Assembly (NCBI GenBank): GCA_040752835.1
Contig: JBFMGG010000007.1
Location: 558,001-622,000 of the forward strand
From: Campylobacterota bacterium
GTDB taxonomy: Bacteria; Campylobacterota; Campylobacteria; Campylobacterales; Sulfurimonadaceae
Length of the DNA stretch: 64,000 nt
Direction: 5' to 3'
In this document: positions 1 through 64,000 of the stretch, one piece after another
Numbering within the stretch: the stretch's first letter is position 1
Layout of the letters: every line of letters begins with the position of its first letter
Notes under the pieces: model-generated
Database searches by the model: none
The model's input: only the letters and a program-made list of their open reading frames with translations
What the model was told of the DNA's origin: nothing
Translations under genes and position numbers: made by a program

Positions 1-754
1 CATGGCGCAGTTCGTTCATCGCGTCGTCGAAAAACGCGCTGTCGGTTTCCAGCAGTGAGAGTGCGGCGCCGACATGCCCCTCGTGGCCGAAAATCGCTTC
101 GGCCTGCGAAATCGCTTTTTCGATCTTCTCTTTTTTCGAGAGTTGTTTTTTGATCAGAGAGAGTTCCTCGTCTTCGCCGATACGCGGCGCAATCGCATCG
201 ATTTTGGAAATCTCGTAGGCAGCGAACTCTTTAAGTTCCGAGAGCCGTTTTTCCTGATCTTCGATCGTCCGAAGTTCCTCGGAAAGTTTTTTGTGCTCGG
301 CATACCGGGCCGCGTAGGTTTCAACGCGTTCACGGTGCGAAGGATCGTTCGAGAAGATACGCTCGTCGATCCGGCGCAATAGCGCGTAAGGCTCGAAATC
401 GCTGTAATCTTTGAGGCTCAGATGACGCAGATAGCCCCCGCTGATGGTTTCCATCGACGAACGCGACGTGCTTTGGGAGTTGATGAAATAGCGGGTTTTC
501 TCTTTTTTCACCTGGCGGAATACGTTGGAAGATTCGTTGGCGATTCCGTATTCCTCTTCGGCGATCTGCCAGCATACGCTCGATTCGCAAATCTGGGCAT
601 CGACGTTGTCCAGTCCGACCGACGAGAGGATGGAGCGCATCAGGATCGATTTACCGCTTCCGCTGGGGCCGGTAAACACGACAAGCCCAGGATGAAACTC
701 CATCTCAACCTCTTTAAACGTCAGAAATTCCTTTAAATAAAACCTTTCGATCAT
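1..754 (-). CDS. recN: DNA repair protein RecN, N-terminal part (cut by the window edge)
   Basis: This reading frame stays open from ATG at 754 to the left edge, giving at least 251 residues of the N-terminal part. A Walker A motif GPSGSGKS lies near residue 30, followed by an SMC-like head and the beginning of a charged, coiled-coil-like segment (Lys/Glu-rich from about residue 150). RecN is a cytoplasmic SMC-family ATPase of double-strand break repair. The start is 7 bases after the nadK stop, so the two genes are probably co-transcribed; nadK-recN adjacency is common in bacteria. The ABC signature and Walker B motifs would lie outside the window. Other SMC-like ATPases are possible, but length to the coil and context favour RecN. 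Confidence 0.85.
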   Translation of the reverse strand, partial: MIERFYLKEFLTFKEVEMEFHPGLVVFTGPSGSGKSILMRSILSSVGLDNVDAQICESSVCWQIAEEEYGIANESSNVFRQVKKEKTRYFINSQSTSRSSMETISGGYLRHLSLKDYSDFEPYALLRRIDERIFSNDPSHRERVETYAARYAEHKKLSEELRTIEDQEKRLSELKEFAAYEISKIDAIAPRIGEDEELSLIKKQLSKKEKIEKAISQAEAIFGHEGHVGAALSLLETDSAFFDDAMNELRH

Positions 755-761
755 CTTCGGA

Positions 762-1616
762 TCATTCTCCCCAACCCAGTTTCTCTTTGAGAACTTCGAA
801 ATAATTGAACTCTTTACGGTGGATCAGATGGGCGCCCGAACCGGCCAGCTTGATGTTGACCGTATCGTGTTCGGTGATCTCGATCATGTCCTGCCCGTCG
901 ATAATCACCAGCGCGCTCGCGTCGGGCGTTTTCATCTCGATTTCGAAATGTCCCGGCAATATCACCGGACGCTGCGTCAGCGAATGGGGACAGATGGGAG
1001 TGAGGGCGAATACCTGCGTGAGAGGGAAAAGAACCGGTCCGCCCGCGGAGAGGTTGTACGCGGTCGATCCGGTAGGCGTCGATACAACCACCCCGTCACC
1101 GTAATAGGTGTTGAAGCTTCTGCCGTCGACATAGGTCTCAAGCCGGATCATCTTCGAAATCGAGGGGCGGGTGAGGACGATGTCGTTGAACGCTACGACG
1201 TGGGTATCGCCGTTACGTCCGGTAACGGTCGCCTGCAGCATCGCCCTCTCGTCGATCCGGAACTCCCCTTTGAGCATCTGATCGACAAAGGATTCGAGTT
1301 CGGCCATATCAAGATCGGCCAAGAATCCGAGCTTGCCCGCGTGGATCCCCAGAACGGGAAGCTGGAACCGGTATGAACGGCGTACCGCAGAGATGAGGGT
1401 GCCGTCTCCGCCGATCGTCACGAGGAAATCGGCTTTCTTGCACATGAGGTCGAAAGGCTGCCCCAAAACCCCGATCATCCCGCCGCTGACGTGATCGACG
1501 ATCACTTCGATGCCGCGAGACTCGAATATCCGTTTCGCCTCGTAAAAAATCTCACGAAGCTCCGGCGTCGAGGGGCGTAAAAGGACACCGACGCTTTTAA
1601 TATTAGTTAATTTCAA
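762..1616 (-). CDS. nadK: NAD kinase
   Basis: The product is a 284-residue cytoplasmic enzyme that phosphorylates NAD to NADP using ATP or polyphosphate. The diagnostic GGDGT loop is seen in VTIGGDGTLIS near residue 90, and the second conserved block (GDGVVVSTPTGSTAYNLSAGG region, residues about 173-195) is present. Length is typical. The start used is a TTG at 1616; no strong Shine-Dalgarno sequence is visible, so the exact start is uncertain. A promoter-like TTGACC/TATAAT pair with 16-base spacing lies just upstream (1644-1671). recN follows after 7 bases. Confidence 0.95.
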   Translation of the reverse strand: MKLTNIKSVGVLLRPSTPELREIFYEAKRIFESRGIEVIVDHVSGGMIGVLGQPFDLMCKKADFLVTIGGDGTLISAVRRSYRFQLPVLGIHAGKLGFLADLDMAELESFVDQMLKGEFRIDERAMLQATVTGRNGDTHVVAFNDIVLTRPSISKMIRLETYVDGRSFNTYYGDGVVVSTPTGSTAYNLSAGGPVLFPLTQVFALTPICPHSLTQRPVILPGHFEIEMKTPDASALVIIDGQDMIEITEHDTVNIKLAGSGAHLIHRKEFNYFEVLKEKLGWGE

Positions 1617-1643
1617 TGTTAGCTGCCGTCTTTTTTTGCTTCT

Positions 1644-1671
1644 ATTATAGCCAACTTCGTTAACAGGTCAA
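1644..1671 (-). promoter_or_regulatory. Probable sigma-70 promoter of nadK-recN
   Basis: Read on the minus strand, TTGACC (1666-1671) and a perfect TATAAT (1644-1649) are separated by 16 bases, about 28 bases upstream of the nadK start. The match to the sigma-70 consensus is good but is a sequence match only. Confidence 0.6.
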
Positions 1672-1800
1672 AAATCCGGGGGCGATTTGCCATTTTTCCT
1701 CCTGAATCGGTGCTTGTTGTAAGATTTGCATGATACTTGCCACACTATCGTGGAATAATGCTGCCCAGCGAAGCGATGCGCACACAAGGAGACAAGGGAA

Positions 1801-2484
1801 ATGAAAATTTTACTGCTCGAAGACGATCCGCTGATGGGAAAACTCGTCGTCGAATTTTTTGCCGAAAAAGGGGACGAGGTCGAACACTGCCTGAGCGGAA
1901 AAGCGGCTTTGGCGGCAATCGGAAACACCCGGTACGATATCTATCTCCTCGATGTCAACGTCCCCGATTTCAACGGGTTCGCCTGCCTCGAAGCGATCCG
2001 TCGTGATCAGCCCGAACCCATCGTATTCATGCTCAGCGGGGACCATGACATCAAAAATATTGCCCATGCTTTTGAAATGGGGACCAACGACTTTATCAAA
2101 AAACCGTTCGACCTTGAAGAGATCGACATCCGCATCCGCTGGCTCAGCCGCCACACGCATCCGCGTCCCGTTGCGCCAAGCGGGCCGGTCCGGCTGAGCA
2201 ATGAGTGCCATTTCGATACGACCGCACGCATTATCGACTGCGACGGGAAACGGATCAAACTTACCAAAAACGAATACGACGTCCTTCTCCTGCTGATCGG
2301 GCGCCGGGGTGAGCTCGTCACCCAAGAAGAGATACGCAAGTCGGTGTGGAAAGAGAAAGAGATAACGGTGATCGGAGTGCGTTCGGTCATCAGCCGGCTG
2401 CGGAAAAAACTCTCCGGAGACTGGATCGAAACCCTCAAAGGATTCGGCTACATCCTCAAGCCGCTGCCCGAAAAAGTCCTCTGA
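1801..2484 (+). CDS. OmpR/PhoB-type response regulator
   Basis: The 227-residue protein has an N-terminal receiver domain (about 1-115) with the acidic pair in LLLEDDP, the phosphoacceptor Asp in YLLDVNVPD near residue 51, and the conserved Lys in the IKKPF motif near residue 100. It ends in a winged-helix trans_reg_C domain (about 135-222). It is a cytoplasmic DNA-binding regulator, presumably activated by a sensor kinase. AGGAG lies upstream of the ATG. No kinase gene is directly adjacent in the same direction; the nearest kinase is the hybrid kinase at 3402-7022 on the other strand, but pairing is not shown by the sequence. Target genes are unknown. Confidence 0.9.
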   Translation: MKILLLEDDPLMGKLVVEFFAEKGDEVEHCLSGKAALAAIGNTRYDIYLLDVNVPDFNGFACLEAIRRDQPEPIVFMLSGDHDIKNIAHAFEMGTNDFIKKPFDLEEIDIRIRWLSRHTHPRPVAPSGPVRLSNECHFDTTARIIDCDGKRIKLTKNEYDVLLLLIGRRGELVTQEEIRKSVWKEKEITVIGVRSVISRLRKKLSGDWIETLKGFGYILKPLPEKVL

Positions 2485-2499
2485 ATCGCTGCCGCTGTC

Positions 2500-3414
2500 C
2501 TAACAGGAGCATCGGTTTCTGCCGTTTTGTTTCGAACGGTACAAAGCCTCGTCGGCACGTGCCAGCAACTCTTTTTTCCCTTCATTCGCTCCCCCGGAAA
2601 GCGCCGTTCCCACGCTGATCGTCACCTGTCGCGCAGCCGAGGAAAATTCGTGGACGATGTTCAGCCGCGCCACGGAATCGACCAGGTTGTGCGCCACCGT
2701 TTCGACCCCTTCGGCATCAACGTCGTACAAAAGGACGACAAACTCTTCCCCGCCGTAACGGGCAACGATGTCACCCGGCCGTTTGAGGGTATTTTTGAGT
2801 GTTTCGGCGATCTTGACCAAACACTCGTCCCCCCTGCCGTGGCCGTAATAGTCGTTGTAATTTTTGAAATGGTCGACATCGATCATCAGCACGGCCATGG
2901 ACCGCCCTTCCCGAAGCGCTTTTTTGTAGTATTTTTCATACACCTCTTCGAAAAAACGGCGGTTGGGAATATGGGTCAGACCGTCGTGCATCGAAAGCTC
3001 TTCGAGAAGGTCGCTTTTGAGCTTGAGCGCGATATGGTTTCGAACCCGGATTTTGACAATGGTGGGGTGGAACGGTTTGGCGATATAGTCGAGCGCACCG
3101 AGGTTCAGGCCGTATTCTTCGTCTTTGATCTCGTTTTTGGCTGTGACGAAAATGATCGGTATGTGGTTTGTCTCTTCGCTGCTTTTGAGCGCTTTGCACA
3201 CTTCATAACCGTCCATTCCGGGCATCTCGATGTCCAGCAGAATCAGGTCGGGTTTCTCTTTTCCGCGGGCAATCTCAAGCGCTTCGAGGCCGTTCTTGGC
3301 CGCCTTGATCCGGTATTCGTCCCGCAGAAGGTCGTATAGAACGGCGATGTTGGTCGCCATGTCGTCTACGATCAGGACCGTCGGGCGTTTGTCCACCGAA
3401 CTCACACGCTCCAC
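2500..3414 (-). CDS. Response regulator with GGDEF diguanylate cyclase domain
   Basis: The 304-residue protein joins a receiver domain (about 10-125; DDMATN acidic pair, Asp in LILLDIEMPG, Lys in IAKPF) to a GGDEF domain (about 140-300). The active-site motif is GGEEF, and an RxxD inhibitory site (RPGD) stands five residues before it, so the enzyme probably makes cyclic di-GMP from GTP and is feedback-inhibited. Its start overlaps the end of the hybrid kinase gene by 13 bases, so the kinase is the likely phosphodonor and the pair forms a sensor-to-c-di-GMP circuit. This architecture resembles PleD/WspR-type cyclases. Confidence 0.93.
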   Translation of the reverse strand: MERVSSVDKRPTVLIVDDMATNIAVLYDLLRDEYRIKAAKNGLEALEIARGKEKPDLILLDIEMPGMDGYEVCKALKSSEETNHIPIIFVTAKNEIKDEEYGLNLGALDYIAKPFHPTIVKIRVRNHIALKLKSDLLEELSMHDGLTHIPNRRFFEEVYEKYYKKALREGRSMAVLMIDVDHFKNYNDYYGHGRGDECLVKIAETLKNTLKRPGDIVARYGGEEFVVLLYDVDAEGVETVAHNLVDSVARLNIVHEFSSAARQVTISVGTALSGGANEGKKELLARADEALYRSKQNGRNRCSC

Positions 3415-6400
3415 CGTTGCATGATCTCGTATGCCCTTTGCAATTCAAAATTGTCCATCGCGTCTTTCCATTCCCTGAGTTCCTCGCTGTCGACCCGTTC
3501 TTGGAGCGCGTCGGACAAAGAGCGCTGTTCATCCGGCGAAACGAGGTTTCTTTCTTTCAAAGAGTCGCTTATTTTAGCGAACAGAACGTTAAACGCTTCG
3601 GCATCCATCGACGAAACGACGGGATCGGCCGCACTGTTTTGCAGGTATTCACGAATCCGTTCGCGCAAAGCCGCCATCGCCTGTTGCAGGGCGTCGGCAT
3701 CCGCATCCGCCGTATTTTCGGAGCGTTTGTATTTCGCGTCGATTCGGGTACAGACGCCGCACAGCGCCGCGGCACCGATGTTGCCGCTGACCCCTTTGAG
3801 GGCATGAACGGAAGCGCGGGCCTCCCAGTCGTTGCGGCGGACTTTCTCGCCCAGATCGGCAAATTCCCCTTCCAACTGAGCCAAAAACATCGACAATAGC
3901 TGGTGTATCCGCTCCTTTCTTCCGCTGGCAATCGTGTGAAGATATTCCTCATCCAGTACCGCTTCATTCTCTGAACCCCTTTTGGAAAACCGCTCCGCCG
4001 CCGAAGAGATCCCCTCGGAGGCCCTGCTCCATTTGGCGATCGTGGCATAGAGGTCGTTCATGTCGATCGGTTTGGCCAAATGGTCGTTCATCCCCGCTTC
4101 GAGGACTTTTTCACGGTCCTCGATCATCGCCGCGGCGGTCAGCGCGACAATCGGAACCTGCGTATCGTATTGCCGGATGATCCCGGTTGCTTCGTACCCG
4201 CTCATGATCGGCATCTGCAGATCCATCAGCAGCAAATCGTAGCGGCGGGGATCGGAGAGAAAAAGTTCGACCGCCTCTTTTCCGTTTCGGGCGATGGTAG
4301 GGACGATGCCGACCCTGCCCAGCATCATGCTTACCACTTCCTGATTGAGCAGGTTGTCCTCGGCCAGGAGTACGTGCAGTCCTCCAAGCTCAGCAAGGTT
4401 CCGCTGCTCGTGCATCGGCGAGAATCCGAGTCCCTGCGGCGACTCGCGATCGGGGGTGATGACCGTTTCACGGTCCCACGCACTGACCGCAACATCGATG
4501 TCGAACGAAAAAGTCGACCCCGCCCCTTTACGGCTCTCGACGCTCAGGTCACCGCCCATCGCGTTGACCAGACGTCGGGAGATCGTCAGTCCAAGCCCCG
4601 TTCCTCCGTATTTGCGCGTGATTGAGGTGTCCGCCTGGCTAAAGGGGATGAAAAGCTTGGCGATGTGCGATTCGTTCATTCCGATCCCGGTGTCGGCGAC
4701 GCTGAAACGGATCAGGGCCCGATCTCCCCGACGCTCGCGCAACGAAATGGTGAGCGAGACCTTCCCTTTGTGGGTGAATTTCAGGGCATTGCTCAAGAGA
4801 TTCGTGAGAATCTGGTCGAGTCGGAGTTCATCGCCGACGATTACCCCCGGCACGTCCCCGTCCATCCCGAAATCGAGCGTTATCCCCTGCTCCTCGGCGC
4901 GCTGTGCGAAGATGGCGTTAAGCTGGGACAATACGTTTTCGAGGGCAAAACTTTTCTCTTCCAGTTCGAGTTTGTCGGCCTCGATTTTCGAATAATCGAG
5001 AATATCGTTGATAATCTCCAGCAACATTTTCGACGAACGGTAGATTTTTTGGATGCAATCGCGCTGTTTGGGGTTGAGGTCGCTGTCGAACATCAGCTGG
5101 CTGAGTCCCAGCACGGCGTTCATCGGGGTACGTATCTCATGGCTCATGTTGGCGAGGAACTGGCTTTTTGCGATGTTGGCGGTTTCGGCCTGCTCTTTGG
5201 CGACCATGAGTTCGGCTTCGACCCTTTTACGTTCGGTAATGTCGTAGCCAAAGCCGATGTATTCGACACATTCGCCGTTCGCATCCGAACGGATCAGCGA
5301 ATTCCAGGCGATAATCCGTTCTTCCCCGTCCTTTCGGGTCAGCACCATCTCATAATCGCGCACGTCGGCATGCGTCGAGAGCTTGTGCAAAAGGGATTCG
5401 ATGTGGGCATACGATTCGCCCGGATGAAACGTTTCCCACCAGTTCCTCCCGATCAGTTCGGCAGCACTGTAGCCGCTGATCCGCTCGCCGGCGGGATTGA
5501 CGAAATTGCACGTGCCGTCCGGCGCGAGCCCGACGACGAAAATCGGGGTCTCCTTGATGATATTGGCCGAGTAGTCCCTTTCCGCTTTCAGCGACTCCTC
5601 GATCTGCTTGCGCTCGTGAATGTCCGCATGCGATCCGACCATCCGCGACGGACGTCCGTGACGGTCGCGTCCGACGATGATCCCGCGGTCGAAAATCCAT
5701 TTGTAGCTGCCGTCTTTGCATTTGATCCGATGTTCATTGGTGTATGCGTCGGTTTTTCCGTCCAGATGAAGCTGCAAATCCCGGTACACCCGGTCAATAT
5801 CCTCGGGATGGACCCGTTTTTCCCATTCGAACAGGGTATTTGAAATTTCCTCTTCCCCAAACCCGAGCATCTCTTTCCACCGTTTAGAGAAAAAGACCTC
5901 GTTCGTTTCCATGTTCCAGTCCCAGATCCCATCACCCGACCCTTCCAGTACGAAACGCAGACGCTCTTCGGAAATGGAGAGTCTTTCGGTAATCTTCTCG
6001 GCCAGCTGCTGCGCCTTTTCCTTGGTACGGATAAGCGAACGGATGACGGCAAAGAGGGTCAACGACAAAAGCGTCCCCAGCAACAGCACCAGCCACGGAA
6101 AACTGGTTTGCGCCTCCTGAATGAAACCGTGCAGCGGTCTGTAACGAAGCGTCCATACCCTTCCGTCGACGTCGATCCGCTGTTCGACGGCGGGAGCACC
6201 CACGGCGACCGATGCCATGTGTTTTGAAAGCAGCAGGTTTTCTTTTGTCGGCGCACCGTCGTAAATTTCAAAGGCCAGATCTTTGTAACGATCTCCCAAA
6301 ACGCCCCACATCAGGTCTTTGACCCGGAACGGCGCGTACACGAATCCCTGCAGCGCCGCCAGCCGCTGGGCTTTTGTCTCCAGACGGGCCCCTTTCGCGT

Positions 6401-7022
6401 AGACCGGAACGTACATCAGGAAACCGGCCTGCTCGTCAATCCGGTTCTCCTGCATCAGGCGTACTTTTCCGCTTGCCGCCGCGACCCCGGTCACCGCCGC
6501 GCGAACCATCGCTTCACGGCGTACTTGCTCGGAAAACATATCATACCCGATCGCCCGGCGGTTACGTTGATCCAGCGGTTCGAGGTAAACGATCGCGGTA
6601 TAAGACTCCCGTTGTCCCGACGGGCGGAGGGCGTAATCGACGAACCCTTCCGCCCGCATCGCCGCTTCATGCCGTTTGACCTCGGAAGGCTCGATCACCG
6701 CAGCGTAGCCGAGCCCCTGGATCCCGGGAAAAGAACGTTCAATCCGGAGCATATCGACAAACGTACGCCATTCGCTCCGCTCGACATTGTCCGAAGCGCT
6801 GTAAAGCCCCGCCCCCGCATAGAGGATGTGGCGGTAGGCGTCCATGCGCGTCGTGATCAGCAGTGTCGCCTGCTTGGTCACCGTTTCGAAACGGAGCCGT
6901 TCTTTCTCTTTGGCATTCTCCTGCTCGTATCGAAAAGCCGCAACGCTTAATGCGATTCCCGCGGCCAGAACGGCATAGGCCAGCATCTTTTTATTGAGTA
7001 TTTTCTCGAATAACGGCTGCAT
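3402..7022 (-). CDS. CHASE-PAS hybrid sensor histidine kinase with receiver and Hpt domains
   Basis: This large inner-membrane kinase has about 1206 residues. In order it shows a transmembrane helix (about 12-32), a periplasmic CHASE-type sensor region (about 60-270), a second transmembrane helix (about 310-335), two PAS domains (about 360-480 and 490-610), HisKA with MSHEIRTPMN, HATPase_c (TGIGM, GGTGLGL), a receiver domain (LLMDLQMP) and an Hpt domain with phospho-His in VHALKG. A roughly 80-residue tail follows. The frame extends upstream to a TTG at 7067 overlapping ppx, but ATG at 7022 is preferred because GAGG lies 7 bases upstream. The response regulator/GGDEF gene overlaps its end, giving a complete phosphorelay. 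The ligand of the CHASE domain is unknown. Confidence 0.93.
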   Translation of the reverse strand: MQPLFEKILNKKMLAYAVLAAGIALSVAAFRYEQENAKEKERLRFETVTKQATLLITTRMDAYRHILYAGAGLYSASDNVERSEWRTFVDMLRIERSFPGIQGLGYAAVIEPSEVKRHEAAMRAEGFVDYALRPSGQRESYTAIVYLEPLDQRNRRAIGYDMFSEQVRREAMVRAAVTGVAAASGKVRLMQENRIDEQAGFLMYVPVYAKGARLETKAQRLAALQGFVYAPFRVKDLMWGVLGDRYKDLAFEIYDGAPTKENLLLSKHMASVAVGAPAVEQRIDVDGRVWTLRYRPLHGFIQEAQTSFPWLVLLLGTLLSLTLFAVIRSLIRTKEKAQQLAEKITERLSISEERLRFVLEGSGDGIWDWNMETNEVFFSKRWKEMLGFGEEEISNTLFEWEKRVHPEDIDRVYRDLQLHLDGKTDAYTNEHRIKCKDGSYKWIFDRGIIVGRDRHGRPSRMVGSHADIHERKQIEESLKAERDYSANIIKETPIFVVGLAPDGTCNFVNPAGERISGYSAAELIGRNWWETFHPGESYAHIESLLHKLSTHADVRDYEMVLTRKDGEERIIAWNSLIRSDANGECVEYIGFGYDITERKRVEAELMVAKEQAETANIAKSQFLANMSHEIRTPMNAVLGLSQLMFDSDLNPKQRDCIQKIYRSSKMLLEIINDILDYSKIEADKLELEEKSFALENVLSQLNAIFAQRAEEQGITLDFGMDGDVPGVIVGDELRLDQILTNLLSNALKFTHKGKVSLTISLRERRGDRALIRFSVADTGIGMNESHIAKLFIPFSQADTSITRKYGGTGLGLTISRRLVNAMGGDLSVESRKGAGSTFSFDIDVAVSAWDRETVITPDRESPQGLGFSPMHEQRNLAELGGLHVLLAEDNLLNQEVVSMMLGRVGIVPTIARNGKEAVELFLSDPRRYDLLLMDLQMPIMSGYEATGIIRQYDTQVPIVALTAAAMIEDREKVLEAGMNDHLAKPIDMNDLYATIAKWSRASEGISSAAERFSKRGSENEAVLDEEYLHTIASGRKERIHQLLSMFLAQLEGEFADLGEKVRRNDWEARASVHALKGVSGNIGAAALCGVCTRIDAKYKRSENTADADADALQQAMAALRERIREYLQNSAADPVVSSMDAEAFNVLFAKISDSLKERNLVSPDEQRSLSDALQERVDSEELREWKDAMDNFELQRAYEIMQRWSV

Positions 7023-7063
7023 ACCGGCACCTCGCATTGCGGAACTGAGTTTATTATACACCT

Positions 7064-7960
7064 TCAAAGCGCGGATGTGTCCGACATTCGATGAAAATAA
7101 TCGAGCGCGATCCCCTCGCGCAAGCCGTCATCGACGACAATCGCTTGCTCATGCCCGAGCGCTTCGTACAATGCCGTCACCATCAAGATCCCCGCCACGA
7201 TGAGGTTTTCCCTCCCTACCCCGACGTAACGGGTTCGGCGCGCTTCGTCCATGGCCAGCAGCTCATCGTAAGCGCGGTAACATTCGCGGAGGGAGAGGAC
7301 GTATCCGTTGATCCGTCCGGGATCATAGGTTTCATAATCCATCCCGTTCACGTAAGCCGCGATCGTCGTCGGTGTTCCCGCCGTCAGCACCAGCGATCCG
7401 CTTCCCGCCGGGAGGGCATCACGGACGCACGCGGCGAATTCGGCGATTTTTTCGCCGAGTCGTTCCGGACGGCTCACGCTCTCGGAGAGGGTGACGATCC
7501 CCTTCTCGATGCTGACCGCACGGCTTTCTCCCCCTTCAACGCGTATCAGTTCGGTCGATCCCCCGCCGATATCGGCCAGAACGAACGCTTCCGCACCGAT
7601 CCCCAGTTTTTTCAGCCGGTATTGCACTGCCAAGAGCGTCAGGGACGCCTCTTTCATCGGACCGATAATCTCGAACCGCAAACCGCATTCGCGTTCGATC
7701 CTCTCAAGAACCTCCGAAGCGTTGCGGGCGCGACGCATCGCGGCGGTGGTGTAGGCGACGACACTCTGGTTTTTCCATTCCATCCGCTCCCGCGCCTGGG
7801 CGATGGCCTCTATGATCCGCCGTTGCGCGTTTTCCCCGATCAGGCCGCTTTCATTGAGCCCCTCGGCGGTACGGACGATTTTTTCGAAACTCCGTCCCCA
7901 CTCGCATCCGTCGTATTCGACGAAACGGATCGTATTGGATCCCAGATCGATCGCGATCAT
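7064..7960 (-). CDS. Ppx/GppA family phosphatase
   Basis: The 298-residue protein has the ASKHA-type phosphate-binding start IDLGSNTIRFVEYD and the second motif DIGGGSTEL near residue 130. This family includes exopolyphosphatases and guanosine pentaphosphate phosphohydrolases. The short length (about 300 rather than 500 residues) means the C-terminal HD-like region of E. coli Ppx/GppA is absent, as is common in Campylobacterota. ATG at 7960 overlaps the stop of the WD40 gene by 4 bases, so the two are translationally coupled. Substrate preference (polyphosphate or pppGpp) cannot be read from sequence. Confidence 0.88.
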   Translation of the reverse strand: MIAIDLGSNTIRFVEYDGCEWGRSFEKIVRTAEGLNESGLIGENAQRRIIEAIAQARERMEWKNQSVVAYTTAAMRRARNASEVLERIERECGLRFEIIGPMKEASLTLLAVQYRLKKLGIGAEAFVLADIGGGSTELIRVEGGESRAVSIEKGIVTLSESVSRPERLGEKIAEFAACVRDALPAGSGSLVLTAGTPTTIAAYVNGMDYETYDPGRINGYVLSLRECYRAYDELLAMDEARRTRYVGVGRENLIVAGILMVTALYEALGHEQAIVVDDGLREGIALDYFHRMSDTSAL

Positions 7961-10086
7961 GCGTTCACCGTAATGTCGTCCACCCGCACCAGCGGGCTCC
8001 AGGTTTCGAGCGATCCTTTGGGCAGGTCGTTTAGAACCAGCTCACTTTTGTACGCCCGCTGAAAGTCTTCGTACACCCCTTCTATCCCCTCTTCGACACC
8101 GAAGAACCGGACGTATTGGCGGATGCCGTTTTCGACCGCCTTTTGCGGGGCTTTGGCGCCGATCTTGTTTTCGAGCTGGACGCAGTAGGCCTGCTGCATC
8201 ACGACCCCGATGGCGGCATGCTTGTCCCGGACGGTACGATAGGCTTCGAGCGCTGCGAGGGTTTCGCGCGGCTCCCCGAGCGCGGCGTGATGCTGCGCTT
8301 CGTCCACCGCTTTGTTCCACATCTCCTCGAGTTCCTGCGCTTCGGGGGTATCGTAGAGGAACGGAAACTGGCTCAGATACGAAAAAGCGTTGACCATGTT
8401 CTGGGTATGGACCGCATTCCAGAACAGATGTTTGATACGGATGGTGTCGGCCATTTTCTGCGTTTCGTAGGCGTAATCGGGAAAATAGACGAGTACCTCG
8501 CACCCTTTTTGCGCGGTAGCGTAGTCCCCCGCATCGTACGCTTTGTTCGTCTGGATGTAGAGCTTGTCGGCATACTCCATGACGGCCGTATACTCGGCGA
8601 ATTCCTTGAGAAACGGATGGCGTTTGACCAGGTCGTGGAACCGGACGTAGTCGGCCTGACGGATCACCTGTTTGAAATAATCGTACATTTTCCGTTTTTC
8701 AAACAGCTGCTGGATCAGAACCGTTTTGGACGAAATCCCCCGGTACGGCGAAAGGACCGCGCGGGCCTGTTCCTCTCCGTTTGGAGTCATAATCAGTTCC
8801 TGCGCTTTGGTAAACGCTTTCTGCCACCGCAACTCCATGCTGCGATACGGCTCGGAATCCTGAAACGCCGGGTACTGCGTAGCGAGGGAATAGGCCAATG
8901 CATACCGCTCTTCGAGAACGTTTTTCTTGAACAGGGTATATTTCTCGTAATCCCGCAACAGCTGGTTGATAAAGGCGTTTTTGCCCGGTATCGCACTGAA
9001 AATGTCGAGAAGTTCTTTGGCTTTGTCGCGCTCGCTGTTTTCGAGGAAAAAACGCGCCTTGTTGACCGCATCGTCCCATATCCGTTCAGCCGTTTCGTAA
9101 GCCTTCGAATACCCCAGCATCGGGTTGATCTCCAGTACGTCGTAAAAGGCTTTGAAACGGCGGTCTCTCAGCATCTGTACGTACTCTTCCTCGTCTCCGA
9201 AGAGCGAATAGACCCGGACGTTTCCTTCCGCCGTCCCGACGGCAAGGCGGTAAGGCTCGGTCATAAACGCCAGCGACGTCACCGGTTCGCTCTCTTTGAG
9301 GTAGCGCTGGGTAAGGGCGTCCTGGCGGAGGGTGTCGTAGAGGCCGACGTAGCCGAGCTTCGTCCCGACGAAAATGAAACGCCCGTCGGGGCTGGTGCAC
9401 ATCGTGGTGACCTCGTCGTTCATCTTCTGGAACCGCTTGATCACCTGGGCGTTGTGCATGTCCCACAGGACGATCGACCCCTCTTTTTCGACCGAAAGCA
9501 GCCGCCCTTCGGAGAGGAATACGATCCTGACGATGGGGCTGTTATGCCCTCTTAGCCTGATGGGCTGCTTCATGATCCCGAGGTTGAGTACCTGAATGCT
9601 GCGGTCGTAGCTTCCCGTGGCGATCCACTGCCCCTTGGGGTTGAAAGCCACCGTGGTAACGTAATCGGCGTGCGGCGGCATCACAAACGCCAGCCGCCCC
9701 GTCTTGATCACCCACACGTACGCTTTCCCGTCTTGTCCGCAGGTGACGCAATAACGGTTTTTCGGATCGATGGCGACGCTTTCGACCTCTCCCTTGTGGC
9801 GGCCGAACTTGTTGACGAGGGTTTTGGAGGGGATGCTGAAAAGAGCCGCCTGGTTCGTCCCCGGGACGACCGAAAACGAATATTCGCCGTTCATCGAAAT
9901 GTCGACGTGCGATCCGAAGATCCGTTCGTGCTGTATGTTCGTTTTAAAACCGCCCAGAAGAGCGTAGGTTTCAGCCGAAGCGATCCGAAGCGAGTTTTGG
10001 GCGTCAATCATCCCAAGATTGCCGTCGGAGAGGGTTCTGAGCAGGAGTATGGGCTGCTTGATATTAAATAATTTTAAAATCTCCAT
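7957..10086 (-). CDS. WD40-repeat protein with helical C-terminal half
   Basis: The 709-residue protein has no signal peptide. The first about 310 residues contain WD40-like repeats (for example HKGEVESVAIDP, HADYVTTVAFNPKG and VTTMCTSPDGRF with following VWVI/VLWDM strands), consistent with one seven-bladed propeller. Residues about 320-700 look alpha-helical with repeated Tyr/Ala/Lys-rich helices, perhaps TPR-like. It is probably a cytoplasmic scaffold. It is coupled to the ppx gene by a 4-base overlap and lies 13 bases after ilvA. Partner proteins and function are unknown; co-transcription with Ppx and the hybrid kinase hints at a signalling role. Confidence 0.8.
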   Translation of the reverse strand: MEILKLFNIKQPILLLRTLSDGNLGMIDAQNSLRIASAETYALLGGFKTNIQHERIFGSHVDISMNGEYSFSVVPGTNQAALFSIPSKTLVNKFGRHKGEVESVAIDPKNRYCVTCGQDGKAYVWVIKTGRLAFVMPPHADYVTTVAFNPKGQWIATGSYDRSIQVLNLGIMKQPIRLRGHNSPIVRIVFLSEGRLLSVEKEGSIVLWDMHNAQVIKRFQKMNDEVTTMCTSPDGRFIFVGTKLGYVGLYDTLRQDALTQRYLKESEPVTSLAFMTEPYRLAVGTAEGNVRVYSLFGDEEEYVQMLRDRRFKAFYDVLEINPMLGYSKAYETAERIWDDAVNKARFFLENSERDKAKELLDIFSAIPGKNAFINQLLRDYEKYTLFKKNVLEERYALAYSLATQYPAFQDSEPYRSMELRWQKAFTKAQELIMTPNGEEQARAVLSPYRGISSKTVLIQQLFEKRKMYDYFKQVIRQADYVRFHDLVKRHPFLKEFAEYTAVMEYADKLYIQTNKAYDAGDYATAQKGCEVLVYFPDYAYETQKMADTIRIKHLFWNAVHTQNMVNAFSYLSQFPFLYDTPEAQELEEMWNKAVDEAQHHAALGEPRETLAALEAYRTVRDKHAAIGVVMQQAYCVQLENKIGAKAPQKAVENGIRQYVRFFGVEEGIEGVYEDFQRAYKSELVLNDLPKGSLETWSPLVRVDDITVNA

Positions 10087-10099
10087 ACCCCGCTACCCC

Positions 10100-11311
10100 C
10101 TAGTGCTCTTCACTGCTGAGGTAGCGGTGTTCCTTGAGCATCGCCCGGATCGTTTCCTGATGGTCTTTCCCTTTGGTTTCGAGATGGATCGTGACATTCG
10201 CGTCTCCGTACGCGAGCGTCGTCGAGGTTCGATCGTAAGCGATGTGGACGATGTTCGCGTTGAGCGACTGGAGCATTTCGGTCAGCTGCATCAGCGCGCC
10301 GGGTTTATCGACGAGCGTGACGGTGACTTTCATTTTCCGTCCCGACTTGATGAGACCTTTTTCGATAATCACCGACAGCAGGGTGACGTCCATGTTCCCG
10401 CCGCTGAGAACGGTCCCCACTTTTTTCCCTTTGAGTTCAGGCAGTTTCCCGTGCAGCAACGCGGCGACACCGGCAGCTCCCGCCCCTTCGACGACCAGTT
10501 TCTGGCGTTCGAGAAGGAACAAGATCGCATTGGCGATCTCTTCGTCGTCGACGGTGACGATCTGATCCACCGTCTCGAGAATATGCCCCAGCGTCACTTC
10601 GGAAGTGTCGCGCACGGCGATCCCGTCGGCAATGGTACGCACGGCGGTACTGTCGATCGCCTGTTTGGCGTCAAACGACTCTTTCATCGCGGGCGCTCCC
10701 TGCGCACTCACCCCGATCACCCGGATACGCGGGTCGAGCGCTTTGATCGCCGACGCCATCCCCGAGATGAGGCCGCCGCCGCCGACGGGGATGACGACCG
10801 CATCCAGGTCAGCGATCGATCCGATCATCTCCAGCGCGATGGTTCCCTGCCCGGCCATAACCGCCTCGTCCGCGAAAGGGTGAACGAAGACCATGCCGTG
10901 CTCGCTTCCGTAGGTCGAAGCGTAAGCGTACGCTTCGTCGTAGTTGCTCCCCGCGAGGATCACTTCCGCGCCGTAATAGCGCACCCCGTTGATCTTCGTC
11001 AGAGGGGTCGATTCGGGCATGACGATCAGGGCCCGGATCCCGAATATCTGTGCCGCCATGGCGACACCCTGCGCATGGTTCCCCGCACTGGCCGCGATCA
11101 CTCCCCGGGAGCGTTCTTCATCGCTGAGGGTCGCGATTTTGTTGTAGGCGCCACGGATTTTGAACGCACCGGTGACCTGAAGGTTCTCTTTTTTGAGATA
11201 AATCTCGCATCCGCTCTCTTCGCTCAGTCTGGGGGCATACGCAAACGGCGTTTCGACGACGGTTCCCTGGATCCGCCGGGCGGCTTCGTGGATAGTGGCT
11301 AAATCGATCAA
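10100..11311 (-). CDS. ilvA: Threonine ammonia-lyase (threonine deaminase) with ACT domain
   Basis: The 403-residue PLP enzyme converts threonine to 2-oxobutanoate and ammonia, the first step of isoleucine synthesis. The PLP lysine is in GAFKIRGAYNKI (about residue 53), and the glycine-rich phosphate loop is VGGGGLISG. A C-terminal ACT domain (about 325-400) suggests amino-acid feedback control. Length fits the shorter TdcB/IlvA form with one ACT domain. The start is a TTG at 11311 with GGGA upstream. The CoA-binding protein gene ends 9 bases before it. Confidence 0.92.
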   Translation of the reverse strand: MIDLATIHEAARRIQGTVVETPFAYAPRLSEESGCEIYLKKENLQVTGAFKIRGAYNKIATLSDEERSRGVIAASAGNHAQGVAMAAQIFGIRALIVMPESTPLTKINGVRYYGAEVILAGSNYDEAYAYASTYGSEHGMVFVHPFADEAVMAGQGTIALEMIGSIADLDAVVIPVGGGGLISGMASAIKALDPRIRVIGVSAQGAPAMKESFDAKQAIDSTAVRTIADGIAVRDTSEVTLGHILETVDQIVTVDDEEIANAILFLLERQKLVVEGAGAAGVAALLHGKLPELKGKKVGTVLSGGNMDVTLLSVIIEKGLIKSGRKMKVTVTLVDKPGALMQLTEMLQSLNANIVHIAYDRTSTTLAYGDANVTIHLETKGKDHQETIRAMLKEHRYLSSEEH

Positions 11312-11320
11312 TGGTTCCCT

Positions 11321-11752
11321 TTAGGCTTGGATCATGCGGTGCTCGACCATCGAGCAGTGGTTTTGCACCACTTTCATCCCCGCATTGCGCGCTTTTTGCG
11401 CGGCATCGTTGTTCACGATCCCTTTTTGGGCCCAGAACACTTTGACGTCACCGCGTTTGATGCACTCGTCGGCAACCGCGTCGAGGGCGTCGGGTTTTCG
11501 GAAGATATTGACCATATCGACCGCACAGGGGATCTCGGCGAGCGAACGGTATACCTTTTCTCCCAGAATGGTCTCTTCTTTCGGATAAACGGGGATGATC
11601 GTGTATCCGGCGTTTTTCAGATACTCGGCGACGCGGTAACTGTCTTTGGTCGGATCGGGAGAGAGTCCCAGAACCGCGATCGTTTTTACGCCCTCTAAAA
11701 TCGCTTTGATTTCGTCATTGGTTGCATTGACGGTGGGAAATTGGCATTCCAT
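11321..11752 (-). CDS. CoA-binding domain protein (YccU-like)
   Basis: The 143-residue single-domain protein has the Rossmann-type CoA_binding fold (VAVLGLSPDPTKDSYRVAEYL, then IPVYP and a conserved VDMVNIFR stretch). This family resembles the CoA-binding domain of succinyl-CoA synthetase, but its role is unknown. The frame could begin at 11770, but ATG at 11752 has AGGA 6 bases upstream and is chosen. It is the first gene of the leftward run that continues into ilvA. Confidence 0.87.
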   Translation of the reverse strand: MECQFPTVNATNDEIKAILEGVKTIAVLGLSPDPTKDSYRVAEYLKNAGYTIIPVYPKEETILGEKVYRSLAEIPCAVDMVNIFRKPDALDAVADECIKRGDVKVFWAQKGIVNNDAAQKARNAGMKVVQNHCSMVEHRMIQA

Positions 11753-11897
11753 ATCGTATCCTCGGCACATATAGTTAATTTCCCATTATACCAAAATCCG
11801 TGCCTGACGCGCTAGCGATGAGCGCTTTGCCCTGCCGTTTGCCACGCAATTGCAACAGTATTTGCGGATAATTGCGCATCCACAATCAGGAGCAGCC

Positions 11898-13783
11898 ATG
11901 GCAGGACAGGAACTTACGTTCGGCGAGCATGAATTCATCGTCTCCAAAACAGACACGTCAGGAAAAATCGTCTACGGCAACGAGCTTTTCATCAGGATGT
12001 CGGGATACACCGAACAGGAACTTCTGGGCAAGCCCCACAACATTCTGCGTCATCCCGATATGCCCGCTACCGTATATAAGTACCTGTGGGAAACGATCCG
12101 GAAAAAAGAGGAGGTATTCGCCTACGTCGTCAACCGTACCAAAAACGGCGACTACTACTGGGTCATGGCCCACGTTACCGCCAGCCTGGATGAAAACGGC
12201 GCCATCATCGGCTACCATTCGGTACGGCGCAAACCCTCCGCGCAGGCAATCGCCATGATCAGACCGCTCTACCGAAGCCTCCTCGAAGCCGAGCGCAAGG
12301 GAGGCGTATCGGCCGGCGAAGTGCTGCTGAAATCGACACTACAACAACACAAGGTCTCATATGACGAATTTGTCCTCTCTCTAAACTCCAGTATCTCAAC
12401 ATCATCTCGATCGCCGTTTTCTCCGTCGCGCTCGTCTTTGAGATCGTTACGATGGGATTCGACTGGATACGGGTTCTTAATCTTCTCAATTTTGCCATCG
12501 CCTGGGCAATATTCGTCAACATCCGTAAGGTTCAGTCCACGATCCATACCGTCGCCGATGTGATGAAAGAGATCGAACAAGGACACATGGAGACCCGCAT
12601 CACCAACATCGACGACCACGGCGAGCTCCGTACGCTGTGTTGGAACACCAACAACATGATCGACCAGCTCGAAGTCTACCTGCGCGACACCGATGCCGTC
12701 ATCGATGCCATCAGCCGCGACCGCTACTACCGCACCGTCCAGAGTTCGGGGCTCAAAGGTTCGCTGCGCCGTTCGGCCGAGAGCATCAATCAAAACGTGA
12801 TCAAGATGCGCGACAGCCACGAAGCGCTCAAACTCTTCGACCTCGATGCCAGACTCGCCGAAATCAGCCGTTCGACCGGAGGGCTTGACGTCATCCAGCA
12901 AGACCTGGCCACCACCATCGAACGCCTCTCGGAGATCGCCAAACTCTCGCTGGGGACCGCCGAACTCTCCACCCAAACGGTCGGCGAAGTCGAAAACGTC
13001 TCATCCGATTTGTGCACCCTCACCGACCTCGTCCAGCGTTCCAACGACGCGATCATCGCCCTGGGAACGCGGGCCAACGACATCAACTCGGTCGTCAACC
13101 TGATCAAAGACATCGCCGACCAGACCAACCTCCTTGCTCTCAATGCCGCCATCGAAGCGGCGCGTGCCGGCGAACACGGACGGGGATTCGCCGTCGTCGC
13201 CGATGAGGTGCGCAAACTGGCAGAGAGGACCCAGAAAGCGACGGGAGAAATTTCGATCGCGATCCAGACCCTCCAGCAAGACACCCACGACCTGGAAACC
13301 AGCTCGGCTTCAATGAACGACATCGCGATCCAGTCGAATGCGATGATGCAGACCTTTTCCGAAACGATCCTCCGTTTTAACGAAAACGCCCGCACAACCG
13401 CCGATCTGGTCGGAAACATCGAGCTCACGTCGTTCGTCACCCTCGCCAAAATCGACCACATCCTCTTCAAAGGGCGCACCTACGACTCGGTGTATACCCG
13501 TAAGGCCGCAGGAACGTTCTTCGACCACCACAGCTGCCGGTTCGGAAAATGGTACGAAGGGGATACGGGACGCTCCAAGTTCGGACACTTCCCCTCCTTC
13601 GGACGACTCGACCAGCCGCACAAAGAGGTCCATACCAATGCCCTGCGGATTATCGAATTCCTCACCGACGTCGACACGATCGGCGACCACAAAACCGAAA
13701 TCATCGAGCGGTTCGCAAAAATGGAAGAATCCTCGCGCGAGCTCTTCGTACTGATGGATACGATGCTCAAAGAAGCATCATAA
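11898..13783 (+). pseudogene. PAS-chemoreceptor with CZB domain, interrupted by a frameshift
   Basis: Two frames together encode one chemoreceptor of about 627 residues. The first (from ATG 11898, AGGAG upstream) holds an Aer-like PAS domain (SGYTEQELLGKPHNILRHPD). The second, read from about 12383, holds two hydrophobic segments, a HAMP-like stretch, the signalling hairpin ([19 protein letters not shown] region) and a C-terminal chemoreceptor zinc-binding domain (CRFGKWY, then HKEVH). The frame breaks at a (CT)4 run, 12375-12382; removal of one CT unit would join the frames exactly. As given, translation from 11898 ends at 12563. It may be a sequencing error, a recent mutation or phase variation. 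Confidence 0.85.
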
Positions 13784-13884
13784 AGACGAACGCACTGCCT
13801 TTTTTTTAATCATTTTTTCACCACTTCGCATCGGCGAACGGTGTATCATCTCATCCCTGCTTACACTATTGCACAAGGAGAGGG

Positions 13885-15075
13885 ATGGATACCGTACGAC
13901 AGATGATTGACGAACGTCGTTTCATCATCCACTTTCAGCCTATCCTCTCGGTGCGCGGACGCACTTTTTTCGGGGTCGAGGCACTCCTTCGCGGCGTGTC
14001 GCCCGACGGGACGGCGATTTCCCCTGCTCTCCTTTTCGACCGGGCAGATGCCGAGGGGCTGGGGATGGAGCTCGACCGTCTCGCCCGGCATCTTGCCATC
14101 GAATCGTTTCATCCCCTTTGGGAACGCAACAAGCGCCTGCTCCTGTTCGTCAATTTCGAATCCAAGCTGATCGACTCGTACGAACCGGGATCGTACCTTT
14201 TCGACGGTTTGCTCAAACGCCACGGAATCCCCTTTAGCAACATCGTTTTGGAGATCAAAGAGGACGAAATCCGCGATACCGCCAAACTCGAAGCGTTTTG
14301 TGCCCACTACCGCAATCTCGGGTTCAACATCGCGCTCGATGACTTCGGCGTGGGCCGTTCGAGTTTCGACCGCCTTGCGGTGGTCCGTCCCGACATCATC
14401 AAAATCGACCGTTCGCTGATCGCGGGAATCGACGCCGACCATATCCACCGCGAAATCGTCCACGCCATCTGCCGCATGAGTACCAATATCGGGGCGATCG
14501 CGCTGGCCGAAGGGGTCGAGACGCCTGAAGAAGCCGCCTACGCGAAATACGCCGGAGCGACGCTGATACAGGGATTCTGGACCGCACGCCCCACGCCCGA
14601 TCCCGTCTGCGAGAATTTTCCGCTCAAAATCGACGCGATCAAAACCCGCTGCGACCGTCTCCAAAACGACCGCGACGCCCACACCGAGTCTCTGGGCGAA
14701 CAGGCCCGATCGCTGTGCACGCGCTTTTGCCAAACGTTCTGCGGTCCCGAAACGCCGGAAGGATGGCACGAAGCGCTCCTCCCTGCCCTCTCGGGGATGT
14801 CGAACATCGAGGCCCTCTACCTCATCAACGCCTCGGCCAGACAGGTCGGCCCCACCCTGCTGCGGGGAAAAACCCGATCGTTTTTCGAACCCGCCGAACA
14901 CGGCAGCGACCACTCCCGCAAAGAGTATTTCATCCGCGCCCTCGATTCGAAAAACGGCTACCACCTCACCGCGAATTACGTCTCGCTGGCGACCGGGAAC
15001 CTTTGCTGCACCTACGCGGCGAAAATAGAGATCGCCAGCGTCCCCTACGTCCTCTGCATCGATTTTATCCGCTGA
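13885..15075 (+). CDS. EAL-domain cyclic-di-GMP phosphodiesterase-like protein
   Basis: The 396-residue protein starts with an EAL domain (about 1-240). The signature appears as VEALLRG, and further metal/substrate motifs are ENIVLEIKEDE-like near 115, DDFGVG near 152 and KIDRSL near 172, so activity is likely. Residues about 270-396 form a second domain ending in beta-rich segments that resemble a PDC/Cache-type sensor fold, but no transmembrane helix is visible, so sensing would be cytoplasmic. AGGAGAGGG precedes the ATG. It stands alone between the chemoreceptor and the MazG-type gene and probably opposes the two nearby cyclases. Confidence 0.88.
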   Translation: MDTVRQMIDERRFIIHFQPILSVRGRTFFGVEALLRGVSPDGTAISPALLFDRADAEGLGMELDRLARHLAIESFHPLWERNKRLLLFVNFESKLIDSYEPGSYLFDGLLKRHGIPFSNIVLEIKEDEIRDTAKLEAFCAHYRNLGFNIALDDFGVGRSSFDRLAVVRPDIIKIDRSLIAGIDADHIHREIVHAICRMSTNIGAIALAEGVETPEEAAYAKYAGATLIQGFWTARPTPDPVCENFPLKIDAIKTRCDRLQNDRDAHTESLGEQARSLCTRFCQTFCGPETPEGWHEALLPALSGMSNIEALYLINASARQVGPTLLRGKTRSFFEPAEHGSDHSRKEYFIRALDSKNGYHLTANYVSLATGNLCCTYAAKIEIASVPYVLCIDFIR

Positions 15076-15081
15076 TCGGGC

Positions 15082-15441
15082 TTATCGCCCAGCTTTGGTG
15101 AGAAAAAGCCGCTTTTTATCCATCCCCTTGACCCTGTCGATGGGGTATTTGGCTTCGTTCTTGGCCATTTTATCCACGATTGCCGCTTCCAGATCGATTT
15201 CGAGCTTCATGCACAGCCGTATCAGGTAAACGGCAATATCGGCAATCTCCTCGCGGGTATGCTCTCTCACTTCCGAGGGGAGGTCCTGCGACTCCTCTTC
15301 GCTCAGCCACTGGAAGATTTCGCTGAGTTCCCCCACCTCGCCCGTCAGAGCCATCACGAGGTTTTTTGGGCTATGGTGTTTTTCCCAGTCGCGCTCGGCG
15401 GAAAAACGGCTAAGGAGATTTTGGATATGTTCGAGGTTCAT
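15082..15441 (-). CDS. MazG-like nucleotide pyrophosphohydrolase
   Basis: The 119-residue all-helical protein has the MazG/RS21-C6 metal-binding pattern: GEVGELSE (about 34-41) and EEIADIAVY (about 64-72). It resembles dCTP pyrophosphatase 1-type house-cleaning enzymes that hydrolyse (d)NTPs to monophosphates. It converges on the EAL gene, with only 6 bases between the stops. Substrate is not evident. Confidence 0.87.
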   Translation of the reverse strand: MNLEHIQNLLSRFSAERDWEKHHSPKNLVMALTGEVGELSEIFQWLSEEESQDLPSEVREHTREEIADIAVYLIRLCMKLEIDLEAAIVDKMAKNEAKYPIDRVKGMDKKRLFLTKAGR

Positions 15442-15537
15442 GGGAGTATCCGTCGTATAAAGATGCGGATATTATGACGTAAAAAATCTATGGCGCGATA
15501 CGGTCACAGTAGGCTTTGAAAGTGAGCATTAAAGGAG

Positions 15538-15863
15538 GTAGGCACAACGTAAGCCGGGTTCTGGATGAAGCGATAATTAATCTACTGCCCTGATCGCTCA
15601 GGGCCTCTAGCGAAACAATAGCGATGTAGGACGCTAACCATCTGTTTCTTGCTGCGCGGTTGGGTTTACATAGCTCTCCTGGTTGCCCAAGAGACTGGTG
15701 GGCTCTTACCCCGCCGTTTCACCCTTACCCCTTGCAGGGCGGTCTGCTCTCTGTTGCACTGTCCCTCACGTTACCGTGGCCATCCGTTAGATGGAACCGT
15801 GTCCTACGGCAGCCCGGACTTTACCTCTTGGACACGTGTCCAAGCTATCGCCTGTTGTACCTG
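15538..15863 (-). ncRNA. rnpB: RNase P RNA (bacterial type A)
   Basis: Read on the minus strand, the conserved 5' core AGGTAAAGTCCGGGCT and 3' core AGAACCCGGCTTACG are present, as are GGTAAGGGTGAAA and the AGAGGCCCTGAG-type region. The two ends pair as helix P1 (AGGTACAAC at 15862-15854 with GTTGTGCCT at 15548-15540, one G-U pair). This is the catalytic RNA that removes tRNA 5' leaders. A TATAAT (15869-15874) just upstream is the likely -10 element. Exact ends are estimates to within a few bases. Confidence 0.95.
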
Positions 15864-15868
15864 CGCGT

Positions 15869-15874
15869 ATTATA
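15869..15874 (-). promoter_or_regulatory. -10 element of rnpB
   Basis: A perfect TATAAT on the minus strand ends 6 bases before the inferred 5' end of RNase P RNA. No clear -35 hexamer is seen. Confidence 0.55.
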
Positions 15875-15902
15875 GGCTAATTAGGATTAGCCGCGCCTAA
15901 GA

Positions 15903-17195
15903 TCATTCACTCACGCTCTGATTACGCCCGTTTTCCTTGGCACGGTAGAGGTATCCGTCGGCCCGCTTGAACAGCTCTTTCGTCCCTTCCCCTTTTTGCA
16001 TCTGGGCGATCCCGAACGAACAGGTGATTTTCCGATCCCGCACCTGCAGACAGTTCTGCACCGCCTGGCGTATCCGCTCGGCCACCTCGCGGGCGGTCGA
16101 GAGTTCCGTACCCGGCAGGAGGATGATGAATTCTTCCCCTCCCCACCGCGCGCACACGTCGCTGGTACGCGTACACGTACGCAAAATCCCCGCGAAACGG
16201 ACGATGACGTCATCCCCTTCGTAATGGCCGTAGGTATCGTTGATCGATTTGAAATGGTCGATGTCGGCGAGAATCACCGAGAGCGCTTCGGTTTTGGCGA
16301 CCGCGTTGAAATGGAGGTTGCGGAAAATGGTATCAAGTTCCCGGCGGTTGTAGAGCCCCGTCAGCGGATCGACTTTGGCCAACTCGTCGGCGGTAATGTC
16401 GTTGCGAAAGGCCATGTACTCCGTGATCGTCCCCTCTTCGTCGTATACCGGAACAATCCGTGTTTTGGTGATGAAGGTGCTGCCGTTTTTCCGGACATTG
16501 GCGAGACTGCCGTTCCAGATCTCCCCGGCGGTGATCGTCTCCCACAGTTCGCGGTAGATATCGGGGTCCGATTCGGGATGACGAAGCATCGCGTGCGTCT
16601 TGCCGACCAGTTCCTCTTTTTCGTAGCCGCTGAGCTTGCAGAACGCCTCGGTGGCCTCCAGTATAACGCCGTCGGTCCCCGTCCGCGAATAGAGGACGTT
16701 TTCCTGGATGATCCGGTTTCGGAAATCGAGTTCGGCTTCGCTGGCGCATTTCATCTCGCTGTAGATCGACAATACCCCGTAAAGGTTATGGTCGAGGACC
16801 ATCATCACGTTGTGGGCGTGCTTTTTCATCTCAAAGACGCCGCACTCTTCGAGATATTGCACCAGCACATTTTTAAGCGCCGTGCAACTCATAAAAACGT
16901 CTTCGACGGTGAGGCCCATCTCGTAAAATTCGTTAATGATCGAACGCATGACGGGACAGTCCCCCGGCTGACGGTCCCCGTTGAGGACTTTGAGGAAATT
17001 GTTCATGACCCCCGTCGCGATTTTAGTACGGTATTCCTCGATAGTATATCCCAGCGTCTCGACGATGTTTCCCAAAGCGGGGTATTCCAGCCATTTCTGA
17101 AGGATATATTCGCGCTGTTCCTCGAAAAAATCCACAAGTCCGGTATCGTACCGCAAAGCATCGACAACCGAACTCATGTGGGGAAACTCGCGCAT
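15903..17195 (-). CDS. PAS-GGDEF diguanylate cyclase with helical N-terminal sensor region
   Basis: The 430-residue protein has an all-helical N-terminal region (about 15-160) resembling RsbRD_N/globin-sensor-like folds, a PAS domain (about 165-270; TEAFCKLSGYEKEELVGK) and a GGDEF domain (about 275-428) with GGEEF. An RxxD inhibitory site (RTSD) lies five residues before GGEEF. It has no transmembrane segment, so it is a soluble c-di-GMP synthase. ATG at 17195 has AGGAT 6 bases upstream. A heme or oxygen role for the N-terminal part is possible but not shown. Confidence 0.9.
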   Translation of the reverse strand: MREFPHMSSVVDALRYDTGLVDFFEEQREYILQKWLEYPALGNIVETLGYTIEEYRTKIATGVMNNFLKVLNGDRQPGDCPVMRSIINEFYEMGLTVEDVFMSCTALKNVLVQYLEECGVFEMKKHAHNVMMVLDHNLYGVLSIYSEMKCASEAELDFRNRIIQENVLYSRTGTDGVILEATEAFCKLSGYEKEELVGKTHAMLRHPESDPDIYRELWETITAGEIWNGSLANVRKNGSTFITKTRIVPVYDEEGTITEYMAFRNDITADELAKVDPLTGLYNRRELDTIFRNLHFNAVAKTEALSVILADIDHFKSINDTYGHYEGDDVIVRFAGILRTCTRTSDVCARWGGEEFIILLPGTELSTAREVAERIRQAVQNCLQVRDRKITCSFGIAQMQKGEGTKELFKRADGYLYRAKENGRNQSVSE

Positions 17196-17362
17196 CTTTA
17201 TCCTTTGAAAACAGATAGGAGATTATTCGAAACCGTTATTTTGTTATATTCTATTTGATTATAACTTTATTCAAACTAAAAAAACTAAAAAGTGTTCGGA
17301 ACCGCTAAGATGACGTCATAGAAAAAAGAGCGTGAAACGGATGTGGAAAGGAGAGAAAACGG

Positions 17363-17380
17363 CCGGCACTCAGATGCCGG
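17363..17380 (-). terminator. Rho-independent terminator of the small acidic protein gene
   Basis: On the minus strand CCGGCA-(6)-TGCCGG is followed by CCGTTTTCTC, about 22 bases after the stop at 17403. The stem is GC-rich with a short T run. Confidence 0.6.
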
Positions 17381-17402
17381 GCCGGCAAAAAACGGGGCGG
17401 AA

Positions 17403-17699
17403 TCAGTCGGAAAGTTTGTAAATCAGACGCCCCGCATATTCCATGTAGAGACTTTTTTTATGATTTTCAATTTCGGACTGGTTCATAATCGCGTAGGACT
17501 CTACGATCCGATCGAGCTCCTCTTCTCCATGCTGCTGCATCAGCATCTTTTCCATCACGGCTATTTTGGTCATGATTTCGTCAAAATCATAGCGGTACAA
17601 ATCTTCGCTCACCTGTGTGGCAATATCCCAATATTTGGATTGCGGAGAACCGCCGAAAATATCGTCTTCGTCTTCAAATAATACATCGTATTTCGACAT
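17403..17699 (-). CDS. Small acidic hypothetical protein
   Basis: The 98-residue protein is rich in Asp/Glu and predicted helical, with no signal peptide or membrane segment. The frame runs up to 17753, but ATG at 17699 has GGAG about 6 bases upstream and the sequence before it looks unlike protein, so 17699 is used. It stands alone, followed by a terminator. I do not recognise the family. Confidence 0.75.
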   Translation of the reverse strand: MSKYDVLFEDEDDIFGGSPQSKYWDIATQVSEDLYRYDFDEIMTKIAVMEKMLMQQHGEEELDRIVESYAIMNQSEIENHKKSLYMEYAGRLIYKLSD

Positions 17700-17797
17700 G
17701 TATATCTCCTGTTCATAGTTATCGTAGAGTAGCAAATCGTTGATTAATCGCACTTAGATATTGTAGGATAGATTGATTTTTTTAAGAGAAAGTGGGG

Positions 17798-17817
17798 ATT
17801 TCCGCCGAAGCGGAAAT
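17798..17817 (-). terminator. Hairpin after oorC
   Basis: A perfect 8-base stem ATTTCCGC with a four-base loop lies immediately after the oorC stop. The following minus-strand sequence is C/T-rich without a clean T run, so it may be a terminator or an mRNA 3' stabiliser. Confidence 0.45.
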
Positions 17818-17818
17818 A

Positions 17819-18385
17819 TTACGACGCTTTTTTAGCCATTGCCTCAAGAGCGTATTTTTTACCGAGGTCGTACGCTTTGTTGTTGACATCGTGTACTTTT
17901 GCCGGTACTTTCGAGAGCATGACGCCGCGCAGAAGCTCGTCGTCCAACGCTTTCATATAGGTATTGGCGATTGCCAGTGCGACAACCGACTGGGTGATTA
18001 CGTTACCGATTTCATCTTTGGCGATCGTAATGATGGGGATCTCAACGATGTTCCATTTTTTACGGTCTTCCTCGGTCGGGTGGACCAGATTCGGCTCGAT
18101 AACGATCGTTCCGCCGGGAGTTACCCCGTTTTTGAACAGGTTGTAGCTCGCCTGGGCAACGGAGAGCATGAAATCGATCTCGCCGTCGTTGGCGTACGGG
18201 TAGAAGATCTCTTCGTCGTCGAGCGTGATGTCAACGACGGTCGGGCCGCCGCGCACTTGCGAAGTATAGGTAGCGGTTTTAAGACCGTGTCCCCCCTCTT
18301 TGATTTTAGCCGCAGCGAAAATTTCTCCCGCAAGAAGAACACCCTGTCCGCCGACACCGGTAAATCTCATTAATGTTCTAGCCAT
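17819..18385 (-). CDS. oorC: 2-oxoglutarate:acceptor oxidoreductase, gamma subunit
   Basis: The 188-residue subunit has the POR_gamma fold with GVGGQGVLLAGEI near the N-terminus and the TYTSQVRGGP motif near residue 40. With OorDAB it interconverts 2-oxoglutarate and succinyl-CoA, using ferredoxin or flavodoxin, in the cytoplasm. In an autotroph it would run reductively, fixing CO2 onto succinyl-CoA. It is the last gene of the operon, with a hairpin behind it. GGAG lies before the ATG. Confidence 0.95.
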   Translation of the reverse strand: MARTLMRFTGVGGQGVLLAGEIFAAAKIKEGGHGLKTATYTSQVRGGPTVVDITLDDEEIFYPYANDGEIDFMLSVAQASYNLFKNGVTPGGTIVIEPNLVHPTEEDRKKWNIVEIPIITIAKDEIGNVITQSVVALAIANTYMKALDDELLRGVMLSKVPAKVHDVNNKAYDLGKKYALEAMAKKAS

Positions 18386-18397
18386 GTGTCTTTCTCC

Positions 18398-19255
18398 TTA
18401 AATTTTCTTCGCGAAATCGTCTTGGGTAATCGCTTTACGTTTACCTTGGTGGTACGCTTTGACATCTTCGTACATATCGCAGTATTCGCGAGCGTTTTCG
18501 TCGTGTTTCAAAATACCCGTCGGGAATTTGTTCAGTTTTTCTTCATCCGAAAGCGCTTCCCATTTTTTCAACGGAGTCGTGATGCTGTCGATCCACTCAA
18601 GGTTCTCCATCGCGCTTTGCATTTTGTTTTTACGCCCGAGGTTGATGTGGCAGTTTGACATAACGTCAAAGAATGCGAAGCCGCGGTGCTGGAACCCTTT
18701 TACCAACACTTTTTCCAATTTTTTCGGATCAAGCATTGTCTCACGCGCTACGAATGAAGCACCCGCAGCGATCGCAAGATCACATGCGTTGAACGTAGGA
18801 TCGATGTTCCCCGATTTCTGGCTCACCGTCCACATACCCTGAGGCGTCGTCGGAGAGGTTTGCGAGTTGGTCAACCCGTAAATGAAGTTGTTGATCATGA
18901 TGAATTTGATGTCGATGTTACGGCGGCATCCGTGAATCGTGTGGTTACCACCGATCGCCAAGGCATCACCGTCCCCGGCAACACAGATAACGTGTTTGTC
19001 AGGGTGCATCAATTTGATCCCCGTTGCAAACGCTACGGTACGACCGTGCGTCGTGTGAACGGTATTGAAATCAACGTACGATGAAAAACGTCCCGAACAT
19101 CCGATCCCTGAAACGACACAGACGTCGTCTTGTTTCCAACCGCAGGTTTCGATCGCACGAATGACGGCTTTGAGGATAACACCGTCACCACATCCCCAAC
19201 ACCAAAGTGTCGGCATTTTTTCCAAACGTAAATATTGGTCGTAATTGAAAGCCAT
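18398..19255 (-). CDS. oorB: 2-oxoglutarate:acceptor oxidoreductase, beta (TPP-binding) subunit
   Basis: The 285-residue subunit carries the thiamine pyrophosphate region: CWGCGDG near the N-terminus, GIGCSGRF, and the GDGDALAIGGNH Mg/TPP motif. The Cys residues near the start probably help bind a cluster, as in related enzymes. It overlaps oorA by one base. Length and motifs match OorB of Helicobacter and Campylobacter. Confidence 0.95.
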   Translation of the reverse strand: MAFNYDQYLRLEKMPTLWCWGCGDGVILKAVIRAIETCGWKQDDVCVVSGIGCSGRFSSYVDFNTVHTTHGRTVAFATGIKLMHPDKHVICVAGDGDALAIGGNHTIHGCRRNIDIKFIMINNFIYGLTNSQTSPTTPQGMWTVSQKSGNIDPTFNACDLAIAAGASFVARETMLDPKKLEKVLVKGFQHRGFAFFDVMSNCHINLGRKNKMQSAMENLEWIDSITTPLKKWEALSDEEKLNKFPTGILKHDENAREYCDMYEDVKAYHQGKRKAITQDDFAKKI

Positions 19256-20400
19256 TAGATGATCTCCTTCACTTTATTAACGATCTCGTACGGAGAAATT
19301 GCCCGTCCGTTAACTTTATACAAACCGTGGATATCAAGACGGCTTGAAACACGCTCTACTTCTTCGGTGTACTGGCGGATGTTGAGTTCAACACACAATA
19401 CGTTTTTCACTTTGTCGGTGAAATGTTTGATCCGTTTTGCCGGGCTTGGCCACAAGGTAATCGGGCGGAACAATCCCGCTTTGATACCATCGGCTCTGAG
19501 GTGACGGATCGCCTCTTTTGCAGCCAGTGAAACCGAACCGTACGCAATGATCAAAACGTCGTTTTCTTCGAGATCGTCACACATAAACTCTTCGTTGTAC
19601 TCAAGTTCATCGGTGTGATTCATAACTTTGTCTTCGAGACGTTGAATCAATTTACGGCAGGTTTCGATCTCTTCGGTCGGGAACCCTTTCGCATCATGAT
19701 GCAATCCCGTAAAGTGGTAGCGGTACCCCTGGAACATCGGGTTAAGTACCGCAGGCTCATCCGGGCCTACGCCGTATGGGCGATAATCTTCAGGTGCACC
19801 CGTAAATACTTTACGCGGAACAATCCCTTTTTTAACCTCTTCAGGTGTCGGGATCATCGCTTTACCGTGCATGTGACCGATCGTTTCGTCCAAGAGAACG
19901 AATACCGGCTGCATAAAACGGTCTGCCAAGTTGAACGCACGAACCGTTTCGGTATAACACTCCGCCAAGTTACCTGCGCAAAGTGTGATCGAGCGATAGT
20001 CACCGTGTGAAGGGTTTTTGGCCTGACGCACGTCCCCTTGTGATACACGAGTCGGAAGACCGGTTGAAGGGCCTCCGCGCATAACGTTGACAACGACCAA
20101 CGGAACTTCCGCCATTTGGGCAAGACCGAGGTTTTCCGCTTTCAATGAGATACCGGGACCTGAGGTTGCCGTCATGGTACGGACACCCGCCATACCGGCA
20201 CCGACCGCACATGCTACACCGGCAATTTCGTCTTCCATTTGAATCGCGACACCGCCGACTGCCGGAAGCAGATCAGAGATGGTGTGCATTACTTCTGAAG
20301 AGGGCGTAATCGGATATCCTCCGAAAAACATACATCCTGCATCTACCGCCGCTTCAGCCGCCAAATCGTTTCCGGTTGAAATTACTTCTCTCAATTCCAT
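19255..20400 (-). CDS. oorA: 2-oxoglutarate:acceptor oxidoreductase, alpha subunit
   Basis: The 381-residue subunit contains the pyruvate/2-oxoacid ferredoxin oxidoreductase domain I region (GYPITPSSEVMH near residue 30, then MEDEIAGVACAVGAG) and the C-terminal transketolase-like domain. It forms the catalytic core with OorB. A strong AAGGGGG site lies before the ATG. The gene follows oorD, in the usual D-A-B-C order. Confidence 0.95.
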   Translation of the reverse strand: MELREVISTGNDLAAEAAVDAGCMFFGGYPITPSSEVMHTISDLLPAVGGVAIQMEDEIAGVACAVGAGMAGVRTMTATSGPGISLKAENLGLAQMAEVPLVVVNVMRGGPSTGLPTRVSQGDVRQAKNPSHGDYRSITLCAGNLAECYTETVRAFNLADRFMQPVFVLLDETIGHMHGKAMIPTPEEVKKGIVPRKVFTGAPEDYRPYGVGPDEPAVLNPMFQGYRYHFTGLHHDAKGFPTEEIETCRKLIQRLEDKVMNHTDELEYNEEFMCDDLEENDVLIIAYGSVSLAAKEAIRHLRADGIKAGLFRPITLWPSPAKRIKHFTDKVKNVLCVELNIRQYTEEVERVSSRLDIHGLYKVNGRAISPYEIVNKVKEII

Positions 20401-20412
20401 ATGTTTCCCCCT

Positions 20413-20730
20413 TTAAGCGCTAAGCTTCATGTATTTGTTTTTCTTGATAGCTTCAGCTCTCTCTTTTGCCTGATCCGAAAGTTTTGCAAACTTGTACTCG
20501 GATTTGTCCGCTACAAAGATAGCAAAGTCAGGGCAATTCAATTCGCAGTCGTTACACCCGATACAGGCATCCGCCGCTACGATCTCAATCATTGCTCCCA
20601 ATGTCGACGTAGGTTCGAGTCTCATTGCCAAAACCCCTGCCGGACAAACCGATACACAGATATCACACGCTTTACATCGTGCTTCATCGACCCACACCGG
20701 AGTGTTTTCTGGCGCTTTAATTATTGACAT
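20413..20730 (-). CDS. oorD: 2-oxoglutarate:acceptor oxidoreductase, ferredoxin-like delta subunit
   Basis: The 105-residue protein has two 4Fe-4S motifs: CKACDICVSVCPAG near residue 18 and CIGCNDCELNCPDF near residue 55. It shuttles electrons between the OorAB core and ferredoxin. A strong AAGGAGAAGG site precedes the ATG. It is the first of the four oor genes and follows the small HMA-domain gene. Confidence 0.95.
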   Translation of the reverse strand: MSIIKAPENTPVWVDEARCKACDICVSVCPAGVLAMRLEPTSTLGAMIEIVAADACIGCNDCELNCPDFAIFVADKSEYKFAKLSDQAKERAEAIKKNKYMKLSA

Positions 20731-20753
20731 TCCTTCTCCTTGATTGAGTTAAA

Positions 20754-21035
20754 CTAATTTATCTTACCGACGGCACACGACACAAAGCTTTTGGCTTTGA
20801 GAATCGTATCTTCCGTAAATCCTCTTGTCTCATGGGACAGAGGATAACCGAGGCTTCTTAAGATCGCCTTAAAATGTGCTGATTGCGCCTCGTCAGCGAT
20901 GTCGGCTGTTACTTTGCGAGGCTCGCACGAGAGGTCGATTTCGACCCCGGTAAATCCAGCTTCTTCGAGTGCTTTCGTAATCGTATTGGCGCAGCCGCCG
21001 CAACGAATGTTGGCCACTTCGAAGATCTGGCGCAT
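20754..21035 (-). CDS. Heavy-metal-associated (HMA) domain protein
   Basis: The 93-residue protein has one HMA domain with the metal-binding CxxC in RCGGCANTI near residue 12, followed by a typical beta-alpha-beta pattern and a C-terminal tail with one more Cys. Such proteins bind Cu(I), Zn or similar ions as chaperones. It starts 2 bases after the sucD stop and precedes oorD by 23 bases, so it is transcribed inside a carbon-metabolism operon, which is odd for a metal chaperone. The metal and partner are unknown. Confidence 0.85.
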   Translation of the reverse strand: MRQIFEVANIRCGGCANTITKALEEAGFTGVEIDLSCEPRKVTADIADEAQSAHFKAILRSLGYPLSHETRGFTEDTILKAKSFVSCAVGKIN

Positions 21036-21037
21036 CG

Positions 21038-21910
21038 TTACTTTCCCATTACTTCCGCAACGGCTTTACCGATGTCGGCCGGAGAAACGACGACTTTGAC
21101 GCCGGCCGCTTCGAGGGCTGCCATTTTTTCCTGAGCCGTACCGGCACTTCCGGAGATGATCGCCCCGGCGTGCCCCATACGTTTGCCCTTCGGAGCCGTT
21201 TGACCCGCGATGAACGCAACAACCGGTTTAGTGATGTTGTGCTTGATGAACTCGGCGGCCTGGATCTCCAAGTCTCCTCCGATCTCACCGATCATCACGA
21301 TCGCTTTTGTTTCAGGATCCGCTTCGAACATCGGAAGAAGCTGTTTGTAGCTAAGACCGATGATCGGGTCTCCGCCGATACCGACTGCCGTCGTGATACC
21401 GAAACCTTCTTTGACGACCTGGTTGGCCGATTCATACGTCAATGTTCCTGATTTGGAGATCAGCCCGACGTTCCCTTTTTTGAAAATGAAACCGGGCATA
21501 ATCCCGATTTTGCATTCATCGGCGGTGATGATACCGGGGCAGTTCGGCCCGATGGTCATCATGTTTTTCTTGACGGCATACGCTTTGGCGTACATCATGT
21601 CTTTAACGGGTGCCCCTTCGGTAATGATGACGGCCAGTTCGATGCCCGCATCGGCGGCTTCCATGACCGCATCGGCAACGAAAGCCGGCGGAACGAAGAT
21701 CATCGAAACCGTCGCGCCCGTAGAGCGGACCGCTTCGTCAACGGTGTTGAATACCGGTTGTCCGAGATGCTGCTGCCCCCCTTTTCCCGGAGTGACCCCA
21801 CCGACGATTTTGGTTCCGTAGGCCATGCACTGCTCGGCGTGAAAGCTCCCTTCCTTACCGGTGAAACCCTGTACGATTACTTTTGTATCTTTGTTGACCA
21901 AAATTGACAT
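21038..21910 (-). CDS. sucD: Succinyl-CoA synthetase, alpha subunit
   Basis: The 290-residue subunit binds CoA through an N-terminal Rossmann domain ([15 protein letters not shown]) and carries the phospho-histidine in the GHAGAIISG motif near residue 247. It makes succinyl-CoA from succinate with ATP when the TCA cycle runs reductively. AAGGAG precedes the ATG. sucC lies directly upstream. Confidence 0.97.
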
Positions 21911-21913
21911 AAA

Positions 21914-23083
21914 TTAAGCTCCTTTCGCTGCTGCTACGGCTTTACGTGCACCGTCGGCGAGGTCGGTTGCCGCGACGATGTTCGAGATTCCGGCGTTGTT
22001 GAGAATATCGGCTGCCTCTTCGGCGTTGGTTCCGTCCAGACGGACGATGACCGGTACGTCGACTTTGGTCAGCTTGGTCGCTTCGAGGATACCGTTGGCG
22101 ACACGGTCACAACGGACGATTCCCCCGAAGATGTTGACGAAAATCGCTTTGACGTTCGGGTCTTTGAGGATAATCTCGAACCCTTTGGCCACCGTTTCCG
22201 CAGAAGCTCCGCCGCCCACGTCGAGGAAGTTGGCCGGTTTGCCGCCCTCGTAGTTGATGGTATCCATCGTACCCATCGCAAGACCGGCACCGTTAACCAT
22301 GCACCCTACGTCGCCGTCGAGTTTGATGTAGCTGAGGCCGTATTTGCCCGCTTCAATCTCGGTTGGCTCTTCTTCGCTCAGGTCACGCATTTCGTTGACT
22401 TGAGACTGGCGATACAACGCATTGTTGTCAAAGCCCATTTTCGCGTCCAGCGCAAGGAAACGCCCGTCGCCCGTTTTGATCAACGGGTTGATTTCGATCA
22501 TCTCCGCATCGTGGTCCATGTACACTTTGTACAGAGCCGATGCGAATTTGATGAACGTATTGATCTCTTCGACCGGAAGACCGAGGCCGAACGCCAGTTT
22601 ACGCCCGTGGAAGCTCTGGAAGCCTGTCAGCGGATCGATCGCAACTTTGATGATTTTTTCGGGAGATTTGTGAGCAACCTCTTCGATCTCCATACCGCCC
22701 TCGGTGGACGCCATCATGATCGGCATTTCCGACGCGCGGTCGAGTACCATACCGAGGTAGTACTCTTTTTTGATGTCCGCACCCTCTTCGATGTAGACTT
22801 TCTGAACCAGCTTCCCTTCCGGACCCGTCTGATGGGTAACCAGAGTCATCCCGAGGATCTGGCTGGCCAGATCACGTACTTCGGAAGTCGACTTGGCCAG
22901 TTTGACACCGCCGCCGAGGCCGCGTCCGCCTGCATGGATCTGCGCTTTGACGACCCAGATATTTCCACCCAGTTCCTGAGCGGCCTTGACCGCTTCGTCG
23001 GGTGTGAAAGCGATGTGTCCGCGCGGTGTGGGCACATTGTATTTTTTGAATAGTTCTTTTGCCTGATATTCGTGAATATTCAT
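21914..23083 (-). CDS. sucC: Succinyl-CoA synthetase, beta subunit
   Basis: The 389-residue subunit has an ATP-grasp domain ([18 protein letters not shown] near residue 46) and the C-terminal ligase domain with [11 protein letters not shown] and [10 protein letters not shown]. It provides the nucleotide-binding half of the enzyme; specificity for ATP or GTP cannot be fixed here. AGGAGG precedes the ATG. It follows fumC by 20 bases. Confidence 0.97.
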
Positions 23084-23103
23084 CCAATTCCTCCTGTTTA
23101 GAT

Positions 23104-24495
23104 TTACGCTATGGGTTTTGTCATCTCTTCGGGGACGACGTATTTGTCAAACTCTTCCGCCGTGAGAAGGCCGAGTTTAACCGCCGTCTCTTTGAGCGTG
23201 GAATTTTCTTTGTGGGCTGTTTTGGCGATTTTTGCCGCATTTTCATACCCGATGTACGGATTGAGCGCGGTCACCAGCATCAACGAGTTGTTCAGATACG
23301 CATCGATCTGCTCACGGACCGGCTCGATACCGACCGCGCAGTTGTCGTTGAACGATACGATCGAATCGGCCAAAAGGCGTACCGACTGCAAAAAGTTGTA
23401 CGCGATGACCGGTTTGAAAACGTTCAGTTCGAAATTCCCCTGGCTTGCGGCGAAACCGATACACGCGTCATTCCCCATCACCTGGCAGGCGACCATTGTC
23501 ACCGCTTCGGACTGAGTCGGATTGACTTTACCCGGCATGATCGATGAACCCGGCTCGTTTTCGGGAATCGTGATCTCGCCGATGCCGCAACGCGGACCGG
23601 ATGAGAGCCAACGGACGTCGTTGGCGATTTTCATCATGTCTGCCGCCAACGCCTTAAGGGCGCCGTGAGCGAATACAAGAGCGTCGTGCGACGTCAGGGC
23701 GTGGAATTTGTTCGGAGCGGTGACAAATTTATGACCCGTCAGTTCGCTCAGTTTTGCGGCAACCCGTTCACCCAGTTCGGGATGGGCGTTGAGACCTGTT
23801 CCGACCGCCGTACCGCCGAGGGCCAGTTCACGAACCGCTTCCAGTGAGTCTTTGGCCATTTTTTCGCATTTGTTGAGCATTTCGACCCATCCGCTGATCT
23901 CCTGCCCGAGGGTCAGCGGAGTGGCATCCTGAAGATGGGTGCGCCCGATCTTGACAATGTCGCTGAACGCTTCGGATTTGGCGATCAGCGTTTTGCGCAA
24001 ATGGTCAATCGCCGGAAGCAGGCGCGTTTCGACCGCGATGACCGCCGCGACGTGCAATGCGGTCGGATAGGTATCGTTCGAACTCTGCGACTTGTTGACG
24101 TCGTCATTGGGATGAACCAGCTTCTGGGTACGGTAATCGCCGCCGAGAATTTCGGTCGCGCGATTGGCCAGAACTTCGTTGTTGTTCATGTTTGACTGGG
24201 TACCCGATCCTGTTTGCCATACCACAAGTGGATAATGGGCATCGAGTTTTCCGGCGAGCATTTCATCGGCGGCCTGAGCGATCGCATCGGCTTTTTCTTT
24301 GGAAAGCATCCCCAGATCGCAGTTGACCAGGGCAACCGCTTTTTTCAGAAACGAAAAAGCCCGGGTAATTTCGTAGGGCATTTTCTCTTCGCCGATCTGG
24401 AAGTTTTCGAGTGAACGCTGTGTCTGCGCTCCCCAGTAGGTGTCGTTCGGGACGCGAACTTCACCCATCGTATCTTTTTCGATGCGAAAACTCAT
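23104..24495 (-). CDS. fumC: Fumarate hydratase, class II
   Basis: The 463-residue enzyme of the fumarase/aspartase superfamily has the [11 protein letters not shown] signature near residue 317 and the early [10 protein letters not shown] motif. It interconverts fumarate and malate and needs no iron-sulfur cluster. Its start overlaps the mdh stop by one base (TAATG). Length is typical of class II fumarases. Confidence 0.95.
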
Positions 24496-25454
24496 TATTT
24501 GGCTCCTTCAAAAAATTTATTGGCATTAAGCGTATCGATCAGCGACTGAACCGATGCGCACGAACGGGCAAACATCTCTTTTTCCGCGTCGTTGAGGGTC
24601 ACTTCGATAATCTTTTCCGCTCCGTTCGCTCCCAGCATGACGGGAACGCCGCTGACAACGTCGTGATAGCCGTATTCACCTTCGAGATAAACCGCGCACG
24701 GGTGGATCTGTTTGGTATCTTTGAGAATCGCTTCGACCATGATCGCGGTCGCTTTTGCCGGTGCGTAGTACGCCGATCCCGTTTGCAGCAGGGCAACGAT
24801 TTCAGCTCCACCTTTGCGTGTGCGCTGAACGATCTCGTCGATCTCCTCTTTACTGAGAACGTCTGAGAGGGGAACTCCCGCTACCGTCGAATAACGGGGA
24901 AGCGGTACCATATCGTCCCCGTGTCCGCCCATGACCGACGCGCGGATCTGTCCGCCGCCGTATCCGAGTTTTTCCTGAATAAACGCCGCCATGCGGGCAC
25001 TGTCGAGCACCCCCGCCATGCCGATGACACGGTTGCGGTCGAAACCGCTGTCTTTGAGGGCGACGTAGGTCATCGCATCCAGCGGATTCGAAACCATGAT
25101 AACGATTGCATTCGGAGAATATTTGGCCACCCCTTCGATCACTTCGCGGGTCACCTTGGCGTTGATCATCAGCAGATCGTCGCGGCTCATCCCTGGAAGA
25201 CGGGGACTTCCCGCCGTGATAACCACAACGTCGCAGTCGGTCAGATCGGCCATCGACTCGGCAACACTGACGACCGAGTGGCTGCGGACCGCAGCGGCAG
25301 CCTGAGACATATCCAGCGCCTTTCCTTTCGCGATTTCGATTTTGTTGTCACGCAAGATGATCTCGTGGCATGAGCCGAGCATAGCGAGCGAATACGCGAT
25401 GGTGGAACCGACGTTACCCGCTCCTACGATTCCGACACGTTTACCTTTTACCAT
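24495..25454 (-). CDS. mdh: Malate dehydrogenase (lactate/malate dehydrogenase family)
   Basis: The 319-residue NAD(P)-dependent enzyme has a [11 protein letters not shown] nucleotide-binding loop and the catalytic His in [12 protein letters not shown] near residue 174. The active-site loop Arg residues ([10 protein letters not shown]) fit malate rather than lactate. It is the first gene of the run mdh-fumC-sucC-sucD-HMA-oorDABC and has its own promoter region, which contains a 21-base palindrome. Confidence 0.93.
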
Positions 25455-25510
25455 AATAGTACTCCTTGTGTCATATCAGCATCGTTCCGGTTCCACAATA
25501 TACTCATCAC

Positions 25511-25531
25511 TACTTTCGACTGTCGAAAGTA
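25511..25531. repeat. Perfect 21-base palindrome upstream of mdh (candidate operator)
   Basis: The arms TACTTTCGAC and GTCGAAAGTA are exact reverse complements with a single base between them. The site is 57-77 bases upstream of the mdh ATG. Such a long perfect dyad in a promoter region is typical of a dimeric repressor or activator site. The regulator is unknown, and a transcript hairpin cannot be excluded. Confidence 0.6.
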
Positions 25532-25604
25532 CTCGGAAGCATACCGGTCAAGGGAACAATGAAAGACGTTTTATCGTCTTTTATCTAAAGAGAAATTCTC
25601 TGCA

Positions 25605-25636
25605 GATAAAAAACGATTTCCGGCCTTTGCCGGAAA
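25605..25636 (-). terminator. Rho-independent terminator of icd
   Basis: On the minus strand TTTCCGGC-(AAAG)-GCCGGAAA is followed by TCGTTTTTT, 70 bases after the icd stop. This is a textbook stem plus T run, so icd and mdh are probably separate transcription units. Confidence 0.85.
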
Positions 25637-25704
25637 CGGCTACCGAAAACGGAGAGAACGCCTCTCCGTGAACACGGTTCCGAAGTCTGCCCAGCGGCAG
25701 GAAA

Positions 25705-27879
25705 TCAGATCGCGTCGATGATAGCGTTGAGCGTTTTGGACGGACGCATCGCAGCTTCGGCTTTTGCATCATTGGGGTGAAAGTAACCGCCGATATCCTG
25801 CGGTTTGCCCGAAACTGCCATCAGCTCTTCCATGATTTTGGCTTCGTTGGCTTCCAACGCATCCGCTACGGGAGCGAATTTTGCAGCCAGTGCGGCATTG
25901 TTGCTGTTGGCCAGCGCGCGCGCCCAGTATTGTGCGACATAGAAGTGAGACGCACGGTTATCCGGCTCGCCCGCTTTACGTCCCGGTGCTTTGTTGTTGT
26001 CCAGGTAACCCTGGTTCGCAACGTCAAGCGCAGCCGTTACCGCAGCGAGATCCGCATTCGGATTTTTCTGTTCGATCATACGGAGCGACTCGGCCAATGC
26101 CAGGAACTCACCGAGTGAATCCCAACGGAGGTGACCCTCATTGAGGAACTGCTCGACGTGTTTCGGAGCCGATCCGCCCGCACCCGTTTCAAACAATCCG
26201 CCGCCGGCGAGCAACGGAACGATTGAAAGCATTTTAGCAGATGTTCCCAGCTCAAGGATCGGATACATGTCGGTCAGGTGGTCACGAAGAACGTTACCCG
26301 TTACCGCGATCGTGTTCAGGCCTTTGCGGATACGCTCGTTGGTGAAGCGTGTCGCAGCCGCGATGTCGAGGATATGAATCTCAAGACCTGCGGTGTTGAA
26401 CTCCGGCATGTATTTTTTCACTTTTGCGATCATCTGCGCATCGTGTGCACGGTTTTCGTCCAACCAGAATACAACCGGGATTTTCTCGATCTGACCGCGT
26501 TCGAACGCGAGGCGGATCCAGTCTTTGATCGGGATGTCTTTTGCACGAGACATACGCCAGATATCCCCCGCTTCACAATCAAAGCTCATCAGTTCCGTAC
26601 CGTCTGCTGCGGTAACGGTTACTTTTCCGGCTTCTGCAAGCTCGAAAGTTGTCGGATGTGAACCGTACTCTTCCGCTTTTTGGGCCATCAGACCGATGTT
26701 TTGCATCGTACCCATGGTTGCAACGTCGTACTGACCGTTTTTGACACAGTCTGCAACCATCTCGGCGTGGAACATCGCATAAGTAGAGTCGGGGATAACC
26801 GCCAGCGTCTCAAGCGCCGCACCCGTACGATCCCACTGCTTACCGCCTTCACGTACGACAACCGGCATCGAAGCATCGATGATGACGTCGTTCGGAGCGT
26901 TGAAGTTCGTCGTCCCTTTATCCGAGTCAACCATCGCGATTTTAGGAGCATCGGCATCGACAACCGCCTGGAATGCCGCTTTGATTTCGGCTTCTTTCGC
27001 GTGGCCTTTGATTTTTTTCTCCAGATCCGACATTCCTAGATTTGGATTAACACCTACTTCTTTGAAAACATCCGCATATTTCGCGAATACGTCTTCAAAG
27101 AAGATTTCGAATGCGTGACCGAACATGATCGGGTCGGAGATTTTCATCATCGTTGCTTTAAGGTGCAGCGACCAGATGACCCCTTTCTTTTTCGCCTCTT
27201 CGATCGATGCTTTGTAGAACGCGCGAAGTGCTTTGACCGACATGAATGTACCGTCAAGGACTTCCCCTTCCATCGCATCGATCGTTTTGAGCTCTTTGCC
27301 GTTGAGGGCGATCGTCACTTTTTGCGCTTTGTCCATAGTAACCGATTTTTCGTTACCGTAGAAGTCGCCTTTGCCGCCCATGTGCATTACGGCCGCTTTT
27401 GAATTCTCAGAGTAAGCGCGGAGTTTGTGCGGGTTTTTCTGAGCGAAGTTTTTAACCGCTTTCGCCGCACGGCGGTCCGAGTTACCTTCACGAAGAACCG
27501 GATTAACCGCTGAACCGAGACATGTCGCGTATTTGGCCTGAATCTCTTTTTCCGCATCGTTTGCAGGGTTTTCAGGGTAGTTGGGGATATTATACCCCTG
27601 AGACTGAAGCTCAGCGATACAATCTTTGAGCTGACCGACAGATGCCGAAATGTTTGGAAGCTTGATGATGTTACCTTCAGGCTTGACACAAAGCTCACCC
27701 AGTTTTGAAAGCTCGTCTTCAGCAAGGCCCATTGCTGAAAGAACACGCCCAGCAAGTGAAATGTCACTTTGCTCTAACTCAACGCCGCCCGCTGCACAAA
27801 ATTTAGATGCAATCGGAAAGAATGAATAGGTTGCCAAAGCCGGGGCTTCATCGATTTTTGACCAAATGATTTTTGCCAT
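25705..27879 (-). CDS. icd: Isocitrate dehydrogenase, monomeric NADP type
   Basis: The 724-residue enzyme matches the monomeric IDH family in length and sequence from start to end (KIIWSKIDEAPALATYSF at the N-terminus, DKGTTNFNAPNDVIIDASMP mid-protein). It oxidatively decarboxylates isocitrate or, in the reductive TCA cycle, carboxylates 2-oxoglutarate. The homodimeric IDH is unrelated in length. A strong AGGAG site precedes the ATG, and a clear terminator follows. It comes directly before the mdh-oor operon in the direction of transcription. Confidence 0.96.
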   Translation of the reverse strand: MAKIIWSKIDEAPALATYSFFPIASKFCAAGGVELEQSDISLAGRVLSAMGLAEDELSKLGELCVKPEGNIIKLPNISASVGQLKDCIAELQSQGYNIPNYPENPANDAEKEIQAKYATCLGSAVNPVLREGNSDRRAAKAVKNFAQKNPHKLRAYSENSKAAVMHMGGKGDFYGNEKSVTMDKAQKVTIALNGKELKTIDAMEGEVLDGTFMSVKALRAFYKASIEEAKKKGVIWSLHLKATMMKISDPIMFGHAFEIFFEDVFAKYADVFKEVGVNPNLGMSDLEKKIKGHAKEAEIKAAFQAVVDADAPKIAMVDSDKGTTNFNAPNDVIIDASMPVVVREGGKQWDRTGAALETLAVIPDSTYAMFHAEMVADCVKNGQYDVATMGTMQNIGLMAQKAEEYGSHPTTFELAEAGKVTVTAADGTELMSFDCEAGDIWRMSRAKDIPIKDWIRLAFERGQIEKIPVVFWLDENRAHDAQMIAKVKKYMPEFNTAGLEIHILDIAAATRFTNERIRKGLNTIAVTGNVLRDHLTDMYPILELGTSAKMLSIVPLLAGGGLFETGAGGSAPKHVEQFLNEGHLRWDSLGEFLALAESLRMIEQKNPNADLAAVTAALDVANQGYLDNNKAPGRKAGEPDNRASHFYVAQYWARALANSNNAALAAKFAPVADALEANEAKIMEELMAVSGKPQDIGGYFHPNDAKAEAAMRPSKTLNAIIDAI

Positions 27880-27979
27880 CGGGTTCTCCTGTTTGTATTT
27901 TTATACGAGCATCATAACACTTACTGCGCCGATTTGACGTTTTGTAACTCCAACGAGGCCAAAAAGTTTGAAAAATGTT

Positions 27980-28945
27980 TCATTTTGTAGCATTTACTAT
28001 GTTTTGCCTATGTGTAGAAAAGTAACTACTGTAAACATGCTCCCCATCTTTGCCTCTGACGAAATAGAGGTAGTCGGTCCGGGCCGGGTGGAGTGCCGCA
28101 TCGATCGCTTCACGTGACACGTTACATACCGGATACTGGGGAAGACCTTTGTTTTTGTACGTATTATAGGGCGTTCTATCGGTTCTGATTCTGCGGGCAG
28201 TTACTTTTTGATGTGAAAATTCTCCGTAATTAAGTGTGCCGTCCATCTGCAGGCGCATCCCTTTTTTGATCCGGTTGTCGATGACCGAGCTCACATAAGG
28301 CATATCGCTCAAAGAAGAAGCTTCTTTTTGAATCACCGAAGCTTTTGTTACTATAGGTAACCATTTTTCCCGTGTATAGGCTATATTGTAATCCTCTGCC
28401 CACCCTTTTATGGTCTTTTCGGATTCGTTAAGGAGGTGGAGAATCAGCCGTTCTTCATCGATTTCGTTGGGGATGCTGTAGGTCTCGGGGACGAAATTGC
28501 CCTCTTTGTAGGGAGCATGGCGTTCATACGCTTCAACGAGGGCTTTTTTGTCCAGAGAAAGCTCCTCCGAGAGCTGGGAAAGGAAAATTTCGGTTGTCTC
28601 CCCCGGGATCAGGGTGATCTGACGCGTGGCGGCTTTGGCGGTGGTCAGGCGGTGCAGATAGGTGATGCGGCTCATTTTTTCCTCTTTGAGGTCGATCCAC
28701 CCCTGCTGGGGATGTCCGAGCAGCCGGAGGATAAACGCATCGAACTTATGGACGTTGACCCCCTCGTTCTGGAGGTGTGATATACTTTTAAATACGGAAC
28801 CTTTCGGAATATAGACGATTTTGGGGGATGTGACAGTAGAGAACAGGTAGCTCATGAAAGACGCGATTATCACAAAAGTGATCCCCACTATCCACAAAAG
28901 AATTGTTCTTTTCTTTTTTACACTCTTTTTTCTCGGCTTTTTCAC
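27980..28945 (-). CDS. mltG: Endolytic murein transglycosylase MltG-like
   Basis: The YceG/MltG-family protein has a short Lys-rich cytoplasmic start, one transmembrane helix (TILLWIVGITFVIIASF) and a periplasmic LysM-like plus catalytic region with QKEASSLSDMPYVSSVIDNR and LQMDGTLNYG. It cleaves nascent glycan strands at the inner membrane. ATG at 28855 would remove the membrane helix, so I propose GTG at 28945 (321 residues), although its ribosome-binding site is weak. Either way the start abuts or overlaps the divergent AsmA-like gene; with GTG the overlap is 92 bases. Confidence 0.85.
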   Translation of the reverse strand: MKKPRKKSVKKKRTILLWIVGITFVIIASFMSYLFSTVTSPKIVYIPKGSVFKSISHLQNEGVNVHKFDAFILRLLGHPQQGWIDLKEEKMSRITYLHRLTTAKAATRQITLIPGETTEIFLSQLSEELSLDKKALVEAYERHAPYKEGNFVPETYSIPNEIDEERLILHLLNESEKTIKGWAEDYNIAYTREKWLPIVTKASVIQKEASSLSDMPYVSSVIDNRIKKGMRLQMDGTLNYGEFSHQKVTARRIRTDRTPYNTYKNKGLPQYPVCNVSREAIDAALHPARTDYLYFVRGKDGEHVYSSYFSTHRQNIVNATK

Positions 28946-31900
28946 GTTTATCGCTTTACTGGAGGGATTTGGGATCGACCGCCTCACTCTGGGAGGGGTA
29001 AAAATCGAGAAATTATATCTCAAATGGAACAATGCCCTCCTTATCAAAGCGTCCCGAGTCGACCTGAGCGGATACCGCGGCGACGGAGAGCCTGTTACCC
29101 TCAAACCGCTCGAGCGTCTTCCGCGCATCGTCCGCTGGGGTAACGACTGGGTCGAATCGATCCGGATCGATCAGATCCGTTACAAGCATTTAAGCGCGTC
29201 TCTCCGTTACGACCGCGATCAGGCCGGCACCGTCATTTTCAAAAACGGAAGGTCGTCGTGTCGGGGAGAGTTCCGCCTTGACGAACGCCATTTCCGTCTC
29301 GCATTCCCCCAATGTTCCGTGGGCGAGGCGAACGTCTCGTTTTCTCTGGCCATCGATCTGCCCCGACAGCTTCTGGATGCGCAGATGCGCCTCGCCCTCC
29401 CCCAAACACCCGAAATTCGCCTGAGTGCACAAGGTGATGCGCAAATGCTCCGCTTCCGCGCCGCCGCAGACACCCCGTTGCATACCCTTCGTCCCCTCGT
29501 CACCTTTTTGGACATCGATCCCGAAGTAGCCCCGTGGATCGCCGATTATGCAAAAGCCTCTTCGATCCGCCTGGATTCGATGGAGGGGCATTTCCGCTAC
29601 GATGAACCGGGTGATCTGGTCAGGTCTTTGCATGCCCATGCGACCCTTTACGACGCCGAATATACGTTCGCTCAGGGTTTTGAGCCCATCAAAGCCCCGA
29701 TCATCCGTCTCTCATACGAACGGGGCAAACTGCATATCGTCCCGCAGCAAGGAAGCTTCTATGCGATGCCGACCGAAAAAAGCCGCTTGTGGATCGACTT
29801 TACGACGCCGAATACGACCCTCAGCGCGTTGATCAAAACCGACCGCGCCAGACTGGGCGATCCGATCCTGAACCTGCTCCGTTATTACGAAATCGATCTT
29901 CCGATCAAGCAGCTCGCGGGAGAGTGTGCCGTCGATCTGGCCCTGAAAATCGATCTTCATACCTTCGACACTCTCGCCCGGGGGACCTTCGTCCCCACCG
30001 CTTCGGAGCTATTGTTGGGGGACACCCGTCTGCGCACGACCGGCGGGATCGTGCACCTCGACACGACCCGGGTCCGTTTCGAACGCTTTAATGCCCTCTA
30101 CGGCGACAATACCGCCCATGCCCGCGTCAGCGGGGTCTATGACGCCACCCGCGAGGAGGGGAACGTTTCGATCGAAGCCTACCGGGTATCGCCGCTGGGG
30201 AACGACGGCTATCTTCGGCTTTCCGAACCTTCCAAGCCGTTGCGCGTGGATTATCGTATCGCCCCCTCCGGCGACTCGATCAACGTGCATCCTTCCACAT
30301 GGAATCTCTTCGGCGAAACGCTCCTGGTTTCGGGTTTCAAAGCGCCGTTCGATTATGCCAATATGCGTCTCTCTCTCGCACCGTTGCCGTTTCAGGTACC
30401 CGGTAAACTCAAGGGAAGCGTTACGGCCCGATTCGACGGCGCCAAAGAGCGCACGGGGATAAGATTACAAATCGACGATTTGAACCTTCACGGTGCGCTG
30501 CTGGTGCACAAGCCCTTCGTCATCTCGGCCGATTACGACGGCAGTACGCTGAAACTCTCCTCTGCTGCCCCTTCGTCCTGGTCAATCAACCGTCTGCCGA
30601 TACTTGTTTCGGCTTTTAACGCGGTATGGAAACACGACCAGTTAACCTTCAACGAGATCGAAACGGTCGCGGGAGACTGGTTTAAGGCGACCCTTTCAGG
30701 ATCGTATCACACCCTGAACAAAAAAGGATCGCTTAAACTCCATCGAGCCCTCCCGCTCAACCCGAAACTAACCCCCTTCATCAGTCCTGAGGAATCGGTG
30801 GAGCTGTTCGTCAATGCCGGTGGCGATGAGCTGCTCATGGAAGTTCCGGCTCTCAAAGCGCGTTTCACCACTATTCCGGAGGGATGGCAGGTCTCGCTGG
30901 ACGACATATCGCGCCTCTCGCGCCGCTCCCCGCTCTTGCGCCGCTATCATATTCATAACGGCAACCTTCAGCTTTATTACACCGGAGAGCGTTCCCAGTA
31001 CCGCTTTAGCGGTTCGATCCGATACCCCTACCCGCTCGTACTCGTAAACGACGTTCCGCTCTCGCACTACCGCTTCAGCGGCTCGTACAAAGACGGCGAT
31101 TCTTCCATCCGCGTCAGCGACCGTCTCGTGATCAACCATACCCAAGAGCGTACGTACGTCCGAGCCAACAACGCGGGGATCAACGTCCCCGCACTGTTCA
31201 AATTCCTCTCGGCGTTCACCGATAGCGAGGGGACCGGCGACGCAAAGAGCCAAACCGCTCCGGTACGTATCCATGCGACCCACACCTACCTGCATCTGAT
31301 GAAAGGGCGCAAGATCGTCGCCGACACGCTGGATGCGACGATGGATGAAAACGGATTCGAAGCATCGCTCGGCCACGAATCGGGTCTGGCATCGCTTCAG
31401 ATCCGGGAAGGAGCTTTTCTGATCGAAGGAAAAGGGTTCAACGACACTTTTATGAAACACCTTTTCGCCCTCAGCGATTTCGACGGCGGCTCTTTTTCGT
31501 TTGAAGCCAAGGGGACGGCCGAAGCATTTGACGGCCTGATGCGGGTTGAGAATACCGTGCTCAAAGACTACAAAGTCCTCAACAACGTTCTGGCGTTTGT
31601 CAACACGGTCCCTTCATTGGCGACGTTTTCGTTGCCGAATTACCACAGTAAAGGACTCCCCGTCAAAGAGGGCTACGCCCATTTCAATTACCGCAAGGGG
31701 GTACTGAAAGTCGATAACTTTACCCTCAACTCACCCGAAATGAAAATTCTCGGCGAAGGAAAAGCCGATCTGAACACGAACACGATTGAGGGGGCGTTGA
31801 CGCTGAAAACGGATCTGGGATCAAAACTGGGGAAAGTGCCGATGGTCGGGTACATTCTACTCGGAGACGACGGCTCGGTGTCGACCACTCTGATGCTCAG

Positions 31901-32030
31901 CGGAAGTCTCGAAGACCCCAAGATCGAAACGGCGATTGCCAAGGAGATCGTGACCGCGCCGTTCAACATCCTCAAACGGACGCTGGTCTACCCGTTTTTG
32001 TGGATGCTCGACGACGACAAGAAAAAGTAG
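28854..32030 (+). CDS. AsmA/YhdP-like large envelope protein
   Basis: The 1058-residue protein has one N-terminal transmembrane helix (about 18-38) and a long beta-rich periplasmic part. The C-terminal about 200 residues resemble the AsmA-like conserved region (FTLNSPEMKILGEGKADLNT, then SGSLEDPKIETAIAKE). Family members such as YhdP and TamB are thought to form grooves that carry phospholipids to the outer membrane; that role is inferred here. ATG at 28854 is used, GTG at 28878 is an alternative. The 5' end lies antisense to the mltG start. LolC/E, secA and lolA are nearby. Confidence 0.82.
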   Translation: MKDAIITKVIPTIHKRIVLFFFTLFFLGFFTFIALLEGFGIDRLTLGGVKIEKLYLKWNNALLIKASRVDLSGYRGDGEPVTLKPLERLPRIVRWGNDWVESIRIDQIRYKHLSASLRYDRDQAGTVIFKNGRSSCRGEFRLDERHFRLAFPQCSVGEANVSFSLAIDLPRQLLDAQMRLALPQTPEIRLSAQGDAQMLRFRAAADTPLHTLRPLVTFLDIDPEVAPWIADYAKASSIRLDSMEGHFRYDEPGDLVRSLHAHATLYDAEYTFAQGFEPIKAPIIRLSYERGKLHIVPQQGSFYAMPTEKSRLWIDFTTPNTTLSALIKTDRARLGDPILNLLRYYEIDLPIKQLAGECAVDLALKIDLHTFDTLARGTFVPTASELLLGDTRLRTTGGIVHLDTTRVRFERFNALYGDNTAHARVSGVYDATREEGNVSIEAYRVSPLGNDGYLRLSEPSKPLRVDYRIAPSGDSINVHPSTWNLFGETLLVSGFKAPFDYANMRLSLAPLPFQVPGKLKGSVTARFDGAKERTGIRLQIDDLNLHGALLVHKPFVISADYDGSTLKLSSAAPSSWSINRLPILVSAFNAVWKHDQLTFNEIETVAGDWFKATLSGSYHTLNKKGSLKLHRALPLNPKLTPFISPEESVELFVNAGGDELLMEVPALKARFTTIPEGWQVSLDDISRLSRRSPLLRRYHIHNGNLQLYYTGERSQYRFSGSIRYPYPLVLVNDVPLSHYRFSGSYKDGDSSIRVSDRLVINHTQERTYVRANNAGINVPALFKFLSAFTDSEGTGDAKSQTAPVRIHATHTYLHLMKGRKIVADTLDATMDENGFEASLGHESGLASLQIREGAFLIEGKGFNDTFMKHLFALSDFDGGSFSFEAKGTAEAFDGLMRVENTVLKDYKVLNNVLAFVNTVPSLATFSLPNYHSKGLPVKEGYAHFNYRKGVLKVDNFTLNSPEMKILGEGKADLNTNTIEGALTLKTDLGSKLGKVPMVGYILLGDDGSVSTTLMLSGSLEDPKIETAIAKEIVTAPFNILKRTLVYPFLWMLDDDKKK

Positions 32031-32033
32031 GTT

Positions 32034-33230
32034 TTATTCGTTTCGAAGGACCGTGAGAACGTCGACCTCGCTCGCTTTTTTCGCCGGATACCACGACGAA
32101 AGCAGAACGATCACGAACGCGCCGACGATGATCGAGAAGAAATCGATCACGCTCAAATCAAGCGGAAGCGTCGAGGTGGGATAGACGTCTGCCGGCAGCG
32201 AGATGATCTCGAACGTTCCGAGTATCCACATCCCCAAAAAGCCCAGAATCGTCCCCGTCAGAATACCCAGCGCGCCGATCACGATCCCGAGGATCAAGAA
32301 TACCTTCTTGACCTCTTGTTTGGATGCCCCGAGTGAGATCAAGAGCGCGATCTCGCTGCGCCGGTTCATCACCGTCATCAGAAGCGACGAGATGATGTTG
32401 ATCGCCGCGATGAGGATGATAAGCATCAGCACGATAAACAGGGCCGTTTTTTCCATTTCCAGGGCGGCAAAAAAGTTGCCGTTGTCTTCCCACCAACCGC
32501 GAACCGCGACCGTTTCGGGAAGAGCTGCGGCGATGCGGATGATATCCGCTTCGGGATTCTCGGAATGGACGTGGATCCCGTCGTAGAGATTTTCGGGAAC
32601 TCCGAGCACCTTTTGAAGCGACGAAAGCGTCGTATACGAAAATCCCTTATCGTACGCGCTGAGCCCCGAATCGAACGTCGTGACGTTTTCGAACCGTTTG
32701 ATTTTCGGCGTCAACGCCAGTCCGCCGGGTTCCATCTGTGTAAAGATATAGGTGAGTTTATCCCCTTCGGCGAGCATGAACTGCTCTTTGAGGGTCTTGC
32801 CGATCATCACTTCGAATTCGCCGGGAACGCGATGTTTGAGCCCCTCGGCAAGAATACGGTTGACTTTCGCCTCCTGTGCGAAATCGACGCCGAAGAGGTA
32901 TCCCCCCTCCATCTGGTCACCGCTGCGCGATAACACGGCGGAAGTGACATAAGGGCTGAAAGCAAGGTCGGGGAACTGCGTACGCAGGTTATCGACGAGC
33001 TGGGCATCGACGCTGCCGAAGAATTTGGACTGGATGGTGAGGGGATAGTTCATGACGGTGAGTTTTTTCTTGAACTCGTTGTCGAACCCGTTCATGAGGG
33101 CCATCGCGATAATGAGGACCATCACCCCCAGCGCGATTCCCGAAAAGGCCAGCAGGGCCGAGAGGAAGATGAAAGGCTGCTCTTTATCGAAGCGCAAAAA
33201 CCGCTTGACGAGATAGGAGACGATACTCAA
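32034..33230 (-). CDS. LolC/LolE-type lipoprotein-releasing ABC permease
   Basis: The 398-residue protein has one N-terminal membrane helix (about 22-45), a large periplasmic domain and three C-terminal helices in the FtsX fold (about 265-395). It would extract lipoproteins from the inner membrane with a LolD ATPase, which is not in this window. Its ATG overlaps the secA stop by 4 bases. LolA is encoded just beyond secA, supporting the assignment. Confidence 0.88.
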
Positions 33231-35794
33231 GAGGCGAATACCCCTTTTTTCGGACCGCTTTTGCCGCAGCAGTTTTTGTATTTAAGGCCGCTGCCGCACG
33301 GACAGTCGTCATTGCGCGCGATCTTTTTCTCTTCCCATTCGTGCTTGGTCTGGTTCAGCGCCATACGCATCTCTTCCTGGCGTTTTTCGAGTTCCATGGC
33401 ACGGGCGAGCGCTTCGGCTTCTTCTTCGGCCGTTTCGACTTTGAAGCGGACCACGTGAAGCGTTTTGACCGTATCGTATTTGATTGTCTCGACCAGTTCG
33501 CTGAACAGGTTGAAACTCTCTTTTTTATACTCCACCAGCGGGTCTTTTTGGTTGTAAGCCCGCAGACGGATACCCGTTTTCATGCTATCCATCTGATAGA
33601 GATGTTCACGCCACGCGGTATCGAGGGTTTTGAGATAGATTTCACGTTCGATCTCACTGCGCACTTTGGCATCAACAACCGACATTTTTTCGTTGTACTC
33701 GTCGCCGAGGAGTTTCAGCGCCGTCTCGCGGATCGATTCGGGGTTCTTGTCCGTGAATCGGGACGCATCCAGCTCGGTATTGAGTTCTTCTTTGAGGGTC
33801 ATCAAGAAACGTTCAAGATCGATCTCTTCTTCAGGGATCCCCATGAAAATTCCGCAATTGCCCAGGGTGCGGTCGATATATTCGGCACGGTTGGCCTCGA
33901 TTTTTTCGCCGATATTGTATTCGGGATCGAGAAGTTCGCCGCGGAAGCGGTAGACGATCTTGCGCTGTTCGTTGGCGACATCGTCGTATTCGACGATGTG
34001 TTTACGCCCTTCGAAGTGCATGTTTTCGACTTTTTTCTGCGCTTTTTCAACCGCGCGGGTCACCATTGTCGATTCGATGTATTCGCCGTCTTCGACCCCC
34101 AGACGTTCCATGATCGCTTTGATCTTGTCGGAACCGAAAATCCGCAGCAGGTTGTCTTCGAGGCTCAGGTAAAACTGGCTGGTTCCCGGATCTCCCTGAC
34201 GTCCCGCACGCCCGCGCAGCTGGTTGTCGATACGGCGGTTCTCGTGCCGTTCGGTACCGATGATGTAGAGACCGCCGAGGGCTTTGATCTCATCGTCGAT
34301 TTTGATGTCGACCCCGCGTCCGGCCATGTTGGTCGCAATCGTAACCGCCCCTTTTTCCCCCGCGTTCTTGATGATTTCCCCTTCCTGGGCGTGGTTTTTC
34401 GCATTCAGTACGGTGTGGGGGATTTTCTCGGCTTTGATAAGCTGATGGAGTTTTTCGGATTTTTCGATCGATGCCGTCCCGATCAGGATCGGCTGCCCTT
34501 TGGCATGCAGTTCCTTGACTTTGGCGATAACGGCGGCAAATTTTTCGCTTTCGGTTTTGTAGATCAGGTCATTGAGGTCTTTACGCATTACCGGTACGTT
34601 GGTCGGAATCGAGATAACGTCAAGGCTGTAGATCTGGGCGAATTCGGTCGCTTCGGTCTGTGCCGTACCGGTCATCCCCCCGATTTTTTTGTACATACGG
34701 AAATAGTTCTGGTAGGTGATGTCGGCAAGCGTTTGGGTCTCTTCTTTGATGACAACCCCTTCTTTGGCTTCAAGCGCCTGATGCAGCCCCTCGGAATAAC
34801 GGCGCCCCTCGCTGAGGCGCCCGGTGAACTCGTCGACGATCACGACCTGGTTGTCGCGTACGACGTAATCGACGTCGCGTTCGAAGATATAGTTGGCTTT
34901 CAGCGACTGATCGAGATAATGCGAGAGTCCGGAGTTTTCGATACTGTAGAGGTTGTCGACGCCGAAAAGCTCTTCGGCCCGCGCGATCCCCTCTTCGGTG
35001 ATGAGGACGAGCCGGTCTTTTTCATCCACCGTGAAATGCTCGTCACGAACGAGCGCTTTGGCCACCGCGTCGGCGCGGGTATAGTTTTCCAACGCGCGGT
35101 TGGTGGGGCCGGAGATGATAAGCGGCGTCCGGGCTTCGTCGATCAAAATCGAATCCACTTCGTCGACGATGACGAATTCATGCCCCCGCTGTACCATGTG
35201 TTCGCGCGAATAGGTCATGTTGTCACGCAGGTAATCGAACCCGAACTCATTGTTCGTTCCGTAGGTGATGTCACACCCGTACTGGAACCGCTTGTCCGCG
35301 GGGTTGTATCCCCCTTCCAAAATAATCCCCGTGGTGTACCCCAGGAAAGCGTAAAGAGCCGACATCTGCGTACCGTCGCGCTCCGCGAGGTAATCGTTGA
35401 CCGTTACGACGTGGACTCCTTTGCCGTTCATCGCGTTGAGGACGACCGGCAGGGTCGCGACCAGCGTTTTCCCCTCCCCCGTTTTCATTTCGGCGATGCG
35501 CCCCTCGTGCAGAACCATTCCCCCGATCAGCTGTACGTCGAAATGACGCATTCCCAGAACCCGTTTTCCGGCTTCGCGGGTAATGGCGAACGAATCGACC
35601 AAAACGTCGTCGAGCGTTTTTTCGCCGTTGCGGACGGCCGTTTTAAGAGCATTGAACGCTTCTTGAAGCGCTTCATCGCTCATGGCGGCATAATGGCTTT
35701 CGAGGGCGTTGATCCGGGCTACTTTCCTGAGATATTTTTTGATTTCACGATCGTTTTTGGTACCGAAAATTTTTCCGAGAAACGTTTGAAGCAT
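33227..35794 (-). CDS. secA: Protein translocase subunit SecA
   Basis: The 855-residue ATPase drives preproteins through SecYEG. It has Walker A in MKTGEGKTL near residue 100, the [17 protein letters not shown]-like motif, the [13 protein letters not shown]-type motif VI region and a C-terminal zinc site [13 protein letters not shown]. The frame reaches 35815, but ATG at 35794 has AAGG upstream and fits known SecA N-termini ([10 protein letters not shown]). Confidence 0.97.
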
Positions 35795-35913
35795 AACTGG
35801 CCTTATTGTGCGCAATATTTAAAAAGTCGCTGATTCTACCACAGGAAATCTATTTGTTTGGTTAATGGGCATTCGCTACAATACGCATATTTCAATTCAC
35901 CAAGGATTTCGTC

Positions 35914-36429
35914 GTGCGCCGTTTTCTCATAGCCCTGAGCGCTTCGCTCTCCCTTTTTGCCGCCCCCAAAGACCTCTCTTCGTTCAACGCCAAATTCGTC
36001 CAGACGATCACCGACGACAACGGCAAAACGATCCGTTACAGCGGCGAGCTGTGGGCCGCAAAGCCTCAAAACGCCCTCTGGGTCTACCATAAACCGATTC
36101 GTAAAAGCGTTTACGTCAACGCCCAGAAAGTCACCGTCATCGAACCCGCCATCGAGCAGGTGACGCTGCGGACGCTTGACAACGAAATCGATTTTCTCGC
36201 CATCGTCCAAAAAGCCCAACCGCTCGGTGAGGGTCGCTATGCCGCAACACTCAAAGGGCAAAAGTATACCGTTACGTTCAAAAACGACGTTCTCGCTTCA
36301 ATCAGCTATATCGACGGTTTCGACAACAACGTCGTGATTTTGTTCAACGATCAAAAGCAGAACAAACCGATCGAACCATCCCGCTTCAAACCGCTCGTTC
36401 CCGCCGATTACGATATACTCAAGGGTTAA
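35914..36429 (+). CDS. lolA: Outer-membrane lipoprotein carrier LolA-like
   Basis: The 171-residue protein has a signal peptide (MRRFLIALSASLSLFAAP) and the LolA fold (FNAKFVQTITDDNGK, then GELWAAKPQNALW). It ferries lipoproteins across the periplasm. The start is a GTG at 35914 with AAGGAT upstream. It is divergent from secA and, with LolC/E, forms a split Lol set. Its stop overlaps the end of the converging CDF gene by 4 bases. Confidence 0.9.
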   Translation: MRRFLIALSASLSLFAAPKDLSSFNAKFVQTITDDNGKTIRYSGELWAAKPQNALWVYHKPIRKSVYVNAQKVTVIEPAIEQVTLRTLDNEIDFLAIVQKAQPLGEGRYAATLKGQKYTVTFKNDVLASISYIDGFDNNVVILFNDQKQNKPIEPSRFKPLVPADYDILKG

Positions 36430-37340
36430 TGGTGATGACACGAAGCGCTTACCGCTTCGCGTCCCGTTTTCCCCGTCTCACACTGAAACGTCGTGTGGGC
36501 GATCCCGATCTCTTCGAGCGCATGCCCCAGATCGTGTACAATTTCGGATACTTCGCTCAGCTTCAAATCATCATGAAAATTGAGCCGTGCTTCGAGAAAT
36601 ACGCTCTCGTCGTCAAGCTGCCATAGATGAATATGGTGGATGCTCTCGATCGAGGGGAACCGCTCTACCGTCTCCATTACCGCATCGACCGAGACGTCTG
36701 AGGGGGCAAACTGCATCAGCATTCCCGTCGAAGCGCGGACGATGGAAAAGGAAGAACGGATCAGATACACCGAAATGAGCAGCGAGAGGATCGGATCGAT
36801 CCAGTACCACCCGTAAAGATAGATCAGCGCTCCGCCCGCAAGAACGGCGAACGACGTCATCAAGTCGCCCATCAGGTGCAGGTACGCCGAACGGATATTG
36901 ATATTTCGGTCCGCATCGCGGTGAAGCAGCCATGCCGAGAGGCCGTTGACGACGATACCCAAAGCGGCCAGCACCATCACCCACGTCGATGCGACCGGCT
37001 GCGGCTCGATCAGGCGGTTGAACGCTTCGACGATCAGGTATACCGAAACGGCGATCAGCACCGAAGCGTTGAAAAGCGCCGCCAGAATTTCGGCCCGCTT
37101 GAACCCGAAGGTCTGACGCAGGTTCTGAGGACGGTGCGACAGACGGTGGGCGTAATAACTGATGACGAGGCTCATCACATCGCTGAAATTGTGCAACGCG
37201 TCGCTGAGCAACGCCAGGGATCCCGAAAAAACCCCTCCGATAAACTGCGCAACCGTGATTACCAGGTTCAAAACGACACTAAAGAGGAGTTTGCCTCCGC
37301 TGATTTCTCCGTGATGATGATGGTGGTGGTGGTGTTCCAT
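36426..37340 (-). CDS. Cation diffusion facilitator metal exporter (ZitB/CzcD-like)
   Basis: The 304-residue inner-membrane protein has six predicted helices. The metal-site motifs SDALHNFSDV (helix 2) and LHLMGDLMTS (helix 5) are present, with the cytoplasmic C-terminal domain. It begins with MEH followed by a run of eight His in total, a likely metal-binding tail; other His runs close the protein. It exports Zn or related divalent ions for protons. ATG at 37340 is chosen because the extension to a GTG at 37448 does not resemble family members; the ribosome-binding site is weak. Confidence 0.9.
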   Translation of the reverse strand: MEHHHHHHHHGEISGGKLLFSVVLNLVITVAQFIGGVFSGSLALLSDALHNFSDVMSLVISYYAHRLSHRPQNLRQTFGFKRAEILAALFNASVLIAVSVYLIVEAFNRLIEPQPVASTWVMVLAALGIVVNGLSAWLLHRDADRNINIRSAYLHLMGDLMTSFAVLAGGALIYLYGWYWIDPILSLLISVYLIRSSFSIVRASTGMLMQFAPSDVSVDAVMETVERFPSIESIHHIHLWQLDDESVFLEARLNFHDDLKLSEVSEIVHDLGHALEEIGIAHTTFQCETGKTGREAVSASCHHH

Positions 37341-37488
37341 GAAAAATACCCGAAAATAAAATTGAGAAAGTTTATCATAAATAGCAAGCGGTGTTCCGCC
37401 GATTTGCGTTCTAATATGCCGATAAAATCTCTCTTTTAGCTTCGGCACACGATAATAGTCGCCACAAAACCACCCATAAAGTACAAAA

Positions 37489-38265
37489 ATGAAACAATTC
37501 CCCCTCCTGCTCGCTCTCCTGGCTGCCGCACCTTTTGGTTACGCGTCGGATTATTCCCTCTCGCTCAGCGTCGACACGACCCGTTTCGATTACGCCGAAA
37601 CCTCTCGCTCGGGAAGTCTTCTGGATACCGAAACGAGCGATTTCGGGGAGATCGTGGGGGTCAGCATGCGTTATGAACCGCGCATGAACGGTTTTTACCT
37701 CGGCATGAGCTACGCGGAAGGGGACACCGACTACATCGGCGGAACAACTGCCAATCCGACATACGGATCGCACCGCACTACGACGCACAACCGTCTGTAC
37801 CAATACGACGCCGGTTATCAGATGACCGCGCGCATCGATCGCGACAACACCGTCCCTTTCCGCCTGGGGATAGGATATCGCGGATGGCTCCGGCAGATCG
37901 GAAGCACCGCGACGGTATACGGTTACGACGAACTCTACGAATGGGGGTATTTCAATATCGGAGCAGGATGGCACACGGCTTTATCCCCGACGTTTACGAT
38001 GGGGATCGACGCCGACTACCGCAAAGCGTTCAACGCCGAAATGTACGAAAACTGGCACGGTTATACCTACCGTCTCAAAAACGTCTACGGCTATAAAATC
38101 GGGGTCCCGCTTGAATGGACGGTCGATAACCGCCTTGGGCTCTTTCTGCTCTACAATTACGAATACTGGAATATCGGCGCTTCGGACAACGTCGGAGGGT
38201 ACTACGAACCCGACAGCGAAACAAAGAATCAGACCGTATCAGCAGGGGTCAGGTTCCGGTTTTAA
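37489..38265 (+). CDS. Outer-membrane beta-barrel-like protein
   Basis: The 258-residue protein has a signal peptide (KQFPLLLALLAAAPFGYA) and alternating hydrophobic/aromatic strands to a final Phe (VSAGVRFRF), the hallmark of outer-membrane barrels. No specific family is recognised. It is probably an 8-12 strand barrel of unknown function. It is divergent from the CDF gene and converges on the methyltransferase. Confidence 0.75.
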   Translation: MKQFPLLLALLAAAPFGYASDYSLSLSVDTTRFDYAETSRSGSLLDTETSDFGEIVGVSMRYEPRMNGFYLGMSYAEGDTDYIGGTTANPTYGSHRTTTHNRLYQYDAGYQMTARIDRDNTVPFRLGIGYRGWLRQIGSTATVYGYDELYEWGYFNIGAGWHTALSPTFTMGIDADYRKAFNAEMYENWHGYTYRLKNVYGYKIGVPLEWTVDNRLGLFLLYNYEYWNIGASDNVGGYYEPDSETKNQTVSAGVRFRF

Positions 38266-38270
38266 GCCGA

Positions 38271-38957
38271 TTATTTAAGCGGCTGTAGAACAAAAAAGCA
38301 ATATCGCTGCTCCACCCCGCCGGGGGTGACATGCGTTTGCCCGATAACATCGATGAGTGCGAAGCAGCCCTGAATCACCGCTTTCATCCGCTCTTCATCG
38401 TACTGTCGCACGGGCAATGCGCTGCAACTGTCGGGACCGTCTACCGCGAATGTCCCGATGATGGCATATCCCTCAGGCTTAAGGGCATCGTACATTTTTC
38501 GGACATACGCCTGCTGTTCCTCTTCTTTTTGCAGGAAATGAAATGCCGCGCGGTCATGCCATACGTCGAAGCTTTTTTCCGAAGTAAATGTACACACATC
38601 CCCGACACAATAGTGTGGAATATCCGCAGACGCACCGAGCCGTTGTTTAACTATCTCCAGCGCACTTGATGAGATATCAAGGAGTGTAATATCCCGATAT
38701 CCCGAATCGATCAGACGGTCTGAGAGCGACGAAGCTCCGCATCCGACATCGATGAATACGTCTTTTGGGGTTGAGCCTATTTTTTGCAGCAGCGAGAGAG
38801 AAATCGAGGGCTCTTGTTGATACCACCCTACTTTGCTTATATCCTTCGTCGTATAAACGTTTTCCCAGTGGCGCTGCTTGACGTTTCCGTCCCCTTTGGT
38901 CGCATCGTCAGGCTTTGTCATAATAGTGCCAGATTTTACGCATTGAGATGAAGCCAT
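38271..38957 (-). CDS. Class I SAM-dependent methyltransferase
   Basis: The 228-residue protein has motif I FIDVGCGASSLSDRL and motif II ITLLDISSSALE, so it binds S-adenosylmethionine. The N-terminal W-x-Y and the mid-region WHDRAAFHFL resemble the thiopurine/tellurite-type methyltransferases, but the substrate is unknown. The frame runs up to 39017; ATG at 38957 is preferred because AGGAT lies 6 bases upstream, whereas ATG at 38921 lacks a site. Confidence 0.85.
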   Translation of the reverse strand: MASSQCVKSGTIMTKPDDATKGDGNVKQRHWENVYTTKDISKVGWYQQEPSISLSLLQKIGSTPKDVFIDVGCGASSLSDRLIDSGYRDITLLDISSSALEIVKQRLGASADIPHYCVGDVCTFTSEKSFDVWHDRAAFHFLQKEEEQQAYVRKMYDALKPEGYAIIGTFAVDGPDSCSALPVRQYDEERMKAVIQGCFALIDVIGQTHVTPGGVEQRYCFFVLQPLK

Positions 38958-39076
38958 GGTGATCCTAAGGGTAAAAAAGTTTGCTATTTTACTGCATAAT
39001 GTCTTCTTATACAGCATCAGAAGATAATTTCAAATCTGCTATAATCAACACAATTATTTTATGTTACGGAGCATGA

Positions 39077-39211
39077 ATGTCTTACGCGAGCATCATTATG
39101 GAAACATTCTCGATGCACGTAATAAATTTCAAAGCTTGTTTGCGTGATAATTCTCTCAACATACCCCTCCCACCTCTACACAAAGTGCCAACGGAGGGGT
39201 TTTCTGCATGA
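39077..39211 (+). CDS. Possible leader peptide upstream of the Abi gene
   Basis: A 44-residue open frame begins at ATG 39077, 5 bases after GGAG, and ends at TGA 39209-39211, overlapping the Abi start codon (ATGA). Its last codons run through the hairpin that hides the Abi ribosome-binding site. It has no recognisable domain. The coupling suggests that its translation opens the downstream site. It may be a chance frame. Confidence 0.4.
   Translation: MSYASIIMETFSMHVINFKACLRDNSLNIPLPPLHKVPTEGFSA
39163..39200 (+). promoter_or_regulatory. Hairpin covering the Abi ribosome-binding site
   Basis: ACCCCTCC (39163-39170) pairs exactly with GGAGGGGT (39193-39200), loop 22 bases, followed by TTT. The right arm is also the only good ribosome-binding site (GGAGGGG, 8 bases before ATG 39208). 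The structure could act as terminator, translational lock, or both. Confidence 0.5.
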
Positions 39212-40140
39212 ATGACTTACAATCCAAACTTCAAAATCTAAAAAATCAAACAAACGGTTACACCAAATCTCCAAAAACTTTTGAAGAGCAACTCGATCAT
39301 TTAAAAAATAAAAACCTCATCATCACCAATGAAGCCTATACCCTCAAAAAACTATCTCATATCAACTATTACAGATTAAGTGCCTATTTCCTGCCATTAC
39401 AACATACAAAAACATCTGTGTTGGAAGGGATTTTTTTAGACGATGTACGATTTGAAGATATTTTGGAACTCTTTTTTTTTGATGCAGAGCTTCGTAAAAT
39501 CGTCTTTAAAGCAATCGAATCCATTGAAGTCTATTTCAGAACACAAATAGCCTATCATCATTCACTCGCTTATGGAGCATTCGGCTATCTTGATCCTGCA
39601 AATTTCAAAACATCCCCTGAATTTTTCGACAAAGTTATGCAGAGTATTCGAGAAGAAACAGGGCGTTCAAGTGAAACCTTTATCTCCCATTTCAGGGACA
39701 AATACGGTACTACCGATCTTCCTATCTGGGCAATGGTCGAAGTGGTTTCGATGAGCACCCTCTCTAAAATCTATGCGATACTCAAAACCTCAGAACAACA
39801 GGCGGTAATATCGTCACTCAACGGTGTCAGTAAAGACCTTTTTCACAACTGGTTCCACGCCCTGACCGTCATCCGCAACATCTGCGCCCACCACAGCCGT
39901 CTGTGGAACAAGACACTGGGCGTCAGTTTCGAAAAACCGCGCAAGATCAAAGCCTTTCATCCGTAGCAAGGAGACAAGATTTTCTTTGCCCTCAGCGTCA
40001 TCGCATTTATCCTCGATGCCATCGGCGAAGAGAGTGATTTCAAAAGCAATATTACAGCACTGATGGCAGCTCATCCTAAAATCAATATCAAAGCGATGGG
40101 ATTTATGGATAGATGGGAAAAGATGGCAGTTTGGGAATGA
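39208..40140 (+). pseudogene. Abi_2 (AbiD/F-like) abortive-infection protein, interrupted by an in-frame TAG
   Basis: The first 252 residues match the Abi_2/HEPN-type family: FEEQLDHLKNKNLIITNE, INYYRLSAYFLPL and the HEPN-like RNICAHHSRLWN near residue 230. This group acts in phage exclusion, probably as an RNase. Codon 253 is TAG (39964-39966). The same frame then continues 58 more codons to TGA at 40140 with family-like sequence (IFFALSVIAFILDAI). The gene is therefore either truncated by a nonsense mutation or read through. The catalytic-type RN..H motif lies before the stop, so the short form might still act. The region is AT-rich. Confidence 0.8.
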
Positions 40141-40162
40141 CGATCAATACGGAGATTTATTT

Positions 40163-40807
40163 ATGAAAAAAATACTTAATGAAGCAAAAGCTGATGCTAT
40201 TGCTGTCTACAAAGCACTTGATATTGCAAGTGGTGGGAATCTTTCCCTCATAAAACAAAGCATAGCGCAATCATTCCAAGGATTTTTAGAAGCAAAATTC
40301 AATAGTCTTGTTTTGGATGTACTATCGAATGATATAAGTGAAGATGAGCTTATGGAGTTTATTCATTCTCAATCCGATGGTAATAAAAAGTTCATTTCAA
40401 ATCTCATTTTAAAAAACATGAACGCCGACAATCGAATTACCACTTTTTTGCTGGCAAAACTTTGGGTTCAAAAAATGAGAAATGGCTCGCTCAATTACTA
40501 TGAATCATCACTTTTTGCAAATATTAATACATTAACAGCACATGATTATGAAGTTTTTTATGATTCATTTCTAAATATTTCTTTGTACCAAAACAAAGAA
40601 AATATGTTCCAAACAACAACTTTACCTGAAAATGGACACTACATTACATCACTCAATAAATTTAAAAGTATAGGAATAATTGCTGATATTGGCGCATTTG
40701 ATGGTGGTTCTATAATCGAAGAAAATAATTTGAAAATAAGTTTTCTAAAAACCCCTTTTTCAGATATCTTTTTCGGATATCTTCAGGAGTTTTTTGAAAG
40801 CAATTAA
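40163..40807 (+). CDS. Hypothetical protein in the AT-rich Abi patch
   Basis: The 214-residue protein has no signal peptide or clear motif. It is mostly helical, with a C-terminal stretch of hydrophobic residues (DIFFGYLQEFF) that is too short for a certain membrane helix. GGAG lies just before the ATG. It starts 22 bases after the Abi frame ends and shares its low GC content, so both probably arrived together. I do not recognise the family; a defence role is only a guess from position. Confidence 0.7.
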   Translation: MKKILNEAKADAIAVYKALDIASGGNLSLIKQSIAQSFQGFLEAKFNSLVLDVLSNDISEDELMEFIHSQSDGNKKFISNLILKNMNADNRITTFLLAKLWVQKMRNGSLNYYESSLFANINTLTAHDYEVFYDSFLNISLYQNKENMFQTTTLPENGHYITSLNKFKSIGIIADIGAFDGGSIIEENNLKISFLKTPFSDIFFGYLQEFFESN

Positions 40808-42057
40808 ATCAATCCTATCAACGCCACCAGCAACACCGGAGGCGTAATCACCAACCCTACTTTCATGTATTCGCCCCAACCGATCTTAACCCCTTTTTGC
40901 GCCAAAACGTGGAGCCAAAGAAGGGTCGCGAGCGATCCGATCGGAGTCATTTTAGGCCCGAGGTTACATCCGATGATGTTGGCATACGCCAGTGCGCTGT
41001 TCCCCGCCTCCGCAATCGCGATGTCCATAATCATAACGGTCGGCATGTTGTTCATCACCGAGCTGAGGATGGCGGATAAAAAACCCGTCCCGATCACGGC
41101 GTAGACATTCCCCATACTCTGAAGCTCCGTAATCACCCCTGCGAGATAGGTCGTTAATCCGCCGTTTTTGAGGCCATAGACGACGACATAAAGCCCGATA
41201 CTGAACCACACGACCTGCCACGGTGCCGCTTTGATCGTCATGATCGGTTTGGTCGCTTTGAAGTACGTCGCGATGGCGAGGAATACCAGCGCCCCGCCGA
41301 GCGCAAACACCGAAACGGGGAGATGATACGCATCCCCGATAAAATATCCTACCATGAGCAATCCCAAGAACCACCAGCTGAGGCGGAACATCGTCATGTT
41401 TTTAATCGCACTCTCAGGGGTGGCGAGGTTTTCGACGTCGATGTGAGTGGGAATATCCTTGCGGAAAAAGAGCCACAGAACGACGATCGAGGCGATAATG
41501 CTCAGGAGATTCGGGAGGAACATCGTCCGCGCGTATTCCCAAAAGCCGATGTCAAAATACCCTGCCGTCACAATGTTGGTGAGGTTGGAGATGACGAGCG
41601 GATTGGAGGCGCTGTCGCCGATAAATCCCCCCGCCATCAAAAACGCGAACATCGCGACGGGGTTCATCTTGAGGTACTTCATCTTCGCCAGAATGATCGG
41701 GGTGAGGATCAGCGCCGCCCCGTCATTGGCGAAAAAGGCCGATACGAGGGCGCCGAGGATCATCATATAGACAAACATCAAATGGCCGTTGCCACGGGAA
41801 AGACGTGCCATTTTCAACGCCGCCCATTCGAAAAAGCCGATCTCATCGAGTACCATCGAGAGCAGGATAATCCCAATAAATGCCAGCGTCGCGTCCCAGA
41901 CGATTCCCGTCACCGTCCACACGTCGCCGAGGCTGACGACACCGAGGCTAACCGCCGCGACAGCGCCGACCGTCGCCGTCGTCCCGATCTGAAGCCCACG
42001 CGGCTGCCAGATGATAAAGATTAATGTGCCTAAAAACAGAGCGATCGCCAATGCCAT
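40804..42057 (-). CDS. arsB: ArsB-type arsenite efflux permease
   Basis: The 417-residue inner-membrane protein has about 10-12 hydrophobic helices and belongs to the ion transporter superfamily (ArsB/NhaD/CitM). Motifs include NDGAALILTPIIL near residue 110 and NNMPTVMIMDIAI near residue 340. It is divergent from arsR-arsC across a 100-base region with an ArsR-type dyad, which strongly favours arsenite export over sodium/proton exchange. It converges on the unknown gene at 40163, overlapping by 4 bases. Confidence 0.85.
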   Translation of the reverse strand: MALAIALFLGTLIFIIWQPRGLQIGTTATVGAVAAVSLGVVSLGDVWTVTGIVWDATLAFIGIILLSMVLDEIGFFEWAALKMARLSRGNGHLMFVYMMILGALVSAFFANDGAALILTPIILAKMKYLKMNPVAMFAFLMAGGFIGDSASNPLVISNLTNIVTAGYFDIGFWEYARTMFLPNLLSIIASIVVLWLFFRKDIPTHIDVENLATPESAIKNMTMFRLSWWFLGLLMVGYFIGDAYHLPVSVFALGGALVFLAIATYFKATKPIMTIKAAPWQVVWFSIGLYVVVYGLKNGGLTTYLAGVITELQSMGNVYAVIGTGFLSAILSSVMNNMPTVMIMDIAIAEAGNSALAYANIIGCNLGPKMTPIGSLATLLWLHVLAQKGVKIGWGEYMKVGLVITPPVLLVALIGLI

Positions 42058-42095
42058 TTTGGACTCCGATGGAAAAATTACGAAATTGTATCACA

Positions 42096-42115
42096 ATATC
42101 AATATATCTTGATAT
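42096..42115. promoter_or_regulatory. Probable ArsR operator
   Basis: The inverted repeat ATATCAA-N6-TTGATAT lies between the divergent arsB and arsR genes, 39 bases from the arsB start and 43 bases from the arsR start. ArsR repressors bind such AT-rich dyads and release on arsenite binding, so both directions may be controlled together. Confidence 0.65.
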
Positions 42116-42157
42116 ATTATTTTTATTTCGTTACACTGTCACCAATCGGAGGTACTT

Positions 42158-42481
42158 ATGGACGTATTTTTAGAAACCGTATCGGCACTGAACGACGAAA
42201 CACGTGTCAAATTACTGGCATTTCTGGATACTCACGGGCCGCTGTGCGTCTGCGACCTGCAGGAGAGCTTTGGCATGATCCAGTCGCGCCTCTCTCGCCA
42301 CCTCAAAATCCTCAAAGACGGGGGATTTTTACGGGTCGATCGGTGCGGTACGTGGGCCTATTACTCCATCCGAAGTCCCCTGGATCGCTTCCGCAGCGAA
42401 GCGCTGGCCGAAATCCGCTGTCTGGGGATCGATCTTCCCCCACTTGTCAAACTATCACAAACCGGAGAATGTACCCTATGA
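42158..42481 (+). CDS. arsR: ArsR-family metalloregulator
   Basis: The 107-residue winged-helix repressor has the As(III)-binding motif LCVCDLQ in the recognition helix region (Cys pair near residues 30-32) and the SRLSRHLKIL DNA-binding helix. It would repress arsB and its own operon. GGAGG precedes the ATG. Its stop overlaps the arsC start (ATGA). Confidence 0.93.
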   Translation: MDVFLETVSALNDETRVKLLAFLDTHGPLCVCDLQESFGMIQSRLSRHLKILKDGGFLRVDRCGTWAYYSIRSPLDRFRSEALAEIRCLGIDLPPLVKLSQTGECTL

Positions 42482-43146
42482 AAAACGTCCTTATCCTCTG
42501 CACCGGCAACAGCTGCCGCTCCATCATGGCCGAAGCGCTCATCAACGCCAAAATGGGAGATCGTTACCGTGCCTACAGTTCCGGCGTTCGCGCCAGCGGC
42601 CGAGTCAATCCCAACGCCCAAAAGCTCCTCACCGAAAAAGGGATCTGGCGAGACGAATACCATTCCAAAACCCTTGACACGATGATGGGTAAAGAATACG
42701 ATCTAATCGTCACCGTTTGCGACCATGCCCACGAAACATGCCCGATGTTCCCCCGTCCCGTACCGAAAATCCACGTCGGTTTCGAAGACCCCGACGGAAA
42801 AGGCTACGAAGCGTTCGAAGAGACCTACCGAGAGATCGAATCGTCCCTTTTGCCCGCAATCGACGGGTTTTTCAACCCAATCGAAAAGGCCGTCTCCGCT
42901 ACCGCTGAGGGAGTCAAAATCAACTTTACGGGAGGCATTGCCAAAAACACCGTCTTTACAATGGTCCAGAACTGCCAGAACGGCCAATGCGATTGTATGA
43001 GCGACGAAACGAAAGCGAAAATCGCCTCGATGGAAGTAGGCGGAGAAGACGGAAACGTCGAGTTGACACTCGGCGGGCAAATCACCAAAGAAGAAGTCGA
43101 AGCCGCGCTGGCAAAATCGAAAGTGCTCCCCGGATGCGGGTGCTGA
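42478..43146 (+). CDS. arsC: Arsenate reductase (thioredoxin type) with Cys-rich C-terminal extension
   Basis: Residues 1-135 form a low-molecular-weight phosphatase-fold ArsC with the CTGNSCRS loop (Cys near 8) and the redox pair in VCDHAHETCP (about 82 and 89), so it should reduce arsenate using thioredoxin. Residues about 145-222 are an added domain with the Cys motif CQNGQCDC and a C-terminal CGC, not part of normal ArsC (about 130-140 residues). The extension may bind arsenite and pass it to the exporter; this is inference. It is coupled to arsR by ATGA and followed by the MFS gene after 4 bases. Confidence 0.9.
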   Translation: MKNVLILCTGNSCRSIMAEALINAKMGDRYRAYSSGVRASGRVNPNAQKLLTEKGIWRDEYHSKTLDTMMGKEYDLIVTVCDHAHETCPMFPRPVPKIHVGFEDPDGKGYEAFEETYREIESSLLPAIDGFFNPIEKAVSATAEGVKINFTGGIAKNTVFTMVQNCQNGQCDCMSDETKAKIASMEVGGEDGNVELTLGGQITKEEVEAALAKSKVLPGCGC

Positions 43147-43150
43147 TCGG

Positions 43151-44359
43151 ATGAGTCATCCGGTAAACGATCACGAACAGATCATTAAACCTAATCCGCT
43201 CAATAAAAACATCGTCGGCCTCGGGGCCAACAGTTTTTTTACCGATTTTTCGACCGAGATGATCCTGCCGTTGCTGCCCATCTTTCTGGAGCGGTTCCTG
43301 CACGCGACGAAAACGCAAATCGGCCTGATCGAGGGGCTTGCCGAGCTCTCCGTCGCCCTCCTTATCGCCCTATCGGGGTTCTACTCCGACCGCCTCGGGC
43401 GGCGCAAGGGGATCGTTGTCTTCGGATACGGCCTCTCCAATCTCATCAAACCCCTCGCTTTCTTCGCCCAAAGCGCCACGATGATCGCCACGATCCGGAT
43501 CGGCGACCGTCTGGCCAAAGGGATCCGTGTCGCCCCGCGCGACGCGCTCATCAGCGCCTCTACCCCAAACGGCACGAGCGGCTTCGTATTCGGTTTTCAC
43601 AAAATGATGGACGGCGCGGGGGCGCTGGCGGGTTCGTTGGCCACCTTCGCCCTTTTGTGGGCGCTGGGAGAGAGCGAAGAGACGTTTCGCACGATCTTTG
43701 CCCTCAGCCTCATCCCGGGGCTTATCTCGATGGCGATACTGGTGTTCGTCATCACCGATGCCCCCTTCACCCCGGCTCCGGCCAAACGGTTTCGTCCCGA
43801 TGCCCTGCCCGCAGCGTTTTACACCCTTGTCTTTTTCCAGACCCTTTTTAGCCTCTTTGCGATGAACTATTCGTTCATGATCCTCAAGGCGGGCGACAAC
43901 GGCGTGGCGCTGGCGATGATCCCGCTCGCCTACGCCCTTTATAACCTGACGCAGGCGTTTTTCGCGATCCCCATCGGCCGTCTGGCCGATCGCTTCGGCA
44001 AAGCGACGCTGCTGGCCTTCGTCTATCTCGCATTCGGCCTGGGGGCGATGGCGATGGCCTGGGGAGGAGTATGGGGTGCGTGGATCGGGTTCGGAATCTA
44101 CGGCTTTTTCGCCGGGGGGTTCAACGCGCTGGCCAAGGCGATCATCTCCGACACGGCGCCGCAGGAGCTCAAAGCGACCGCTTACGGCGTTTATTACACC
44201 TCAGTCGGGCTCGCTACGCTCGCATCGCTTGTAATGGCGGGGTGGCTCTGGGACACATTCGGCAGCACAACCCCCTTTTGGATCGCCGGAGGTTCGGCCC
44301 TGGCGCTTGCCGCGATTTTGTACGCATCACGCGGACGCTTTTCGCTCACTGCGGACTAA
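43151..44359 (+). CDS. MFS transporter of the ars operon
   Basis: The 402-residue protein has about 12 hydrophobic helices and the MFS loop motif SDRLGRRKG between helices 2 and 3, repeated as ADRFGKAT in the second half. It is the third gene of arsR-arsC-MFS. It does not show the features of ArsJ, and no GAPDH gene is adjacent, so its substrate is open: an arsenical or an unrelated efflux substrate. The ATG lies 4 bases after arsC. Confidence 0.88.
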   Translation: MSHPVNDHEQIIKPNPLNKNIVGLGANSFFTDFSTEMILPLLPIFLERFLHATKTQIGLIEGLAELSVALLIALSGFYSDRLGRRKGIVVFGYGLSNLIKPLAFFAQSATMIATIRIGDRLAKGIRVAPRDALISASTPNGTSGFVFGFHKMMDGAGALAGSLATFALLWALGESEETFRTIFALSLIPGLISMAILVFVITDAPFTPAPAKRFRPDALPAAFYTLVFFQTLFSLFAMNYSFMILKAGDNGVALAMIPLAYALYNLTQAFFAIPIGRLADRFGKATLLAFVYLAFGLGAMAMAWGGVWGAWIGFGIYGFFAGGFNALAKAIISDTAPQELKATAYGVYYTSVGLATLASLVMAGWLWDTFGSTTPFWIAGGSALALAAILYASRGRFSLTAD

Positions 44360-44767
44360 TCAGCGAAATTTAACGCCCTCGTAGCGGTCATACACCCATT
44401 CGGCGACGGCCTGACGCTCTTTTTCACTCAGTTTCCCCTTGAGCGAAGGCATGATCCCGAATTTTTCGATCGCCATCGGATGGCACATGCTGTACTGGAT
44501 GTCGGGGTTTTCGATGTAGTCTTTGATGAACGCGATAATCACGCGGCGTTTGACGTCATCGTCCTCGTCGGCGATTTGGACGTTTTCTTTGAGGCGGTGG
44601 GATACTTCCACCATCGGGGGAGCTTTGAGGGTATGGAGGTTACGGATCACCTCTTTTTTTTCCATCATTTCGACGTGGCACGAGGCGCAGTGTTTTTGAT
44701 AGAGGGCATATCCTTCGCCGCCCCACGCGACGAGGGCCGAAGCGGCCAGTGAGAACGCAATTTTCAT
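44360..44767 (-). CDS. Monoheme c-type cytochrome
   Basis: The 135-residue protein has a signal peptide (IAFSLAASALVAWG), a heme site CASCH near residue 29 and a probable axial Met in FGIMPSLKGKLS near the C-terminus, as in small periplasmic electron carriers. It converges directly on the MFS gene stop. Its redox partners are unknown. Confidence 0.88.
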   Translation of the reverse strand: MKIAFSLAASALVAWGGEGYALYQKHCASCHVEMMEKKEVIRNLHTLKAPPMVEVSHRLKENVQIADEDDDVKRRVIIAFIKDYIENPDIQYSMCHPMAIEKFGIMPSLKGKLSEKERQAVAEWVYDRYEGVKFR

Positions 44768-44826
44768 CCGGTTCCTTTTTTATCGGGAATGGTAGCGGTT
44801 TTGGAGATACAAGGAATTGACGTAAA

Positions 44827-46320
44827 TCAATGTCCCCCCATCACCTTCTCGATTTCGGCGGGTTTATCGTGGATGCCGAAGCGGTCGATGATCGTTTTGG
44901 TCGCTTCGTTCTGCCCGACTACCTCGACCTCCTTGCCCATCTTGCGCAGCTTGATCACCGCTTTATCAAGGGCATGGACGGCCGAAATATCCCAGAAGTG
45001 GGCGCGCGTGACGTCGATGATGACGTGTTTGACCGCTTCGCGGTAATCAAACGCATCGGCGAAACGCTCGGCCGAGTTGAAAAACACCTGCCCGACGAAT
45101 TTGTAGACGCGGGTAGAGCTGGTCTCCTCGAACGATTTTTCCCAGTAAAGAAAATGGCTGATCTTGTTCGCAAAAAAGAGCGACGCCAGCAGCACCCCGG
45201 TGAAGACCCCCAGCGCGAGGTTGTGGGTCCAGACCACGACGATGACGGTCGAGAGCATCACGACGTTCGTGGAGAACGGAAGGGTCTTCAGACCTTTGAT
45301 CGAGCCCCAGTTGAACGTCCCGATCGAGACCATGATCATCACCGCCACGAGCGCCGCCATCGGGATGATGGAGATCAGGTCACTCATGAAAACGACCATG
45401 ATGAGCAGCAGCACCCCGGCGATCAGGGTCGAGAGGCGTCCCCGGCCGCCCGATTTGATGTTGATGACCGACTGCCCGATCATCGCGCATCCGGCCATAC
45501 CGCCCATGCACCCGCTGGCGATGTTGGCGACCCCCTGCCCTTTTGCCTCGCGATTTTTGTCGCTGTCGGTGTCGGTCATGTCATCGACGATCGTCGCCGT
45601 CATGAACGATTCGAGCAGCCCCACCGCCGCCAGCGCCGCGGAATAGGGGAAAATGATCGCGAGGGTCTCGAGACTGAGCGGCACTTCGGGCCACAGAAAA
45701 ATGGGGAGGGTGTCGGGGAGCTGCCCCATGTCCCCGACGGTACGCACATCGAGGCCCAGATAGACGGCGACGGCGGTCAATACGACGATCGTCACCAGCG
45801 GCGAGGGGATCAGTTGACCGAGTGTGGGAACATACGGGAACAGGTAGATGATCGCCAGCCCCGCCGCGGTCAGGGCGTAGACATGCCACGTGACGTTGGT
45901 GAGTTCGGGAAGCTGCGCCATGAAGATCAGAATCGCCAGCGCGTTCACGAACCCGATCACGACGGTGCGGGAGACGAAGCTCATCAGCATTCCCAGCTTC
46001 AGATACCCCGCCAGGATCTGCAAAACTCCCGTAAGGATCGTCGCGGCCAGCAGATACTGCAGCCCGTGTTCTTTGACCAGCGTCACCATCAAGAGAGCCA
46101 TCGCCCCAGTGGCGGCCGAGATCATCCCGGCACGACCGCCAACGAACGCGATCACCGTCGCGATACAAAACGAGGCGTAGAGCCCCACCTTCGGATCGAC
46201 CCCCGCGATGATCGAAAAGGCGATCGATTCGGGGATGAGCGCCAGGGCGACGACGATCCCGGCGAGGATATCGGCGCGGATATTGCCGAACCACTCCTCT
46301 TTTTTTGACAACAAAAGCAT
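44827..46320 (-). CDS. SulP-family anion transporter with STAS domain (first copy)
   Basis: The 497-residue inner-membrane protein has the SulP core ([28 protein letters not shown]) and a C-terminal STAS domain (about 405-495). SulP proteins carry sulfate, bicarbonate or related anions. The frame extends to 46410; ATG at 46320 is preferred since AAGGA lies 5 bases upstream. It is divergent from mnmH. The substrate cannot be read from sequence; bicarbonate would suit an autotroph, sulfate or selenate would suit the neighbours. Confidence 0.9.
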
Positions 46321-46507
46321 CATTTTCCTTTGTTCCAATACTTTCTCAACCCAATTAACATTCAGGAAGCTTTGCAGATGAAAGACGCAGTGAGAAGACG
46401 GAGATTTCACGCCATTTTAGCAGCCGTTGGATAAAGACGCGTTAAAAATAGCGGTAAACCCTGCGACTCATGCCCCCCTCAGCCGCCGAGTGATACAATT
46501 ACGCACC

Positions 46508-47521
46508 ATGCAAACCATACCGATTGAAACGTTTTTAGAAACGCTTGACACCTACGATCTCGTGATCGATGCCCGCAGTCCGCGCGAATACCACGAATCC
46601 CATGTTCCGGGTGCCCGCAATTTTTACGCCCTGAGCGACGAGGAACACCGGATCGTCGGAACCCTCTACAAACAGGTCTCAGCGTTCGAGGCACGGGTGC
46701 AGGGGGCCTCGTACGTCTGTGTCAACGCCTCGAACCATATCAAGGAACTCTATCCCGCGTTCACCCCGAATTCCAAGATCGCCATCTACTGCGCCCGGGG
46801 AGGGATGCGTTCCTCTTCCCTTTCGACCATTTTTTCGAGTATCGGCTACCGTATCGACCGCATCAAAGGGGGCTACAAACAATACCGCCGATACGTGGTC
46901 GACTATCTCGATGCCCTCCCCCCGATCCGCTTCATCACCCTCTCGGGACATACGGGATGCGGCAAAAGCGAACTCCTCGGAGGCCTCGAAAACGTCCTCG
47001 ACCTCGAAAAAATGGCCAACCATTACGGCTCGGTTTTCGGTGACGTCGGGGGGTGCCAGCCCAGCCAAAAAGAGTTTCAAAACCGTCTCGTGCACGGTTA
47101 CCGCGCCCTCGATCCCCGCAGACGCGCTTTTGTCGAGTCCGAGAGCAAACGGATCGGCCGGCTCACCCTCTCGGCCGCGATTCACGATCAGATGATGCAC
47201 GGGTTCCGCGTCGAAATCACCGCTCCGCTGGATCAGCGGGTCAAGCGGATCATGCGGATGTACGACCGGATGGACGGGGCTTTTTTCCGTGAACGGATGG
47301 AGCGTATCTCCCCGTATATCAGCCGTGAGGACAAAGCGGCCGCATTGTGCGCGTTCGACAACGGCGATCTGCCCCGCGTCGCTGAAATACTCCTCGTGCA
47401 CTATTACGACAAAGTCTACAAAAGATCCCACAAACCCGATCTCACGCTTCACAACGACGATCCGGCGCAAACCGTTCGGACCCTTGCCGAACTGCAGCGC
47501 GAACTGGACAGTCGCGCATGA
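46508..47521 (+). CDS. mnmH: tRNA 2-selenouridine synthase (MnmH/SelU/YbbB)
   Basis: The 337-residue enzyme replaces sulfur by selenium in 2-thiouridine of tRNA wobble bases, using selenophosphate. It has an N-terminal rhodanese domain with the catalytic Cys in YCARGGMRSSS (about residue 97) and a C-terminal P-loop domain (SGHTGCGKSELLGGLE near 145). The frame extends upstream to 46427, but ATG at 46508 fits family N-termini. No clear ribosome-binding site is seen. It overlaps selD by 4 bases. Confidence 0.94.
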   Translation: MQTIPIETFLETLDTYDLVIDARSPREYHESHVPGARNFYALSDEEHRIVGTLYKQVSAFEARVQGASYVCVNASNHIKELYPAFTPNSKIAIYCARGGMRSSSLSTIFSSIGYRIDRIKGGYKQYRRYVVDYLDALPPIRFITLSGHTGCGKSELLGGLENVLDLEKMANHYGSVFGDVGGCQPSQKEFQNRLVHGYRALDPRRRAFVESESKRIGRLTLSAAIHDQMMHGFRVEITAPLDQRVKRIMRMYDRMDGAFFRERMERISPYISREDKAAALCAFDNGDLPRVAEILLVHYYDKVYKRSHKPDLTLHNDDPAQTVRTLAELQRELDSRA

Positions 47522-48555
47522 TGAACACCGACGCCAAACTGACCAAATACGTCCGCGCCTCGGGATGTGCGGCCAAACTCTCTCCCGGCTCGCTCGGCGA
47601 CGTCACCTGCCGTCTCGTGTCGTTTCACAAAGACCTTCTTGTCGGATTCGAAGGGAACGAAGACGCGGGGGTATTCCGGATCGACGATACAAACGCGATA
47701 GTGCAGACGCTTGATTTCATCACCCCCGTCGTCGACGACCCGTTCGTCTACGGCCAGATCGCGGCGGCCAATTCGCTCAGCGACGTCTTCGCGATGGGAG
47801 GCGATCCCAAAACGGCCCTCAACATCGTCGGGTTCGACGGCAAGAACCACACGACCGAGATCCTGAGCGAGATCCTTCGGGGCGGCCAGAGCAAGGTCGC
47901 CGAGTGCGGCGCGGTGATCGTCGGGGGGCACACGATCGAAACCCCCGAAATGATCTACGGCCTCTCGTGTACGGGATTCGTCCACCCACAGCGGATCTTG
48001 CGCAACAACGCCGCCCGGGAGGGGGACCTGATCGTCCTGACCAAACCGCTGGGAGTGGGAATCCTCGTCACCGCGATCAAAGCCGATCTTCTCGATGCCG
48101 CCGCCGCGATGCGGGTCGCCGAATCGATGCGCACCCTTAACTACAAAGCTTCCCTCATCGCACGCGAATGCGACGCGCATGCTTGCACCGACGTTACGGG
48201 GTTCGGATTTTTGGGGCACCTGTACGAGATGTGCACCCCCTCCACCTCGATCGAGGTGGAGAGTTCATCCGTCCCCTTTTTCCCCGAAGCGCTTCCGATG
48301 GCGTCGATGGGAATCATCCCCGCGGGGAGCTACGCGAACCAAGAGTACCTCGGTTCCAAGGTCCGTTTTACACGCGACATCGGCGCGGACCGTGAAATGC
48401 TCCTCTTCGATGCCCAAACCTCCGGGGGGCTGCTGATCGGGGCAAGCCCCGAAAATGCGCGCGCCATCACCCGGCGGTGCCGTGACGAAGGGATCGACGC
48501 CGCCATCGTCGCGCAGGTGGTCGCCAGACGCGATGCCGATATTTTCGTAGGATAG
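47518..48555 (+). CDS. selD: Selenide, water dikinase (selenophosphate synthetase)
   Basis: The 345-residue enzyme makes selenophosphate from selenide and ATP. The catalytic Cys and Lys are seen in GCAAKLSPG near residue 20; the position is Cys, not selenocysteine, and the second Cys of the E. coli GCGCK motif is Ala. The AIR-synthase-like ATP motifs (TLDFITPVVDDPF, AANSLSDVFAMGG) are intact. It feeds MnmH directly upstream; no selA or selB is in the window. Confidence 0.96.
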   Translation: MMNTDAKLTKYVRASGCAAKLSPGSLGDVTCRLVSFHKDLLVGFEGNEDAGVFRIDDTNAIVQTLDFITPVVDDPFVYGQIAAANSLSDVFAMGGDPKTALNIVGFDGKNHTTEILSEILRGGQSKVAECGAVIVGGHTIETPEMIYGLSCTGFVHPQRILRNNAAREGDLIVLTKPLGVGILVTAIKADLLDAAAAMRVAESMRTLNYKASLIARECDAHACTDVTGFGFLGHLYEMCTPSTSIEVESSSVPFFPEALPMASMGIIPAGSYANQEYLGSKVRFTRDIGADREMLLFDAQTSGGLLIGASPENARAITRRCRDEGIDAAIVAQVVARRDADIFVG

Positions 48556-48558
48556 ACC

Positions 48559-49641
48559 ATGACCCGACGTACCTTCATCACCCATACCGCTGCCATCGGC
48601 ACCCTCTGGATCACCCCATCCTTCGGCGACGAGACCTCCTCCGCGTCTGCAGGATACGCCCTCTATGATATCCTCTGGAGCTTCGACCTCTCCCGCCACA
48701 CCGGCGAAACTTCCCTGTGGATCCCGCTCCCCTCCGACATCGGCGGATTCCAGAACGTCCTCAAAACGGGATGGCGCACCGACGCGGCGGAGTGTTTTGA
48801 AAGTGCCCGAAACCGTGACGCGGCACGAACCCTCTTCGCACACTGGGAGAAAAACGCCCCCGCCAAAACGCTCGAACTGCGCTTGAGTATTGCGCTGCGG
48901 GACCGTCGCTGTGATTTCCGTCCCCGGCGGATCTGTCCCGAAGCCGCCCGGGCGGCCCGAGCCTTTCTCTCCCCATCGGCGCATATTCCGACCGACGGAG
49001 CCGTCGCCCGCATCGCCACCGCCATCGTCGGGCGTGAAAAAGACCCCCTCAAAAAGGCTCGCCGCATCTACGACTGGATCGTTGCAAACAGTTACCGCGA
49101 CGAAAGCGTACGCGGCTGCGGCACGGGGAGCCCGAATGCAATGCTCGCCGAACTCGAAAAAAACGGCCGCATGGGGGGAAAATGCCTCGACATGTCGGCC
49201 CTGTGCGTCGCGCTGATGCGTGCATCGGGGATCCCCGCCCGCGAGGTGACCGGGATCCGGGTGGGGCCCTCACGCCTCTCCGGCGCATTCGGTGCCGGAG
49301 AAGAGATCACCAAAGCCCAGCACTGCAAGGTGGAGTTTTTCACCCCTTCCCACGGGTGGATCCCCTGCGATCCCGCCGACATCACCAAACTCGTCCTCAA
49401 AGAGGGGATCGAGAAAACCTCCCCCCGTGCACGCGAACTCTCGAACCTATTTTTCGGCTTCTGGGAGAACAACTGGATGGCCCTCAACCACGCCCGCGAT
49501 TTCGATCTCTATCCGGCCAATTCGCAGGGGAACCTCGATTCTTTCGGCTACCCTTATGCCGAAGTTGAGGGGGAATACCTCGATCCCTTCGACCCTGCCG
49601 CCTACCGCTACGCGATCCGATCGCTCAAAGGACTCATGTGA
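48559..49641 (+). CDS. Exported transglutaminase-like protein
   Basis: The 360-residue protein begins with MTRRTFI and a hydrophobic stretch, a Tat-like signal, so it is probably periplasmic. The transglutaminase core has Cys in GGKCLDMSALCVALMRASG (about residue 215), His in AQHCKVEFF and Asp in CDPAD, giving a complete triad. Such proteins are usually cysteine proteases or amidases. It starts 3 bases after selD and its stop overlaps the next start, so it is part of this operon. Its role with selenium genes is unknown. Confidence 0.85.
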   Translation: MTRRTFITHTAAIGTLWITPSFGDETSSASAGYALYDILWSFDLSRHTGETSLWIPLPSDIGGFQNVLKTGWRTDAAECFESARNRDAARTLFAHWEKNAPAKTLELRLSIALRDRRCDFRPRRICPEAARAARAFLSPSAHIPTDGAVARIATAIVGREKDPLKKARRIYDWIVANSYRDESVRGCGTGSPNAMLAELEKNGRMGGKCLDMSALCVALMRASGIPAREVTGIRVGPSRLSGAFGAGEEITKAQHCKVEFFTPSHGWIPCDPADITKLVLKEGIEKTSPRARELSNLFFGFWENNWMALNHARDFDLYPANSQGNLDSFGYPYAEVEGEYLDPFDPAAYRYAIRSLKGLM

Positions 49642-50249
49642 TCCTTGACTGCCGCGACATGGAGTGCCCCCGCCCGGTGCTGGAAACCAAAAAAGCGCTC
49701 GATTCCCTCCCTGAAGACGCAACGCTGACCGTCGAGGTCAATACCCTCTCGGGGCGGGAAAACTGTAAACGTTTCGCCCTCTCTCAACACTGCACCTATA
49801 CGGAAGAGGATCTCGGCAACGGTGCGACCCGCCTCGTCATTCTCAAAGGAAAAGGCTACGTCGAAAAGCCCGGGGAGGAGAACCCCCTGGATGCCATGAT
49901 CGTCCAGGAGCGGCGCAGCGCGGTCCTGGTCCTCTCCGGCGCTTTCGTCACGGCGCTCCTTTCTGCCTCGTGCTGCCTCGTTCCGACGCTCTTCATCCTC
50001 TTCGGCGTCTCGTTTGCGGGAGTCATCAACGTCGCCGCGCTCGAGCCGTACCGATGGATTTTCACCCTTGCGGCCGTGGGGATGCTCTCGTTCGGCTTTT
50101 ACCGCATGGTGATCCGCAAGCAGATCGAATGCGACTGCGAACCCAGTCTGGCTTCCAGGGCGCTCAAAACGCTCTTTTGGCTGTTGTTCCTCCTGACCCT
50201 CGCCGTATTGTTCTATCCCTACTACGAAGGATGGCTATGGCAAGAGTGA
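49638..50249 (+). CDS. TusA-like domain fused to a MerT-like membrane domain
   Basis: Residues 1-75 are a TusA/SirA-type sulfur carrier with the active Cys in DMECPRPVLETKKAL (CPxP). Residues about 93-203 are a MerT-like membrane protein: SASCCLVPTLFILFG (Cys pair in helix 1), the ALEPYRWIF motif, and a cytoplasmic CDC pair (IECDCEP) before the last helix. Start is GTG 49638, overlapping the upstream stop. The fusion places a persulfide/selenide carrier on the cytoplasmic side of a thiol-lined channel. I know of no described protein with this layout. Three helices are predicted. Confidence 0.88.
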   Translation: MILDCRDMECPRPVLETKKALDSLPEDATLTVEVNTLSGRENCKRFALSQHCTYTEEDLGNGATRLVILKGKGYVEKPGEENPLDAMIVQERRSAVLVLSGAFVTALLSASCCLVPTLFILFGVSFAGVINVAALEPYRWIFTLAAVGMLSFGFYRMVIRKQIECDCEPSLASRALKTLFWLLFLLTLAVLFYPYYEGWLWQE

Positions 50250-50503
50250 TCCTCATTCTCTCGCTGTTCGCCGTTTTCGTCGGTGCACGCGAATGGACGC
50301 TGCGAATCACGGGGATGCACTGCATCGCCTGCACCCTTGCCGTCAAAAAGGCACTGATGGGGATCCCCGGGGTCCGCAGTGCAAAAGTCTCGTTCAAAAA
50401 CGAAACCGCCCTTGTCGACGCACAGGAAAACGTCACCCTCGAGACGATGCAAAACGCCGTAGCGCGAACCGGATACACCATCACCTCTGCCGCTTCGAAA
50501 TAA
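50237..50503 (+). CDS. MerP-like periplasmic HMA protein
   Basis: The 88-residue protein has a signal peptide (ARVILILSLFAVFVGA) and an HMA domain with the CxxC in GMHCIACTLAVKKAL, as in MerP. ATG at 50237 is chosen because GAAGG abuts the earlier ATG at 50231. It overlaps the MerT-like gene by 13 bases, so the two are co-translated and probably pass a thiol-bound ion from periplasm to membrane. No merA, merR or merB is nearby. Confidence 0.88.
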   Translation: MARVILILSLFAVFVGAREWTLRITGMHCIACTLAVKKALMGIPGVRSAKVSFKNETALVDAQENVTLETMQNAVARTGYTITSAASK

Positions 50504-50563
50504 CGTTTCAGCGCAAAAAAGTGCTACACTACGCGCATCGATTTTCACAAGGACTCTTTTTTC

Positions 50564-52234
50564 ATGTTGCGCTCTATCCACGACTCGCTGGAGCCGAAAC
50601 TTATCACCCTCTTCAAACGACAGGGGTACAACCGCTCCGATTTTGTCGCCGACGCGATTGCGGGGCTCTCTGTTGCCATCGTCGCCCTCCCGCTGGCCAT
50701 GGCGATCGCGATCGCTTCGAACCTTCCCCCCGAGAGAGGCCTATTTACCGCCATCGTCGCCGGTTTTTTGATCTCGGCCCACGGCGGCAGCCGCTACCAG
50801 ATCGGCGGCCCCACGGCAGCTTTCATCGTCACCGTCGCCACCGTCGCGATGAAACACGGCTACGAGGGGCTGGTACTCGCAACCATCATGGCGGGGGGTA
50901 CCCTTGCGCTGATGGCTTTTTTACGGGCCGGAGAACTGATCAAATTCATCCCCTATCCCGTCATCGTAGGATTTACTTCGGGGATCGCCCTTCTCATCGC
51001 TTTTTCGCAGATCCGCGATTTTTTCGGTCTGCACGTCGACACCGTACCACCCGATTTCATCGACAAACTCACCCTCTATCTTGCCCATCTGCACGAAACC
51101 AACCTCGCGGCGGTACTCCTTGCGACGGCATCGATCGGCGTGATTCTTCTTGCCAAGCGTTATACTCCCCGCATCCCCGGTCCCATCCTCGTCGTCATCC
51201 TCTCGGCCTCGGCTGTCTGGGCGCTGAACATCCCCGTCGAAACGATCGAAAGCCGGTTCGGTTCGATCCCCTCGATGCTGCCAAGCCCCGTATGGCCCGA
51301 CATCACCTTTGAAAAGCTCCGGTTGCTCCTCCCCGATGCGATCACGATCGCGACGCTTGCGGCCATCGAATCGCTTCTCTCGGCCGTCGTCGCCGACGGA
51401 ATGACCGGTACGCGTCACAAACCCAATGCCGAGCTCCTTGGACAGGGGGTGGCCAACGTCGCATCGGGGATCTTCGGCGGCCTCCCCGCCACGGGAGCAA
51501 TCGCCCGTACCGCGACCAATATCAAAGCGGGGGCCAAAAGCCCGGTTGCGGGAATGATGCACGCGGTATGGCTTTTTGCGTTCATGCTGCTGCTCGCCCC
51601 GCTGATCGTGAAGGTTCCCCTTGCGGCCCTCGCCGCGATCCTCATGGTCGTCGCATGGAACATGTCCGAGATCAAACACGTCCGGGAGATCATGAAAGCC
51701 CCGAAAGCCGATCGGATCGTCCTGATCACCACCTTTGCGCTGACGGTACTCGTCGATCTGAATTTCGCGATCCAGGCTGGAATCGCCCTCGCATCGATTC
51801 TGTTCATCGATTCGATGATGAAATCGACCCAGATCAAAGCAGTCCGGAACGAGGAGGACGACCCCGATTCCACGGCCAACAAAACGATCCCCCCCGGCGT
51901 CGAAGTCTATGAAATCGACGGCCCTCTTTTCTTCGGCGTCGCCGAAAAACTGGTCGATACCCTGCTGCTGTTCGAAAAGCCGCCGAAAGTGTTCATCCTC
52001 CGGATGCGCCACGTCCCCCTTATCGATGCGGCGGGACTGCATGCGCTCGAAGTGGTTCAGGAGCGGCTCAGCCACCACGGCACCCGACTTATCCTCTCTG
52101 GGGTCAACCCGCAGGTAAGACGGTTCATCGCCCTCTCGGATTTGAACGTCAAAATCGGTTCTGAAAACATCGTCGACCATATCGACAAGGCCATCCTCAG
52201 AGCCTCCGTCTTTCTGATGCCCAAAGAGGGCTGA
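50564..52234 (+). CDS. SulP-family anion transporter with STAS domain (second copy)
   Basis: The 556-residue protein has the SulP signature near the N-terminus (DAIAGLSVAIVALPLAMAIAIA), about 10-12 helices and a C-terminal STAS domain (about 430-545; VPLIDAAGLHALE). It follows merP after 60 bases in the same direction, and could be expressed with the selenium cluster. It differs in length and sequence from the copy at 44827-46320. The substrate is unknown. Confidence 0.9.
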   Translation: MLRSIHDSLEPKLITLFKRQGYNRSDFVADAIAGLSVAIVALPLAMAIAIASNLPPERGLFTAIVAGFLISAHGGSRYQIGGPTAAFIVTVATVAMKHGYEGLVLATIMAGGTLALMAFLRAGELIKFIPYPVIVGFTSGIALLIAFSQIRDFFGLHVDTVPPDFIDKLTLYLAHLHETNLAAVLLATASIGVILLAKRYTPRIPGPILVVILSASAVWALNIPVETIESRFGSIPSMLPSPVWPDITFEKLRLLLPDAITIATLAAIESLLSAVVADGMTGTRHKPNAELLGQGVANVASGIFGGLPATGAIARTATNIKAGAKSPVAGMMHAVWLFAFMLLLAPLIVKVPLAALAAILMVVAWNMSEIKHVREIMKAPKADRIVLITTFALTVLVDLNFAIQAGIALASILFIDSMMKSTQIKAVRNEEDDPDSTANKTIPPGVEVYEIDGPLFFGVAEKLVDTLLLFEKPPKVFILRMRHVPLIDAAGLHALEVVQERLSHHGTRLILSGVNPQVRRFIALSDLNVKIGSENIVDHIDKAILRASVFLMPKEG

Positions 52235-52324
52235 TACCGATTCTTCTCGGGCACGCCGGCGCTGCGACGTAATCGCAGGGACTCCCTCAGGGCCCATCCG
52301 CGTGCAATGTGTTACAATCATGGA

Positions 52325-53188
52325 ATGATTAAATGGATTTTTCTTCTCTTTCTCGGCACTTCGGCACTTTCGTACGAATTGCAAAAAGAGTATTTTTTTA
52401 CCGATCACACAATCGTTTCCACCGACGTGTTCCCGCAAATCGGCAAACGTTTCGAGCTGGTGCGGATCCCTTCGGACAAACTGCTCTTCCGGCTCGATGC
52501 CAACGTCGTCGCCAAAACCTTCGAGCTCAACGGTGTCAAAATCGAAACGGGAAAAGTGCGCTTCGTCACGTTTGTAAAAAAAAGTCCCATTGACGTCACG
52601 TCGCTCAAAATCCAGCTCGCCCGCTTCCTCACCGAACGCTACCCCGCGATCGAAATCGAAGGGATCTCGGTCATTCCCCGGGGCTACGTGGAAGCTCTCC
52701 CCCCCGAAGCCAACGCCGTATTCGACGCTTCGTGCGCCCTGAACGGATCAGGGACGTTTTACGTGGTGGACGCCAACGGCCTGCGGCGCTATTTCGATTA
52801 CAGCGTCGAAGCCACCCTCCCGGTGCTGCATACGACCCGCAAAGTCTCGCGCAAAGAGGTCCTGAACGGCATGAACACGGTCCAAAAAGCGATCCCTTTC
52901 GATTCGTTCCGTGATGTGCCGCTAAGTTCGATGCCCCAAAACGCCCAGCGTTTCCGCGCCTCGCTCAAACCCTACACTCCCCTGACGATACGCCATATCG
53001 AAAAAATGCCCCTGGTCCTAAAAAACGACAACATCGTCGTCGAAGTCCGAAACGGCACGGTCGTCCTCGAATTGATCGCAACAGCGACGCAAGAAGGGGG
53101 ACTCTATGATATTATTACGATTCAAAAAAGGGACGGCAAACGCTCCCGGGCCAAAGTAATCGGAGAGAAACGGGTGGAACTGCAATGA
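52325..53188 (+). CDS. flgA: Flagellar P-ring assembly chaperone FlgA
   Basis: The 287-residue protein has a signal peptide (IKWIFLLFLGTSALS) and a C-terminal SAF domain (about 185-285; RKVSRKEVLNG, KPYTPLTIRHIEKMPLV). It helps P-ring assembly in the periplasm. ATG at 52325 is used, with a weak ribosome-binding site. Its stop overlaps the ubiX start. flgA next to ubiX and coaD is, to my knowledge, common in Campylobacterota. Confidence 0.88.
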   Translation: MIKWIFLLFLGTSALSYELQKEYFFTDHTIVSTDVFPQIGKRFELVRIPSDKLLFRLDANVVAKTFELNGVKIETGKVRFVTFVKKSPIDVTSLKIQLARFLTERYPAIEIEGISVIPRGYVEALPPEANAVFDASCALNGSGTFYVVDANGLRRYFDYSVEATLPVLHTTRKVSRKEVLNGMNTVQKAIPFDSFRDVPLSSMPQNAQRFRASLKPYTPLTIRHIEKMPLVLKNDNIVVEVRNGTVVLELIATATQEGGLYDIITIQKRDGKRSRAKVIGEKRVELQ

Positions 53189-53712
53189 AAATCGTGATCG
53201 GCATCAGCGGCGCCAGCGGCGCGGCACTTGGTCTCAAGACGCTGCGCGCCCTCCCCGACACGGTTCAAAAACACCTGATCGTCTCCGAACACGCGCAAAT
53301 CGTCCTCGAAAAAGAGGAAAACCTCACCCTCCATCGAAACGACGAAATCTGGGCCTCCGTCGCCTCGGGTTCGTACGGAGCGGATGCGATGCTGATCACC
53401 CCCTGTAGCATGAATACCCTCGCCAAAATCGCCTGCGGCATCGCCGACAATCTGATCACCCGCGCCGCCGCGGTGATGATCAAGGAACGCCGTACGCTGA
53501 TCCTCGCGCCCCGTGAGATCCCGTTTTCCCCCATAGCGCTGGAAAACATGCACAAGCTCTCCATGATGGGGGTCATCATCGCCCCTCCCGTTCTGGCCTA
53601 TTACGGGGAACAAAACACGCTAGAAGAGATGGAACACTTCATGATTGGCAAATGGTTCGACCTCCTCGGCATCGACAACAATCTTTACAAAAGGTGGGAT
53701 GACCGTGCATAA
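53185..53712 (+). CDS. ubiX: Flavin prenyltransferase UbiX
   Basis: The 175-residue flavoprotein has GISGASGAALGLK at the N-terminus and TPCSMNTLAKIACGIADNL near residue 73, both family marks. It makes prenylated FMN for UbiD-type decarboxylases. It is slightly short. It overlaps flgA by 4 and coaD by 14 bases. Confidence 0.93.
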   Translation: MKIVIGISGASGAALGLKTLRALPDTVQKHLIVSEHAQIVLEKEENLTLHRNDEIWASVASGSYGADAMLITPCSMNTLAKIACGIADNLITRAAAVMIKERRTLILAPREIPFSPIALENMHKLSMMGVIIAPPVLAYYGEQNTLEEMEHFMIGKWFDLLGIDNNLYKRWDDRA

Positions 53713-54205
53713 AATCGCCCTTTACCCGGGGACTTTCGACCCGATCACCAACGGTCATTACGACATCATCGAGCGGGCGCTCCGGCTCTTTGACGAAGTG
53801 ATCGTCGCCGTTGCCGAATCGCGCGACAAACGGCCGATGTTCTCCCTGGACGAACGGGTCGAAATGGCCCGCCTCTCCACCGCCCATCTTGGGCGCGTAC
53901 GGGTTGTGGGCTTCGACAACCTAACCGTCGAGCTGGCCAATTCGCTGGGGGCTACCGTCCTTATCCGGGGACTGCGGGCGGTGAGCGATTTCGAGTTTGA
54001 ACTCCAGCTGGGGTATCTGAACAAATCGCTCGATCCGAAAATCGAAACGGTCTACCTGATGCCCAAACTCCAGCACGCGTTCGTCAGCTCCTCCATCGTC
54101 CGCAATCTACTTAAATTCAACGGCAAGACCGATCATCTCCTCCCTCCCGCGGTACAGGACGTGATCCGCGGGATGAAGTCGTGCACGCTACCGGGGCAGA
54201 ACTGA
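53699..54205 (+). CDS. coaD: Phosphopantetheine adenylyltransferase
   Basis: The 168-residue enzyme has the nucleotidyltransferase motif LYPGTFDPITNGHYD near the start and ISSS-type motif SSSIVRNL near residue 125. It makes dephospho-CoA in CoA synthesis. ATG at 53699 with AAGG upstream is chosen; GTG at 53705 is an alternative. Its stop overlaps the tmk start by one base. Confidence 0.95.
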   Translation: MTVHKIALYPGTFDPITNGHYDIIERALRLFDEVIVAVAESRDKRPMFSLDERVEMARLSTAHLGRVRVVGFDNLTVELANSLGATVLIRGLRAVSDFEFELQLGYLNKSLDPKIETVYLMPKLQHAFVSSSIVRNLLKFNGKTDHLLPPAVQDVIRGMKSCTLPGQN

Positions 54206-54786
54206 TGTACGTCGCGATTGAGGGGATCGACACCGCCGGAAAAAGCACCCAGATCGAACGGCTCCGTACACTCTACCCCGATGCGCTCATTACCAAAGAA
54301 CCGGGCGGAACCGAAGCGGGAGCACGGATCCGTTCGATGGTTCTGGGGGGAGAGCTTAGCAGCAAAACGGCCGAAATGCTGTTGTTTCTCGCCGATCGGG
54401 CCGAACATACCGAAGAGATCATATTACCCAATATGAACCGTCTCATCATCAGCGACCGTTCCGCCGTATCGGGGATGGCGTACGCGGCGGTACAGCAGCT
54501 GTGCGACGAGTCCACCCTCGTGCTGCTCAACCGCCTCGCCACGGGAGGAACCCTTCCCGATCGCGTTTTCATCCTTCGGCTCACCCCCGAAGAGCTCTCC
54601 CACCGGCTGGGCCAAAAAGAGCACGACGCGATCGAATCGCGCGGAATCGCCTATCTGCTGGAGATCCAAGAAGCGCTGATCGCCTCGGCCTACGCGCTGG
54701 GAATCCAAACCCATGTAATCGATGCGACACAATCGATCGATACCATTACCCACGAGATATCCGATCTCATCAAAGGAGCCTTATGA
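54205..54786 (+). CDS. tmk: Thymidylate kinase
   Basis: The 193-residue kinase has a P-loop GIDTAGKST near residue 7, the KEPGGTEAG motif and the lid region. It phosphorylates dTMP. ATG 54205 follows TGATG overlap with coaD; a GTG at 54181 in frame gives an unlikely extension. It overlaps hisS by 4 bases. Confidence 0.95.
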   Translation: MYVAIEGIDTAGKSTQIERLRTLYPDALITKEPGGTEAGARIRSMVLGGELSSKTAEMLLFLADRAEHTEEIILPNMNRLIISDRSAVSGMAYAAVQQLCDESTLVLLNRLATGGTLPDRVFILRLTPEELSHRLGQKEHDAIESRGIAYLLEIQEALIASAYALGIQTHVIDATQSIDTITHEISDLIKGAL

Positions 54787-55997
54787 TCCAATCGCTGCGC
54801 GGCATGAACGACATCCTCAGCCCCGAATACGAGCGCTTCGAGTATTTTCTCGAAACCGCCTCACGCATCGCCAAACGCTACGGTTTCCACTACATCGAAA
54901 CCCCGCTGCTCGAAGAGACGGCACTGTTTAAACGTTCCGTCGGCGAATCCAGCGACATCGTCGGCAAAGAGATGTACCAGTTTACCGACAAGGGGGAGAA
55001 CGACGTCTGTCTCCGTCCCGAAGGGACCGCCGGGGTGGTCCGCGCCTTTATCCAGCACAAACTGGACAAAAAAGGGGGCATCCACCGTTTCTACTACCAC
55101 GGCCCGATGTTCCGCTACGAACGTCCGCAAAAAGGGCGGTTACGCGAATTTCACCAGTTCGGTGTCGAAAGCTTCGGCGTCGAGAGCGTCTACGAAGACG
55201 CCCTGATGATCATGATGATCGCCGACATTCTCTCTGCCCTGGGAATCGGTTACCGTCTCAAACTCAACTCGCTGGGCGATCAGCACTGTATGCCCGCCTA
55301 CCGCGAAAAACTGGTAACGTTTATCGAAGCGTGCTCTGATGCGATCTGCGAAGACTGCCGGCGCCGTAAATCGACCAATCCCATCCGCGTTCTTGACTGT
55401 AAAAACGAAAAATGCCAGAGCCTATACGTCGACGCCCCCAAACTGATCGATAATCTCTGCGGAGGGTGCGAAAACGACTTTTCCACCCTCAAAACGATCC
55501 TCGATCAGCACGCCATCGCCTACGAGATCGATACCAATCTCGTGCGCGGGCTGGATTACTACTCCAAAACGGCGTTCGAATTCGTCAGCGACAACATCGG
55601 AAGCCAGAGCGCCATTGCCGGTGGCGGACGTTACGACCGACTCGTCGAATTTCTTGAGGGTAAACCGACCCCTGCCGTCGGTTTCGCGATCGGTATCGAA
55701 CGGCTGCTGGAACTGATCGTCATGCCTGAGCCGCAGCGCGAAGGATACTATCTCGGAGCGATGGACGCCGAATCGCTCCCGTTGATTCTCAAAGTGGCCG
55801 AAGCGCTCCGGAAAACCCAAAAAGCGGTCGTGGAGTACGATCCCAAAAAGCTCCAGAACCACCTAAAAGGGGCTGACCGGATCAACGCCCGCTACTGCGC
55901 GGTCATCGGCGAAAACGAACGTAACGACGGTACGGTGTGGATCAAAGATCTCGAAGAGAAATCGGAAACGCAGATTCCGATGGGCCAATTTATTTGA
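54783..55997 (+). CDS. hisS: Histidyl-tRNA synthetase
   Basis: The 404-residue class II synthetase shows motif 2 (FRYERPQKGRLREFHQFG), the histidine-specific RGLDYYSKT motif and motif 3 (GFAIGIERL). ATG 54783 overlaps the tmk stop. Confidence 0.96.
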   Translation: MIQSLRGMNDILSPEYERFEYFLETASRIAKRYGFHYIETPLLEETALFKRSVGESSDIVGKEMYQFTDKGENDVCLRPEGTAGVVRAFIQHKLDKKGGIHRFYYHGPMFRYERPQKGRLREFHQFGVESFGVESVYEDALMIMMIADILSALGIGYRLKLNSLGDQHCMPAYREKLVTFIEACSDAICEDCRRRKSTNPIRVLDCKNEKCQSLYVDAPKLIDNLCGGCENDFSTLKTILDQHAIAYEIDTNLVRGLDYYSKTAFEFVSDNIGSQSAIAGGGRYDRLVEFLEGKPTPAVGFAIGIERLLELIVMPEPQREGYYLGAMDAESLPLILKVAEALRKTQKAVVEYDPKKLQNHLKGADRINARYCAVIGENERNDGTVWIKDLEEKSETQIPMGQFI

Positions 55998-56026
55998 AAA
56001 CGAAATCCAGCGGGGAGGAAACAGCG

Positions 56027-57856
56027 GTGAAAACGTACGGAATAGACATTTGGGGCGAAAACAACTTTATCATCGACCAGGGGAAAGTAAAGGTCAACTA
56101 CAAAAGTTCCCCCTCCCTGCTCGAAATCACCCAGCAGGTGCGCAAAACCAATCTGCGCGGGCCGCTGATCCTCCGCTTCCCCCACCTGATCGGCAAACAG
56201 ATCGACATGCTCTATTCCAATTTCCGCCGCGCCATCTTCGAAAACGACTACAACGGCAAGTTCCATGCCGTTTTCCCCCTCAAAGTCAACCAGTTCCCCG
56301 AAGCGGTTGACGCCATCGTCGAACACGGCGAAAAATACAGCTACGGGCTCGAAGCGGGTTCCAAAGCCGAGCTCGCCCTCGCGATGGCGAAAACCCCCAT
56401 AGGCTCGCCCATCACCGTAAACGGCTTCAAAGACGAAGAGATGGTGACGCTGGGCTTTATGGCCGCCCACATGGGACACGACATTACGATCACGATCGAG
56501 GGGCTCGGAGAGCTTGAATGGATCATCGACGTCGCGCAGCAGTGCGACCTCAAAGTGCCCAACGTCGGGATCCGCGTCCGGCTTCAGAGCGAAGGAAGCG
56601 GTATCTGGGCCAAAAGCAGCGGTCTGAGCGCCAAATTCGGCCTCACCTCCACCGAGCTGATCGAAGCGATTGCGATGCTGCGGGAGAGTAACATGCTCGA
56701 GCATTTCACGATGATCCATTTCCACGTCGGCAGCCAGATGCAGGAGATCGCGACGCTCAAGCGGGTGCTGCGCGAAGCGGGAAATATCTACGCCGAACTC
56801 AAAAAAATGGGGGCCGACAACCTCCGCGCCATCAACATCGGGGGCGGTCTGGCCGTGGAATACTCGCAGCACCCTTCAACGCGGATGCGGAACTATACCC
56901 TCGAAGAGTTCTCCAACAGCGTCGTTTACCTGCTCAGAGAGATCATGAACGCCAAAGGGGTCGAGCATCCCGACATCTTCACCGAATCGGGCCGTTTCAT
57001 CGTTGCCTCGCACTCGGTGCTGATCGCTCCGGTACTCGAACTCTTCAGCCACGACTACCAGACCAAATCGCTTAAACTCAAAGAGAAAAATCCGCCGCTG
57101 ATCGAAGAGCTGCGCGAACTCAATTCGCTCCTCTCGCCCCGTACCTGCATCGAGTACATGCACGACGCGCTCGATCACATGGAATCGCTGCTGACGCTGT
57201 TCAACCTGGGCCACATCGACCTCCAGGACCGGTCCAACGCCGAAATCCTGGTACACCAGATCATCAAAAAATCGCTCTACCTCTCGCAGGACAACCCACT
57301 CCCCGACATCGAACGGCTGCAGGTGAAACTGCAGGAACGCTACCTGATCAACAGCTCCATTTTTCAGAGTATCCCCGACTACTGGGGATTGCAGCAGCAG
57401 TTCCCGATCATGCCGCTGGACCGCCTCGACGTCCCCGCCATCCGCGCCGCGTCACTGTGGGATATTACCTGCGACAGCGACGGGGAGATCCGTTTCAAAC
57501 CCGAAGCCCCCCTCTACCTCCACGACATCGACCTGGACGAAGAGGAGTATTTCCTCGCGTTCTTCAACGTCGGAGCCTATCAGGAGACGCTGGGAATGAA
57601 CCATAACCTTTTCACCCACCCCAGCGAGTGCACGATTCTCATCAACGAACACGGCTACGAAATCGAAAATTTCACCGAATCGGACAACGTGCTCAACATC
57701 CTCGAGGACATCGGTTACGACAAGTCAAAACTTCTCACAAACCTTAAAAATAAACTCGCCGTAAGCGAATTTAGCACAGAAGAAGAAAAAAGTGATACAC
57801 TTCAAAAACTCGAAATGTATCTGTATCAGAACGGATACCTCCGAACCACGCGTTAA
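56027..57856 (+). CDS. speA: Biosynthetic arginine decarboxylase
   Basis: The 609-residue PLP enzyme converts arginine to agmatine in polyamine synthesis. The PLP lysine is in VFPLKVNQFPEAV near residue 83, and the conserved GGGLAVEYS and HDALDHM regions are present. GTG at 56027 is chosen for its GGAGG site 8 bases upstream; it begins 29 bases after hisS. Length matches SpeA (about 630). Confidence 0.94.
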   Translation: MKTYGIDIWGENNFIIDQGKVKVNYKSSPSLLEITQQVRKTNLRGPLILRFPHLIGKQIDMLYSNFRRAIFENDYNGKFHAVFPLKVNQFPEAVDAIVEHGEKYSYGLEAGSKAELALAMAKTPIGSPITVNGFKDEEMVTLGFMAAHMGHDITITIEGLGELEWIIDVAQQCDLKVPNVGIRVRLQSEGSGIWAKSSGLSAKFGLTSTELIEAIAMLRESNMLEHFTMIHFHVGSQMQEIATLKRVLREAGNIYAELKKMGADNLRAINIGGGLAVEYSQHPSTRMRNYTLEEFSNSVVYLLREIMNAKGVEHPDIFTESGRFIVASHSVLIAPVLELFSHDYQTKSLKLKEKNPPLIEELRELNSLLSPRTCIEYMHDALDHMESLLTLFNLGHIDLQDRSNAEILVHQIIKKSLYLSQDNPLPDIERLQVKLQERYLINSSIFQSIPDYWGLQQQFPIMPLDRLDVPAIRAASLWDITCDSDGEIRFKPEAPLYLHDIDLDEEEYFLAFFNVGAYQETLGMNHNLFTHPSECTILINEHGYEIENFTESDNVLNILEDIGYDKSKLLTNLKNKLAVSEFSTEEEKSDTLQKLEMYLYQNGYLRTTR

Positions 57857-57866
57857 GGGATAGAAT

Positions 57867-58568
57867 TTGGGACTTTTTGCCGAGATTGCCGAAGATTTTT
57901 CGAACGTTTACAAAAATGATCCCGCCATCAGCTCCCGAATCGAACTCTTCTTCAACTATCCCGGTGTCTGGGCCATCTTCTGGTACCGGATCGCCAACCG
58001 CCTCTACCGCCGCGGGTTCAAATCGTTCGCCCGCTTTTTGATGGGGGTCAACCAGATCCTTACCAACATCGACATCCACCCCGGTGCGACGATCGGGCGG
58101 CGCGTCTTCATCGACCACGGTTTCGGCGTCGTCATCGGCCAGACGGCGATCGTCGAAGACGATGTCCTGATCTATCAGGGAGTGACGCTGGGCGGGGTGA
58201 GCCTCACCCCAGGGAAACGCCATCCGACGATCAAAAGCGGCGTCGTTATCGGCGCGGGCGCGAAGGTGCTGGGGAACATCACCATCGGAGCCAATTCCAA
58301 AATCGGAGCCAATTCGGTCGTCGTACGCGAAGTCCCCGAGAACAGTACAGCGATCGGTATCCCCGCCCACGTCATTCAAAAAGGGCGCGACAAAGACCCC
58401 TTCAGCCACAACAAACTCCCCGACATCAACAAAGAGATGTTCGAATACCTCCTCAAACGGGTCGCCGTCTTGGAACACTACATGGTTCAGGACAACAAAG
58501 AGATCCTCGAACAGGACCTCCAGCTTGAAAACATCTACGAATCGTTCATCAAGGCGATGAAGCATTAA
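57867..58568 (+). CDS. cysE: Serine O-acetyltransferase
   Basis: The 233-residue enzyme has an N-terminal helical part and a left-handed beta-helix (DIHPGATIGRRVFIDHG, YQGVTLGG) with catalytic His and Asp residues. It makes O-acetylserine, the precursor of cysteine. The start is a TTG at 57867 with AAGGGA upstream. It is the last gene of the flgA-to-cysE run. Confidence 0.93.
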   Translation: MGLFAEIAEDFSNVYKNDPAISSRIELFFNYPGVWAIFWYRIANRLYRRGFKSFARFLMGVNQILTNIDIHPGATIGRRVFIDHGFGVVIGQTAIVEDDVLIYQGVTLGGVSLTPGKRHPTIKSGVVIGAGAKVLGNITIGANSKIGANSVVVREVPENSTAIGIPAHVIQKGRDKDPFSHNKLPDINKEMFEYLLKRVAVLEHYMVQDNKEILEQDLQLENIYESFIKAMKH

Positions 58569-58578
58569 CAATCGATGG

Positions 58579-58584
58579 TATAAT
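58579..58584 (+). promoter_or_regulatory. Extended -10 promoter of the COG3014-YcfL-LpoB genes
   Basis: TGGTATAAT, an extended -10, lies between cysE and the GTG at 58615. No clear -35 is seen. Confidence 0.45.
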
Positions 58585-58614
58585 TGTCCCATCTATCGAT
58601 TCGGACATAACCCG

Positions 58615-59952
58615 GTGCCACGTTTATTCCTTTTTCTATTTCTGTCCGTTTCCGCCGCACTCTACGGCGCTTCGCTCAGCTCCGAACAGCTTCGGGGAGG
58701 TCTGGGCATTCATACTTTCGATCAGACCCTCGCAGCGCTTGCTGGGGACGATTCGGACGATGACGAATACTGGTACTGGCTCGATCTCGCCCGCCTTCAG
58801 CAGGCCGGAGGCGATTACAACGCATCGATCCGCTCGTTCGAAAAAGCGTACGCCATTCTCGACGAGTACGAAAACCGCGCGACCTACAGCGTCCGGAATA
58901 TCAGCTCGTTCGTAGGCTCGTCGCTCCTTTCCAAAGGGTCGGAAAGCTACTATGGCAAAGGGTACGAACGGACCCTTATGCACACCCTCAACGCGATCAA
59001 TTACGTTATGCTCGGAGACGTTCAGGGGGCGGCCGTCGAAATCCGCCGGATGGAAAAACGCCAGGAGTTCTGGCTCCTCGAGTCGGACGAGAAGATCAAA
59101 CAGGCGGCCAAAGACAAAGCGACCGCCGATGCGCGCAACACCCGTACCGACACGGTCCCCCAGAATTATTCGATGGCGGCGCTGCTCAACCACCCCGACG
59201 TCCGTGCGCTGCTCAACAATTATCAGGACCCTTTTTCCTATACGCTGGGCTACGTCATTTCCGAGATGTCGGGACTCTCCTACGCCACGGGCGACGAGGG
59301 TGGACTCTACCTCAAGCGGGCACTGGCCCTCAATGCCGAAGCCAAAAACGCCCTCGTCCCCTCCAAAAACCCTAAAAAAGGCGATACGATGAGCGTAAGC
59401 CTGGTCGTGCTGTCGGGGATCGCACCGTCGATGAAGATCGAAAAAATCCGTTTTCCGATCTTCCACGCGGCCGAATACACCAGTATCGATCTTCCCGCCT
59501 ACGCTCCGCCCCGAAACGATCTGGGCCGCCTCTCGGTCAGCGCGGGCGGACGGACGCTCACCCCTCCCCGGCTGCTCAAGAGCGACATGATGGCCTATAA
59601 AACCCTCAGCGACGAGTTTCCCGGCGAACTTGCCAAAGCCGCCGTCCGTGCCACGACGCGCGGCATCGCCGCGAAACAGGCGAACGATCATTTCGGCGAT
59701 CTTGGGGGATTGCTCGCGTCGCTGTTCTTCGACGTCGGAAGTTCCATCGCCGACTCGGGATTCCGGAACTGGGAAACCCTCCCCAATTCGGGTTATCTGC
59801 TTCATTTTGAAGCGAAAAAAGGGGAAACTCTCAGTATCATGTTAAACGACCGTCAAGAATCGATTGCCCTTCCCCAAAACCGAAAAGGGGTTTTCGTTCT
59901 TGTCTCCTATCTCACACCAGACAATGTAAGGATCGATTATGCCGATTACTAA
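58615..59952 (+). CDS. Exported COG3014-type protein
   Basis: The 445-residue protein has a signal peptide (RLFLFLFLSVSAALYGA) without a lipobox Cys. Residues about 30-190 are helical and TPR-like (NASIRSFEKAYAILDEYENR), and the C-terminal part is beta-rich. It matches the uncharacterised family often next to YcfL and LpoB, as here. It starts at a GTG. A role in wall synthesis control is inferred from context only. It overlaps the next gene by 14 bases. Confidence 0.75.
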   Translation: MPRLFLFLFLSVSAALYGASLSSEQLRGGLGIHTFDQTLAALAGDDSDDDEYWYWLDLARLQQAGGDYNASIRSFEKAYAILDEYENRATYSVRNISSFVGSSLLSKGSESYYGKGYERTLMHTLNAINYVMLGDVQGAAVEIRRMEKRQEFWLLESDEKIKQAAKDKATADARNTRTDTVPQNYSMAALLNHPDVRALLNNYQDPFSYTLGYVISEMSGLSYATGDEGGLYLKRALALNAEAKNALVPSKNPKKGDTMSVSLVVLSGIAPSMKIEKIRFPIFHAAEYTSIDLPAYAPPRNDLGRLSVSAGGRTLTPPRLLKSDMMAYKTLSDEFPGELAKAAVRATTRGIAAKQANDHFGDLGGLLASLFFDVGSSIADSGFRNWETLPNSGYLLHFEAKKGETLSIMLNDRQESIALPQNRKGVFVLVSYLTPDNVRIDYADY

Positions 59953-60298
59953 AAACGTTTTACGTCTCTGCGCCGCGGCCGCCATGCTGGCCCTGATCGC
60001 CGGATGCGCCTCCAAAGTCGATATCATCGGGGAAGAGCGTGTCGAGATCAACAAACATAAAAGTTTTCAGGAAGGTGCCTTTCTCAAAGTGATGGCCGAA
60101 CTCGAAAACGACGACAACGACGAAACCGAGGGGTTTGTCTACCAGATCGAATGGTACGACAAAAACGGGATACTCAAAGACTCGACCCCGTGGAAACCGA
60201 TCACAATCCACAAAAACCAGAAAGTCCAGATCGTCGAAATGACGAACGTCCCCGATGTCGTCGACTATAAAATCATCGTTTCCGTACCGGAAAAATAA
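59939..60298 (+). CDS. YcfL-like (DUF1425) lipoprotein
   Basis: The 119-residue protein has a lipoprotein signal with lipobox LIAGC (Cys near 22). The rest is a beta-sandwich-like domain (YQIEWYDKNGILKDS). Family members are usually next to LpoB. Function is unknown. Confidence 0.85.
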   Translation: MPITKNVLRLCAAAAMLALIAGCASKVDIIGEERVEINKHKSFQEGAFLKVMAELENDDNDETEGFVYQIEWYDKNGILKDSTPWKPITIHKNQKVQIVEMTNVPDVVDYKIIVSVPEK

Positions 60299-60307
60299 GG
60301 AGCAATC

Positions 60308-60922
60308 ATGAATAAACTATCCCTTTTCGCCGCACTTGCCGCCGCAATGGTCCTCGGGAGCGGATGCAGCAGTACCAAAGGGGGCGCAGGCATGGTCGGC
60401 TACGATTCGAACGTCAAATACGGCGACGCCAAAGCGGTCGAAACGCTGACCGACGCCTTCGGGTCGACCGACCTGCAAAGCAGCGCCGAGACCCTCACCC
60501 AGTCGCTGCTGCAGTCGCGTTACATCGCCGGGGCCGCACAGCCGCCGAAAGTGCGCCTGCGCACCGTCAACAACCTCACCTACGAGCACATCGACACCAA
60601 AGCGATCACCGACAAAATCCGGATCAAACTGCTTAAATCGGGTCAGGTCCGTTTCCTCGCCGACAAAGCCAATCTGGGCGAAGTGTACGACGAGCGCAAT
60701 CTCACGACCACCGTCACCGACAACAAGGCGATCAAACTCATGACCGATGCCGACTACATCATTACCGGAAACGTCAGAGCCATCAAAAAAGCCAGCGACG
60801 ACGTCAAAGACGTTTACTACAACATTTCTCTGGAATTGGTCAATCCGCAGACGGGTGAGATCGTCTGGGCCGATGAAAAAGAGATCCGCAAAGTGACCTC
60901 CAAATCCACCGTGGGGTGGTAA
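60308..60922 (+). CDS. lpoB: Penicillin-binding protein activator LpoB-like
   Basis: The 204-residue lipoprotein has a lipobox (VLGSGC, Cys near 20) and the LpoB domain (RTVNNLTYEHIDTKAITDKI, DADYIITGNV). In enterobacteria LpoB activates PBP1b from the outer membrane; whether a PBP1b partner exists here is not shown. AAGGAG precedes the ATG. Confidence 0.87.
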   Translation: MNKLSLFAALAAAMVLGSGCSSTKGGAGMVGYDSNVKYGDAKAVETLTDAFGSTDLQSSAETLTQSLLQSRYIAGAAQPPKVRLRTVNNLTYEHIDTKAITDKIRIKLLKSGQVRFLADKANLGEVYDERNLTTTVTDNKAIKLMTDADYIITGNVRAIKKASDDVKDVYYNISLELVNPQTGEIVWADEKEIRKVTSKSTVGW

Positions 60923-60926
60923 AGGA

Positions 60927-61964
60927 TTAGTGCCCGTCGTGGGCGCTGATCATTTCGATAACGTCCAAGCCGAATCCGCCGAGGCCTGAAAAATCCGAAA
61001 TCTTCGATTCGGCGATGAGCCGCATGTGTTTGACCCCCAGCGATTTGAGAATCTGCGCCCCGATCCCGTACTCTTTCATGTTTGCCTGCTGATGCGGCGG
61101 CTTGTTGATGAAAAGCAACACCCCGCTGTTGTGTTTGAGGTAGTTGATCGCATCGATGAGCTGGGTATATTTCCCCTGGTTAAGGAGCAGATCGATATCG
61201 GGGACGACGTTGTGCACTTTGACGTTGGCCGTCTCGCCGGCACGGTAAAAGACGATCGCGGTGTGGCGGTTCTCCTCATGGTCGGCGAATTCGTATTTTT
61301 TGACGTGGACGCCGAAAAATTCAATCTCCTCCTCGCTCACCGCTTTGACCAGCATTTCGTTGGCGAGGCGGTATTCGACGATATCGGAGATATAGACGAT
61401 TTTCAGGTCGTGCTTGGCCGCAAAAGCATCCAGGTCGTCGCGCCGCGCCATCGTCCCGTCCTCTTTCATGATCTCGCAGATCACCGCCGATTCGGCCAGC
61501 CCCGCCAAACGGCACAGGTCGACGGAACCTTCGGTGTGACCGATACGCACCAGTGTCCCCCCTTCTTTGGCCACCAGAGGGAAAATATGCCCCGGCATCA
61601 CCAGTTCGGAGGGCTGCGAGAGCGGATTGGCGAGGATTTTGATCGTCATATCCCGCTCGGCGGTCGAGATCCCCGTCGTTGCGGCGGCGGCATCGACCGA
61701 AATCGTAAAGGCCGTTTCGTGCATCGACGTGTTCGATTTGACCATCGGCTCCAGGTTCAGCCGTTTTGCGATCGAGGGGTTGACCGCGACACAGATGAGC
61801 CCTTTGGCGTGCGTCGCCATGAAATTGACGTGGTCGGGGGTTGAAAAAACGGAGGCGTAGACGAGGTCTCCCTCGTTTTCACGGTCTTCGTCGTCGACCA
61901 TTATGACCATTTTCCCTTTTTTAAACTCTTCGATGGCGTCCAATACCCGTTGCACTGCTGACAT
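60927..61964 (-). CDS. ribB: 3,4-dihydroxy-2-butanone 4-phosphate synthase with degenerate GTP cyclohydrolase II domain
   Basis: The 345-residue protein has an intact RibB domain (1-205; DDEDRENEGDLVYAS, GHTEGSVDLCRLAGL), making the riboflavin precursor from ribulose 5-phosphate. Residues 210-345 align with RibA, but the zinc-binding CDCG-type cysteines are missing, so GTP cyclohydrolase activity is doubtful; a separate ribA should exist. This is known in other Campylobacterota. It converges on lpoB with 4 bases between. Confidence 0.92.
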   Translation of the reverse strand: MSAVQRVLDAIEEFKKGKMVIMVDDEDRENEGDLVYASVFSTPDHVNFMATHAKGLICVAVNPSIAKRLNLEPMVKSNTSMHETAFTISVDAAAATTGISTAERDMTIKILANPLSQPSELVMPGHIFPLVAKEGGTLVRIGHTEGSVDLCRLAGLAESAVICEIMKEDGTMARRDDLDAFAAKHDLKIVYISDIVEYRLANEMLVKAVSEEEIEFFGVHVKKYEFADHEENRHTAIVFYRAGETANVKVHNVVPDIDLLLNQGKYTQLIDAINYLKHNSGVLLFINKPPHQQANMKEYGIGAQILKSLGVKHMRLIAESKISDFSGLGGFGLDVIEMISAHDGH

Positions 61965-62072
61965 AAAGACTCTTTTTTTATTAATGTAGTTCGGGAATTA
62001 TAAGCAAAAAGGATTAAAAATCTATCACATCCGACCGATTCGTCTGTTTTTTCTCCACGGAGTGCGAAAGGC

Positions 62073-62101
62073 TTGACAAACCCGAAAAAAATGTCTATAA
62101 T
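62073..62101 (+). promoter_or_regulatory. Consensus sigma-70 promoter of the tRNA genes
   Basis: TTGACA (62073-62078) and TATAAT (62096-62101) with exactly 17 bases between are both perfect, 23 bases before tRNA-Gln. Confidence 0.85.
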
Positions 62102-62123
62102 TTCGGCCTCCAAGCGAGATAGC

Positions 62124-62198
62124 TGGGGTATCGCCAAGCGGTAAGGCAGCAGGTTTTGGTCCTGCCATTCGGGGGTTCGAATCCCTCTACCCCATCCA
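62124..62198 (+). tRNA. tRNA-Gln (TTG)
   Basis: A full cloverleaf is seen: acceptor TGGGGTA/TACCCCA, anticodon arm GCAGG-TTTTGGT-CCTGC with anticodon TTG, T loop GTTCGAATC, and encoded CCA at 62196-62198. Confidence 0.97.
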
Positions 62199-62239
62199 CT
62201 GTTTTCTTTTATTTTTTATTGTAAACCAATAAGACACAC

Positions 62240-62316
<77 letters not shown>

Positions 62317-62341
62317 ATCACAAACCACGTATTCAAGGCAT

Positions 62342-63529
62342 TTAGCCGACTTTCTCAGATATTACAAAACTTGACTCATTTTCACCGTGTGCCAATTTTG
62401 TGCCACTGTTTGTGCCAAAAGCGTCATCAACGAATGCAGCCCGTCTGACGCTTTTATCCTCTCTGTACTTCGCATATTTCTGTAGAGTGATCGACGAGTC
62501 TTTATGACCCATCATTTTTGACACCCACAAAATATCCTCATTGTTCGAGATCATTATCGTTGCGAACGTATGCCGCGTGTTATAAAAATCTCTCGAATCG
62601 AGCAAACACCTCTTTAGAAGCGGATGCCAATAATTTTGCGTGAGCGTTCCGGCATTACTAAACCCCTCATCCCGTTGGCTGACGAAAACGTCTCTACCTC
62701 GAAGACCGGTTTGTTTATACTGCTCTCTGAGCGCCTGCTCTACGACCGGAAGCATATCGATCTGCCTGATCGAGTTTTTTGTCTTCGGTTTTTTCGTGAT
62801 CCCAGATCGTCTCGCTCTACGGATCGATATCTTTTTCTCGATGAAATTGATATCGCCCCACTCCAGTGCAATCAGTTCTCCGGTTCGCATTCCTGTGAAG
62901 AATGCAACCGTAACCATGACCTTGAAAAACCCTTCCGCGTTCGCTATGATTTCTTTGACTTCTTTCATAGTGAACGGGTTGATCTCAGGTTCACCCTTGC
63001 TCACACCCTCGACTTTGTCGAAGGGATTTTCACTGATGATCTTATCAGCCACCGCATCTTTAAATATTCCGCGAAATACTGTCCTGATGTTATGAACTCT
63101 CGAACCGGATAATCCCTGATTCAATAATCTCGTCTGCCATGTTCGCAGATCCATCGGTGTGATCTTATCGATAGGGATATTGCGGAACAAAACAGTCCGT
63201 TTTTCTACCCCATCTTTTTTGGTGATATGATCGAGAATATAATTTTCAAAGATCCCGTTATACTCTCGCACGGTAAGCTCTTCGCGTTTATGGGAAGCGA
63301 GCGACTTGTATCCGTACTCTTCCACCGTAACACACTCCGATGATTCCGTTTCGCTCTGCTGGGCTATCAACCCTTCGAGCACCTTTCGCCAGTTGTTTTC
63401 CACCCACTTCAAGTTCGTGGCGTTGGCCTGCTTCTCGGTACTTAACCGATACCGCTTGCCGTTGATCGTACCATGTACATAGACGATCCCGCCGCGTTCC
63501 TTGGCGTGCTTATATTCTTGGTGGCTCAT
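62342..63529 (-). CDS. Tyrosine-type site-specific integrase
   Basis: The 395-residue recombinase has an N-terminal binding domain, a SAM-like core-binding domain (about 95-180) and a catalytic domain with GMRTGELIALEW (Arg), YNTRHTFA (Arg, His), GHKDSSITLQKY (His and Tyr nucleophile). The usual His of HxxR is Tyr, common among phage-type integrases. AGGAGG precedes the ATG. Its position next to tRNA-fMet marks an integrated element extending right. Confidence 0.94.
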   Translation of the reverse strand: MSHQEYKHAKERGGIVYVHGTINGKRYRLSTEKQANATNLKWVENNWRKVLEGLIAQQSETESSECVTVEEYGYKSLASHKREELTVREYNGIFENYILDHITKKDGVEKRTVLFRNIPIDKITPMDLRTWQTRLLNQGLSGSRVHNIRTVFRGIFKDAVADKIISENPFDKVEGVSKGEPEINPFTMKEVKEIIANAEGFFKVMVTVAFFTGMRTGELIALEWGDINFIEKKISIRRARRSGITKKPKTKNSIRQIDMLPVVEQALREQYKQTGLRGRDVFVSQRDEGFSNAGTLTQNYWHPLLKRCLLDSRDFYNTRHTFATIMISNNEDILWVSKMMGHKDSSITLQKYAKYREDKSVRRAAFVDDAFGTNSGTKLAHGENESSFVISEKVG

Positions 63530-63909
63530 GCCGCCTCCTTTTCAGCAGCGGCACAAATGCTTTGCGGGCGCGTCATTGTACACCTCGTTATCAAATTTTT
63601 CTTTTAAAGCTCTCGGTGATTCGATACCCCCGAATACTCAGTAATATCGATCATGGAAAGCTCTTGGTGCTGTGGTGTTAATTCACCCTGTACTCAGTCG
63701 CATCTCTGTGTCACTCATTCCCACGTGTTTTTTGCTTCAAGGTTTTACTCCCATTGGACACCTATCTTTCTCACCACGAACCTTTACGGAACTACCCAAC
63801 GGGTTTCAGCGATCATGAAAACACCACAGCATGAAAAGCTCAGTTTGACAATAAGTTTTCAAAGGACTCGTTAAACCCACACACTGCTTATATGGAGAGG
63901 TGAGCTTAA
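63530..63909. other. 380-base region without a convincing gene
   Basis: No frame here has a supported product. An 11-base inverted repeat, GCTGTGGTGTT at 63669-63679 and its complement at 63820-63830, is present, as are near-repeats of CGATCATG next to each arm. It could be an integrase arm-site, attachment or regulatory region of the element, or a structured RNA. Confidence 0.4.
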
Positions 63910-64000
63910 TTAAGCGCTTTTTTTAACTACGATCTTTGACAATGCTGTTCGTTTGATCAGATTCTTCCCTCCCCTTTTGATCCAGTCCACTTCCGGTTCG
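63910..64000 (-). CDS. Possible C-terminus of an unknown protein (cut by right edge)
   Basis: A minus-strand frame runs from the right edge to TAA at 63910-63912, giving 29 residues (VDWIKRGGKNLIKRTALSK and a Lys-rich end). Composition looks protein-like, but it is too short to identify. Confidence 0.35.
   Translation of the reverse strand, partial: EPEVDWIKRGGKNLIKRTALSKIVVKKSA

Follow-up and report, generated by a model that had tools for sequence, protein, structure and literature searches.

In mercury resistance, thiol-bound Hg(II) is moved inward by the MerT/MerP pair, of which MerP holds the metal as S-Hg-S. Another arrangement is found in thiosulfate uptake by YeeE-YeeD (TsuA-TsuB), where the membrane transporter has a TusA-fold protein with a CPxP motif coupled or fused to it (PMC11073785). 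For selenium, statements in the literature are that no dedicated transporter is known. A role in selenium transport or trafficking has been predicted for YedE/YedF (FdhT/FdhU), of which YedF has an N-terminal TusA domain and is encoded next to selD. Relatives of MerT and of the HMA proteins also occur in selenium-using bacteria, as represented by NF045683 (MerT/CopZ fusion-like selenoprotein) and NF041115 (UxxU metal-binding (seleno)protein). Here we describe a locus in which parts resembling several of these systems are encoded together with genes of selenium metabolism.

The analysed stretch of DNA, here called the window, comprises 64,000 nt (JBFMGG010000007.1, positions 558,001-622,000). 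Window positions 46508-52234 contain six genes, all of them intact:

46508..47521, + strand: mnmH (selU/ybbB), tRNA 2-selenouridine synthase (NCBIfam NF008750, TIGR03167)
47518..48555, + strand: selD, selenophosphate synthase, Cys form (TIGR00476)
48559..49641, + strand: TG, exported transglutaminase-fold protein (PF01841)
49638..50249, + strand: TusA-MerT fusion, GTG start (PF01206 and PF02411)
50237..50503, + strand: MerP-like periplasmic HMA protein with signal peptide (PF00403)
50564..52234, + strand: SulP-family anion transporter with STAS domain (PF00916, 282 bits)

The first five genes are tightly packed, with overlaps of 4 bases between mnmH and selD, 4 bases between TG and the fusion gene, and 13 bases between the fusion and MerP-like genes, and a gap of 3 bases between selD and TG. 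The operon of overlapping or abutting genes from mnmH to MerP that a first-pass annotation of this DNA had recognized is thus real, and the gene identities are confirmed by Pfam and NCBIfam. Since the order mnmH-selD-TG-TusA-MerT-HMA is kept in six more related genomes (L081-L086), the arrangement is more than a chance one. The SulP gene, which had been counted as a member, follows after a gap of 60 bases; it adjoins the unit in the window and in L081, but not in L082-L086. With a presence in just two of seven related operons, it probably falls outside the conserved unit. Scans for promoters and terminators gave results no better than those for shuffled sequences, and phage records gave no match.

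The two selenium genes are assigned with scores above the equivalog cut-offs. MnmH reaches 348 bits with NF008750 (cut-off 241) and 307 bits with TIGR03167 (cut-off 219.75), and has the rhodanese-type Cys (CARGGMRS) and the P-loop (GHTGCGKS). SelD, with 363 bits against TIGR00476 (cut-off 125), has Cys at the catalytic position in the motif ASGCAAKL. The best SelB score in the window genome, 187 bits, is below the cut-off of 242.25, and therefore no selenoproteins are expected in this organism, in which mnmH is the selenium user. This gene had been proposed as part of the unit, which holds for the window locus; in other genomes it is interchangeable with selA/selB, and it was found in 60 of 88 TG genomes. 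The exchange is illustrated within Sulfuricurvum, where MnmH is present and SelB absent in the window genome, and SelA/SelB are present and MnmH absent in genome G133, while TG, MerT and MerP occur in both. Since the same three components accompany either tRNA selenation or selenocysteine, they probably act upstream of selenium use, on the supply to SelD.

The conserved unit is a triad, TG-(TusA-)MerT-MerP, and is thereby both narrower and wider than the operon originally described. Its carriers belong to Campylobacterota, Pasteurellaceae, Enterobacterales and Alcaligenaceae, and 70 of 80 loci, which represent many families, show the order TG-MerT-HMA. The TusA-MerT fusion had been counted among the parts; it is present in the window operon, but the TusA part is optional and was seen only in some Campylobacterota. 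Several independent fusion events, considered as added evidence, are not established: the best tree calls for two changes, but a single origin is statistically acceptable (p 0.12).

Of the members of the unit, the TG has the widest link to selenium. It matches PF01841 with 72 bits, carries a twin-arginine motif, and has a Cys-His-Asp triad together with two further invariant cysteines; residues C187, C209, C256, H255 and D271 are kept in at least 158 of 159 homologues. The predicted structural model has a pLDDT of 91, and no NCBIfam model matches the protein. The catalytic fold is shared with TgpA and the 3ISR-type bacterial transglutaminase-fold proteins, from which the TG differs by the two extra cysteines, Tat export and its selenium linkage. 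These cysteines do not mark selenium-linked members only, since TGs of Rhodobacterales that are encoded away from selenium genes share them. In Haemophilus influenzae Rd, the TG is the uncharacterised protein HI1048.

The distribution of the TG follows that of selD. Among 298 Campylobacterota genomes, selD was present in all 88 with a strong TG match, compared to 223 of 298 overall, and TG was present in none of the 75 genomes that lack selD (Fisher 3e-14, a value that is inflated because the organisms are related). When counted by genus, all 20 genera with TG are among those with selD, of which there are 39 in a total of 58 (P 4e-5). A similar pattern is found in Pasteurellaceae, where TG occurs in 81 and selD in 114 of 121 genomes, and TG in none of the seven without selD (P 3e-4); in one genome of this family selD is broken and the triad has decayed, the TG being without residues 117-256 and MerT having an internal deletion. 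Other carriers have selD in 31 of 33 cases, both exceptions being TG-only MAGs, so that in the three samples together the protein keeps to genomes with selenium-using genes (88/88, 0/7 selD-less and 31/33). The two genes also tend to be close: of about 47 genomes compared in Campylobacterota, 27, belonging to 12 genera, have TG at most 10 kb from selD, against an expectation of about 0.5. The selenium link that had been suggested for the operon is borne out by these data, and we regard it as very likely for the triad as such. Since 135 of the 223 selD genomes in the Campylobacterota sample are without it, the triad is not obligatory for selenium use.

A chance neighbourhood, in which a diverged MerT/MerP pair came to lie within a selenium operon along with a TG that is unrelated, would agree with the fact that most single loci outside Campylobacterota have no selenium neighbour. 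It also speaks against the selenium reading that selD is not a neighbour of most triads with MerT in Gammaproteobacteria and Campylobacter, and that Rhodobacterales plasmid TGs are not near selenium genes. Nevertheless, the recurring gene order, the strict dependence on selD and the independent linkage of TG to selD in other classes already contradict such an explanation, which we consider hardly credible. Related TGs that occur without MerT in Alpha- and Betaproteobacteria adjoin selD, selA/selB or the gene of a selenoprotein formate dehydrogenase. The neighbour is selD in Terrarubrum, Phyllobacterium, Sinorhizobium (including S. meliloti 1021, on pSymA), Rhizobium and Cupriavidus, and selB-selA-fdhE in Tepidiphilus; in Herminiimonas the TG gene lies between selA-selB and a Sec-containing fdhG. 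The TG enzyme is therefore not dependent on the transporter. The occurrence next to fdhGHI-fdhE in these classes, and next to dmsABC in H. influenzae, could also mean that the module matures exported selenium or molybdenum enzymes, such as formate dehydrogenase and DMSO reductase, instead of supplying SelD. This is very unlikely in our view, as the window genome, with no SelB above the cut-off, keeps the triad in an mnmH-selD operon, as does genome G074. A Sec formate dehydrogenase directly 3' of the triad in L125 is not supported, since the frames do not join, as they do in Herminiimonas.

The membrane and carrier components have much in common with those of mer operons. In the fusion protein, TusA spans residues 2-70 and MerT residues 99-199, both above the Pfam gathering scores (51.6 bits for PF02411, cut-off 32.9). 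The TusA domain has the motif CPRP and is followed by a MerT-type membrane domain of three hydrophobic helices, with CC in the first helix and a Cys in the cytoplasmic loop, both invariant among homologues. The MerP-like protein, encoded by the adjacent gene, scores 52.7 bits with PF00403, which likewise exceeds the Pfam cut-off, and has the motif GMHCIACT, of which GMxCxxCT is invariant in 12 homologues. These domain scores and retained cysteines would suit import of Hg(II), or of some other soft metal, to be precipitated by selenide from selenium metabolism, or a function in shielding selenium enzymes. Unlike mer operons, however, the unit has a TG gene preceding MerT, which is sometimes fused to TusA, and follows selD, and it stays below all mercury equivalog cut-offs (53 against 150 for NF010314, 44 against 92.55 for TIGR02052). 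It was predicted in the first-pass annotation that these genes would go with selD and mnmH and be independent of merA and merR, which agrees with the selD counts above and with the scarcity of mercury genes: MerA is absent from the window genome and above the cut-off in just 2 of 298 Campylobacterota, and mercury-type (Hg-responsive) MerR in 0 of 64 TG genomes. As TG moreover occurs at selenium genes without any Mer part in Alpha- and Betaproteobacteria, a role in soft-metal handling is quite improbable. The related NF045683 and NF041115 proteins carry selenocysteine, whereas the window proteins have only Cys and score far below those cut-offs.

The TusA half connects the fusion to other chalcogen systems. 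A Foldseek search matched it to the YeeE-YeeD complex (8k1r), with only the TusA half, about 73 residues, aligned. A CPxP domain joined to a transporter is a shared feature, and we count this precedent in favour of selenium supply, although the membrane half of the fusion is of the three-helix PF02411 type and not of the YeeE/YedE fold, and the unit is linked to selD and has a periplasmic carrier and a TG. Fusion residues 3-90 match positions 1-81, the TusA part, of the YedF model TIGR03527, with a score of 51.7 bits that is below the whole-protein cut-off of 110; in comparison with YedF, the DsrE half is replaced by MerT. Nautiliaceae-like genomes have YedF, DsrE and the triad in one cluster. 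YedE was found neither in the window genome nor in any of the 11 fusion genomes tested. The idea that YedE and the triad are alternatives was dropped, as no relation was seen (13/41 versus 10/39).

We think it rather likely that the triad is a selenium supply module that leads from the periplasm to SelD, and we infer with fair confidence the inward direction, the substrate and the TG chemistry. In the periplasm, the Tat-exported TG would free or bind a selenium compound, either organic or thiol-bound, possibly by amide hydrolysis or thiol exchange at its catalytic Cys together with the two other invariant cysteines. The MerP-like CxxC protein could then bind selenium in a bis-thiolate (S-Se-S), comparable to the S-Hg-S of MerP, and the CC/Cys path of the MerT-like domain could provide the passage through the membrane. 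In the TusA domain, which is predicted to be cytoplasmic, the CPxP Cys may accept a perselenide and pass selenium to SelD, the product of which would be used by MnmH in the window genome and by SelA/SelB elsewhere. As a complete pathway dedicated to selenium acquisition, from stripping by TG through the bis-thiolate relay to a perselenide carrier, this sequence of steps is plausible and put forward tentatively. The same gene linkage would fit the reverse process, in which selenium-using cells would employ the module to export or quench reduced selenium that is toxic or present in excess; export was raised for YedE by Lin et al. (PMC5322559), and many selD genomes manage without the module. Yet a toxicity defence need not track selD so strictly, a periplasmic CxxC carrier with a cytoplasmic TusA acceptor suits import better, and MerT/MerP are known for moving Hg(II) inward, which makes export unlikely.

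No description of the triad was found in the literature searched. The unit is a conserved and testable candidate for specific selenium uptake, present in tractable organisms, and a strong candidate for the selenium supply system that has been missing for the bacteria that carry it. If this is true, it would be the first known dedicated selenium uptake system, many MerT genes of Campylobacterota, Pasteurellaceae and Enterobacterales would not be for mercury in spite of their annotation as mercuric transporters, and an uncharacterised transglutaminase family would gain a role.

The selenium acquisition and delivery operon proposed in the first-pass annotation comprises six genes, all of which are intact and have their families confirmed by Pfam and NCBIfam:

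46508-47521, +, mnmH, tRNA 2-selenouridine synthase
47518-48555, +, selD, selenophosphate synthase; 4-base overlap with mnmH
48559-49641, +, exported transglutaminase-fold protein (TG); 3-base gap after selD
49638-50249, +, TusA-MerT fusion, GTG start; 4-base overlap with TG
50237-50503, +, MerP-like HMA protein; 13-base overlap with TusA-MerT
50564-52234, +, SulP transporter; 60-base gap after the HMA gene

A second SulP-family transporter is encoded just upstream of mnmH on the opposite strand (44827-46410, -), so that the operon is flanked on either side by SulP genes. The genome (2.13 Mb, Campylobacterota) belongs to the same genus as genome G133, whose contig matches Sulfuricurvum sp. PD_MW2.

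Around other Campylobacterota homologues of MerT or TusA-MerT, the preceding gene nearly always encodes the same TG and the following gene the same HMA protein, whether TusA is present or not and at varying distance from selD. Scanning the collection with a TG profile yielded 80 loci from Campylobacterota, Pasteurellaceae, Enterobacterales, Wohlfahrtiimonas, Alcaligenaceae and other Proteobacteria; directly after TG come MerT in 72/80 and HMA in 70/80, and both also accompany the TGs of Campylobacteraceae in a separate sample. The complete order mnmH-selD-TG-TusA-MerT-HMA is retained in loci L081-L086, with SulP beside the operon in L081 only. Since the order is kept across loci, while TusA and the distance to selD vary and SulP recurs only in L081, the conserved unit is TG-(TusA-)MerT-MerP (the triad); mnmH and selD are its partners in the window, and SulP is probably incidental. 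In substance the selenium interpretation finds support, with the unit corrected to TG-MerT-MerP and TusA as an optional fusion. Locus L176 (5640-8900) has a tandem TG pair ahead of MerT and HMA, the first copy diverged and without the twin-arginine start, and a diverged TG in a selD-bearing genome (L185, 5410; G062) has lost the catalytic and both other cysteines.

The TG carries a twin-arginine start, a transglutaminase triad (C209, H255, D271) and two additional cysteines, C187 and C256, found in 158 of 159 homologues; its structure model is confident (pLDDT 91) and similar to 3ISR and to TgpA in its periplasmic domain. The HMA protein carries a signal peptide, and its GMxCxxCT is invariant. 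In the membrane half of the fusion, three helices are present, with an invariant CC in helix 1 and an invariant loop cysteine. Judged by the positive charges that precede helix 1 and those of the second loop, the N-terminal TusA domain is predicted to lie in the cytoplasm, which agrees with the known topology of MerT. Structure comparison of the TusA half (CPxP) gives matches to SirA/TusA structures and to the thiosulfate-uptake complex YeeE-YeeD, an experimentally studied system in which a TusA-like protein is required by a chalcogen transporter and is fused to it in some bacteria (PMC11073785).

The suggested comparison of selD/mnmH with merA, made here for TG, came out for selD. Among 298 Campylobacterota genomes, a strong TG (E < 1e-85) occurs in 88, all 88 of which have selD, and in none of the 75 selD-less genomes (selD in 223/298; Fisher 3e-14, a value inflated by kinship). 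Counted by genus, TG occurs in 20 genera, all of them among the 39 (of 58) that have selD (P ~4e-5). The tie to mnmH is loose (60/88 strong-TG genomes). True MerA exceeds its cut-off in 2/298 genomes, in both distant from the fusion or on a different contig, and Hg-type MerR does so in 0/64 TG genomes. In Pasteurellaceae (n=121), TG is found in 81 genomes and selD in 114, with TG in 0/7 selD-less genomes (P ~3e-4). One member, G365, shows joint decay: selD is broken into two parts and has an in-frame stop, TG lacks residues 117-256, including the catalytic cysteine region, and MerT has an internal deletion. Outside Campylobacterota, 31 of 33 further TG carriers have selD; the two exceptions are TG-only MAGs, one of 1.3 Mb. 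The selD of many Campylobacterota and Pasteurellaceae contains one in-frame TGA, as expected for a selenocysteine-containing SelD (G240, G058, G237, G224, G004, G006, G223 and many other genomes, including some with an adjacent triad).

Gene neighbourhoods point the same way. TG lies <10 kb from selD in 27 of ~47 Campylobacterota genomes with both positions compared (12 genera; ~0.5 expected), mostly within 1.5 kb, in line or divergent. Nautiliaceae-like genomes have YedF-TG-TusA-MerT-HMA-DsrE-selD with selA-selB nearby. In L034-L036 a stand-alone DsrE/TusD-like gene (c9 family; L036 8645-9001) stands between HMA and selD, so that this cluster holds both YedF halves, TusA in the MerT fusion and DsrE separately, besides a complete YedF. 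Outside Campylobacterota, a MerT-less TG adjoins selD in Terrarubrum, Phyllobacterium, Sinorhizobium, Rhizobium and Cupriavidus, often within a selA-fdhE-fdnGHI cluster. The Tepidiphilus TG is directly adjacent to selB-selA-fdhE. The one of Herminiimonas has selA-selB on one side and, on the other, a formate dehydrogenase alpha gene whose reading continues past an in-frame TGA where selenocysteine is usually found. TG-only sequences are separate from the TG-with-MerT clade in the TG tree, and the selenium link is therefore present on both sides of it. Altogether, a link of the triad to selenium is highly likely. The Rhodobacterales plasmid loci examined (L188, L189, L191, L192 among them) have no selenium genes near TG; the TG homologues of these four keep all three invariant cysteines. 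In Haemophilus influenzae (L131, 3610-8641) the triad is divergent from dmsABC-type DMSO reductase genes, not selenium genes; its TG is probably HI1048, listed simply as a transglutaminase family protein (PMC3877243).

Selenium genomics has placed YedE, YedF, LysR_Se, DUF3343 and SirA-like genes near selD (PMC5322559, PMC2432076, PMC2276186). A search mainly outside subscription journals found neither the triad nor TG as a selenium gene in these papers, nor in one on the selenoproteome of Epsilonproteobacteria (PMC4607533); the single transglutaminase mention is a STRING row on a different gene, in Slackia (PMC5322559). According to papers from 2024 and 2026, there is no known transporter dedicated to selenium (PMC11097638, PMC13188914).

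No SelB of the window genome exceeds the cut-off, the sole match being at elongation-factor level (187 bits vs 242.25), and this genome thus uses selenium only via MnmH. In its congener G133, which lacks MnmH, the same triad lies next to selA and selB. Since the triad is kept while the end use switches between congeners, it is best placed upstream of SelD, where it would act between the outside and this enzyme. The analysis shows the genes and motifs, the predicted locations and the selenium linkage, whereas cargo, direction and TG chemistry are inferred; export instead of import is the main rival for the direction, and supply of SelD by the triad is somewhat favoured. If import applies, selenium from a periplasmic compound would go by way of TG to the CxxC of the MerP-like protein, where it may be held as S-Se-S, and would then follow the MerT cysteine path across the membrane to TusA, which would carry it as a perselenide. 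From there it would reach SelD, and so serve MnmH in the window genome, or SelA/SelB elsewhere.
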